Assembly: GCA_903865895.1 (NCBI GenBank)
Contig: CAIPLM010000239.1
Location: 1 to 36,139 of the forward strand
Direction: 5' to 3'
Length of the DNA stretch: 36,139 nucleotides
Origin: an uncultured Rhodospirillales bacterium
GTDB taxonomy: Bacteria > Pseudomonadota > Alphaproteobacteria > Acetobacterales > Acetobacteraceae
Positions 1-36,139 of the stretch are shown one piece after another. Under the pieces are notes generated by a model, which had not been told where the DNA came from, did no database searches, and worked only from the letters and a program-made list of their open reading frames with translations. The translations under genes and the position numbers were made by a program. Every line of letters begins with the position of its first letter. Position 1 is the stretch's first letter.

Positions 1-946
1 CGATGAGGTGAACGCCAAGGGCGGCATCGGCGGGCATCAGATCGAGGTGATCTTCGAGGACAACCAGGCCAAGCCCGATCAATCCGTGCTGCTGTTCAAC
101 AAGCTGGTGGATTTGCAGAAGGTGCCGGTGGTGTTCACCGGGTATTCCGGCCCCTCCCTCGCCATGGCGCCATTGGCCACCCGCAAGAAGACGCTGCTGG
201 TGAATGGTGGCGCCCAGGCCGATGCGCTCGACAAGGCATCGCCCTACCTCATCAACACAATCCCGGTACTGGCCGGCGAGCTTGAGGTGCTGGCGAACTA
301 CCTGTTCGCCGACGCCGGCAAGAAGACGGCGGCGATCCTGTTTGAGAACAACGCGGCCGGAATCGCCGGGCGGGATGATTTCCTCGGCAGCTATGAGAAG
401 GCGGGCGGCAAAATTCTGGCGCAGGAGCCGGTGCAGTTCGGTGACACCAACTACCGCCCGGCGCTGCTGAAGCTCGCCGCCGCGCAGCCCGAGGTGCTGT
501 TCGTGGTGATCACCTCCGGCACGCCGCAGCTGGCCGACCAGATACGCCAGATCGACGCGAAATTCATGGTTGCCGGCAATACGTTTTTCTCCGACCCCGA
601 GCTGATCGCCAACCCCAATGCCGAGGGGTTCACCCATACCCAGGTGCTGATCAACGCGCCCGAGGGCATGGCTGCGGCCTTCAAAACGAAATACGGCACC
701 GAGTTCGATTTCTTCCCCAAGCAGTACTACAACGCCGCCACCGTGGTGCTCGCCTGCATCGAAAAGCTGGTGAAGGAGAACCGCCCGGTGACCGGCGAGG
801 CGCTGCGGGCGGCGCTGTTCGAGATCAAGACCTTCAAGGGCCTGACGACGACGGTGTTCAACACCAATACGGCGGCGACGCAGATCAACATGAACCGCAT
901 CACCGCCAAGGCGGATACCACCATCAAGGTGATCCCGCCGAAGTAG
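1..946 (+). CDS. ABC transporter substrate-binding protein, branched-chain amino acid type (5' end outside window)
   Basis: This is a periplasmic solute-binding protein of the LivK/Peripla_BP_6 type, which would capture a small organic solute and hand it to the permeases encoded next door. The frame is open from base 2 and reads DEVNAKGGIGGHQIEV, the usual start of the first lobe of this family, so the signal peptide and roughly the first 50-70 residues lie upstream of the window. The GTG at position 8 is internal and is not the real start. The visible part (about 312 residues) runs through both lobes to the stop at 944-946. The permease gene follows 19 bases later, giving the order K-H-M-G-F. 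Family members bind amino acids, amides, urea or aromatic acids, so the ligand cannot be read from the sequence. Confidence 0.93.
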   Translation, partial: DEVNAKGGIGGHQIEVIFEDNQAKPDQSVLLFNKLVDLQKVPVVFTGYSGPSLAMAPLATRKKTLLVNGGAQADALDKASPYLINTIPVLAGELEVLANYLFADAGKKTAAILFENNAAGIAGRDDFLGSYEKAGGKILAQEPVQFGDTNYRPALLKLAAAQPEVLFVVITSGTPQLADQIRQIDAKFMVAGNTFFSDPELIANPNAEGFTHTQVLINAPEGMAAAFKTKYGTEFDFFPKQYYNAATVVLACIEKLVKENRPVTGEALRAALFEIKTFKGLTTTVFNTNTAATQINMNRITAKADTTIKVIPPK

Positions 947-965
947 CAGCCGGGTCGTCGCGCGC

Positions 966-1823
966 ATGCTTTGGCTCAACCTGCTCATCAACGGCCTCAT
1001 CTGGGGCTGTGCGCTCGGCATGGTCGCGATCAGCTTCTCGCTGATTTTCGCCACCACGCGGTTTTTCCACGTCGCCCCCGCCGCGGTGTACAGCCTGGGC
1101 GGCTACCTCGCCTGGAGCATGATGAAGCGGGGCGCGCCGGAATGGGTAGCGTTGCTGGGCGCGGTGGTGGCCTGTGGGCTGGTGGGGGCGGCGATTCAGA
1201 AGCTGCTCTATGAGCGGCTGGACCGGCGGGGGGCGACGCATCTGGTGGTGCTGATCGCCTCGCTCGGGCTGGCGGCGGTGATGCAGAACGCGATCGCCGG
1301 CGCCTATACCTCGAACGTGCTGCAATTCGGCCTGCCCTGGGCCAACCGCACGACCTCCATCGGTGGCGCGCTACTGACCAACACGCAGATGCTGACGGTG
1401 TGTTTCGGGGTGCTCTCTTATCTCGGCGCCATGTGGTTCGCCCACCGCACCCTGCTCGGCAAGCGCATCCGCGCGGTGGCGTCGAACCCCTTCCTCGCCG
1501 AGATCACCCGGCTGGAGCCACGGCGCGTGCATATCGCGGTGATGGCGATCGGCAGTGCCATGGTCTGCATCCCCGGGGTGCTGGTGCCGCTCGATCTCGG
1601 GCTGCAGCCCTTCGGCGGCGTGCCGATGCTGCTGACGGCGACGATCGCGGTGATCGCCGGCGGGGTGGGCAGTATCTCGGGCGCCTTCCTGCTCGCGCTG
1701 GTAATTGCGGTGCTGCAGAACCTCTCGCTGCTGGTGATGCCCGGCGAATGGAGCATCGGCATCACCTTCGGCATCTTCATCATCTTCATGCTGTTCCGCC
1801 CGCGCGGATTGTTCACGGGCTGA
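966..1823 (+). CDS. livH: Branched-chain amino acid-type ABC transporter permease, LivH family
   Basis: This is an inner-membrane permease of the LivH family (285 residues, the family's usual length). It is very hydrophobic throughout, with about eight membrane segments. It opens with MLWLNLLINGLIWGCALGM, a typical first helix, and the C-terminal half contains IAVIAGGVGSISGAFL, the family's cytoplasmic coupling-loop region (EAA-like loop contacting the ATPases). It ends in the characteristic LFRPRGLFTG tail. The ATG at 966 is the only sensible start. The gene lies 19 bases after the binding protein and 6 bases before the second permease, so the three are surely cotranscribed. The symbol gives the family; the transported substrate is unknown. 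Confidence 0.93.
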   Translation: MLWLNLLINGLIWGCALGMVAISFSLIFATTRFFHVAPAAVYSLGGYLAWSMMKRGAPEWVALLGAVVACGLVGAAIQKLLYERLDRRGATHLVVLIASLGLAAVMQNAIAGAYTSNVLQFGLPWANRTTSIGGALLTNTQMLTVCFGVLSYLGAMWFAHRTLLGKRIRAVASNPFLAEITRLEPRRVHIAVMAIGSAMVCIPGVLVPLDLGLQPFGGVPMLLTATIAVIAGGVGSISGAFLLALVIAVLQNLSLLVMPGEWSIGITFGIFIIFMLFRPRGLFTG

Positions 1824-1829
1824 AGCACC

Positions 1830-2693
1830 ATGGATTTTTTCGCAACCTACCTCGCGCTGGCTGAGATCTACGTCCTTCTCGGGCTGTCGACCAATTTGCT
1901 GGTTGGCATCGTCGGCATTTTCTCGGTCAGCCAGGCCGCGGTGTTCGGCGTTGGCGCCTACATCACCGCCTTCCTGCTGATGCACAGCAGCACGCCGTTT
2001 CCGCTCGCCATTCTGGTGGCGGCCGGGCTGTGCATCCTGCTCAACATTCTCGTCACTTTGCCGAGTCTGCGCGTGTCCGGCGATTACTTCGTGGTGACGT
2101 CCTTCGGCATCCAGCTGCTCGGCACGGCGGTGTTCACCAACTGGACCAAGGGGACCGGCGGCGCCAATGGGCTGCCCGGCGTGCCGGCGCCGATTATCCT
2201 CGGGCATGAGTTCATCGAGCCGCAGGAGTTCCTGCTGCTCTCCTCGATCGGCATGGGGCTGGGCTGCCTGTGTTTCTGGCTGATCATGCGGGCGCCGTTC
2301 GGCGGGTTGCTGCGGGCGATCCGCGAGGATGAGCTGGCGGTGGCCGCCCTCGGCAAATCCGTGCTGCGGGCCAAGGTGAGCGCGGCGGCGCTGGCGGGCG
2401 CATTCGCGGGCAGCGCTGGCGGGCTCTACGCCACCTTCCTCAGCTTTATCGACCCCTCCTCCTTCGATCTCGACGCCTCGATTTTCCTGCTGACCATGGT
2501 GGTGGTGGGTGGTGCGCGCACGCTGGCCGGCTCGGTGCTCGGGCCATTTGTGCTGCTCGCATTGCCGCAGATCCTGGCCCTGATCGACATCCCCGCCTCC
2601 TTCGCCGCCGCGCTGCGCCAGTTGATCTACGGGCTGCTGCTGATCGTCTTCATGCTGTTCCGGCCACAGGGGTTGTTGGGGGAGCGGCTGTGA
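1830..2693 (+). CDS. livM: Branched-chain amino acid-type ABC transporter permease, LivM family
   Basis: This is the second permease subunit, which would pair with the LivH-like protein in the inner membrane. It has 287 residues of hydrophobic helices. The stretch SLRVSGDYFVVTSFGIQ and the sequence LLRAIREDELAVAALG are LivM hallmarks, the latter being the coupling segment that docks on the ATPases. The C-terminus, MLFRPQGLLGERL, matches the family. It begins 6 bases after livH. Downstream, the usual tight spacing of liv operons is broken by 166 bases carrying an AT-rich palindromic repeat (2701-2846) before the first ATPase gene, which may affect the relative expression of permeases and ATPases. 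Confidence 0.93.
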   Translation: MDFFATYLALAEIYVLLGLSTNLLVGIVGIFSVSQAAVFGVGAYITAFLLMHSSTPFPLAILVAAGLCILLNILVTLPSLRVSGDYFVVTSFGIQLLGTAVFTNWTKGTGGANGLPGVPAPIILGHEFIEPQEFLLLSSIGMGLGCLCFWLIMRAPFGGLLRAIREDELAVAALGKSVLRAKVSAAALAGAFAGSAGGLYATFLSFIDPSSFDLDASIFLLTMVVVGGARTLAGSVLGPFVLLALPQILALIDIPASFAAALRQLIYGLLLIVFMLFRPQGLLGERL

Positions 2694-2700
2694 TGGGACG

Positions 2701-2846
2701 AGGCAGGGAGGAAGGCGGTTCTTTTTTGAAAAAAAGAACTAAAAAACTTTTATCCGATTGCGCCGCACCCTCCGTGGAGAGTGCGAAGCCAATGGGTAAA
2801 AAGTTTTTGCTTCTTTTTTCAAAAAGAAGCGCTTGCTTGCTTTCCT
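2701..2846. repeat. AT-rich palindromic intergenic repeat, copy A
   Basis: An imperfect inverted repeat of about 145 bases lies between livM and the first ATPase gene. Each arm contains its own small hairpin: left arm 2718-2739 (GTTCTTTTTT against AAAAAAAGAAC), right arm 2809-2830 (GCTTCTTTTT, then TC, then AAAAAGAAGC, perfect 10-bp stem). The arms also pair with each other across a GC-rich centre with its own stem (GCACCCTC against GAGAGTGC). A second copy with the same plan and closely similar arms is at 9077-9216. The element is far richer in A and T than its neighbours. It resembles a dispersed non-coding repeat of REP/MITE type; no family name is assigned. Confidence 0.8.
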
Positions 2847-2859
2847 CAGGCCGCCCGCA

Positions 2860-3624
2860 ATGAGCCCGTATCTCGACGTCACCGGCCTCAACAAGCGCTT
2901 CGGCGGATTGCAGGCGCTGAGCGATTGCAGCTTCAAGGTGGCGCAGGGGCGCATCACCTGTCTCGTCGGCCCGAACGGGGCGGGGAAGACGACGATCTTC
3001 AACGCCATCACCGGGTTCCTGACCCCTGATACCGGCCATGTCGCCTTCCGTGGCGCGAGCCTCGATGGGCTGTCACCGCAGCGCGTGGTGCGCCACGGCA
3101 TCGCGCGGACCTTCCAGAACCTCCGCCTGTTCGCCGACCTCACGGCGCGGGACAATGTGGTGGCGGGGATGCCCGGCCATTTCGGCGAGGAGCCGCTGGG
3201 GGCTATTTTCCGCCCATTCCGCACCTCGCGCGCGTTGGCCGGGAAGCGCGCGGCGGCGCTGGAGGTGCTGGCAAATGTCGGCCTCGCCGACCGGGCGGAC
3301 GCGCTGGTGCGCAACCTCTCCTATGGCGAGCAGAAGCTGCTGTGCATCGCGCGCATCCTCGCCACCTCGGCCGAGCTGCTGCTGCTGGATGAGCCGACCT
3401 CCGGCCTCTCGGGCGCGGCGCTGACGGAGGTGATGGCGCTGCTGCGCCGCCTGCAGGCGGAGGGCAAGACGCTGCTGGTGGTGGAGCACAATACCCGCGT
3501 GGTGCAGCAGATCGCCGATGAGGTGCTGTTCCTCCACCAGGGGCATTTGATGGCGCAGGGCAGCCCGGCCGAGATCATCGCCGACCCCAAGCTCGCCGAG
3601 ATCTATTTCGGGGGTGCGCTCTGA
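2860..3624 (+). CDS. livG: Branched-chain amino acid-type ABC transporter ATP-binding protein, LivG family
   Basis: This is a cytoplasmic ATPase of the Liv importer (254 residues). Walker A GPNGAGKTT is at about residues 37-45, the signature loop is LSYGEQKLL, and Walker B with the following glutamate is LLLLDEPTSGLS. The C-terminal VVEHNTRVVQQIADEVLFL contains the switch histidine. The ATG at 2860 (MSPYLDVTGLNKRFGG) is preferred. An upstream TTG at 2833 stays open only because it runs through the end of the palindromic repeat, and it would add nine residues with no family counterpart. The stop overlaps the start of livF by one base (TGATG), a sign of translational coupling. Confidence 0.92.
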   Translation: MSPYLDVTGLNKRFGGLQALSDCSFKVAQGRITCLVGPNGAGKTTIFNAITGFLTPDTGHVAFRGASLDGLSPQRVVRHGIARTFQNLRLFADLTARDNVVAGMPGHFGEEPLGAIFRPFRTSRALAGKRAAALEVLANVGLADRADALVRNLSYGEQKLLCIARILATSAELLLLDEPTSGLSGAALTEVMALLRRLQAEGKTLLVVEHNTRVVQQIADEVLFLHQGHLMAQGSPAEIIADPKLAEIYFGGAL

Positions 3625-4322
3625 TGCTGCTGGAGATCAGCGACCTCTCCGCCGGCTACGGCACCAAGACGGTGATTTCGGGCGTATCGCTCACGCTGGA
3701 GCCCGGGCAGATCCTGGCGCTGCTCGGCCATAATGGGGCCGGCAAGACGACCACGCTGAAGGCGGTGATGGGCCTGTTGCCGGCGCGCAGTGGCACCATC
3801 CGCTTCGATGGCAACGCGATCGGCGGGATGTCGGTCGCGGGGCGGGTGGGGGCGGGTATCCGGCTGCTGCCGGAGGGGCGCGGGATTTTTCCGGACCTCA
3901 GCGTGGCCGATAATATCGACGTGGTGGCGGCGCAGAATGTGAGCGGCGCGAGCCCGATGTTCCGCCCGGCCGATATTTACCGGCTGTTCCCGGTGCTGGA
4001 TGAGCGGCGCACCACGCGGGCGGGCTCGATGAGCGGCGGGCAGCAGCAGATGCTGGCGCTGGGGCTGGCCATTCTCGGCACCCCGCGCTGCCTGCTGCTC
4101 GATGAGCCCTCGATCGGCCTCGCGCCGAACCTGGTGGAGCGGCTGTTCCAGCAGTTCCACGAGATCTGCAAATCCCACGGCGTCGGTGCGGTGCTGGTGG
4201 AGCAGAATGTCGCCGCGGCGCTCAAAATCGCCGATCGGGTGGTGATCATGAACAACGGCGCCATCGTGTTCGATGGCCTGCCGGAGGATGCGCGGCAGAC
4301 CAACGTGTGGGATTATTTCTGA
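3624..4322 (+). CDS. livF: Branched-chain amino acid-type ABC transporter ATP-binding protein, LivF family
   Basis: This is the second ATPase of the importer (232 residues, typical for LivF). Walker A is GHNGAGKTT, the signature SGGQQQMLALG, and Walker B CLLLDEPSIGLAP. LivF proteins differ from LivG by their shorter helical domain, and that is seen here. The start ATG shares a base with the livG stop. It is the last gene of the transporter; the next gene, a dehydrogenase, starts 72 bases on and probably belongs to the same transcript, since no terminator-like hairpin was seen between them. Confidence 0.92.
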   Translation: MLLEISDLSAGYGTKTVISGVSLTLEPGQILALLGHNGAGKTTTLKAVMGLLPARSGTIRFDGNAIGGMSVAGRVGAGIRLLPEGRGIFPDLSVADNIDVVAAQNVSGASPMFRPADIYRLFPVLDERRTTRAGSMSGGQQQMLALGLAILGTPRCLLLDEPSIGLAPNLVERLFQQFHEICKSHGVGAVLVEQNVAAALKIADRVVIMNNGAIVFDGLPEDARQTNVWDYF

Positions 4323-4394
4323 GCCGCCGGGATGGGCGGGCGCGACCGATGGTGGCAGACTGGCGCGCAATCGAGGACGACAAGGACAGACGCG

Positions 4395-5399
4395 ATGACG
4401 ATGCGGATTGTGTGGACCAACATGCCGGCCGAATTCCAGCCGGTGGCCCGCGAGGCGGCGGGCGAGGGCGTCGAGGCGCTGTTCTTCGCCCAGGCGAGCG
4501 ACGTGCCGGATGAGGCATGGGCCACGGCGGACGCGGTGGTGGGGTCGGTGCCGCCGGCTGGCGCGCTGGAGAAAATGGCGAAATGCCGCATCTTCGTGAA
4601 ATCCGCCGTCGGCTTCGACGAGGTCGATATCGCCGCCTATGGCGCCCGCGGCATCCCCGTTTGCAACACCCCGCATTACGGCACCCGCGAGGTGGCGGAC
4701 CATGCGATCGCGCTGATGATGACGCTGGCGAAATCCATCGCCTATCACGACGAATTGCTGCGCGAGGACCTCAAGCCCAACTGGCGCCCGGCGCATAATC
4801 CCTTCGGCAAGCGCCTCTCGGTCTGCACCTTCGGCGTGGTCGGCATCGGCCGCATCGGCACCGCCGCCGCCCGCCGCGCCGCGGCCTTCGACATGGATGT
4901 GGTGTTCTACGACCCCTACGTGCCGAACGGCTATGAGCTGGCGCTCGGCATTCGACGTGCCGATTCGCTGGCGGAGCTGATGGGCCAGTGCGATTTCGTC
5001 TCCGTGCACACGCCGCTCAACGCCGAGACGCGCAATCTGCTCGGCGCCGAGGCGTTCAAGGCGGCGAAGAAGGGGATGATCCTCATCAACACCGCGCGTG
5101 GCGGGATCGTCGATGTCGATGCGCTGTATGATGCGATGAAGGATGGCACGGTGCTCGCCGCCGGGCTTGATGTGCTGCCGGAGGAGCCGGCCAATCCGCA
5201 ATCCCGCCTCATCGCCGCCTGGCAGAAGCAGGAGGCGTGGATCCGCCATCGCCTCGTCGTCACGCCCCACTCCGCCTTCTATACGCCGGAGAGCATGCGC
5301 GACATCCGCTTCCTCTCCGCCCGCACGGCGGCGCGCTATCTGCGCGAGGGGCGGCTTGAGAATTGCGTGAACAAGCAGTTCCTGCCGGCGAAGGGCTGA
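4395..5399 (+). CDS. D-2-hydroxyacid dehydrogenase, CtBP/phosphoglycerate dehydrogenase-like
   Basis: This is an NAD(P)-dependent dehydrogenase interconverting a D-2-hydroxy acid and a 2-oxo acid. In the 334-residue protein the Rossmann fingerprint GIGRIG is at about 150-155. The catalytic Arg235 lies in NTARGGIVD, Glu264 in LPEEP and His292 in TPHSAFY, so the full Arg-Glu-His set is present. The stretch PHYGTREVADHAIALMM resembles the CtBP branch of the family. The ATG at 4395 is chosen because AAGGAC lies a suitable distance upstream and the fold begins there; the frame is open from 4332 but the extra residues look non-coding. It is encoded between a transporter and GMC dehydrogenases, suggesting a catabolic role. 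The substrate is not predictable. Confidence 0.9.
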   Translation: MTMRIVWTNMPAEFQPVAREAAGEGVEALFFAQASDVPDEAWATADAVVGSVPPAGALEKMAKCRIFVKSAVGFDEVDIAAYGARGIPVCNTPHYGTREVADHAIALMMTLAKSIAYHDELLREDLKPNWRPAHNPFGKRLSVCTFGVVGIGRIGTAAARRAAAFDMDVVFYDPYVPNGYELALGIRRADSLAELMGQCDFVSVHTPLNAETRNLLGAEAFKAAKKGMILINTARGGIVDVDALYDAMKDGTVLAAGLDVLPEEPANPQSRLIAAWQKQEAWIRHRLVVTPHSAFYTPESMRDIRFLSARTAARYLREGRLENCVNKQFLPAKG

Positions 5400-5410
5400 G
5401 GGAGGCGGCG

Positions 5411-7009
5411 ATGCAGGAGAAGGTCGACGTTCTGATCATCGGCTCCGGCGCGTCCGGGGCGGCGGTGGCGTGGTCGCTCGCCGAGACCAAAATGCGCATC
5501 CTGTGCCTGGAGCAGGGCGATTGGATGAAGTCCTCCGAATACCCCTCGACCGGGCGGGACTGGGAGGCGCGGATGCACTCGGACTGGGCGACCTCGCCCA
5601 ATATCCGCAAGCGCCCGGCAGACTACCCGATCAATGACGACGCCTCGCCGATCAAGGTGGTGAACTTCAACGCGGTGGGTGGCTCCACCGTGATGTACAC
5701 CGCGCATTACCCGCGCCTGCATCCCTCCGACTTCAAGGTGAAGTCGCTCGACGGCGTCGCCGATGACTGGCCGGTGGACTACGCGACGCTCGATCCGTAT
5801 TTCGCCGAGAATGACCGGATGATGGGCGTCTCCGGCCTCGCCGGCGATCCGGCCTATCCGCATCACGAGCCGCCGATGCCGCCGCTGCCGCTGGGCAAGA
5901 CCGGCAGCGCGATCGGGCGGGCGATGAACAAGCTGGGCTGGCACTGGTGGCCGTCCGACACCACGATCGCCACCACCGAGTATGACGGGCGCGCGCCGTG
6001 CATCAATCTCGGCCATTGCACGCCGGCCTGCTCGCAGGGCGCCAAGGCGAGCACCGATATCACCTACTGGCCGCACGCCATCCGCGCCGGGGTTGAAGTC
6101 CGGCCGAATTGCCGGGTGCGGGAAATCACCGTCGGGCCGGATGGGATGGCGACCGGGGCGATCTACTATGACCGCGACGGCAAGGAGGTGTTCCAGCCGG
6201 CCGAGGTGGTGATCATGGCGGCCAATGGCGTGGGCACCCCGCGGCTGCTGCTCAACTCGGTTTCCGCCAAGTTCCCCAATGGGTTGGCCAATTCCTCGGG
6301 GCTGGTCGGCAAGAACCTGATGTTCCATCCCTGGGGCCGCATCATGGGCCAGGTGGATGAGCCGCTTGACGGGCATCGCGGGCCGCCGATCTGCCTGTGG
6401 AGCTACCAGTTCTACGAGACCGATCCGGAGCGCGGCTTCGCGCGCGGCTACGGCATGCAGTTCAACCGCATGGTGCCCTACATCACCGAGGGCATCGAGA
6501 ACATGTCGCTCGGCCGCATCCCCTGGGGCGGCGGGCACCACGACGCGTTCCGCCGCTACCACAACCGCCGCATGTCGGTCGGCATCTGCACTGAGGACCT
6601 GCCGGAGGAGCACAACCGGGTGACGCTTGACCCGGTGCTGAAGGATGCACACGGCATCCCGGCGCCGAAGATCGAGTACACCATGTCCGACAATACCTGG
6701 AAGATGATGCGGCACGGGCTCGCCCGCGGCATCGAGTTCATGCAGGCCGCCGGGGCGCGCGACATCGTCACCAACGCCCCGCTGGCGCTGGCCGGCTGGC
6801 ATCTGCTCGGTACCGCCCGCATGGGGACCGACCCCGAGCGCTCCGTGGTGAACGAATGGGGCCGCAGCCATGATGTGAAGAACCTCTTCATCGTCGATGG
6901 CTCGATTTTTGTCACCGGTGGCGGCGTGAACCCGACCTCCACCATCCAGGCCCTCGCGCTCTACATCGCCGACCAGATGAAGCAGCGCCTTTCCACTTTG
7001 TTCGATTGA
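5411..7009 (+). CDS. GMC-family FAD-dependent dehydrogenase (gluconate dehydrogenase large-subunit-like), copy 1
   Basis: This is a flavoprotein of the glucose-methanol-choline family (532 residues) that would oxidise an alcohol, polyol or sugar acid. The N-terminal FAD-binding motif GSGASGAA is at residues 11-18. The C-terminal GMC domain holds the active-site pair His464 (in GWHLLGTARMG) and Asn507 (in GGGVNPTSTIQ). The ATG at 5411 follows GGGAGGCGG, a good ribosome site; a longer frame from 5363 overlaps the previous gene and is rejected. No signal peptide is present. The small-subunit gene starts 8 bases after the stop, and a second, very similar GMC gene follows it. Long identical blocks such as MNKLGWHWWPSDTT show the pair arose by duplication. 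Confidence 0.9.
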   Translation: MQEKVDVLIIGSGASGAAVAWSLAETKMRILCLEQGDWMKSSEYPSTGRDWEARMHSDWATSPNIRKRPADYPINDDASPIKVVNFNAVGGSTVMYTAHYPRLHPSDFKVKSLDGVADDWPVDYATLDPYFAENDRMMGVSGLAGDPAYPHHEPPMPPLPLGKTGSAIGRAMNKLGWHWWPSDTTIATTEYDGRAPCINLGHCTPACSQGAKASTDITYWPHAIRAGVEVRPNCRVREITVGPDGMATGAIYYDRDGKEVFQPAEVVIMAANGVGTPRLLLNSVSAKFPNGLANSSGLVGKNLMFHPWGRIMGQVDEPLDGHRGPPICLWSYQFYETDPERGFARGYGMQFNRMVPYITEGIENMSLGRIPWGGGHHDAFRRYHNRRMSVGICTEDLPEEHNRVTLDPVLKDAHGIPAPKIEYTMSDNTWKMMRHGLARGIEFMQAAGARDIVTNAPLALAGWHLLGTARMGTDPERSVVNEWGRSHDVKNLFIVDGSIFVTGGGVNPTSTIQALALYIADQMKQRLSTLFD

Positions 7010-7017
7010 GGCAGACC

Positions 7018-7464
7018 ATGACCGACATGATGCTCACCCAGGCCGAGACCGACGACCTCCGCGCGCTTGCCGGCATGATCGTCCCCGCATCCGCCAAGTA
7101 CAAGGTGCCTGGCGCGGATGACGAGCTGATCTTCGCCGATATCGTGAAATCCCTCGGGCGGGACCGCGAGGATGTGCGGGCCGCACTCGCACAGGCCGCG
7201 TCCAAGGCCGGTGGCTCGGTGGCGGCGCTCGATGCCGCCGCCCGCGAGAAGCTCGCCACACGCTTGCAGGCCGATGGCGGGCCGCAGATGGCGGTGCTCA
7301 CCCGCGTGGTGCTGCTCTGCTACTACCGCGATGACCGGGTGATGGTCTCCCTCGGCCTCGAACCGCGTCCGCCCTTCCCCAAGGGGCATGTGCTGGAGCA
7401 GGGCGACTGGTCGCTGCTCGATCCGGTGAAAGCCCGCAAGCCGTTCTGGCGCCAGGTTTCCTAG
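7018..7464 (+). CDS. Small subunit-like protein, gluconate 2-dehydrogenase subunit 3 family
   Basis: This is a 148-residue protein placed exactly between two GMC dehydrogenase genes, as the small subunits of membrane gluconate and sorbitol-type dehydrogenases are placed next to their large subunit. The opening LTQAETDDLRALAGMIVPAS resembles the start of the mature domain in that family. Family members usually carry a twin-arginine signal that exports the whole complex. None is visible here, so the complex may remain in the cytoplasm. The ATG at 7018 is chosen; an in-frame TTG at 7006 overlaps the upstream stop. The family call rests on context and on general resemblance, so it is moderately certain. 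No cytochrome c subunit gene is adjacent. Confidence 0.75.
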   Translation: MTDMMLTQAETDDLRALAGMIVPASAKYKVPGADDELIFADIVKSLGRDREDVRAALAQAASKAGGSVAALDAAAREKLATRLQADGGPQMAVLTRVVLLCYYRDDRVMVSLGLEPRPPFPKGHVLEQGDWSLLDPVKARKPFWRQVS

Positions 7465-7477
7465 GGAGGGCGCGGCG

Positions 7478-9076
7478 ATGCTCGACAAGGTTGATGTCGT
7501 GATCGTCGGCTCCGGTGCCTCCGGCGCCGCGGCCGCCTGGAGCCTCGCCGATACCAAGATGCGTATCGTCTGTCTGGAACAGGGCGGATGGATGAAGCAG
7601 TCGGACTATCCCTCCAACGGGCGCAACTGGGAGGCGCGGCAGTTCAGCGACTTCCACCCCTCGCCCAATAAGCGCAACCGGACCACCGACTATCCGGTGA
7701 ATGACGATAACTCGCCGATCAAGGTGCTGAATTTCAACGGCGTCGGCGGCAGCACCATCCTTTACGCCGCGCATTATCCCCGCCTGCACCCCTCCGACTT
7801 CAAGGTAAAGACGCTTGACGGGGTGGCTGATGACTGGCCGGTGGATTACGCGACGCTGGAGCCGTTTTTCGCCGAGAATGACCGCATGATGGGCGTCTCG
7901 GGCTTGGCCGGTGACCCGGCCTATCCGCCCCACACGCCGCCCATGCCGCCGCTCGGGCTCGGCAAATCCGGCACCCGCTACGCCCAGGCGATGAACAAGC
8001 TGGGCTGGCACTGGTGGCCGTCCGACACCACGCTGACCACCACCGAGTATGACGGCCGGGCGCCCTGCATCAATCTCGGCCATTGCATGTACGGCTGCTC
8101 GCAGGGCGCCAAGGCGAGCACCGACATCACCTATTGGCCGCACGCCATCCGCGCCGGGGTGGAGCTTCGCACCCATTGCCGGGTGAGCCGCATTGAATCC
8201 GGCCCCGATGGGATGGCGACGGGGGTGGTGTATTTCGACGCCGATGGGGTGGAGCAGTTCCAGCCGGCCGAGGTGGTGATCCTTGCCTGCAACGGCATCG
8301 GCACGCCGCGCCTGCTGCTGAATTCCGCCACCGGTCGTTTCCCGAACGGGTTGGCGAATTCCTCCGGGCAGGTCGGGCGGAACCTGATGTTCCATCCCTA
8401 TGCCAGCATCTACGGCTATGTCGACGAACCGCTCGACGGCAATCACGCGCCGCCGCTCAGCCTGTGGAGCATGCAGTTCTACGAGACCGATCCCTCGCGC
8501 GGCTTCGTGCGCGGCTATTCCTACCAGTTCGGCCGCGGTGTTGGGCCGATCACCGAGGCGATTTCGTCGTCCGCCTATGGCCGTCTGCCCTGGGGCGCCC
8601 AGCATCACGACGAATATCGCCGCCTGATGCACCGCCGCATCTCCATGGCCGCCATTTGCGAGGACCTGCCGGAGGAGCATAACCGCGTCACGCTCGACCC
8701 CAAGATCAGGGACAGCAACGGCATCCCGGCGCCGAAGGTTGATTACACGATCAGCGAAAACAGCCATCGGATGCTGAACCACGCCATCGCGCGGGCCAGC
8801 GAAATCCTCCAGGCCGCTGGCGCACGGGATATCGGCGTCGATCGGCCGATCTTCTTCGGTGGCTGGCATCTGCTCGGCACTGCTCGCATGGGGACCGACC
8901 CCGATCGCTCCGTGGTGAATGGCTGGGGGCGGACGCATGACGTGAAGAACCTGTTCATCGTCGATGGCTCGCTGTTCACCACCTCGGGCGGGGTGAACCC
9001 GACCTCGACCATTCAGGCGCTGGCGCTCTACATTGCCGATCAGATCAAGCAGCGCCTGGCGAATTTGTTCGACTGA
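7478..9076 (+). CDS. GMC-family FAD-dependent dehydrogenase (gluconate dehydrogenase large-subunit-like), copy 2
   Basis: This is a paralogue of the GMC protein at 5411-7009, with identical length (532 residues) and the same architecture. The FAD motif GSGASGAA is at residues 11-18, with catalytic His464 in GWHLLGTARMG and Asn507 in GGVNPTSTIQ. Differences cluster in the middle of the protein; for example, the block after the dinucleotide-binding half reads GRGVGPITEAISSSAYG, where copy 1 has a different sequence. This suggests changed substrate preference after duplication. A good ribosome site (GGGAGGG) precedes the ATG at 7478, 13 bases after the small-subunit stop. The gene is followed at once by the second copy of the palindromic repeat. 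Confidence 0.9.
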   Translation: MLDKVDVVIVGSGASGAAAAWSLADTKMRIVCLEQGGWMKQSDYPSNGRNWEARQFSDFHPSPNKRNRTTDYPVNDDNSPIKVLNFNGVGGSTILYAAHYPRLHPSDFKVKTLDGVADDWPVDYATLEPFFAENDRMMGVSGLAGDPAYPPHTPPMPPLGLGKSGTRYAQAMNKLGWHWWPSDTTLTTTEYDGRAPCINLGHCMYGCSQGAKASTDITYWPHAIRAGVELRTHCRVSRIESGPDGMATGVVYFDADGVEQFQPAEVVILACNGIGTPRLLLNSATGRFPNGLANSSGQVGRNLMFHPYASIYGYVDEPLDGNHAPPLSLWSMQFYETDPSRGFVRGYSYQFGRGVGPITEAISSSAYGRLPWGAQHHDEYRRLMHRRISMAAICEDLPEEHNRVTLDPKIRDSNGIPAPKVDYTISENSHRMLNHAIARASEILQAAGARDIGVDRPIFFGGWHLLGTARMGTDPDRSVVNGWGRTHDVKNLFIVDGSLFTTSGGVNPTSTIQALALYIADQIKQRLANLFD

Positions 9077-9216
9077 GGAAGGAAGGGCTTCTTTTTGAAA
9101 AAAAGAAGCAAAAACTTTCTATCCGTTGGCTGCGCGCTTGCCCGGGAGACTCCGAAGCAAGCGGATAAAAGTTTTTTGCTCCTTTTTTTTCAAAAAAGGA
9201 GTGCTTCCTTCCTTCT
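9077..9216. repeat. AT-rich palindromic intergenic repeat, copy B
   Basis: This is the second copy of the element seen at 2701-2846, with the same plan. The left arm holds GGAAGGAAGGGCTTCTTTTT and the right arm its near-complement ending in GCTTCCTTCCTT. Each arm carries a small A/T-stemmed hairpin, and a GC-rich centre (about 9125-9165) lies between them. The inner arm pieces ATCCG and CGGAT are complementary. It starts directly after the stop of GMC copy 2 and ends just before the amidohydrolase start. It probably forms a strong hairpin in the transcript and could act as an attenuator or processing site between the two genes; that role is inferred. Confidence 0.8.
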
Positions 9217-9232
9217 TATGTCTGGTCCCGCC

Positions 9233-10054
9233 ATGCGCATCATAGACGCCCAAGTCCATATCTGGTCAGCCGGCACGCCAAGCGTGAACCACCGGCCGGT
9301 GTCGTCGTTCAGCGCGGACGAGTTGCTGGCGGAGATGGATGCGGCGGGCATCGATGCCGCGATCATTCATCCGCCGGGCTGGGACCCCGACTGCGATGCG
9401 ATCGCCGCGGCGGCGCAGCGTGCGCATCCCGATCGCTTCGCCATTCTCGGCTCCTTCCCGCCGGACAAGCCGGAAAGCCGCGGGCTGATCGATGGTTGGC
9501 TGACGCAGCCCGGCATGCTCGGCTTGCGCTGGGCACCGCTGCATCCGGCCGCGCGGGCGTTGCTCGACCGCGGGGCGATGGATTGGATATGGCCTGAGGC
9601 GGAGCGCGCCGGGGTGCCGGTGGCCCTGCTGGCCGGGCCGTTTCTAGCCAAATTCCGCGACATCGCCGAGCGCCACCCTGGCCTCAGGCTGATCATCGAC
9701 CATTGCGGGCTGATCCGCCTCAGGCAGGATGAGGCGGCGTTTGCCGATCTCGATACGCTGCTGGCTTTGGCGAAGCTGCCCAATGTCGCGATCAAGGCGA
9801 CGGGCGCGCCGGGCTATTCGACGCAGCCCTACCCGTTCCGCAACCTGCACGACGTGTTGCACCAGATCTTCGATGCCTACGGACCCAACCGCTTTTTCTG
9901 GGGCACCGATATCACGCGCATGGAATGCAGCTACCGCCAATGCGTGACGCTGTTCACCGAGGAACTGCCCTGGCTCGCCGGGCGGGACCTGGAGTTGGTG
10001 ATGGGCGACGGGATCGCGAACTGGCTGGGCTGGAATCCCAGCCCAGCCAGATAG
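9233..10054 (+). CDS. Amidohydrolase family protein (amidohydrolase_2, TIM-barrel metal hydrolase/decarboxylase type)
   Basis: This is a 273-residue TIM-barrel hydrolase of the amidohydrolase_2 group, which includes lactonases and decarboxylases. The N-terminal strand MRIIDAQVHIW carries a QVH in place of the usual HxH metal motif, a variant common in this subgroup. LIIDHCGL provides the next histidine, and GTDITRME the C-terminal catalytic aspartate region. The ATG at 9233 is preferred because the barrel begins there; an ATG at 9218 is possible, and the longer frame from 9095 merely reads through the palindromic repeat. It is the last gene of the leftmost plus-strand group and ends inside a perfect hairpin shared with the convergent SDR gene. 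Confidence 0.85.
   Translation: MRIIDAQVHIWSAGTPSVNHRPVSSFSADELLAEMDAAGIDAAIIHPPGWDPDCDAIAAAAQRAHPDRFAILGSFPPDKPESRGLIDGWLTQPGMLGLRWAPLHPAARALLDRGAMDWIWPEAERAGVPVALLAGPFLAKFRDIAERHPGLRLIIDHCGLIRLRQDEAAFADLDTLLALAKLPNVAIKATGAPGYSTQPYPFRNLHDVLHQIFDAYGPNRFFWGTDITRMECSYRQCVTLFTEELPWLAGRDLELVMGDGIANWLGWNPSPAR
10021..10050. terminator. Perfect 13-bp hairpin between convergent genes (candidate bidirectional terminator)
   Basis: CTGGCTGGGCTGG (10021-10033) pairs perfectly with CCAGCCCAGCCAG (10038-10050) around a four-base AATC loop. The stem covers the last codons of the amidohydrolase gene and lies just beyond the stop of the convergent SDR gene (10057), so it sits where both transcripts should end. 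There is no run of T after the stem on either strand, so classical intrinsic termination is uncertain. Confidence 0.5.
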
Positions 10055-10056
10055 GT

Positions 10057-10815
10057 CTAGCCGCGCCCGACGAAGGGCATCTTGGTTGCCATCACGGTGA
10101 CGAACAGCGCATTGGCGTCGGCTGGCAGTTCGGACATGTAGAGGATGGTCTTGCCGACCGCCGAGACGTCCATGGTCGGTTCGACGCGGCTGGTGCCGTC
10201 CGGCTGCGGCACGCCCTTGGCCATGCGGGCGGTCATCGGGGTGGCGGCGTTGCCGATGTCGATCTGGCCGCAGGCGATGTCGAAGTTCCGCCCATCGAGC
10301 GCGATCGCCTTGGTGAGGCCGGTGATGGCGTGCTTGGTCGAGGTATAGGCGGCCGAGCCCGGGCGCGGCGTGTGGGCCGAGATCGAGCCGTTGTTGATGA
10401 TCCGCCCGCCCTGGGGCGACTGGTCGCGCATCATGCGGAAGGCGGCGTTGGCGACGAGGAAGCAGCCGTTGAGGTTGACGGCGACCACCGAGGTCCATTG
10501 CTCCCAGGTGAAGTCACCGAAATTGGTTGAGGGCACGTTGCCGCCGGCGTTGTTGAACACGACGTCGAGCCGGCCGAACTTCGCCTTGATGGCGGCGAAC
10601 AGCGCGTCCACGGAGGCCGGCTGCGTCACGTCGGTCGGCACGGCCAGCATGCGAGCACCGGCGGCGCCAGCCAGCCCGATGGTCTCGGCCAGCGCATCCG
10701 CGCGCCGTCCGGCGATGGCGACCGACCAGCCGGCCGCCGCTAATGTGAGGGCGGCATCGCGCCCGACGCCGCTGCCCGCGCCCGTAATCAGGGCGATCTT
10801 GCCGTTTCCGCTCAT
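10057..10815 (-). CDS. SDR family NAD(P)-dependent oxidoreductase
   Basis: This is a classical short-chain dehydrogenase/reductase (252 residues). The cofactor motif TGAGSGVG is at 11-18, the structural NNAG at 88-91, and the active site includes Ser144/Ser146 (in NGSISAH), Tyr157 and Lys161 (YTSTK). The protein starts [14 protein letters not shown], preceded by GGGAG seven bases upstream on the minus strand, which fixes the start at 10815. It would oxidise or reduce a hydroxyl/keto group in the cytoplasm. It is divergent from the M20 hydrolase gene, and the 146-base gap probably holds promoters for both. The substrate is unknown. Confidence 0.92.
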
Positions 10816-10883
10816 GTTTCAGCTCCCTATGCTTTGGTTCAGGCAGCCATTGTGGCATCACTGCGCGGGAATGGCACGGGGCG

Positions 10884-10912
10884 TTGACGACGGAACTTGT
10901 CTTCGCTGCCAT
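10884..10912 (+). promoter_or_regulatory. Candidate sigma70-type promoter for the plus-strand array from 10962
   Basis: TTGACG (10884-10889) stands 17 bases before TGCCAT (10907-10912). The -35 box is good and the -10 box weak. It lies in the divergent gap between the SDR and M20 genes, 50 bases before the M20 start, which itself has AAGGAA as a ribosome site. Confidence 0.3.
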
Positions 10913-10961
10913 GCCCCGACCTGCTGACCATCAGACTTGCCGACGATAAGGAAACTCTGGA

Positions 10962-12188
10962 ATGACCGACCATCCGGCGCTGCGCGCCTTCCTCGCCGAA
11001 CGCCGCGACGCCTGCACCGAATTGCTGGCCGAGGTGGTCCGCGTGCCCTCCGATAATCCGCCCGGCAATTGCGCGGTGCATGCGGCACGTACGGCAGAAC
11101 TGCTGGAGGGGCTCGGCTTCACCGTGGAGCGCCACTTGGTGCCGTCGGCCACCGTGCAGGCGCATGGCATGGTCTCGGTGACCAATCTGGTGGTGCGGCG
11201 CCGCTTCGGCGACGGCCCGGTGATCGCGCTCAACGCGCATGGGGACGTGGTGCCGCCTGGCGAGGGCTGGACGGCCGATCCCTATGGCGCGGAAATCCGC
11301 GATGGCTGGCTGTATGGCCGTGGGGCCGCGGTCTCGAAGTCGGACATCGCGAGCTATGCCTTCGCGCTGCTGGCGCTGGAACATGCCGGCACGACGCTCA
11401 AGGGCACGGTCGAGCTGCACATCACCTATGACGAGGAGACCGGCGGTGAGCTTGGCCCGGCCTGGCTGATTGCCGAGGGGATCAGCCGGCCCGACCTCGC
11501 GCTCTGCGCCGGGTTCTCCTACGGGGTGACGGAGGCCCATAACGGCTGCCTGCATCTCGAAGTCGAGGTCACCGGCCGCTCCGCCCATGCCGCCAAGCCC
11601 TTCACCGGGATCGACGCGCTGGAATGCGCGACCGGCATTCTCTCGGCGCTCTATTCCTGGCGCGGCGGCCTCGCGGCGCGGGCCTCGAAAATCCCCGGCA
11701 TCGGCGCCCCGCAGCTGACCATCGGGCTGATTTCGGGCGGCATCAACACCAACGTGGTGCCGGATCGCATCACCTTCCGGCTCGACCGGCGGATCGTGCC
11801 GGAGGAAAACCCGGCGGCGGTGGAGGCGGAACTGCGGGACGTGATCGCGCTGGCCGCCTTGGCCAGGCCGGCCGCCAGCATCGCCGTGCGCCGCCTGCTG
11901 CTGGCGACGCCCTTGATGCCGCTGCCGGGCGGGCGGGCGTTCACCGAGGCGCTATGCAAGCGGGCCACCGAGATCATGGGCGAGCCGATTGGCGCCGCCG
12001 GGGTGCCGCTCTACACCGATGCGCGGCATTACGCGGCGGCCGGCATTCCCGTCATCCTCTACGGCGCCGGGCCGCGCTCCATCGAGGAGGCCAACGCCCA
12101 TCGCGCGGATGAACGGGTGCCGATCGCCGATCTTCATCGGGCCACCGAGGTGGTGGCGCTCACCCTTGCCGACATGCTCGCGGCATGA
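10962..12188 (+). CDS. M20 family metallohydrolase (ArgE/DapE/acetylornithine deacetylase-like)
   Basis: This is a di-zinc amide hydrolase of 408 residues. Metal ligands are in order: His93 and Asp95 in NAHGDVV, then Asp128 in the variant GRGAAVSKSD, and the catalytic/metal pair Glu158-Glu159 in TYDEETGG. A distal histidine is in EANAHRADERV. The lid domain lies between about 195 and 310. Family members remove acyl groups from amino acids or open small amides, so this enzyme probably cleaves an N-acyl or carbamoyl bond in the pathway encoded around it. AAGGAA precedes the ATG. The stop overlaps the next start by four bases (ATGA), implying coupled translation with the MttB homologue. Confidence 0.9.
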   Translation: MTDHPALRAFLAERRDACTELLAEVVRVPSDNPPGNCAVHAARTAELLEGLGFTVERHLVPSATVQAHGMVSVTNLVVRRRFGDGPVIALNAHGDVVPPGEGWTADPYGAEIRDGWLYGRGAAVSKSDIASYAFALLALEHAGTTLKGTVELHITYDEETGGELGPAWLIAEGISRPDLALCAGFSYGVTEAHNGCLHLEVEVTGRSAHAAKPFTGIDALECATGILSALYSWRGGLAARASKIPGIGAPQLTIGLISGGINTNVVPDRITFRLDRRIVPEENPAAVEAELRDVIALAALARPAASIAVRRLLLATPLMPLPGGRAFTEALCKRATEIMGEPIGAAGVPLYTDARHYAAAGIPVILYGAGPRSIEEANAHRADERVPIADLHRATEVVALTLADMLAA

Positions 12189-13717
12189 GCGGGCGCGTCG
12201 AACGGGCCGGGCGGCGGGTGCGGCGGGATGCCGAGCGCATCCAGCAAAGCCCCTGGCGCCAGCCGGTCAACCGCTTCCCGCCGCTCGAGGTGGTGAGCGC
12301 CGACGAGTTGGAGATGATCCATAACGCCAGCCTGCGCGTGCTGGAGGAAATCGGCCTCGAGGTGATGAGCGACGCGGCGCTCACCTTGTTCAAACAGGCC
12401 GGCGCCAAGGTCGACATGTCCCGCCAGCACGTCTGGATCGACCGCGGCATCATCGCCGAGGCGCTGAAGACGGTGCCGTCGGAATTCACCCTCACCCCGC
12501 GCAACCCCGAACGCGCCGTGCACTACGGCGGCCGCAACATTGCCTTCGGCACCGTCGGCGGCCCGCCCAACAGCTCCGACCTCGATGGCGGCCGGCGCCC
12601 CGGCAACCACCGCGATTCGCAGAACTTCATCCGCCTGGTGCAGAGCCTCAACTGCGTGCACGTCGTCGGCCCCGCGGTCGCCGCCATCGACCTCGACGCC
12701 GAAACCCGCCACCTCGACACCTATTACGACCTGCTGACCCTCAGCGACCGCGTCTTCCAGGCCTCCGCCATCGGCGCAACGCGGATGAACGACGCGATCG
12801 ACATGATCTGCATCGCCCGCGGCATCGACCGCGCGGAAATGGCCCGCTCCCCCTCGCTCTCCACCGTGGTCAACACCAACTCGCCGCTCAAGGTCGATGG
12901 CCCGATGTGCGACGGGCTGATGACCGCCGCAGCAGCCGGCCAGGTGGTGATCGTCACCCCCTTCACGCTGGCCGGCGCCATGGCGCCCATCTCGCTGGCC
13001 GGCGCGCTCGCCCAGCAGAACGCCGAGGCCCTCGCCGGCATCGCGCTCACCCAGCTCGTCCGCCCGGGCGTGCCGACCATGTATGGCGGCTTCACCTCCA
13101 ACGTCGACATGCGCACCGGCGCGCCGGCCTTCGGCACCCCCGAATACGCCAAGGGCGCCCTCGCCACCGGCCAGCTCACCCGCAAATACGGCATCCCCTA
13201 CCGCTCCAGCAACGTGAACGCTTCCAACGCCGTTGACGCCCAGGCCGCCTATGAAAGCGAAATGGCGCTGTGGTCCTCCATCCTCGGCCACGCCCACCTC
13301 ATGATGCACGGCGTCGGCTGGCTCGAGGGTGGGCTGGTCGCCTCCTTCGAGAAGATGATCGTCGACGCCGAAATGCTGCAGATGATGGCCGAGACGCTGA
13401 CCCCGATCGAAGTCACCGAGGCCAGCCTCGGCCTCTCCGCCATGGCCGAGGTCGGCCCCGGGGGCCATTTCTTCGGCGCCGCCCACACGCTGGAGCGCTA
13501 TGAGACCGCGTTCTACACGCCGCTGCTGTCGGACTGGCGGAACTTCGAGACCTGGAAGAACGCCGGCGGGCTCGATGCCACGCAGCGGGCGAACGCGATC
13601 TACAAGGCGCTGCTCGCCCAGTACGAGCCGCCGCCGATCGACCCCTATGTCGATGCCGAGCTGCGCGCCTTCGTCGAGCGGCGCAAGCGCGAGATCGCCT
13701 CCGCGGCGCGCGACTGA
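12185..13717 (+). CDS. Trimethylamine methyltransferase (MttB) superfamily protein, non-pyrrolysine type
   Basis: This is a 510-residue MttB-superfamily protein. Archaeal MttB carries pyrrolysine at an in-frame TAG and moves a methyl group from trimethylamine to a corrinoid protein; this frame has no internal stop, so it belongs to the pyrrolysine-free group that demethylates betaines and related quaternary amines. Recognisable blocks are LRVLEEIGLEVMSDAALTLF near the start, TPFTLAGAMAPISLAGAL in the middle and MMHGVGWLEGGLVASFEKM toward the end. No corrinoid-protein gene or corrinoid reductive activator is nearby, so the methyl acceptor must be elsewhere or the reaction differs. It overlaps the M20 gene by four bases. 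Confidence 0.87.
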   Translation: MSGRVERAGRRVRRDAERIQQSPWRQPVNRFPPLEVVSADELEMIHNASLRVLEEIGLEVMSDAALTLFKQAGAKVDMSRQHVWIDRGIIAEALKTVPSEFTLTPRNPERAVHYGGRNIAFGTVGGPPNSSDLDGGRRPGNHRDSQNFIRLVQSLNCVHVVGPAVAAIDLDAETRHLDTYYDLLTLSDRVFQASAIGATRMNDAIDMICIARGIDRAEMARSPSLSTVVNTNSPLKVDGPMCDGLMTAAAAGQVVIVTPFTLAGAMAPISLAGALAQQNAEALAGIALTQLVRPGVPTMYGGFTSNVDMRTGAPAFGTPEYAKGALATGQLTRKYGIPYRSSNVNASNAVDAQAAYESEMALWSSILGHAHLMMHGVGWLEGGLVASFEKMIVDAEMLQMMAETLTPIEVTEASLGLSAMAEVGPGGHFFGAAHTLERYETAFYTPLLSDWRNFETWKNAGGLDATQRANAIYKALLAQYEPPPIDPYVDAELRAFVERRKREIASAARD

Positions 13718-13732
13718 GGGGGGCGGGCCATT
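13717..13732 (+). promoter_or_regulatory. Ribosome site and unusual ATT initiation codon of the response regulator
   Basis: After the methyltransferase stop (TGA, 13715-13717) the regulator frame contains no ATG, GTG or TTG until 13787, well inside the receiver domain. A G-rich Shine-Dalgarno-like run (GGGGGGCGGG, 13718-13727) is followed by ATT at 13730. Reading ATT as the first codon gives (M)RILLVEDD, the exact family N-terminus. Confidence 0.65.
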
Positions 13733-14383
13733 CGTATTCTGCTCGTCGAGGACGATGCGACGCTCGCGCAGGGCCTGACCAGGGCGTTGGCCGCCGAGGG
13801 CTTCGCGGTGGATATCGCCGGCGATGGGGATCTCGGCTGCTATATGGGCGAGACCCAGGACTACGACGCGGTGGTGCTCGATCTCGGCCTGCCCAAAATG
13901 CCCGGGCTCGATGTGCTGAAGCGTTGGCGGGCCAAGGGGCGGCTGATGCCGGTGCTGGTGTTGACCGCGCGCGGCACCTGGACGGAGCGGGTGGCCGGGC
14001 TGAATGCCGGGGCGGATGACTATCTCGGCAAGCCGTTCCATGACGCCGAGGTGGTCGCCCGGCTGCGCGCGCTGATCCGCCGCGCCGGGGGCGTTGCCGA
14101 CAGCGTGCTGCGCCATGGCGATATCGTGCTCGATCCGGCGACCGGCAGCCTCACCGTGGCGGGGGAGCCGGTGGAGGTGACCGCGTTCGAGCTGCGGGTG
14201 CTGACCTATCTCATGCATCGCGCCGGGCGCATCGTCTCGCAGGCCGATCTGCTTGACCATATTTATCCCGGTGAGACCGCGCGCGAGACCAACACCATCG
14301 AGGTCTATATCGCCCGCCTGCGCAAGAAGATCGGCCGTGACCTCATCCGCACCGTGCGCGGCCTCGGCTACCGGCTGGGCTGA
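13730..14383 (+). CDS. OmpR/PhoP-type response regulator (apparent ATT start)
   Basis: This is a two-component transcription regulator of 217 residues when read from ATT at 13730. The receiver domain (1-115) has the acidic pair in LLVEDD, phospho-acceptor Asp51 in VVLDLGLPKMPG and Lys101 in GKPF. The C-terminal winged-helix domain (about 125-215) ends RTVRGLGYRLG, typical of the OmpR group. An initiation at the next usual codon, TTG at 13787, would remove the first beta strand and the acidic pair, so it is unlikely. The frame follows the methyltransferase stop after 12 bases and the kinase gene comes 5 bases later. It probably controls this operon or envelope genes; the stimulus is unknown. 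Confidence 0.88.
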   Translation: MRILLVEDDATLAQGLTRALAAEGFAVDIAGDGDLGCYMGETQDYDAVVLDLGLPKMPGLDVLKRWRAKGRLMPVLVLTARGTWTERVAGLNAGADDYLGKPFHDAEVVARLRALIRRAGGVADSVLRHGDIVLDPATGSLTVAGEPVEVTAFELRVLTYLMHRAGRIVSQADLLDHIYPGETARETNTIEVYIARLRKKIGRDLIRTVRGLGYRLG

Positions 14384-14388
14384 GCGCC

Positions 14389-15747
14389 ATGGCCCGGCAT
14401 AGTTTCCGCCTCCGCCTCATCGCTGGCGCCGCGATCTGGATCAGCGTCGGCCTGGCGATGAGCTGGTTCGCGGTGGTGGACCTGTTCCGCACCCATGTGA
14501 CCAGTGAATTCGTCGATGAGCTCGATCATCACGGCACCGAGCTGGCCGGGCTGATCGAGTACGCACCGGGCAAGCCGATCGCCATCCGCCAGCCGCTCAG
14601 CGACCGCCGCTTCTTCATCCCACGCTCCGGCTATTACTGGCAGATCGACCTGCCGGACGGCGGCGGCCTGCGCTCCGGCTCGCTCGAAAGCGCTCATCTG
14701 CCTGCCGATCTCCGTTTCGACAGCGCGCCACCCGAGCATAACTCGGTCCATCGCGGACCGACCGGCGAGGCGCTCATGCTGGAGCGCATCCTGCCCGCCA
14801 AAGGCGACCGGCCGGCGCTCCGGGTGACCGTCGCGACCGATCGGGCGCAGGTGGAGGCGGTGCTCGCCGATCTGCGCCACACCTTCGCCTTCTCGCTCGT
14901 TTTCATCGCCGCCGGGCTGATCGGCGCGGCGATGGCCCAGGTCACCATCGGGCTGTTGCCGTTGAACCGGGTGCGGGATGCCTTGGCCGCGATCCGGCGT
15001 GGCGCGGCGAGCCGGCTGCCGGAGGACCTGCCCTCCGAGGTGGCACCACTGGCCAGCAGCGTGAACGCCCTGCTCGGTGCCAATGAGGAGGTGGTGCGTC
15101 GCGCCCGCATCCAGGCCGGCAACCTCGCCCATGCGCTGAAAACCCCGATCGCGGTGATGATGGGCGAAGCGAACCGCCTCCAGGCGGCCGGGCTTGATGG
15201 GAGTCTGCTGCTGGAGCAGTGCCAGAAAATGCGCCGGCAGATCGACTACGAACTGGCCAAGGCCCGCGCCGCCGCCTCGCGCGAGTCGCTCGGGCTCGCC
15301 GCCCCGCTGGCCCCGGCGATCGGCGCGGTGGTCTCCGCGCTTGAGCGCCTGTACCACGACAAGCCCGTGCGCTTCGACGTCGAGATCGCCGAACCCGACG
15401 CGATCGTGACCTGCGATCGGGAGGATCTTGAGGAGATCCTCGGCAATCTCGTCGATAACGCCGCCAAATGGTCGCGCGGGCATGTCCTGGTCATTGCCGG
15501 CCCGGCCGGTGCGGGGCGCATCCGGCTCGCCGTTGAGGATGACGGGCCGGGGATGCCGGTTGCGGATCGAGAGCGGGTGTTTCGCGCCGGCGAACGGCTC
15601 GACGAGCAAATTCCGGGCACCGGGCTCGGCCTCGCCATCGTGCGTGACATCGCCGAACTTTATGGCGGCGCCGCCTGGATCGAGGATGGCGGGCTCGGCG
15701 GCATCCGCGCCTGCGTCGAGCTTCCCGCGGTCAGCCCGGCGCGTTGA
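14389..15747 (+). CDS. Sensor histidine kinase, PhoQ-like
   Basis: This is an inner-membrane sensor kinase of 452 residues. Membrane segment 1 (about 10-32) and segment 2 (about 165-188) enclose a periplasmic sensor region of about 130 residues. A HAMP-like linker is followed by the phosphorylation site His248 in NLAHALKTPIAV, a PhoQ-type H-box. The ATPase domain has the N box EEILGNLVDNAAKWS, the G1 box EDDGPGMP and the G2 box GTGLGLAIVRDIAELYGG. It is encoded immediately after the response regulator and should phosphorylate it. PhoQ proteins sense divalent cations or membrane peptides, but the sensor region here is too variable to assign a signal. Confidence 0.92.
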   Translation: MARHSFRLRLIAGAAIWISVGLAMSWFAVVDLFRTHVTSEFVDELDHHGTELAGLIEYAPGKPIAIRQPLSDRRFFIPRSGYYWQIDLPDGGGLRSGSLESAHLPADLRFDSAPPEHNSVHRGPTGEALMLERILPAKGDRPALRVTVATDRAQVEAVLADLRHTFAFSLVFIAAGLIGAAMAQVTIGLLPLNRVRDALAAIRRGAASRLPEDLPSEVAPLASSVNALLGANEEVVRRARIQAGNLAHALKTPIAVMMGEANRLQAAGLDGSLLLEQCQKMRRQIDYELAKARAAASRESLGLAAPLAPAIGAVVSALERLYHDKPVRFDVEIAEPDAIVTCDREDLEEILGNLVDNAAKWSRGHVLVIAGPAGAGRIRLAVEDDGPGMPVADRERVFRAGERLDEQIPGTGLGLAIVRDIAELYGGAAWIEDGGLGGIRACVELPAVSPAR

Positions 15748-15774
15748 CGCCATGACCGTTTGCCGTGAGGCGCC

Positions 15775-17778
15775 ATGACCCACTACGTCAGCATCACCGA
15801 GAATCTGTGGATCCCACTCGCCGACGGGCGCCGCCTCGCTGCCCGGCTCTGGCTGCCGGTGGGCAAGCCGGCGGCGGCGGTGCTGGAATACATGCCTTAC
15901 CGCAAGCGCGACGCGACGCGCACGCGTGATGAGCCGATCCATCACTGGCTGGCCCAGCATGGCTACGCTTCCATCCGGGTCGACATGGCGGGCTCCGGCG
16001 ATTCCGACGGCATTCTCGGCCAGGAATTCCTCCCCGCCGAGGCGAATGACGGGGTGGAGATCGTCGCCTGGATCGCCGCCCAGCCCTGGTGCAACGGCGA
16101 TGTCGCCATGCTCGGCAAGTCCTGGGGCGGGTTCGCCGGGCTGATGACGGCGATGCGGCAACCGCCGGCGCTGAAGGCGATCATCGTGGTGTGTGGCGGG
16201 GATGACCGCTACGACCAGTCCCTGCATTTCACCGGCGGCGCCATTCTCTGCGAAACGCTGTGGTGGTCGGACGCGATGATGCTGTTCAACGCCCGCCCGC
16301 CCGATCCGGCGATCTCGGGCGATGCGTGGATGGCGAAATGGCAGGCGCGGCTGGCCGCCAATCCGCCCTGGCTCGCCGAATGGCTCGAGCATCCCCACCG
16401 CGACGCCTTCTGGCAGCAGGGCTCGGTGAACGATCACCCCGGGCGCATCGGCTGCGCCGTGCTCGCGGTGGGCGGCTGGGCCGACTACATCTCGCGCAGC
16501 GTGCCGCGCGTGCTGTCCTATCTCGCCACGCCGCGCTGGGGCATCGCCGGCCCTTGGGGGCATCACTACCCGCAGGATGGCATTCCCGGCCCGGCGATCG
16601 GGTTTTTGCAGGAGGTCGATCGCTTCCTCGATACCGTGCTGACCAGCGGGCCGGGCTTCGCCGACACGCCGATGTTTCGCGCCTGGATCGCCGAATGGCA
16701 TCAGCCCGGCGCGATGCATGTCACGCAGTCCGGCCGATTCGTGGGGGAGGCCGAATGGCCCTCGCCGCATATCCAGCCCCGCGTGCTGCATCTCTGGCCG
16801 GGCGCTCTGGCGGAGGCGGCGGGCGCGGACGTCGCCCTGATGTATCGCGGCCCGCAGACGGTCGGGCTGTGCGCGCCGGAATGGCTGAGCCAGGGCGTCC
16901 CCGGCGAGGCGCCGATGGATCAACGCGCCGATGACGGGCAATCCCTCTGCTTCGAAAGCGCGCCCCTGGCCGAGCGGCTGGAAATCCTCGGCTCGGCGGT
17001 GCTGGAGATCGAGGTGAGCGTCGACCAGCCCGTCGCCCTGCTCGCCGCCCGGCTGTGTGCGGTGGCGGCGGATGGCGCCTCGCTGCTGGTGGCCCGCGGC
17101 ATCCTCAACCTCCCCCATCGCGAGAGCAGCGAACACCCGGCGCCGATGGTGCCAGGCCAGCGAACGCGCATCCGCCTCACGCTGCCCGAGACAGGCTACG
17201 CCTTCGCGCCCGGCCAGCGCATCCGCATCGCGCTCTCCACCGCGTACTGGCCGATCGTCTGGCCCAGCCCGGCCCCGGTGACCCTCACGCTGCACACCGG
17301 CGCGAGCCGCCTCACCCTGCCCGTCCGCCCACCCCGCCCGGAGGACGCGGCGCTGCGCCCCTTCGATCCGCCCGAAGCGGGGCCATCCACCCCCATCACC
17401 ATCCTGGAGCCGAGCCGCCTCGCCCGGCGCATCACCCACGACATCCTCACCGGTGAACACGTGCTGGAAGTCGAGGGCGATGGCGGCTTCCTCGGACCCG
17501 GCCGCCGCTTCCGCCTCGATGAGACCGGCACCATCCAGGGCCACACCATCCGCAAACGCTGCGCCATCCGTGCCGATGATCCGCTCTCCGCCAATTTCAG
17601 CATCGCGCAAACCATGGAGTTCGAACGCGGCGATTGGCGGGTGACGCTGGAGACCGGCACCCGCCTGACCTGCACCGCGGATACCTTCCACCTCACCGCA
17701 ACCGCCCGCGCCACCAGCGGCGGCGTGGTGGTGGATGAGCGGCGCTGGGAGAAGACGGCACCACGGCTGCTGGTATAG
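15775..17778 (+). CDS. CocE/NonD family hydrolase (S15 acyl esterase/peptidase)
   Basis: This is a 667-residue serine hydrolase of the cocaine esterase/X-Pro dipeptidyl-peptidase group. The alpha/beta-hydrolase core comes first: EYMPYRKRD, then SIRVDMAGSGDSDG, then the nucleophile elbow GKSWGG with Ser116. A helical cap follows, and the last 250 residues form the PepX_C jelly-roll domain. No signal peptide is visible, so it is probably cytoplasmic. Family members hydrolyse esters, amides or beta-lactam-like acyl groups. The ATG at 15775 is 27 bases after the kinase stop. The next gene is 63 bases on, so it may be read in the same transcript. Confidence 0.9.
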   Translation: MTHYVSITENLWIPLADGRRLAARLWLPVGKPAAAVLEYMPYRKRDATRTRDEPIHHWLAQHGYASIRVDMAGSGDSDGILGQEFLPAEANDGVEIVAWIAAQPWCNGDVAMLGKSWGGFAGLMTAMRQPPALKAIIVVCGGDDRYDQSLHFTGGAILCETLWWSDAMMLFNARPPDPAISGDAWMAKWQARLAANPPWLAEWLEHPHRDAFWQQGSVNDHPGRIGCAVLAVGGWADYISRSVPRVLSYLATPRWGIAGPWGHHYPQDGIPGPAIGFLQEVDRFLDTVLTSGPGFADTPMFRAWIAEWHQPGAMHVTQSGRFVGEAEWPSPHIQPRVLHLWPGALAEAAGADVALMYRGPQTVGLCAPEWLSQGVPGEAPMDQRADDGQSLCFESAPLAERLEILGSAVLEIEVSVDQPVALLAARLCAVAADGASLLVARGILNLPHRESSEHPAPMVPGQRTRIRLTLPETGYAFAPGQRIRIALSTAYWPIVWPSPAPVTLTLHTGASRLTLPVRPPRPEDAALRPFDPPEAGPSTPITILEPSRLARRITHDILTGEHVLEVEGDGGFLGPGRRFRLDETGTIQGHTIRKRCAIRADDPLSANFSIAQTMEFERGDWRVTLETGTRLTCTADTFHLTATARATSGGVVVDERRWEKTAPRLLV

Positions 17779-17841
17779 CCCGCCACCCGTCTTGACGCCG
17801 ACCGCCTGTCCGGCCGAGGTTCGCGCAGGGGAGAAATATGC

Positions 17842-19545
17842 ATGGACTTCGATACTGTGATCGTCGGCGGCGGCTCGGCCGGCTGTGTGCTCGCCAACCG
17901 GCTCTCGGCGCAATCCAACCGCCGCGTGCTGCTGCTCGAAGCCGGCATGGATACGCCCGATGGCCGCGTGCCGGACCAGCTGCTCGACAGCCGTTCGGCG
18001 GTGGCGATCCGCGATCCCCGCTTTACCTGGACCGATCTGCGCGTCACCACCGAGGCCATGCCGGGCAACGACCCGGACGCCCCACGCCCCCGGCTCAACC
18101 GCTATGAGCAGGCCCGCGTGATGGGTGGCGGCTCCTCCATCAACGGCCAGCTCGCCAATCGTGGCTCGCCCGGCGATTACGACGAGTGGGACGGCAGGGG
18201 GGCTTCCGGCTGGAAATGGGAGACGGTGCTGCCGTATTTCCGCAAGGTCGAACGCGACATGGATTTCACCGGCCCGCTGCATGGCAGTGACGGCCGCATC
18301 ATGGTCCGGCGTATTTTCCCGGAGAACTGGCCCCCCGCGGCGGTGGCCTATGGCGAGGCGTTCAAGGCGGCCGGCTGGGAGTATCTGGAGGACCAGAACG
18401 GCGAGTTCCGCGACGGCTACTTCCCGCTCACCATGTCCAACGTCTACGAACGCCGGGTCTCCGCCGCCACCGGCTATCTCGGCCCGGCCGTGCGTGCCCG
18501 GCCGAACCTGACCATCCAGGGCGACACGCGGGTGAAGGAGCTGCTGTTCGAGGACCGCGTCTGCGTCGGCGTGGTGGCCGTGCATGGCGGCCGCGAGCAG
18601 ATTTTCCGCGCCCGCGAAACCATCCTCTCCTGCGGCGCCATCCATTCGCCGGCCATGCTGCTGCGCGCCGGCATCGGCCCGGCCCAGCATCTCCGCGACA
18701 TGGGGATCGAAGTGCGCCATGCGCTCCCCGGCGTCGGGCGGCGGCTGATGGACCATCCCTCCATATCCGTCGCCGCCTATCTCAAGCCGCATATGCGCGA
18801 GAATCAATGGACCCAGCGCACCACCGTGATGGGCCTGCGTTTCTCCTCCGGCCTGCCTGATGCGCGTCCGGGCGACATGGCGATGAACCTCTCGCACCAC
18901 TCCTCCTGGCACGCGATCGGCAAGCGGCTGGCGGCCAGCACCATCTGGGTGAACCAGACCTTCTCCGCCGGGGGACAGGTGCAGCTCGAATCGCGGGACT
19001 GGCAGGCCGAGCCGCGGGTGGATTTCAACCTGCTGTCCGACCAGCGGGACGCCGTTCGCCTGGTCGCCGCCTTCCGCAAGCTGGCGGACCTGCACAAATC
19101 CCCCCCGCTCGACAGCGTGGCCTACGACCTCTTCCCCTCCTCCTTCACCGACAAGATCCGCAACGTCAGCGCGGTGACGGCGAAGAACAAGCTGCTGACC
19201 GATCTCGGCGCCATGCTGCTCGACGGCCCCGGCCCCCTGCGGCGCTTCATGCTGCGCAATTTCGTCATGGAGGGCGCATCGGCCGAGCGGGCGATGCATG
19301 ACGAGGAGGTGCTGGAGGCCCATATCCGCCGCTCCACCGTCGGCGTCTGGCATTGTTCCTGCTCCAACCGCATGGGCAGCGCGGATGACCCGATGGCGGT
19401 GACCGACAACGAAGGCCGGGTGCACGGCATGGGCGGCCTTCGCGTGGTCGATGCCTCGATTTTCCCGGTGATTCCTTGCGCGAACACCAATTTCCCGACC
19501 ATGATGGTGGCCGAGAAAATAGCCGACATGATCGTCAACGGCTGA
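17842..19545 (+). CDS. GMC-family oxidoreductase, choline dehydrogenase-like
   Basis: This is an FAD enzyme of the glucose-methanol-choline family (567 residues) of the soluble choline/alcohol dehydrogenase branch, distinct from the two gluconate-dehydrogenase-like copies to the left. The FAD motif GGGSAGCVLA is at 9-18. The GMC signature region is MGGGSSINGQLANRG, and ILSCGAIHSPAMLLRAGIG is the second signature. The catalytic histidine is in VWHCSCSNRMG, and the C-terminal ANTNFPTMMVAEKIA closes the active site. AGGGGAG precedes the ATG at 17842; an ATG at 17838 is in another frame. Two amidohydrolase genes follow 12 and 27 bases apart, suggesting oxidation of an alcohol followed by hydrolysis or decarboxylation. 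Confidence 0.92.
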   Translation: MDFDTVIVGGGSAGCVLANRLSAQSNRRVLLLEAGMDTPDGRVPDQLLDSRSAVAIRDPRFTWTDLRVTTEAMPGNDPDAPRPRLNRYEQARVMGGGSSINGQLANRGSPGDYDEWDGRGASGWKWETVLPYFRKVERDMDFTGPLHGSDGRIMVRRIFPENWPPAAVAYGEAFKAAGWEYLEDQNGEFRDGYFPLTMSNVYERRVSAATGYLGPAVRARPNLTIQGDTRVKELLFEDRVCVGVVAVHGGREQIFRARETILSCGAIHSPAMLLRAGIGPAQHLRDMGIEVRHALPGVGRRLMDHPSISVAAYLKPHMRENQWTQRTTVMGLRFSSGLPDARPGDMAMNLSHHSSWHAIGKRLAASTIWVNQTFSAGGQVQLESRDWQAEPRVDFNLLSDQRDAVRLVAAFRKLADLHKSPPLDSVAYDLFPSSFTDKIRNVSAVTAKNKLLTDLGAMLLDGPGPLRRFMLRNFVMEGASAERAMHDEEVLEAHIRRSTVGVWHCSCSNRMGSADDPMAVTDNEGRVHGMGGLRVVDASIFPVIPCANTNFPTMMVAEKIADMIVNG

Positions 19546-19557
19546 GGACGCCCAAAC

Positions 19558-20625
19558 GTGACCCACGCCCCGCAAGGCGCTATCGACTGCGACATCCACC
19601 CGGCCCTCCCGTCGGTGAAGCTGCTGCTGCCCCATCTCGACGAGTACTGGCGCGAGCATATCCTGCGCCGGGGGCTGGAGCGCGACAGTTTCGAGACGCT
19701 GACCTCCCCCACCCTTGCGCCGCTCAACGCCCGGCCGGACTGGACGCCGGCGGCCGATCAGGTGGAGACGCTCCGCGCCCATGTGCTCGACCGCGCCAAG
19801 CCCGAATTCGCCATCTGCAACGTCATCCACGGCGCGCAGATGATGATGAGCGAGGACCTTTCGGCCGCCCTGTGCCGGGCGATCAACAACTGGCTGGCCA
19901 AGGAATGGCTGGACCGTGACCCCCGGCTGCGTGCCTCCATCGTGGTGCCCATCCACTCGCCCGATCTCGCGGCCGAGGAGATCGACCGCATGGCCGAGGA
20001 CAAGCGCTTCGTCCAGGTCCTGCTGCTCTCCATGGCCGAACTCCCGCTCGGCCGGCGGCAGAACTGGCCGATCTACCGGGCGGCCGAACGCCACGGGCTG
20101 CCGATCGGCATCCACGCCGGCTCCTCTTTCCGCCACCCCCTGTCCGCCGTCGGCTGGGGCTCCACCTACCTCGAGGACTACATCTCCTATTCCCAGGGCA
20201 TGGCCGGCGCGCTCGACAGCCTGGTGGTCGAGGGCGTGTTCCACCGGTTCCCCAATCTCAAGGCGGTGCTGATCGAATCCGGCGTCGCCTGGCATCCGGC
20301 GGCGATGTGGCGGCTCGACAAGACCTGGCGTGGCGTCCGCGCTGAGACCCCCTGGCTGACGCGCATGCCGAGCTCCATCGTGCGCGACCATGTGCGGATG
20401 ACCGCCCAGCCCTTCGACGCCCCGCCCGACCAGAAAAGCCTCGATCGCCTGCTCGACCAGCTCGGTGGCGATGACATCCTGCTCTACGCGTCGGACTATC
20501 CGCACTGGCACCATGACGATCATGACGCGCTGCCCGACGGGCTGCCGGCCGATCTCGTGCGGAAAATCTGCTTCGACAATCCGCTCGCCACCTATCCCCG
20601 CCTCGCCGTCCCCGCTACCGCCTGA
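19558..20625 (+). CDS. Amidohydrolase family protein, DCDIHP subgroup, copy 1
   Basis: This is a 355-residue TIM-barrel amidohydrolase_2 protein. The first metal motif is DxH (in AIDCDIHPALPS), the middle histidine is in GIHAGSSFRHP, and the C-terminal aspartate is in YASDYPHWHHDD. The same signature blocks recur in the products at 20653-21762 and 27360-28469, so the window has three members of one subgroup. Relatives act as decarboxylases or hydrolases of cyclic or aromatic acids. Start is GTG at 19558; no ATG in frame gives the full N-terminal strand. It sits 12 bases after the GMC gene. Confidence 0.88.
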   Translation: MTHAPQGAIDCDIHPALPSVKLLLPHLDEYWREHILRRGLERDSFETLTSPTLAPLNARPDWTPAADQVETLRAHVLDRAKPEFAICNVIHGAQMMMSEDLSAALCRAINNWLAKEWLDRDPRLRASIVVPIHSPDLAAEEIDRMAEDKRFVQVLLLSMAELPLGRRQNWPIYRAAERHGLPIGIHAGSSFRHPLSAVGWGSTYLEDYISYSQGMAGALDSLVVEGVFHRFPNLKAVLIESGVAWHPAAMWRLDKTWRGVRAETPWLTRMPSSIVRDHVRMTAQPFDAPPDQKSLDRLLDQLGGDDILLYASDYPHWHHDDHDALPDGLPADLVRKICFDNPLATYPRLAVPATA

Positions 20626-20652
20626 CACGCCACCGCCTGACCGGAGGGAACC

Positions 20653-21762
20653 ATGAACGTCACCCTGCAGAACCCGCGCATCGATCGCCCCGGCCAAGCC
20701 CATCTCGGCTACGTCGATTGCGACGTCCACCCGATGGTGAAGTCGGGCGCCGACTTTGATCCCTTCCTCTCCGCACGCTGGATCGAGCACCGCAAGACCA
20801 TCGGCGCCCGTCCCCGCCAGGGCCTCTCCCGCGCCACCGCCTATCCCCGCATGTCCCCCGGCGTCGGCCAGCGGATGGACGCCTGGCCGAAAGACGGAGG
20901 GTTGCCGGGCTCCGACCTCAAGCTGATGCAGGAACAGCTGCTCGACCTGTTCGACGTGTCGCACGGCCTGCTCGCCCCGCTCGTCGGCGGCCACTCGGCC
21001 GAGCGCAACGTGCATTACGCCGCCGCCATGGCGACGGCCGTCAATGAGTGGCAGCTCGCCACCTTCGTCGATCCCGAGCCCCGCCTCAAAGGCGCGGTGC
21101 AGATCACCATCGAGAACGAGGCCGCCGCCATCGCCGAGATCGAGAAGCGCGCCGGCGATCGCCGCTTCGTCCAGGTCAACATCGCGCCCCGCTCCATCGA
21201 ACCCCTCGGCCGCCACCGCTACCGCAAGATCCTCGCCGCCTGCGCCGCGGCCGGCCTGCCGATCTCGCTCCACCTCGGCGGCACCTCGGGCCACCCCTCC
21301 ACCGGCGGCGGCTGGCCGAGCTACTATCACGAGGAGCACCCCTCCTACGTGCAGTCGATGCAGACGCTGGTGATCTCGCTGATCTGCGAAGGCACCTTCG
21401 ACGACATCCCCAACCTCGACGTTGTGCTGGTCGAGGGCGGCTTCGCCTGGTGGCCCTCGCTCGCCTGGCGGATGGACAAGCACTGGAAGCGCCTGCAAGC
21501 CGAGGCCAACCTCAAGCGCGCCCCTTCCGAATACCTCCGCGAGCGCTTCTGGGTCACCACCCAGCCGATCGAGGAACCCCCCGTCGCCTCCGACATGCTC
21601 GGCCTCATCGAGCAGATCGGCCCGGACCGCATCATGTTCTCGACGGACTACCCCCATTGGGACCAGGACGACCCGCGCTACGCCTTCAAGGTGAAGCTCC
21701 CCGATGACTGGGCGCGCATGATCTACCGCGACAACGCCAAGGCCCTGTACCGACTCTCATGA
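20653..21762 (+). CDS. Amidohydrolase family protein, DCDIHP subgroup, copy 2
   Basis: This is a 369-residue metal-dependent hydrolase/decarboxylase of the amidohydrolase_2 group. Its motifs are VDCDVHPMVKSG (DxH), SLHLGGTSGHPSTGGGWPSY and FSTDYPHWDQDDP. It matches the product at 27360-28469 in length and in block order (for example GWPSYYxEE and FAWWPSLAWRxDK) more closely than the 355-residue neighbour. A GGAGG site precedes the ATG at 20653. Its stop overlaps the Rieske ferredoxin start by four bases (ATGA), so the two proteins are made together. This suggests that a Rieske-dependent oxygenation or electron-transfer step and this hydrolase belong to one pathway. Confidence 0.9.
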   Translation: MNVTLQNPRIDRPGQAHLGYVDCDVHPMVKSGADFDPFLSARWIEHRKTIGARPRQGLSRATAYPRMSPGVGQRMDAWPKDGGLPGSDLKLMQEQLLDLFDVSHGLLAPLVGGHSAERNVHYAAAMATAVNEWQLATFVDPEPRLKGAVQITIENEAAAIAEIEKRAGDRRFVQVNIAPRSIEPLGRHRYRKILAACAAAGLPISLHLGGTSGHPSTGGGWPSYYHEEHPSYVQSMQTLVISLICEGTFDDIPNLDVVLVEGGFAWWPSLAWRMDKHWKRLQAEANLKRAPSEYLRERFWVTTQPIEEPPVASDMLGLIEQIGPDRIMFSTDYPHWDQDDPRYAFKVKLPDDWARMIYRDNAKALYRLS

Positions 21763-22172
21763 GCAAACACGTCGTCGCATCTGTCGCCGAAATCCCCCCC
21801 GGCGGCCGCAAGATCGTCACCGTCCGCGGCCGCTCCATCGGCGTCTTCAACCTCGGCGGCGAATTCTTCGCCCTCATAAACCGCTGCCCGCACCAGGGCG
21901 CCGTGCTCTGCGAGGGCGAGGTGGTCAGCCGCCTCATCTCGGACGGGCCGGGCGACTACAAGCTCGGCGAGGCCGGGGAGATGATCCGCTGCCCCTGGCA
22001 TTGCTGGGAGTTCGACATCCGCACCGGCCAGTCCTGGTGTGACCCGGAAAGCATGCAGGCCCGCATGTACAACGTCTCCGTCGAGCACGGTGAGGAGCTC
22101 GCCAAAGGTCCGCTGGTGGCGGAAACCGTGGCGGTCTCGGTCGAGCAGGACTACGTCGTCGTCGAAATGTAG
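21759..22172 (+). CDS. Rieske [2Fe-2S] ferredoxin-like protein
   Basis: This is a small (137 residues) soluble Rieske protein. Cluster ligands are Cys43/His45 in NRCPHQG and Cys78/His81 in CPWHCWEFD. The spacing between the boxes is longer than in minimal Rieske ferredoxins because of an insert, ISDGPGDYKLGEAGE. There is no catalytic iron domain, so it is not an oxygenase alpha subunit. It would carry electrons for an oxygenase or another redox partner. No ring-hydroxylating oxygenase or reductase gene was found in the window. It overlaps the upstream amidohydrolase by four bases and lies 3 bases before the dehalogenase-like gene. Confidence 0.92.
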   Translation: MSKHVVASVAEIPPGGRKIVTVRGRSIGVFNLGGEFFALINRCPHQGAVLCEGEVVSRLISDGPGDYKLGEAGEMIRCPWHCWEFDIRTGQSWCDPESMQARMYNVSVEHGEELAKGPLVAETVAVSVEQDYVVVEM

Positions 22173-22175
22173 AAG

Positions 22176-23069
22176 GTGAGCAGCTTCTTCCCCGGCTTCA
22201 CCCTCACCGAAATCCCGGTTCCCGGCGGCCATATCCGCCTGCGCCATGCCGGCTCCGGCCCACCGCTCCTGCTGCTGCACGGCAACCCGCAGACCCACGC
22301 GATGTGGCACAAGGTCGCGCCCATCCTGGCCGCGCGCTTCACCGTCATCTGCCCCGATCTGCGCGGCTATGGCGGCAGCTTCAAGCCCCCCGCCAGCGCC
22401 GACCACGCCGCCTATTCCAAGCGCGCCATGGCCGGCGACATGGTCACCGTCATGAAAGCCCTCGGCCACCGACGCTTCGCCGTGATCGCGCATGACCGTG
22501 GCGCCCGCGTCGCCCACCGCATGGCGCTCGACCACCCCGAAGCTGTCGCCCGCCTGGCCGTGCTCGACATCATCCCCACCATCGAGCATTTCGAGCGCGC
22601 GGATATGGCGTTCGGCCTCGGCTACTACCACTGGTTCTGGTTCGCCCAGCCCCACCCCTTCCCGGAGACCATCATCTCCGCCGCGCCCGACGCCTGGTTC
22701 CGCGCCCATACCAGCCGCGAGGCCAAGGACGAAACCTTCTTCCACCCCGAGGCCCTCGCCGACTACCTCGCCGCCGCCCGCCAGCCCGACACCATCATCG
22801 GCATGTGCGAGGACTACCGCGCGGCGGCCACCATCGATCTGGCGCATGACCGCGAAAGCCGCGCCGCCGGCCAGCGCATCGGCTGCCCGCTGCTGGTGCT
22901 GTGGGGCAGCAAGGGCAAGATCGGCGTGTGGTACACCCCGCTGGCGATCTGGCGCCGCTACACCGATGGCCCGCTCACCGGCGCCGAACTCCCATCCGGC
23001 CACTATCTCGCCGAGGAAGCGCCGGAGTCTGTCCTGGCACGGCTTGAGCCCTTCATGGATGGCTATTGA
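22176..23069 (+). CDS. Alpha/beta hydrolase, haloacetate (fluoroacetate) dehalogenase-like
   Basis: This is a 297-residue alpha/beta hydrolase that closely follows the fluoroacetate dehalogenase pattern. The nucleophile elbow is HDRGARVAHRMALDHP with Asp107, and Arg108 and Arg111 are in the carboxylate-binding positions. Asp131 is in VLDIIPT, the halide-binding His152-Trp153 in YYHWFW, Tyr214 in CEDYRAAATID, and catalytic His276 in SGHYLAEEAPE. All residues known to be needed for C-F or C-Cl cleavage of 2-haloacetates are in place. Start is GTG at 22176, just after the Rieske stop. A true haloacid or another small acid substrate cannot be told apart by sequence alone. It is the last gene of the long plus-strand array. 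Confidence 0.9.
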   Translation: MSSFFPGFTLTEIPVPGGHIRLRHAGSGPPLLLLHGNPQTHAMWHKVAPILAARFTVICPDLRGYGGSFKPPASADHAAYSKRAMAGDMVTVMKALGHRRFAVIAHDRGARVAHRMALDHPEAVARLAVLDIIPTIEHFERADMAFGLGYYHWFWFAQPHPFPETIISAAPDAWFRAHTSREAKDETFFHPEALADYLAAARQPDTIIGMCEDYRAAATIDLAHDRESRAAGQRIGCPLLVLWGSKGKIGVWYTPLAIWRRYTDGPLTGAELPSGHYLAEEAPESVLARLEPFMDGY

Positions 23070-23072
23070 TTT

Positions 23073-23495
23073 CTATATCGTAACAATAAAGGCGTGCGAA
23101 AACGCCCCCCGGAAGGGGCGTTCCACCCCCAAGCCCGGCGGCGGCGCGCGGCCCCGCAGCGCCGGCAGAATCGCCGGAATCATCATCGCGGACATCGTCG
23201 CCACCGCTGCCCGCGCCGCCAGCGCGCCGGCCACGCGGACGCGCCCGTGCGACTCCACCCCGTCATCTCCCGCCACCATCCCCGCCTCCGCCGGCGCCAT
23301 CAGCGCCGCCGTCAACAAGGCGACATAGCGCTCGATATCCGCCAGCCCCCGCGCATGCATCCGCCGCACCGGATGGCGCGGCGACAGCCCCGAGACATCC
23401 CCGAACACCGCATCCAGAATCGCGCGCAGCACCGCCCCGATCGCTTGCGCGAGGGCGGCCGCGAGGGCCTGGTGATGGGTGGGGGCGGGCGACAT
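23073..23495 (-). CDS. Hypothetical small protein, alanine-rich
   Basis: This is a 140-residue open frame on the minus strand; the family is not recognised. It is supported by a good ribosome site: AGGAG lies ten bases before the ATG at 23495. The first half (HHQALAAALAQAIGAVLRAIL) looks like an amphipathic or hydrophobic helix. The middle (ALAARAAVATMSAMMIPAIL) could be a membrane segment. The stop is only 4 bases from the stop of the convergent dehalogenase-like gene, and the last codons run through a GC hairpin at 23101-23122. Codon use resembles that of the neighbours. It could be a spurious frame in GC-rich DNA, so confidence is moderate. Confidence 0.5.
   Translation of the reverse strand: MSPAPTHHQALAAALAQAIGAVLRAILDAVFGDVSGLSPRHPVRRMHARGLADIERYVALLTAALMAPAEAGMVAGDDGVESHGRVRVAGALAARAAVATMSAMMIPAILPALRGRAPPPGLGVERPFRGAFSHAFIVTI
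23101..23122. terminator. Perfect 8-bp GC hairpin (candidate terminator)
   Basis: AACGCCCC pairs with GGGGCGTT around CCGGAA. On the minus strand the stem is followed by TTTT-like bases (GGGGCGTTTTCGC), on the plus strand by no T run. It lies 32 bases after the dehalogenase stop and within the last codons of the convergent hypothetical gene. Confidence 0.4.
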
Positions 23496-23799
23496 GGCGG
23501 CGTGTTCTCCTGGTTGCTCCCGCCAATATGGCGGAATGGCATCGCGAAAACAAGCTCTTTTTCTCCATTAAACAAAAATAAATCCTATTGACGCGACTTT
23601 TTCCACGCCCCCGCCATTGACGGTGCGGCCGCCACCCTCACCGCCGGCACCGTCCAGTCCGCCGACCCCGGCGGCTGGGGCGGGTGGGGCGGGCCGCCTT
23701 CCGCCCGCGACACACGGCGCTGCGTCGATATGCCGTGTTGATACATTGTTTACACAGGCACCCCGCGCGCGGCTGCTTGGGGCGAAAGCGAGGTGTGCG
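23496..23799. other. Intergenic region between hypothetical gene and mazE
   Basis: No gene was found in these 304 bases. The part from 23545 to 23600 is AT-rich for this genome and probably holds the promoter of the minus-strand hypothetical gene (TTTAAT-like -10 on that strand). A small inverted repeat, CCGCCA-ATA-TGGCGG, is at 23520-23534. Near mazE, 23736-23757 (GTTGATACATTGTTTACACA region) is again AT-rich and is the likely mazE promoter and operator zone. The centre is GC-rich low-complexity sequence. Confidence 0.5.
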
Positions 23800-24042
23800 A
23801 TGCGCGTGGTCATCAAGAAATGGGGCAACAGCGCCGCGGTACGCTTGCCGGCCGCGGTGATGACCGCCTGTCGCCTGTCGATGGATCAGCCGGTCGAGGT
23901 CCGCGAGGAAGGCGGGCGCGTCGTGATCGAGCCGATCCGCGAGGACGCCTATGATCTCGCGGTCTTGATGGCGGGGATCAGCGACGAGAACCGGCATGAT
24001 GCGGTCGAGACCGGCGGCCCCATGGGGCGCGAGGCCTGGTGA
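23800..24042 (+). CDS. mazE: MazE-like antitoxin (AbrB/SpoVT fold)
   Basis: This is an 80-residue antitoxin. The N-terminal DNA-binding swapped-hairpin domain carries the family motif KKWGNSAAVRLPAAVM, followed by VEVREEGGRVVIEPI. The acidic C-terminal tail (about 50-80) would wrap around the MazF toxin. The ATG at 23800 has GAGGTG upstream; the frame extends back to 23617 but the extra sequence is GC-rich low complexity. The stop overlaps a GTG (GTGA) that begins the toxin frame, as expected of a toxin-antitoxin pair. Because the toxin frame is interrupted, this antitoxin may now be an orphan acting only as a DNA-binding protein. Confidence 0.88.
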   Translation: MRVVIKKWGNSAAVRLPAAVMTACRLSMDQPVEVREEGGRVVIEPIREDAYDLAVLMAGISDENRHDAVETGGPMGREAW

Positions 24043-24389
24043 GCGGCCGCCTTTACGTGCCCGAGGCCGGAGACGTGGTCTGGCTGATGTTCGACCCCCA
24101 AGCCGGCCACGAATAAGCCGGCCACGAACAAGCCGTCCGCCGTCCGGCACTGGTCCTGAGCCCGGCCACCTATAACAGCCGGTCCGGGTTGATGCTGTGC
24201 TGCCCGGTGACGACACGGATCACGGGATACCCGTTCGAAGTGCCGCTCGCGGGCGATCCCGCCAGCGTGGTGCTCGCGGATCAGGTCAAGAGCCTGGGTT
24301 GGCGGGCGCGCAAAGCGGAGCGCAAGGGGCAGGCAACCGCGGCCGAACGTGCGGCGGTGCGCGGCAAGATGCGGGCGTTGTTGGGGTAG
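24039..24389 (+). pseudogene. mazF: MazF-like endoribonuclease toxin, interrupted by an in-frame stop
   Basis: From GTG at 24039 the frame reads a MazF protein: YVPEAGDVVWLMFDPQAGHE, then a TAA at 24114-24116, then in the same frame RRPALVLSPATYN, LMLCCPVTTRITGYPFEV, VVLADQVKSLGWRARKA and the family end MRALLG. MazF cleaves mRNA; the arginine of the RRP motif and the threonines of CPVTT correspond to its active site. The stop lies in the second of two 15-base tandem units (24099-24128). Removing one unit would restore an uninterrupted MazF of about 111 residues. Translation stops after 25 codons unless the stop is read through, so the toxin is probably dead. Internal restart at TTG 24189 would give only the C-terminal half. 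Confidence 0.85.
24099..24128 (+). repeat. 15-base tandem duplication carrying the mazF stop codon
   Basis: The unit CAAGCCGGCCACGAA (24099-24113) is followed by the same unit with C changed to T in the first base (TAAGCCGGCCACGAA, 24114-24128), turning CAA (Gln) into TAA. The next codons, CAAGCC, resume the expected MazF sequence. Confidence 0.9.
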
Positions 24390-24464
24390 GGGCGCCGGCA
24401 CCCAACATGAAGCTGCGTTCTTACCTACTCACCCACCTCCGGCGCCTTCCGGTGCCGCCCGCCA

Positions 24465-25205
24465 TCACTGCGCCGTATTGCCGCCATCCAGCACCAGCGC
24501 CTGCCCCGTCATAAAGCTCGAGTCCGGCGAGGCCAGGAACAGCACGCCGCGCGCGATCTCATCCGCAGCCCCGATTCGCCCCATCGGCAAGGCGTCGGCA
24601 TGGCCCTGCACCATCGCCGCGAGGTTGGCCCCGCCGCGGGCCGCCCAGCGCTCCACCATGGTGTCGCCAGGGCACACCGCGTTGATGCGGATAGCCTCGC
24701 GGGCGTGGTCCAGCGCCATCGCCCGGGTCAGCTGCATCACCGCGCCCTTGCTCGCGCAATAGGCCGCGAAGCCGCGCCCGCCCACGAGCGCGAAATCCGA
24801 GGCGTTGTTGATGATCACGCCGCCGCCCCCGGCACGCATATGCGGCACGGCGAGCTTCGACATCCGCCAGACATGGGTCACGTTGAGGTTCAGCGTGTCG
24901 GCCCAGACCTCCTCGCTGGTCTCCTCAGCCCGGCCGCGCGGCACAATGCCCGCGTTGTTGAACAACACGGAGACCCGCCCCAGGCGCTCCACCGCGGCAT
25001 GGAAGGCGTGCTCGCACCCGGCCAGCGTCGTGTGGTCGGCTTCGATGAAGGCCGCCCCGGTCTCCTCCGCCAGCCGTTCCCCGAGATCGGCACGCCGTCC
25101 GGTGAACGCCACCCGGGCGCCCTCCCGGGCAAACAGCCGCACCGTCGCGGCGCCGATGCCGGAGGTTCCGCCGGTAATGAGGGCGGTGACGTCATTCAGG
25201 CGCAT
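24465..25205 (-). CDS. SDR family oxidoreductase
   Basis: This is a short-chain dehydrogenase/reductase (246 residues). The cofactor motif TGGTSGIG is at 11-18, with NNAG at 83-86, and the active site includes Ser136 (NNASDF), Tyr149 and Lys153 (YCASK). The C-terminus, FMTGQALVLDGGNTAQ, is typical of this family. The ATG at 25205 has GGAG nine bases upstream; an upstream in-frame start at 25232 would add nine residues that do not fit the fold. It is the last gene of a minus-strand operon (DinB-like protein, amidase, SDR), 19 bases after the amidase stop. The substrate is unknown. Confidence 0.92.
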   Translation of the reverse strand: MRLNDVTALITGGTSGIGAATVRLFAREGARVAFTGRRADLGERLAEETGAAFIEADHTTLAGCEHAFHAAVERLGRVSVLFNNAGIVPRGRAEETSEEVWADTLNLNVTHVWRMSKLAVPHMRAGGGGVIINNASDFALVGGRGFAAYCASKGAVMQLTRAMALDHAREAIRINAVCPGDTMVERWAARGGANLAAMVQGHADALPMGRIGAADEIARGVLFLASPDSSFMTGQALVLDGGNTAQ

Positions 25206-25224
25206 GATGTGGCGCTCCGTTGGG

Positions 25225-26754
25225 CTAGGCACTCACCGCCGGCGCCTGCCGATGCCGCGTCGCCTGCTCATAATCATAGGCCAGCGCCAGCAGCCGCGCC
25301 TCGCTCCATTTGCGGCCGATCAGGATCAGGCAGAACGGGGCGCCATTGGCGTAATATCCCGCCGGCACCACCACCCCGGGCAGCCCGGCGACGTTGATTT
25401 CGGAGACGGTGGCGGCGTTGATGTAGGCATCGCCGTACAAAGGCGGGGAGGCGGCCAGCATTTGCGGGAAGGCCAGCGCGTCGAGCCCCTGCGCGTCCAT
25501 CGTCGCGTTGAAGATGCGCAGATACGCCTCGCGCGCGGCCGCGAAATCGGAGAGATCGGGAGGCAAATCGGGGCGCGCCATGCAGGCCTCGAAGGCCGGG
25601 TTCCCGACGAGGTAGCGCAGCGGGCCGGTGGGGCCGAACGCGTTCTGCGCCGCGGTGGCGGCAGCAAATTCGGCAAAATTCTTCACCGCCGCGTTGGGGC
25701 CAAGGCGCTGGAGGTAGTTCTGCAAATCAAAAGGCACCGACTCCAGGCCCCGATAATCGAACCGGCTGCCAAGCGGGCGAGACAACGCGACGCCCGCGAA
25801 CCCCGTCCCGGCAAAGGGATCATCGACCAGCGCGGCACCTGACGCGGCAAGCTCGGACTGCGCCCTGGCGTAGAGGGTCGCCGTCTCCTCAGACATCGCG
25901 GCATCGCGCCAGCCCTGCCCGTAGAGCCCGAGCCTTGTGCCGCGCAGCGCGCCAAGCGCGAGCCCCGCCGCATACCCGCCCGCCGGGACATTGCCGACCG
26001 CGGCGACCGTCTTCGGGTCCGCCGCAGTGAAGCCCGCCAGCACATCCAGGCACAAAGCCGCATCGCGCACGCAGCGCGCGATCGGCCCCACCACGTCCCG
26101 CTGGCTCGAGAGCGGCAATACGCCGGTATTCGGCACCAGCGCATGGGTCGGCTTGATGCCGACCAGCCCCTGGGCGGAGGCGGGGTTCTGGATCGAGCCG
26201 CCGGTCTCCTCGGCGAGGCCGAGAATGGCCATCGAGGCGGCCACCGCGGTGGCGGTGCCGGCCGAACTGGCGCCGGGCGCGAGGTCAGGGGCGGCGGCAT
26301 TCAGCGTCGGCCCGGCCCAGCTGTCATTGGCATGCGTGCCGCTGGCGCTCAGCACCGGCACGTTGGTCTTGCCCAGCATGATGGTGCCGGCCGCCCGCAT
26401 CCGGGCCACCACCGGGCTATCGGTCGCCGGCATCAGGTCGATGCCGCCCTTGGCACTGTAAAGCGCCGACCAGCCACCGGTGGTGGGGAAGCCCACCATG
26501 TCCATCGGGTCCTTGATCACCACGGGGATACCGGCCAGCGGCCCCAGCGCCTCGCCCGCCGCCCGCCGCCGGTCGATCGCGCGGGCATCGGCCAGCGCGT
26601 CCGGATTGCGGAAAATCAGCGCGTTATAGCGCGGGTTCAGCGCGTCGATCCGCGCCAGGAAGGCTTGCGTGAGCGCCTCGCAGGTGAAGCGCCCCTCCGC
26701 CATCCCGGCCTGCGCCTGCGCCACCGTCATTTCCGTCACGTCAATCTCGGGCAT
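25225..26754 (-). CDS. Amidase signature family protein
   Basis: This is a 509-residue amidase signature enzyme. The Ser-cisSer-Lys triad is visible: Lys81 in GIPVVIKDPMD, cis-Ser163 in APGASSAGTATAVAA, and nucleophile Ser187 in EETGGSIQNPAS. The usual GGSSGGS loop is altered to GASSAGT, but the key serines remain. It would hydrolyse a small amide to acid and ammonia in the cytoplasm. The ATG at 26754 (MPEIDVTEMTVAQAQ) is chosen because the alpha-helical N-terminus starts there; the frame is open for 57 further codons but these overlap the DinB gene on the same strand. It lies 11 bases downstream of the DinB gene and 19 upstream of the SDR gene. Confidence 0.92.
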   Translation of the reverse strand: MPEIDVTEMTVAQAQAGMAEGRFTCEALTQAFLARIDALNPRYNALIFRNPDALADARAIDRRRAAGEALGPLAGIPVVIKDPMDMVGFPTTGGWSALYSAKGGIDLMPATDSPVVARMRAAGTIMLGKTNVPVLSASGTHANDSWAGPTLNAAAPDLAPGASSAGTATAVAASMAILGLAEETGGSIQNPASAQGLVGIKPTHALVPNTGVLPLSSQRDVVGPIARCVRDAALCLDVLAGFTAADPKTVAAVGNVPAGGYAAGLALGALRGTRLGLYGQGWRDAAMSEETATLYARAQSELAASGAALVDDPFAGTGFAGVALSRPLGSRFDYRGLESVPFDLQNYLQRLGPNAAVKNFAEFAAATAAQNAFGPTGPLRYLVGNPAFEACMARPDLPPDLSDFAAAREAYLRIFNATMDAQGLDALAFPQMLAASPPLYGDAYINAATVSEINVAGLPGVVVPAGYYANGAPFCLILIGRKWSEARLLALAYDYEQATRHRQAPAVSA

Positions 26755-26765
26755 TGTCTGGTCTC

Positions 26766-27263
26766 TCACAGAATGAAGGGCAGGTCGGTATCGCCGGTCT
26801 TGCCACCGAGGGCGGTGATCAGGGCATGGGCCTGGCCGCGGTGATGGGTCTGGTGGTTGAACATGTGGACGACGAGGATGTTGCGCTTCTGCCGCATCTC
26901 GCGCTGCACGGAGCCGCTGAACCACACGAGCTCGTCATCCAGCCACTCCTGCGTCACCCCCGCCGACCAGGCGATCAACCGCGCGTCGGCATCCACGCGG
27001 GCGGCGCGCAGCGCGTCGAACTCATCATAGAGGGTCGGGCTGTCCTTCTGCGCGATCGCCGGCTTGTCCCACCCGGCGAAGCGGGACATCCACATATTGT
27101 CGGCCCATAGAATATGGCACAGCGTGCCATGCAACGTGCCGAAAAAGGCGCCACGATCCTCCCTGCGCTGGGCATCGGAGAGCGTGGCGGCGGCGCCATA
27201 CCAGCGGCGGTTCGCCTCGGCATTGTAGCGGGCCATAACGTCCACGTAAGCCGGCGTGATCAT
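26766..27263 (-). CDS. DinB family protein (metal-binding four-helix bundle)
   Basis: This is a 165-residue DinB/YfiT-like four-helix bundle. The conserved metal-binding histidines are His50 in HGTLCHILWAD and two in the C-terminal HMFNHQTHHRGQAHALI (about 137 and 141). The start at 27263 is certain: AAGGAGG lies a few bases before the ATG. Some family members act as thiol-dependent S-transferases (for example bacillithiol or mycothiol transferases); others have no known activity. It is the first gene of the minus-strand operon with an amidase and an SDR, divergent from an amidohydrolase gene 96 bases away, so the two directions may share control. Confidence 0.9.
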   Translation of the reverse strand: MITPAYVDVMARYNAEANRRWYGAAATLSDAQRREDRGAFFGTLHGTLCHILWADNMWMSRFAGWDKPAIAQKDSPTLYDEFDALRAARVDADARLIAWSAGVTQEWLDDELVWFSGSVQREMRQKRNILVVHMFNHQTHHRGQAHALITALGGKTGDTDLPFIL

Positions 27264-27296
27264 TGCAGCCTCCTTGCCACTGAACCGTCGCGAGCA

Positions 27297-27325
27297 TTGC
27301 ACGGACGCACGGCGAAGCGTAGCGT
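27297..27325 (+). promoter_or_regulatory. Candidate promoter of the amidohydrolase at 27360
   Basis: TTGCAC (27297-27302) and TAGCGT (27320-27325) are separated by 17 bases in the divergent gap between the DinB and amidohydrolase genes. The -10 match is weak. GGGAG precedes the ATG at 27360. Confidence 0.3.
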
Positions 27326-27359
27326 CTCGCCAAATCTTTCCCGCCCCGGGAGTGCCAGA

Positions 27360-28469
27360 ATGAACGTCCAGCTTCGCGAGACAACCGCGCTGCAATCCAC
27401 CGCCGCCAGCCGGCTCGCGGTCGCCGATTGCGACATCCATCCCGCCACCCGCTCCGACAAGGACCTCCACCCCTGGCTGGAGCGGAAATGGATCGACCAT
27501 ATCGCCCAGTTCGGCCGTCCGGCGCGCCATGGCTGGATCTCCGGCCCGGCCTATCCCAAGGCGCAACCCAACGCCTCCCGCCGCGACGCCTATCCGCCCG
27601 AGGGCGGCCGCCAGGGCAGCAGCCTCTCCTTCATGCAGGTGCAGCATCTCGACGCCAACAACGTCGAGCTCGGCATCCTCAACCCGCTCGGCTCCGGCCA
27701 GGGCGTGCAGAACCCCGACCTCTCCAACGCCATCTGCCACGCCACCAATGAGTGGCAGATCGCCGAATGGACCGGCAAGGACAGCCGCCTCAAGGGGTCC
27801 GTGGTGGTGAATTACGAGGACGGCCCGGAAGCCGCCGCCGAAATCCGCCGCTACGCCGGCAACAAGAACTTCGTGCAGGTCCTGCTGCTGACCCGCACCG
27901 CCGAGCCACTCGGTGCGCGCCGCTACTGGCCGATCTACGAAGCGGCCAGCGAGGCCGGCCTCGCGGTCGCCATCCATGCCTTCGGCTACGGTGGCAACCC
28001 GATCACCACTGCGGGCTGGCCGAGCTACTACATCGAGGAAATGGTCGGTCACGCCCAGACCAGCGAGGCGGTCGTCACCAGCTTGGTCACCGAGGGCGTC
28101 TTCGCCCGCTTCCCCAAGCTGAAGGTGATCATGGTCGAGGGCGGTTTCGCCTGGGCGCCGCCGCTGGCCTGGCGCCTCGACAAGACCTGGAAGCGCCTGA
28201 AGGCGGAAACCCCGCTGCTCACCCGCGCCCCTTCGGAATACATCCGCGACCATGTCTGGTGGACCAGCCAGCCCATGGAAGAGCCCGAACCGCGCGAGCA
28301 CCTGCTCGACACTATCGGCTGGATGGGCTGGGACCGGCTGCTGTTCGCCACCGATTATCCCCACTGGGATTTCGATGACCCCGCAACCTGCCTGCCGCTG
28401 AAGCTCGACGAGGCGCAACGCCGCGCCTTCTTCCGCGCTAACGCCGACGCGGTTTACGGGCTGACTTGA
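27360..28469 (+). CDS. Amidohydrolase family protein, DCDIHP subgroup, copy 3
   Basis: This is a 369-residue amidohydrolase_2 protein, the third of its subgroup here and most like the one at 20653-21762. Metal and active-site blocks are VADCDIHPATRSD, AIHAFGYGGNPITTAGWPSY and FATDYPHWDFDDP. The shared long blocks and equal length show a recent common origin with copy 2, although the genes are 5.6 kb apart and in different transcription units. The ATG at 27360 is preceded by GGGAG; the longer frame from 27114 reads antisense through the DinB gene and is not used. Function is probably hydrolysis or decarboxylation of a cyclic or aromatic acid, but this is not proven. Confidence 0.9.
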   Translation: MNVQLRETTALQSTAASRLAVADCDIHPATRSDKDLHPWLERKWIDHIAQFGRPARHGWISGPAYPKAQPNASRRDAYPPEGGRQGSSLSFMQVQHLDANNVELGILNPLGSGQGVQNPDLSNAICHATNEWQIAEWTGKDSRLKGSVVVNYEDGPEAAAEIRRYAGNKNFVQVLLLTRTAEPLGARRYWPIYEAASEAGLAVAIHAFGYGGNPITTAGWPSYYIEEMVGHAQTSEAVVTSLVTEGVFARFPKLKVIMVEGGFAWAPPLAWRLDKTWKRLKAETPLLTRAPSEYIRDHVWWTSQPMEEPEPREHLLDTIGWMGWDRLLFATDYPHWDFDDPATCLPLKLDEAQRRAFFRANADAVYGLT

Positions 28470-28487
28470 ATTTCATGCAGAGCGGTT

Positions 28488-28517
28488 TTGCTTGCGTCGG
28501 CGGGCGCGGCTTTGTAT
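28488..28517 (+). promoter_or_regulatory. Candidate promoter of the cupredoxin-FTR1 operon
   Basis: TTGCTT (28488-28493) and TTGTAT (28512-28517) are separated by 18 bases. The palindromic operator candidate begins 5 bases downstream, so a bound repressor would block the start of transcription. Confidence 0.4.
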
Positions 28518-28522
28518 GGTCC

Positions 28523-28557
28523 GGCTCGCAATTGCAAATCATTCGCAATTGCGAGCC
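28523..28557. promoter_or_regulatory. Perfect 13-bp palindrome, candidate Fur-family operator
   Basis: GGCTCGCAATTGC (28523-28535) and GCAATTGCGAGCC (28545-28557) are exact inverted copies around AAATCATTC. The centre TTGCAAATCATTCGCAA resembles Fur-type iron boxes of alphaproteobacteria as remembered (TGCRAATNATTYGCA style). It lies just before a cupredoxin-FTR1 iron-transport operon. The ribosome site AAGGAC follows at once, so it could alternatively act as an RNA hairpin in the leader. Confidence 0.55.
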
Positions 28558-28570
28558 GAAGGACCACCCG

Positions 28571-28900
28571 ATGCGCCGCCTCCTTCTCGCCGCACTGCTG
28601 CTCGCCCCGCTCGCCGCCACCCCGGCGCGCGCCGATGACCCGAGCTTCACCCTCACCATCCGCAACCACGTCTTCGACCCCGCACGCATCGAGGTGCCGG
28701 CCAACGCCAAGTTCCGCCTGCTGGTGAAAAACATGGACTCCACCCCCGAGGAGTTCGAAAGCAAAGACCTCCGACGCGAAAAGGTGATCGCCGGCGGCGC
28801 CGAGGCGGTGATACTGCTCGGCCCGCTGAAGCCCGGCACCTACCGCTTCGTCGGCGAATACAACGAGGCCACCGCCAAAGGCGTGCTGGTGGCGAAATAG
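28571..28900 (+). CDS. Cupredoxin-like periplasmic protein of an FTR1 iron-uptake operon
   Basis: This is a 109-residue exported protein with a Sec signal peptide (MRRLLLAALLLAPLAATPARA, cleavage before DDPSF) and one cupredoxin-fold domain. The family is usually encoded next to FTR1 permeases, where it is thought to help deliver or oxidise iron, like the cupredoxin part of EfeO. The mature protein has no cysteine. The usual C-terminal copper loop (Cys-x-His-x-Met) reads FVGEYNEATAKG, so a classical type 1 copper site is absent. Acidic residues (STPEEFESKD) could bind iron instead. ATG 28571 has AAGGAC upstream; the longer frame from 28466 crosses the palindrome. The permease gene starts 18 bases after the stop. 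Confidence 0.87.
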   Translation: MRRLLLAALLLAPLAATPARADDPSFTLTIRNHVFDPARIEVPANAKFRLLVKNMDSTPEEFESKDLRREKVIAGGAEAVILLGPLKPGTYRFVGEYNEATAKGVLVAK

Positions 28901-28918
28901 ACAACCGGACGCGAAACC

Positions 28919-29746
28919 GTGCTCTCAACCGCCATCATCGTCTTCCGTGAAATCCTCGAAGCCTCGCTGATCGTCAGCGTGATGATGGCGGCCAGCCGCG
29001 GTGCCGCCGGGCGCGGCGTCTCGATCGGCGGCGGCGTCGCCGGCGGCGTGCTCGGCGCCTGCCTGCTCGCCCTCTTCGCCGGCCGCATCGGCGCGTCCAT
29101 GGAAGGCGTCGGCCAGGAAGTGCTCAACGCCGCCGTGCTCTGCGCCGCCGTGCTCATGCTCGCCTGGCACAGCATCTGGATGAAGCGCCACGGCCGCGAA
29201 ATGGCCCGGCAAATGACCGACGTCGCCAACGCCGTGCGCAGCGGCGGCCGGCCCATCTACATCCTCGGTGTCGTCGTCGGCGTCGCCGTGCTGCGCGAAG
29301 GCTCGGAAACCGTCCTCTTCCTCTACGGCATCGCCGCCGGCGGCGGTGGCGTGCAAGCCATGGCCATCGGCGGACTCCTCGGCATTATCTCCGGCATCGC
29401 CGTCTCCACCCTGCTCTACCGCGGCCTCCTCCACATCCCGCCCCGCCACCTCTTCCGCGTCACCGGAATCCTCATCCTCCTCATGGCCGGCGGAATGGCC
29501 TCCCAAGCCGCCGCCTTCCTCGTCGCCGCCGACCTGCTGCCCCCCCTCGGCGCCGAAATCTGGGATAGCTCCGCCATCCTCGATCCCAACAGCATCCTCG
29601 GCCGAACCCTCCACGCCCTCGTCGGCTACGACGCCAGGCCCGCGGGCGTCCAACTCCTGGTCTTCGCTGCTACCCTGGCAACCATCTACGCCTGCATGCA
29701 CGCCGTCGACCGCCCCCGCCCCACACGCCAAACCCGCCCGGCCTGA
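28919..29746 (+). CDS. FTR1 family iron permease (EfeU-like)
   Basis: This is an inner-membrane iron permease of 275 residues with about seven membrane helices. Both iron-binding motifs of the FTR1/EfeU family are present: REILE at 10-14 in helix 1 and REGSE at 126-130 in helix 4. The start is GTG at 28919, giving MLSTAIIVFREILEASLIV, the family's usual first helix. It is cotranscribed with the cupredoxin-like gene and lies behind the Fur-like palindrome, so iron repression is likely. No EfeB-type haem peroxidase gene follows; instead a transposase remnant begins about 75 bases on. Transport of ferrous or ferric iron is inferred from family knowledge. Confidence 0.93.
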   Translation: MLSTAIIVFREILEASLIVSVMMAASRGAAGRGVSIGGGVAGGVLGACLLALFAGRIGASMEGVGQEVLNAAVLCAAVLMLAWHSIWMKRHGREMARQMTDVANAVRSGGRPIYILGVVVGVAVLREGSETVLFLYGIAAGGGGVQAMAIGGLLGIISGIAVSTLLYRGLLHIPPRHLFRVTGILILLMAGGMASQAAAFLVAADLLPPLGAEIWDSSAILDPNSILGRTLHALVGYDARPAGVQLLVFAATLATIYACMHAVDRPRPTRQTRPA

Positions 29747-29819
29747 TCTCAACCGGCAGTCGGTTCGCGCGGGAAGGAAGGCCTGGGGCGCTGCCACTGG
29801 CAGGGGTCAAGGGGGCTGG

Positions 29820-30075
29820 AGTTGTCGACGCAGCGGCTGAAATCCTTGCGCGAGTTCAAAGTTAAGGCGGTTCGTCTGATCAACGAACGCGGCGATGCGG
29901 TGGACGGCCCGAAAAGCCTCTCGTTTTTGCGACGAAGCGCGTGCCGACGTGGTCGCCTTCATCAAGGGCTTCGATACCCCCGTCTGCCGGCACTCGCCCC
30001 TGGGCTATCTCAGTCCACTCGACTTCGCGACATAGGTGCAGTTAGCCTAACCAGGTGTTCATCGAACCGGCAGCA
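29820..30075 (+). pseudogene. Remnant of an IS3-family transposase (orfA start joined to orfB end)
   Basis: The frame from TTG 29822 reads SLREFKVKAVRLINERGDAV, the opening helix of IS3-type OrfA. After a junction near 29915-29930, another frame (29934-30032) reads EARADVVAFIKGFDTP, then RHSPLGYLSPLDF and a stop at 30033. This is the C-terminal end of IS3-type OrfB, including its conserved HSxLGYLSPxxF block. Nearly all of the catalytic core is missing and no intact terminal repeats were recognised. The element is an old, internally deleted insertion between the FTR1 gene and the cytochrome operon. It marks a place where the two blocks may have been joined. Confidence 0.8.
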
Positions 30076-30145
30076 GGCCAAATCGGTACTTTCTTGCCCA
30101 GGGTGCTGTGCGGCCTAACACGGTACAGGCCCTCTGTTCAGGGGG

Positions 30146-30177
30146 CATCACCAACCCGGGCAGCCGGGTTGGTGATG
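30146..30177. terminator. Perfect 14-bp hairpin beyond the cytochrome operon
   Basis: CATCACCAACCCGG (30146-30159) pairs exactly with CCGGGTTGGTGATG (30164-30177) around GCAG. It lies 65 bases beyond the stop of the MtrB-like gene (30242), where the minus-strand operon should end. No T run follows on the minus strand; on the plus strand TTTT occurs ten bases on. It could end the operon, protect its 3' end, or be left over from the insertion element. Confidence 0.5.
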
Positions 30178-30241
30178 ATGCTACCTTTTCGCGCAGGAGA
30201 CACAGGACATCCGCCCTTCACCTCCGGTGTGGCGGATTGCC

Positions 30242-32575
30242 CTACCACCTCAGCCGCAGCGCGCCGAACACCTGGTGGACCGAGTAGCTCGCATTGCTAT
30301 CCCCGGAGAACAGGGCATTCGAGTACTGCGCGGCATTCACCTGCGTGCCGTAGTCCTTGTAGTTCAGGCGCTCGAACGTGTAGCCGAACCAGAGCGAGGC
30401 GTTGGGCATGATCTGGTATTCAGCCCGCAGCGAGAGGCTGTTCAGCATCGACTTCACATCCGGGATCGGCGAGAGCTGCAGCGCCGCCGTGCCGGCGGGG
30501 ACGAAGGAGTAGATGCCGCCATTGGCGATCGAGTAGGCATTGCGGCCAAGCGAGAAGGTGTAGTCGGCCGTCACCTTCAGATCGTCGCGCGCCTGCCAGT
30601 CGAGCGATGCACCGGCGGTATGGGTTTCGTCCATATTATGGCCGTTCCACACGCCGTTGCTGAGGCAGGGCGCGGGCCCGGTGTTCAGGGTCGTGCCGCC
30701 GCCGTTGCAGGCGGCGTTGGAGACGGCGCTGGCCTGGCTGAAGAACAGCATCTGGTAGGTGTAGTAGCCGTGCAACTGCACGTCATGGCTGATCCGGTAG
30801 GAGATGTCGGGGCCGATGTTGATGTTGTTGTTGTCGCGCAGGCCAAGCGCCGAATTCGGATAGTGGTCGAAAGCGGTGCGCCCGATCAGCGTGGTGGTCA
30901 GCTTCGGGGAGAGTTCGAGGTCCAGCGTGCCCTTGAACTCATCGCGCACCCGCGAGGCTTGATAGTAATTCACGAAACGGAAGAACTCGTTCTCGTTCAC
31001 CCCGAGGCCGTTCACCCAGGGATTGTTGCGGCTGTAGTTGCTGGCCAGCCGGTCTTCATGCGTATAGCCCAGGCTGCCGAATACGCCTTCTGTGAGCGTG
31101 CTGCGCACTTTGGCATTGATGGTGTTCTGGGTGATGAGGTTGGTATCGGCGTAGTTGCGTTGGGTCGTCTCATAGGCATAGCCGAGCATCAGCTTGGTCT
31201 GGGGGGTTACCCGGTAGCCGCCTTGCAGTTCGAATGACTGGTGCTGGTAGTTCAGCGGCATGTTGTAGGGCGTGATCGGCGCAGCCGCGAAGGCATCCTG
31301 ATAGTACTGCTTGTAGGCATTCCGCGGCGTCAGGTTGCGGCGATCGTCCAGCGTATAGGCGAGCCGCACATCGGCCCCGGCGAAGGGCTGTGAGGTGACG
31401 GCACCGTTGAGGTGCACCGTCTGGATCGACCCGTCGAGGTTGCTGGAAGGCGCTGGCAGACTGGCGAAGTTGGCATTCCCCGTGCCGGCCACGTAGGGCG
31501 AATTCTGCATCATCAGGCCGTACTGCAGGTTGAGGTTCACCCGCGTGGTCGGCGTGACGTTCATGGCGAACTGGCTCTTCAACTGATGAGCCGAGTTCGA
31601 CGGCGGTAGGGAGTAGATCGACACGATATTGGGCGAGCCCGCGGCCGCCGTCGCCGCGCTACCGGTGGCGCCCGTGCCGGCGGAGAACTGGAACGGGTTG
31701 GCCAGGTTCAGCGAGGCGACATTGTCGCGGAAGTTGTGGAAGGTGTAGCCGAACATCAGTTGCATCCCGCGACCATTATATTGCGCGGAGATGTCGTAGC
31801 GGTCGGTGTCGTAGTCGATCGGTTCGGCGAAATAGGCCAGCGCGCTCGACGTGATATTGCCATTCCCCGCAATCGGGCTCGGCGCGCCAAGAATGGCCAG
31901 CGAGTTCTCCTTGAAGCCCTCCCGATGCTCATGCCGCAGGCCGGTCTGCACCAGCCAGTCGCCATATTGCACCTTGCCGGTCGCCGTCATCGCCTCGCGC
32001 CGTGAGTAGATGTCCTCCACCTGGAGCAGCGGCGCGACGGTGGTGGCGTTTTTCACGCTGCCGGGCGCAACGCCGGCCACCAGGGCGCCGGATTTCCCCC
32101 AGATGCTGTGAAAGGAGTTGGACTGGAAGTCGGTCATGCCGTTGTAGGTGAAGTTCAACCCCCACCGGCCCTGCTGACCGAACTTGAGCGAGGCGGACCT
32201 GGTATCCTGCCCGAGGTCATAGGCCTCAGCGTCAAAATAGAAGGTTTCGCCGGAGTCCCAGGCGTCGCCGCCGCGGAAGCGGAAGGCGCCGAGGGCCATC
32301 ATGCCCCGGTCAACCATCCCGTTCAGCCGCCCGTAGCGGACGCCGACATTGCTTTGCCAGCCGCCGCCGATCACCACTTCCCCCTGGTAGGGCGCCACCG
32401 GTGGCGCGATTGGCGTCAGCGGCAGGGTGGTGATCTGGTTGTGCGACGTCGGCGGGGCCGCCGGCGTGGTGGGGGCGTTGGCGAGGTCGAAGTCATCGTC
32501 GTCAGCCAGTGCCGCGAAGGGCACCAGGCAGGCGGCGATGGCCGCGGCGAACCTCAGGGAGCGTGTGCGTTCCAT
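30242..32575 (-). CDS. MtrB/PioB family outer-membrane beta-barrel protein
   Basis: This is a 777-residue outer-membrane protein with a signal peptide (residues 1-24, cleaved after AALA), an Asp-rich and Pro/Thr-rich N-terminal stretch, and then long alternating amphipathic strands typical of the 26-28-strand MtrB/PioB porins. The last residues, HQVFGALRLRW, form a closing strand with a terminal aromatic residue. MtrB-type barrels wrap around a multihaem MtrA cytochrome and let electrons cross the outer membrane. The N-terminal CXXC motif known in Shewanella MtrB is absent, and the only mature cysteines are a pair in an extracellular-looking loop (NAACNGGG and APCLSNG). GGAGGGGAG precedes the ATG. 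It is the last gene of the four-gene cytochrome operon, 18 bases after the decahaem gene. Confidence 0.92.
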   Translation of the reverse strand: MERTRSLRFAAAIAACLVPFAALADDDDFDLANAPTTPAAPPTSHNQITTLPLTPIAPPVAPYQGEVVIGGGWQSNVGVRYGRLNGMVDRGMMALGAFRFRGGDAWDSGETFYFDAEAYDLGQDTRSASLKFGQQGRWGLNFTYNGMTDFQSNSFHSIWGKSGALVAGVAPGSVKNATTVAPLLQVEDIYSRREAMTATGKVQYGDWLVQTGLRHEHREGFKENSLAILGAPSPIAGNGNITSSALAYFAEPIDYDTDRYDISAQYNGRGMQLMFGYTFHNFRDNVASLNLANPFQFSAGTGATGSAATAAAGSPNIVSIYSLPPSNSAHQLKSQFAMNVTPTTRVNLNLQYGLMMQNSPYVAGTGNANFASLPAPSSNLDGSIQTVHLNGAVTSQPFAGADVRLAYTLDDRRNLTPRNAYKQYYQDAFAAAPITPYNMPLNYQHQSFELQGGYRVTPQTKLMLGYAYETTQRNYADTNLITQNTINAKVRSTLTEGVFGSLGYTHEDRLASNYSRNNPWVNGLGVNENEFFRFVNYYQASRVRDEFKGTLDLELSPKLTTTLIGRTAFDHYPNSALGLRDNNNINIGPDISYRISHDVQLHGYYTYQMLFFSQASAVSNAACNGGGTTLNTGPAPCLSNGVWNGHNMDETHTAGASLDWQARDDLKVTADYTFSLGRNAYSIANGGIYSFVPAGTAALQLSPIPDVKSMLNSLSLRAEYQIMPNASLWFGYTFERLNYKDYGTQVNAAQYSNALFSGDSNASYSVHQVFGALRLRW

Positions 32576-32593
32576 TGTCGTTTCTCCCCTCCG

Positions 32594-33538
32594 TCAGCGT
32601 GTGAACCACATGCCGGCGGGGCTGTTGGAGCCGTGAATTTGCGAGTGGCAGTTGACGCAGCCGCGGGCGAAGGCACGGAAGTTGGTGCTGATCGCGCCGT
32701 TGAAGCCGGTCTTCCCAGGCAATTGCTGGCCGCTCTGCGGGTTGGCCTGGTGGCCGGAGTTGGAGTGGCACTCCTGGCAGAGATAGGGCGAGCGCTGCGC
32801 GAGCAGGCGCGGCTGGTTGGAGCCGTGCGGCGTGTGGCAGTTCATGCAGTTCTCACGCACCGGCTGGTGTTCCCAGGCGAGCGGGCCGCGCTTCTCGGCA
32901 TGGCAGTTGTAGCAGGTCTCGTTGACCGTCAGTTCCTTCAGCAGCTTCGGCCCGGCCGAGCCATGCGGGTTGTGGCAATCCGAGCAGGCAACCTTGCCTT
33001 CGCGGATTGGGTGGTGGGAGAAGCGGAACACTTGCGAGCGCTGCTCGGCATGGCAGGTGAAGCACTTCTCGGCTTGCGAGAGTTTCACCAGCACGGGGTC
33101 TTTGCGGACATGCACGGTGTGGCAGTTGTTGCAGGCGGCGTCGTTGTTGGCGTGCTGGCTGCCCTGCCAGTTCATCCGCGCACCGGACTGGTGGCAGGAG
33201 AGGCAGACCTCATTGCGCGCCGCGGGCGGCGAGGCGTTCGGCCCCTTGAACAGCACGGAGGGCTTGTTCGACCGTGCTGCCACGTGATCGCCGCTGGCGC
33301 CGTGGCAGGACTCGCAGCCCATCTGCCCGAAGGGCGAATGGGCATCGCCCTTCGTGGCGTGCGGCGTCTGCAGGATCGGGTTCACCTTGGCGTCGTCATG
33401 ACACTTCAGGCAGGTGGCGGGCCCGCCGGTGGCGAAGGTCGCCGGCTGGGCTGGGGTCGGCTGCTGCGCGTTTGCGCCACCCGCGGAGAATGCGAGGAGC
33501 AGTGCGCCGAGCACCCCGGTGATTGTGAGTTTCCTCAT
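32594..33538 (-). CDS. Decahaem c-type cytochrome, MtrA/PioA/DmsE family
   Basis: This is an exported cytochrome of 314 residues (signal peptide about 1-24, ending ANA). Ten CXXCH haem sites begin at residues 43, 75, 112, 136, 159, 185, 209, 231, 254 and 294, the full MtrA/DmsE count. Many extra histidines (for example HHPIREG, HNPHGSAG, HTPHGSNQP) would serve as distal ligands. Such proteins are rod-shaped and insert into the MtrB barrel to move electrons between periplasm and cell surface. There is no long N-terminal extension like that of PioA, so the plain MtrA/DmsE type fits better. Direction of flow (metal reduction, DMSO reduction or Fe(II) oxidation) cannot be told from the protein. 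It starts 28 bases after the preceding cytochrome gene. Confidence 0.95.
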   Translation of the reverse strand: MRKLTITGVLGALLLAFSAGGANAQQPTPAQPATFATGGPATCLKCHDDAKVNPILQTPHATKGDAHSPFGQMGCESCHGASGDHVAARSNKPSVLFKGPNASPPAARNEVCLSCHQSGARMNWQGSQHANNDAACNNCHTVHVRKDPVLVKLSQAEKCFTCHAEQRSQVFRFSHHPIREGKVACSDCHNPHGSAGPKLLKELTVNETCYNCHAEKRGPLAWEHQPVRENCMNCHTPHGSNQPRLLAQRSPYLCQECHSNSGHQANPQSGQQLPGKTGFNGAISTNFRAFARGCVNCHSQIHGSNSPAGMWFTR

Positions 33539-33566
33539 GATCCGAGCATCCTTTGGCGACAGGAGG

Positions 33567-34547
33567 TCATTTTTTCACCGCGACGAAATCAGCGGCACCC
33601 GAGCCGATCGCGAGCGTCCGCTCGAAGGAGACGTAGTGGAAGCGCTTGGCGGTGTGGCCGGAATGGATCGCGATCGCGACCTGGTAGAGGCCGCCCTGCT
33701 GGAAATCGATCGGGCCGCCGCCGGCCATCTTGCCGCTCAGCGTGACCGACCAGTTGCCGGCCGAGCCGCTTGCCTCGGCGCTCGCGCGGGACGGCGCGGT
33801 TTCCTGCCGCTTGTCGAACACGGTGCCGGAGACCGCGCTGGCGGGCGCGCCCGGGTTCAGCTTGGCCTGCCAATATTCCAGCACGTAGCCGTCGGCCTTC
33901 AGCTTGGCGAGATCGGCGTCCGGCTTCAGCGCGTCGCCGCCGCCCTGGCGGGTCAGCTTGGCGTGGGTGCGCGGCAGATACTTGGTGCGGTTGGCGCCGG
34001 CGGCGCTGGGCATGGAGGCCGCATCGTCGTGGCAGGCGGCCCAGCACCCGGTCCGGGTCGCCTCGGAGGCAGCCTTCGGGATGAACATCACCGTCACCTT
34101 GGTGGCGGTCGCGGGGTCCTGCTTGGCGTCGGGCTGGGTGCCCTCCTTGAACTCGATATGGACGAGGAGGTTGGTGCCGTCATTGGCGAACTTCACGGTA
34201 GCGGGAATGGAGCCCGGCTTGCCCGCAATCGGCGTCGGCTCGATCGATGGCTTCTCGCCGGTCTTGAAGACGCGCTTCTGCCCGGTGACGATTTGCGGAC
34301 CCATGTCCTTCTCTTCACCGATATGGCAGGTGTCGCAGTTCTTGCCCTCGGTGCGGAACGACTTGGCGCCCGACATCTCACTCTCGGTCAGCGCCCATTC
34401 GTAGGAGGACTGGCCGGGGTAGAAGAGCACGATGTCCTTGCCGGGCACCGAACCCCAGTCCACCGCCGCGCGGGCCGGCGGCGCCGAAAGGGCGAGGGCC
34501 CCGAGGCCGGCAGCGGCCACGAACCCGAATGCTGAGCGTTTCATCAT
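33567..34547 (-). CDS. Periplasmic cytochrome with ethylbenzene dehydrogenase-like haem domain, CXXCH and CXXXCH motifs
   Basis: This is a 326-residue exported protein (signal peptide ending ARA before AVDW at about 27). A haem c motif, CDTCH, is at 71-75 in the N-terminal segment. The rest resembles the immunoglobulin-like haem domain of ethylbenzene dehydrogenase gamma subunits and cytochrome c-552/DMSO-reductase-like proteins: VHIEFKEGT, VTVMFIPKAA, then GCWAACHDD at 167-175 and a C-terminal VAIAIHSGHTAKRFHYVSF. The motif CWAACH has three residues between the cysteines, an atypical haem attachment site. Its place between the NapC-like and decahaem genes suggests that it relays electrons across the periplasm, in the role of small tetrahaem or FccA carriers elsewhere. 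The exact family is moderately certain. Confidence 0.8.
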   Translation of the reverse strand: MMKRSAFGFVAAAGLGALALSAPPARAAVDWGSVPGKDIVLFYPGQSSYEWALTESEMSGAKSFRTEGKNCDTCHIGEEKDMGPQIVTGQKRVFKTGEKPSIEPTPIAGKPGSIPATVKFANDGTNLLVHIEFKEGTQPDAKQDPATATKVTVMFIPKAASEATRTGCWAACHDDAASMPSAAGANRTKYLPRTHAKLTRQGGGDALKPDADLAKLKADGYVLEYWQAKLNPGAPASAVSGTVFDKRQETAPSRASAEASGSAGNWSVTLSGKMAGGGPIDFQQGGLYQVAIAIHSGHTAKRFHYVSFERTLAIGSGAADFVAVKK

Positions 34548-34562
34548 GATCTCGGCTCCCTT

Positions 34563-35195
34563 TCAATCGACATCGAAATTGTCGCTGTCCTTCGCGGGCT
34601 TCTCGCTCGGCGGCAGCTTGTGGGTGATGCCCTTGTGGCATTCGACGCAGTTCTGATCTTTCTTCGCGCCATCGGTGTGCGAGACACGGGCGCTCGGCTT
34701 CTGCTCGTCGAGCAGCATTCCGCTGTACTGGTGGCAGTGCTTGCACTCGCGGGCATTGGTGGCGGCGAACTTGGCCCAGACGTGCTTGGCGAGTTCGGGG
34801 CGCTCGCGCTCAAGCGCCTCACCGGTGTTGATGCCGCGGAACAGGAAGGCGTAGATCTCGGTGATGGTCGAGACCTTGGCGACGAACTCGTCGATCAAGT
34901 CGTACTGCGGCACATGGCAGTCTGGGCAGCCGACGCGCACGCCGTGCCTGTTGCTGTAGTGGACCGACTTCTTGTACTCTTCGTACACCGTGTCCCGCAT
35001 GATGTGGCAGGTGATGCAGAACTCGGTGTGGTTGGTGTGCTCGATGATTTTGACCCACGAACCCATCGCCACCAGGCCCGCGACCCCGCCGATTGCCAGA
35101 AGTGTCAATGACTTCCAGTATTTACCGGCGCACGCGAACAGCCGCCGAATGAGTCCCGGCTGTTTCCCCGCCGGCATCGCTGCCTGGTCGCTCAT
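34563..35195 (-). CDS. NapC/NirT family tetrahaem cytochrome c (CymA-like quinol dehydrogenase)
   Basis: This is a 210-residue inner-membrane cytochrome. One N-terminal membrane anchor (about 28-48, LTLLAIGGVAGLVAMGSWV) is followed by a periplasmic domain with four CXXCH haem sites at residues 60, 90, 151 and 183. This is the NapC/NirT/CymA plan. Such proteins take electrons from quinol and pass them to periplasmic carriers, or work in reverse in iron oxidisers. It is the first gene of the minus-strand operon; the next gene begins 15 bases after its stop. The ATG at 35195 is chosen because the anchor follows at the expected distance; its ribosome site is weak. No terminal reductase is encoded in the window. 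Confidence 0.94.
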   Translation of the reverse strand: MSDQAAMPAGKQPGLIRRLFACAGKYWKSLTLLAIGGVAGLVAMGSWVKIIEHTNHTEFCITCHIMRDTVYEEYKKSVHYSNRHGVRVGCPDCHVPQYDLIDEFVAKVSTITEIYAFLFRGINTGEALERERPELAKHVWAKFAATNARECKHCHQYSGMLLDEQKPSARVSHTDGAKKDQNCVECHKGITHKLPPSEKPAKDSDNFDVD

Positions 35196-35395
35196 GGCTG
35201 AATTCCATCACTAGCTCTTGGAGTGCTGGGTCCGCTGCACGTGCGCACCGGGCCATTCCTCCTGAAAAACGCGAATCTTTGATGGCTCAGTCTCCGCCCC
35301 GGCCTTACCGATAGGTAGAGCCAGCATTACGGAAAGTTTATCAGACCAGAATCTGGACCGGTGCGGTCCGCTCTCTCGGGTGCCCGTGGGCGGTG
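35196..35395. other. Leader/promoter region of the cytochrome operon
   Basis: This is a 200-base gap between the MocR-like gene and the NapC-like gene, both on the minus strand. It contains the inverted repeat GGACCG-GTG-CGGTCC (35355-35369), which could end the MocR transcript or be an operator, and beside it the smaller CCAGA-A-TCTGG (35346-35356). A strong AGGAGG appears in the leader on the minus strand near 35258-35263 with no well-spaced start codon. No convincing -35/-10 pair was recognised. Confidence 0.4.
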
Positions 35396-36139
35396 TCAGT
35401 CAGCGGCCACTCGGTCGTCTTGCCCGACCGCGGCGGCGTGGAATCGGGCGAAATTAGCGACGGCGGTGCCCGCTTCCTCTTCGGGCAGGCGGGCGAAGCC
35501 GAGCAGCAGCATCTTCGGCACCCGGGCTGCCAGTTCGGCTGCGATTGGCACGGGAAGTACGCAGGCAGGGATGCCGCAGTGCCGCGCCAATGTCGCCAGC
35601 CGCTCGGCACCGGCGAAGGTGGCGGGCGGGCGCCACGCCAAAGTCAGGCCGGCCGCCGCGCCGATCACCTGCCCACCCGGGAAGTTCGCCTGGAGCGCCG
35701 AGGCCAGCGCCTCGCGCCGTGCGCCGTAGATGCGGCGGATCCGCAGCAGATGCCTTGTATAGGCATCGCTCTCGATGAACTCATTGAGGACGCCGAGCCA
35801 GATACCCCCCGCCTCACCCTGCCCCGTTGCCCGCGCCGCCTCCGCCCGCTCGGCGAGGGAGGGGGGGACGACCAGGTAGCCGGTTGAGAGCCACGGCCGC
35901 AGAATTCCGCCGAAATCGCCGACATAGCAGACCCGCCCAGCCCGGTCCTCCGCCATCAAGGCGGGGCGGTGGTGGTGATCGTAGCGTAGGTCCCCCACGC
36001 GATCGATCTCGACGACATGCGCGGCCATGGCAGTGGCCCAGGCAAGAACCTCCTGCCGCCGCTCCGGCGCCAGCGTCGCACCGAGCGGATAGTGCCAGCC
36101 CGGCATCACCTGGAGCAGCGCCGTTGGCGTGCGCGGCAG
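35396..36139 (-). CDS. MocR-type (GntR/aminotransferase-like) protein, C-terminal part, degenerate PLP site (5' end outside window)
   Basis: The open frame runs off the right edge, and about 247 codons of the C-terminal, aminotransferase-like domain are visible. Typical blocks are MPGWHYPLGATLAPERRQEVL, then RVCYVGDFGGILRP, STGYLVVPPSL and MLLLGFARLPEEE. In working MocR and GabR proteins the first block is followed by EDDYDxEFRY and the second reads GTFSKxLxP. Here they read EIDRVGDLRY and GDFGGILRP, so the PLP-binding Asp, Tyr and the Schiff-base Lys all appear to be replaced (Lys site at 35906-35908 is GGA). The N-terminal winged helix would lie outside the window. It could be a regulator that no longer uses PLP. 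It is encoded upstream of, and in the same direction as, the cytochrome operon. Confidence 0.8.
   Translation of the reverse strand: MPRTPTALLQVMPGWHYPLGATLAPERRQEVLAWATAMAAHVVEIDRVGDLRYDHHHRPALMAEDRAGRVCYVGDFGGILRPWLSTGYLVVPPSLAERAEAARATGQGEAGGIWLGVLNEFIESDAYTRHLLRIRRIYGARREALASALQANFPGGQVIGAAAGLTLAWRPPATFAGAERLATLARHCGIPACVLPVPIAAELAARVPKMLLLGFARLPEEEAGTAVANFARFHAAAVGQDDRVAAD

Follow-up and report, generated by a model that had tools for sequence, protein, structure and literature searches.

Most work on extracellular electron transfer (EET) concerns Shewanella, Geobacter, and a small number of iron oxidizers. The nearest described counterpart of the locus analysed here belongs to a Telmatospirillum MAG from a goethite-reducing mixed culture, which carries an operon with the order "cytochrome c-552"-MtrA-MtrB; in the passages of PMC6933298 that describe it, the cytochrome has two haems and is read by Gagen et al. 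as an extracellular reductase substituting for MtrC, while the CymA-like gene belongs to a different operon, one for nitrate reduction. According to the relevant part of PMC8805035, Vibrionaceae and Aeromonas possess a CymA-PdsA-MtrCAB system (Photobacterium locus L024 among those compared here), which has MtrC in addition to MtrA, MtrB, a CymA-type gene, and a periplasmic shuttle with two haems. MtrC is missing from two further systems as presented in sections of PMC10654088, namely MtoAB-CymA-MtoD of Sideroxydans, which has a CymA-type gene, a decahaem cytochrome, a barrel, and as shuttle the short monohaem cytochrome c MtoD, and PioABC of Rhodopseudomonas, which has a decahaem cytochrome and a barrel.

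The window, i.e., the whole stretch of DNA analysed (36,139 nucleotides), contains four genes on the minus strand separated by 15, 28, and 18 bp, and the place given for them by the first-pass annotation was confirmed by the ORF list and profile searches. The gene at 34563..35195 encodes a NapC/NirT (CymA-type) tetrahaem protein (210 aa; PF03264, 190 bits; four CXXCH), which is probably a quinol dehydrogenase, judging from its family. It is followed by 33567..34547, encoding a dihaem cytochrome of the EB_dh fold, here called EBdh (326 aa; PF09459, 86 bits against a cut-off of 33.3 bits; CXXCH and CXXXCH), by 32594..33538, encoding a decahaem MtrA-family cytochrome (314 aa; TIGR03508, 312.9 bits against 192.2 bits), and by 30242..32575, encoding an outer-membrane barrel of the MtrB/PioB family (777 aa; PF11854, 378.8 bits; TIGR03509, 366.6 bits). 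The scores of all five profiles exceed the curated cut-offs, and TIGR03508 and PF09459 have one match each in the whole genome, both within the operon. With its MtrB_PioB barrel beside a DmsE/MtrA-family decahaem cytochrome, the locus belongs to the MtrA/MtrB porin-cytochrome superfamily, and the four-gene trans-envelope conduit proposed from the sequence thus stands as to place, families, and haem counts.

As in Telmatospirillum, likewise an alphaproteobacterium, a two-haem cytochrome directly precedes MtrA and MtrB, with no MtrC/OmcA (according to the operon description in PMC6933298), and this order was therefore already known. The two loci differ in that the window has its NapC gene in the operon, and in that we regard EBdh, likened to the Telmatospirillum cytochrome by haem count and gene order, as a probable periplasmic shuttle. 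In the portions of the literature covered, we found no description of NapC-EBdh-MtrA-MtrB as such, and on ethylbenzene dehydrogenase together with MtrA, MtrB, and EET they yielded only a passage on the archaeal FoxC.

EBdh belongs to the EB_dh family (PF09459) by both profile match and fold. Its haem motifs, CXXCH at residue 71 and CXXXCH (CWAACH) at residue 168, are present in all of the 80 related loci that we named, the best 80 of 329 by EBdh similarity, and both motifs are conserved with His294 and His303 in 49 of 49 aligned EBdh proteins. The predicted fold matches chain C of 2IVF, the gamma subunit of ethylbenzene dehydrogenase (EbdC), with a Z score of 14.8, and a nitrite oxidoreductase subunit with a Z score of 13.3; as modelled, it is the fold of haem-carrying subunits of periplasmic enzymes. 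However, the gamma subunit, as outlined in PMC10654088, is a 214-aa protein with a non-covalent haem b, whereas EBdh carries two covalent-haem motifs and scores only 16 bits with the gamma-subunit equivalog NF042980 (cut-off, 400). Identity with PdsA was considered and rejected, since the PdsA-like protein of the Photobacterium locus has two CXXCH motifs and no EB_dh match, whereas EBdh matches PF09459 and received no PdsA label in the profile search. Among the 43 of the best 80 loci in which EBdh directly precedes an MtrA-like gene, 33 show an AxA-type site just ahead of the mature EBdh start, and a crude lipobox pattern occurs in two. The site is missing in the other 10 EBdh proteins, many of which have over-extended frames.

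The first-pass annotation had assigned exactly ten CXXCH sites to the decahaem cytochrome, and we counted ten in the 314-aa MtrA; in 2,000 shuffles of the protein the mean was 0.10 and the maximum 2, so that the observed number is far from chance. MtrA is 44% identical to Shewanella baltica MtrA (6R2Q) over 271 columns, and 10 of its 12 histidines outside CXXCH align with histidines of that protein, which is the number needed for ten bis-His haems.

The MtrC/OmcA family TIGR03507 has no match in the whole genome, which is 99.19% complete, extending to the entire genome what had been claimed for the surroundings of the operon; likewise, no HiPIP-like gene (PioC) follows MtrB in the ORF list. 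The operon and the 5 kb downstream include NapC, EBdh, FTR1, and cupredoxin genes, and no dmsAB molybdoenzyme genes were recognised there. The FTR1 iron permease and cupredoxin genes (28466-29746) are convergent to the operon. Neither had a match around the six intact relatives described below or a row so labelled among the 80 named loci (the best 80 of 329), and we dismissed an iron-uptake link as part of the operon because it is not conserved beside it. Upstream, 35396..36139 (minus strand) holds a MocR-like gene cut by the contig end, with PdxR as the best NCBIfam match (120 bits; cut-off, 320) and no Pfam match; such a gene lies upstream in 22 of the 43 EBdh-MtrA loci and in five of the six relatives, and it is a possible regulator of the operon. 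The 201 bases ahead of the NapC gene were scanned with two exact patterns for an FNR-type box, and neither matched. Photoferrotrophy was discarded, since the reaction-centre family Photo_RC has no match in the genome. A RuBisCO-superfamily match (67 bits) lies above its cut-off, although the same search also finds matches in Bacillus subtilis, and it may be a RuBisCO-like protein. As regards quinones, the menaquinone family PF02621 is unmatched in the genome and none of the 12 MenD matches exceeds the cut-off, the MenD search giving matches in 14 of 14 control genomes; from these two families only, the quinone is probably ubiquinone.

The genome search suggested by the first-pass annotation showed that the EBdh-MtrA order, usually with NapC ahead, is widespread among related loci. 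The 43 loci with this order come from Alpha- and Gammaproteobacteria and, being taken from the best 80 of 329, carry no information on frequency; they include L053 and L055, whose MtrA-like neighbour has four haems, and L054, which is cut at a contig end. NapC precedes EBdh in 34 of them, by a counting rule that overlooks L067 of Rehaibacterium terrae DSM 25897 (over-extended frame) and L029 (MocR in between). No NapC lies beside EBdh in some loci (e.g., L025, L026, and L045), and in L052 and in L059 of Skermanella stibiiresistens SB22 a seven-haem protein is found upstream instead. MtrB was not seen in 7 of the 43, of which five stop within 1.5 kb of a contig end and two (L053 and L055) do not. 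Sampling by the MtrB family within the same taxonomic order (299 genomes, 10 with a match) gave seven genomes with an intact MtrAB locus, all seven with EBdh. The six relatives from this order with an intact locus all keep EBdh-MtrA-MtrB, four of them with NapC, at identities of 57 to 83% for EBdh and MtrA and 35 to 62% for MtrB, so the operon genes are real and maintained. The same kind of sampling at the level of the phylum (46 of 398 genomes matched) and of the class (22 of 385) supplied 33 stretches, with two strong second-ranked matches and the weak ones set aside; 29 of these have an MtrA with at least eight CXXCH, and one of the 29 has EBdh.

EBdh is also found among cd1-nitrite-reductase genes, in 23 of the best 80 of 329 loci, with NapC fused to it in 12 and adjacent in 10. 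These clusters (e.g., L083 of Magnetospirillum, L095 of Roseibium, and the plasmid records L021-L023, where the fusion also occurs) share with the window the NapC and EBdh families and both haem motifs, but have cytochrome D1, NirJ, nitrite reductase, and often azurin where the window has MtrAB; no decahaem MtrA was found in the stretches examined. In the EBdh tree, the 22 main nitrite-cluster rows form a separate branch (support, 99). Moreover, NapC-EBdh persists in three Rhodopila bins whose examined stretch lacks MtrAB, so that EBdh is linked not to MtrAB alone but also to NapC. The first-pass annotation was right that an EB_dh-like cytochrome is present in the operon, but it is not a one-off insertion: NapC and EBdh are a recurring pair. 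The fusion suggests most simply that EBdh is the direct periplasmic partner of NapC, and its recurrence before MtrA and among nitrite reductase genes makes it look like the periplasmic half of a quinol-oxidizing module with different acceptors. The chances seem evenly balanced that NapC and the dihaem EB_dh protein form a portable module, plugged into cd1 nitrite reduction, Alpha- and Gammaproteobacterial MtrAB export lines, and possibly a fused porin-cytochrome (L070), whose MtrAB users make up a separate lineage apart from Mtr, Dms, and Pio.

In the trees (that of MtrB in the part seen), from which L013-L018 were left out as lying on the same contigs as named loci, the window proteins fall outside the Pio, MtrCAB, and Dms rows, so that the tight grouping named by the first-pass annotation as refuting its proposal did not appear for these systems. 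The EBdh-linked MtrA proteins form a separate branch with moderate support (81/83), and joining the window's 17-row MtrA group to the 11 MtrCAB/Dms rows or to the Pio rows was rejected (p-AU of 0.0004 and 1.9e-6, respectively). The Pio loci (L204-L212) were labelled by genome family and length, and by a HiPIP-like gene that seven of the nine carry; of two such genes compared with Pfam, one was confirmed as HiPIP. PioA, with its long N-terminal part, has 427 to 641 aa in the nine loci, against 314 aa for the window's MtrA, and these operons contain neither NapC nor EBdh. The layout is unlike mtrCAB, pioABC, and mtoAB, as first proposed, and also unlike dmsEF, with an order of its own that recurs across related loci; "a separate type" of route is nevertheless too strong, since the operon shares its core and principle with the MtrAB family.

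That the operon is an ordinary Mto system with its MtoD shuttle swapped is very improbable. The CymA-type gene and the missing MtrC would fit, and so would the neighbouring MtrA branch (83/72), which holds a Mto-like row and rows with nine-haem neighbours, and the MtrB tree, in the part seen, where a branch of 46 rows (91) includes most EBdh-linked rows together with the Mto-like L165. However, the operon has no class I monohaem gene, its shuttle being a PF09459 protein, the ten MtrA rows with a nine-haem neighbour, or their kin, make up a 100/100 branch that contains no EBdh rows, and joining the window's MtrA group with L165 was weakly rejected (p-AU, 0.024), L165 being one long row that is Mto-like by context and represents Mto here with no named Sideroxydans or Gallionella sequence. 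We lean instead, with modest preference, towards a respiratory exit line running from quinol through NapC, periplasmic EBdh, and MtrA in MtrB to an outer acceptor; we infer where EBdh is located, in which order and direction the electrons hop, and which quinone and acceptor take part. Electrons of the quinol pool, probably ubiquinol, would enter through the NapC-type protein and pass to soluble EBdh in the periplasm. EBdh would reduce the ten-haem MtrA wire seated in the barrel, and MtrA would release the electrons on the outside of the cell to an acceptor of fairly high potential, such as Fe(III) complexes, humic quinones, or Mn(IV). Families and haem counts that suit each step favour this reading, as do the recurring, sometimes fused NapC-EBdh pair, the AxA-type site in most EBdh proteins, a fold shared with haem subunits of periplasmic enzymes, and a genome without a reaction centre. 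The loci where NapC is missing or replaced by the seven-haem protein count against it, as do the EBdh proteins lacking the AxA site or showing the lipobox pattern.

The outward direction seems the likelier of the two by homology, although the RuBisCO-superfamily match and the links of Acetobacteraceae to EET genes of the oxidative kind (Trout Bog; relevant part of PMC12285243) and to iron oxidation, held to be widespread among acidophilic members (section of PMC10715153), tell against it. Both links would suit a reversed flow, as proposed for Pio and Mto, in which electrons from external Fe(II) or reduced humics enter at MtrAB and travel by way of EBdh and NapC to the periplasm and the quinone pool; so would the FTR1 gene nearby and the missing surface MtrC, shared with those two systems. 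This direction seems rather unlikely to us, given the unmatched reaction centre, a RuBisCO-family match of doubtful specificity, the lack of conservation of FTR1, and the same NapC-EBdh pair in nitrite clusters, where it presumably oxidizes quinol. The role proposed by Gagen et al., applied to EBdh, would make it a small stand-in for MtrC, a terminal reductase at the outer end of MtrAB; the gene order mirrors mtrCAB, the genome has no MtrC, and BUSCA predicted the Telmatospirillum protein to be extracellular (in the passage concerned of PMC6933298). Yet such a surface role is improbable for a protein that is fused to NapC, sits in nitrite reductase clusters, and is kept without MtrAB in the Rhodopila stretches. 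Moreover, MtrC and OmcA are lipoproteins, whereas the lipobox-like pattern is confined to the two EBdh proteins mentioned.

If the exit line holds, its repeated conservation as a distinct line in Acetobacteraceae, Caulobacteraceae, and several Gammaproteobacteria would extend the range of bacteria that can breathe on humics or iron. Two roles compete for the dihaem protein, that of a reductase on the cell surface, published for a probable relative, and that of a periplasmic shuttle, put forward here; the operon, being a defined set of four genes, lends itself to reconstitution. Relatives of the two-haem protein also sit in nitrite-respiration gene clusters. The locus would also show how a conduit joins the quinone pool, one periplasmic module apparently working for nitrite reduction as well as for an outer-membrane wire.

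The first-pass annotation placed the four-gene operon correctly, with all genes on the minus strand of the 36,139-base contig. The gene encoding the tetrahaem NapC/CymA-type protein (NapC; 34563-35195, PF03264, Pfam) is followed by those for the EB_dh-fold cytochrome (EBdh; 33567-34547, PF09459, Pfam), MtrA (32594-33538, TIGR03508, NCBIfam) and the outer-membrane barrel MtrB (30242-32575, PF11854, Pfam, and TIGR03509, NCBIfam), all matches being far above cut-off. The intergenic gaps are 15, 28, and 18 bases, and EBdh, MtrA, and MtrB each have a purine-rich site upstream. MtrA carries the ten CXXCH motifs attributed to it (mean 0.10 in shuffled versions) and shares 44% identity with S. baltica MtrA across 271 columns. 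Ten of the twelve remaining His residues are aligned to His in that protein, a pattern that fits ten bis-His haems. Assignment of the "EB_dh-like cytochrome" to its family holds, and the protein has two haem motifs, CXXCH and CXXXCH, both present in 80/80 relatives (the best 80 of 329). His294 and His303, kept in 49/49 aligned proteins, would be a natural second-ligand pair.

Modelled with AlphaFold2 (pLDDT 85.6, pTM 0.85), EBdh has a fold matching that of the ethylbenzene dehydrogenase gamma subunit (Foldseek E 6.7e-9; Z 14.8, rmsd 3.5, 185 residues) and, at Z 13.3, that of a nitrite oxidoreductase subunit; carbohydrate-binding modules (Z 9.0-9.4) come next, then the cellobiose dehydrogenase cytochrome domain (Z 8.4). 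Whereas the gamma subunit holds haem b non-covalently, according to the relevant passages of PMC10654088, covalent attachment is expected in EBdh because of its two motifs.

The genome (listed at 99.19% completeness, 2.52% contamination) contains single matches to TIGR03508 and PF09459. The lack of an MtrC/OmcA surface cytochrome, reported for the neighbourhood, was borne out by a genome-wide family search with no match, and the genome gave no match to a photosynthetic reaction centre or PF02621 and only below-cut-off matches to MenD. One RuBisCO-superfamily match (G000:C249:25881-26552, L203, 382-aa frame) scores 67 bits against a cut-off of 30.1, which would fit a RuBisCO-like protein as well. 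Cupredoxin-domain and FTR1-type iron permease genes (28466-29746, plus strand) are convergent to the operon; none were seen beside it in six intact relatives of the order or in the 80 named loci. Upstream, the operon adjoins a gene for a MocR-like, aminotransferase-like regulator (35396-36139, minus strand).

MtrB was matched in 10 of 299 genomes of the order, where EBdh directly precedes MtrA in 7/7 intact MtrAB loci, window included; NapC is also present in four of the six relatives. An EBdh-alignment scan of genome contigs gave 329 relatives, the best 80 of which were labelled with our own profile models; the nearest are bins titled Rhodospirillales or Acetobacteraceae. The EBdh-MtrA part of the annotated gene order recurs among these 80, with EBdh directly before an MtrA-like gene at 43 loci (including two whose MtrA-like gene has four haems and one where it is cut). 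NapC precedes this pair at 34 of the 43, MtrB follows it at 36, and 22 loci have a MocR-like gene upstream. Nitrite-cluster genes (D1, cd1 nitrite reductase or NirJ) occur at 23 loci, MtrAB is divergent nearby at four, and ten have neither arrangement. NapC and EBdh are fused in 12 of the 23, adjacent in ten, and one lacks NapC; decahaem MtrA was found in none of these 23 stretches. In a plasmid collection, 5/5 EBdh hits fall inside genes named NapC/NirT family cytochrome c, with cytochrome D1 and azurin-type genes alongside in the three loci inspected (Azospirillum, two Ruegeria).

Individual loci vary. Three Rhodopila bins (L031, L033, L034) retain NapC-EBdh, with no MtrA/MtrB within the stretch examined. 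At L059:6953-8005 and L052:3687-4718, where NapC was not found, EBdh-MtrA-MtrB has a seven-haem cytochrome upstream. At L070:6398-9454, NapC and EBdh precede a protein of 400 aa that has a single CXXCH and matches Porin_4 below threshold (22 bits, cut-off 27); it may be a conduit in which porin and cytochrome are fused. At L077:7925-10876 EBdh adjoins a PQQ-dehydrogenase-like protein (PF01011, 246 bits), perhaps a third electron partner. Sampling the phylum by MtrB rather than by EBdh added L181, whose EBdh-MtrA-MtrB cluster (L181:7872-13509) is preceded by a one-CXXCH protein, a putative chemoreceptor; its genome also has an MtrC-type locus and the family code of the Shewanella-like references.

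Tree groups were labelled by gene context, with S. baltica MtrA as sole named reference. In the MtrA tree (92 rows), one branch with moderate support (81/83) unites 42 EBdh-linked rows, window included, with 11 second MtrA copies of those loci and L185; other branches comprise nine Pio-labelled rows (100/99), the MtrCAB and Dms rows together (89/95), and ten rows having, or kin to those having, a nine-haem neighbour (100/100). The proposed separateness from described conduits was upheld with respect to Pio, MtrCAB and Dms: joining the window's 17-row group to Pio (p 1.9e-6) or to MtrCAB plus Dms (p 0.0004) was rejected. Joining it to the single, long Mto-like row was rejected weakly (p 0.024). 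In a quick MtrB tree (81 rows), 35/37 EBdh-linked rows share a 46-row branch (91) that includes the Mto-like row, and the long L075 and L181 fall outside. In the quick EBdh tree (82 rows), 22 of the 23 nitrite-cluster proteins group together (99), and the MtrAB-linked L071, L079, and L181 attach to that branch at 96; the remaining protein, L066, falls within the MtrAB side of the tree. L084, from a record titled Stygiobacter, has a nitrite-type NapC-EBdh nested among Magnetospirillum rows, which would reflect either inter-phylum transfer or misbinning.

The MtrAB core and its principle are already known. In the open-license PMC papers searched, we found no description of a dihaem shuttle of the EB_dh type or of its CXXXCH site, of a NapC-EBdh module shared between systems, or of how widely the layout occurs. 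A 2023 study of Acetobacteraceae bioenergetics (PMC10715153) treats iron, in the portion consulted, through Cyc2, and MtrA, MtrB, PioA, decaheme, and multiheme have no occurrence in its main text. The Trout Bog work (PMC12285243, in part) gives 0.86 as the EET-positive share of Acetobacteraceae bins, so EET potential of the family in humic water was already on record.

As for function, Gagen et al. (PMC6933298) read a Telmatospirillum protein, a likely equivalent of EBdh, as the extracellular reductase; both the fusion of EBdh to NapC and its nitrite-cluster context speak against this. Reversed flow through the same conduit, which we consider rather unlikely, would accord with the oxidative EET genes assigned to Acetobacteraceae in Trout Bog (PMC12285243) and with ferrotrophy being called widespread in acidophilic members (PMC10715153), as far as the parts of both sources drawn on here go. 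The best reading, in our judgment somewhat more likely than not, is outward flow from quinol. Quinol oxidation is the activity given for CymA/NapC-family proteins in the pertinent part of PMC10654088; the simplest view of EBdh, which some lineages fuse to NapC and others encode next to it, is that the two are direct partners in the periplasm; and among the 43 EBdh-MtrA loci, an AxA-type site stands just before the mature start of EBdh in 33 and a crude lipobox pattern in two. On these grounds, NapC would oxidize quinol and hand electrons in the periplasm to EBdh, which would pass them to MtrA/MtrB and so to the outside of the cell.
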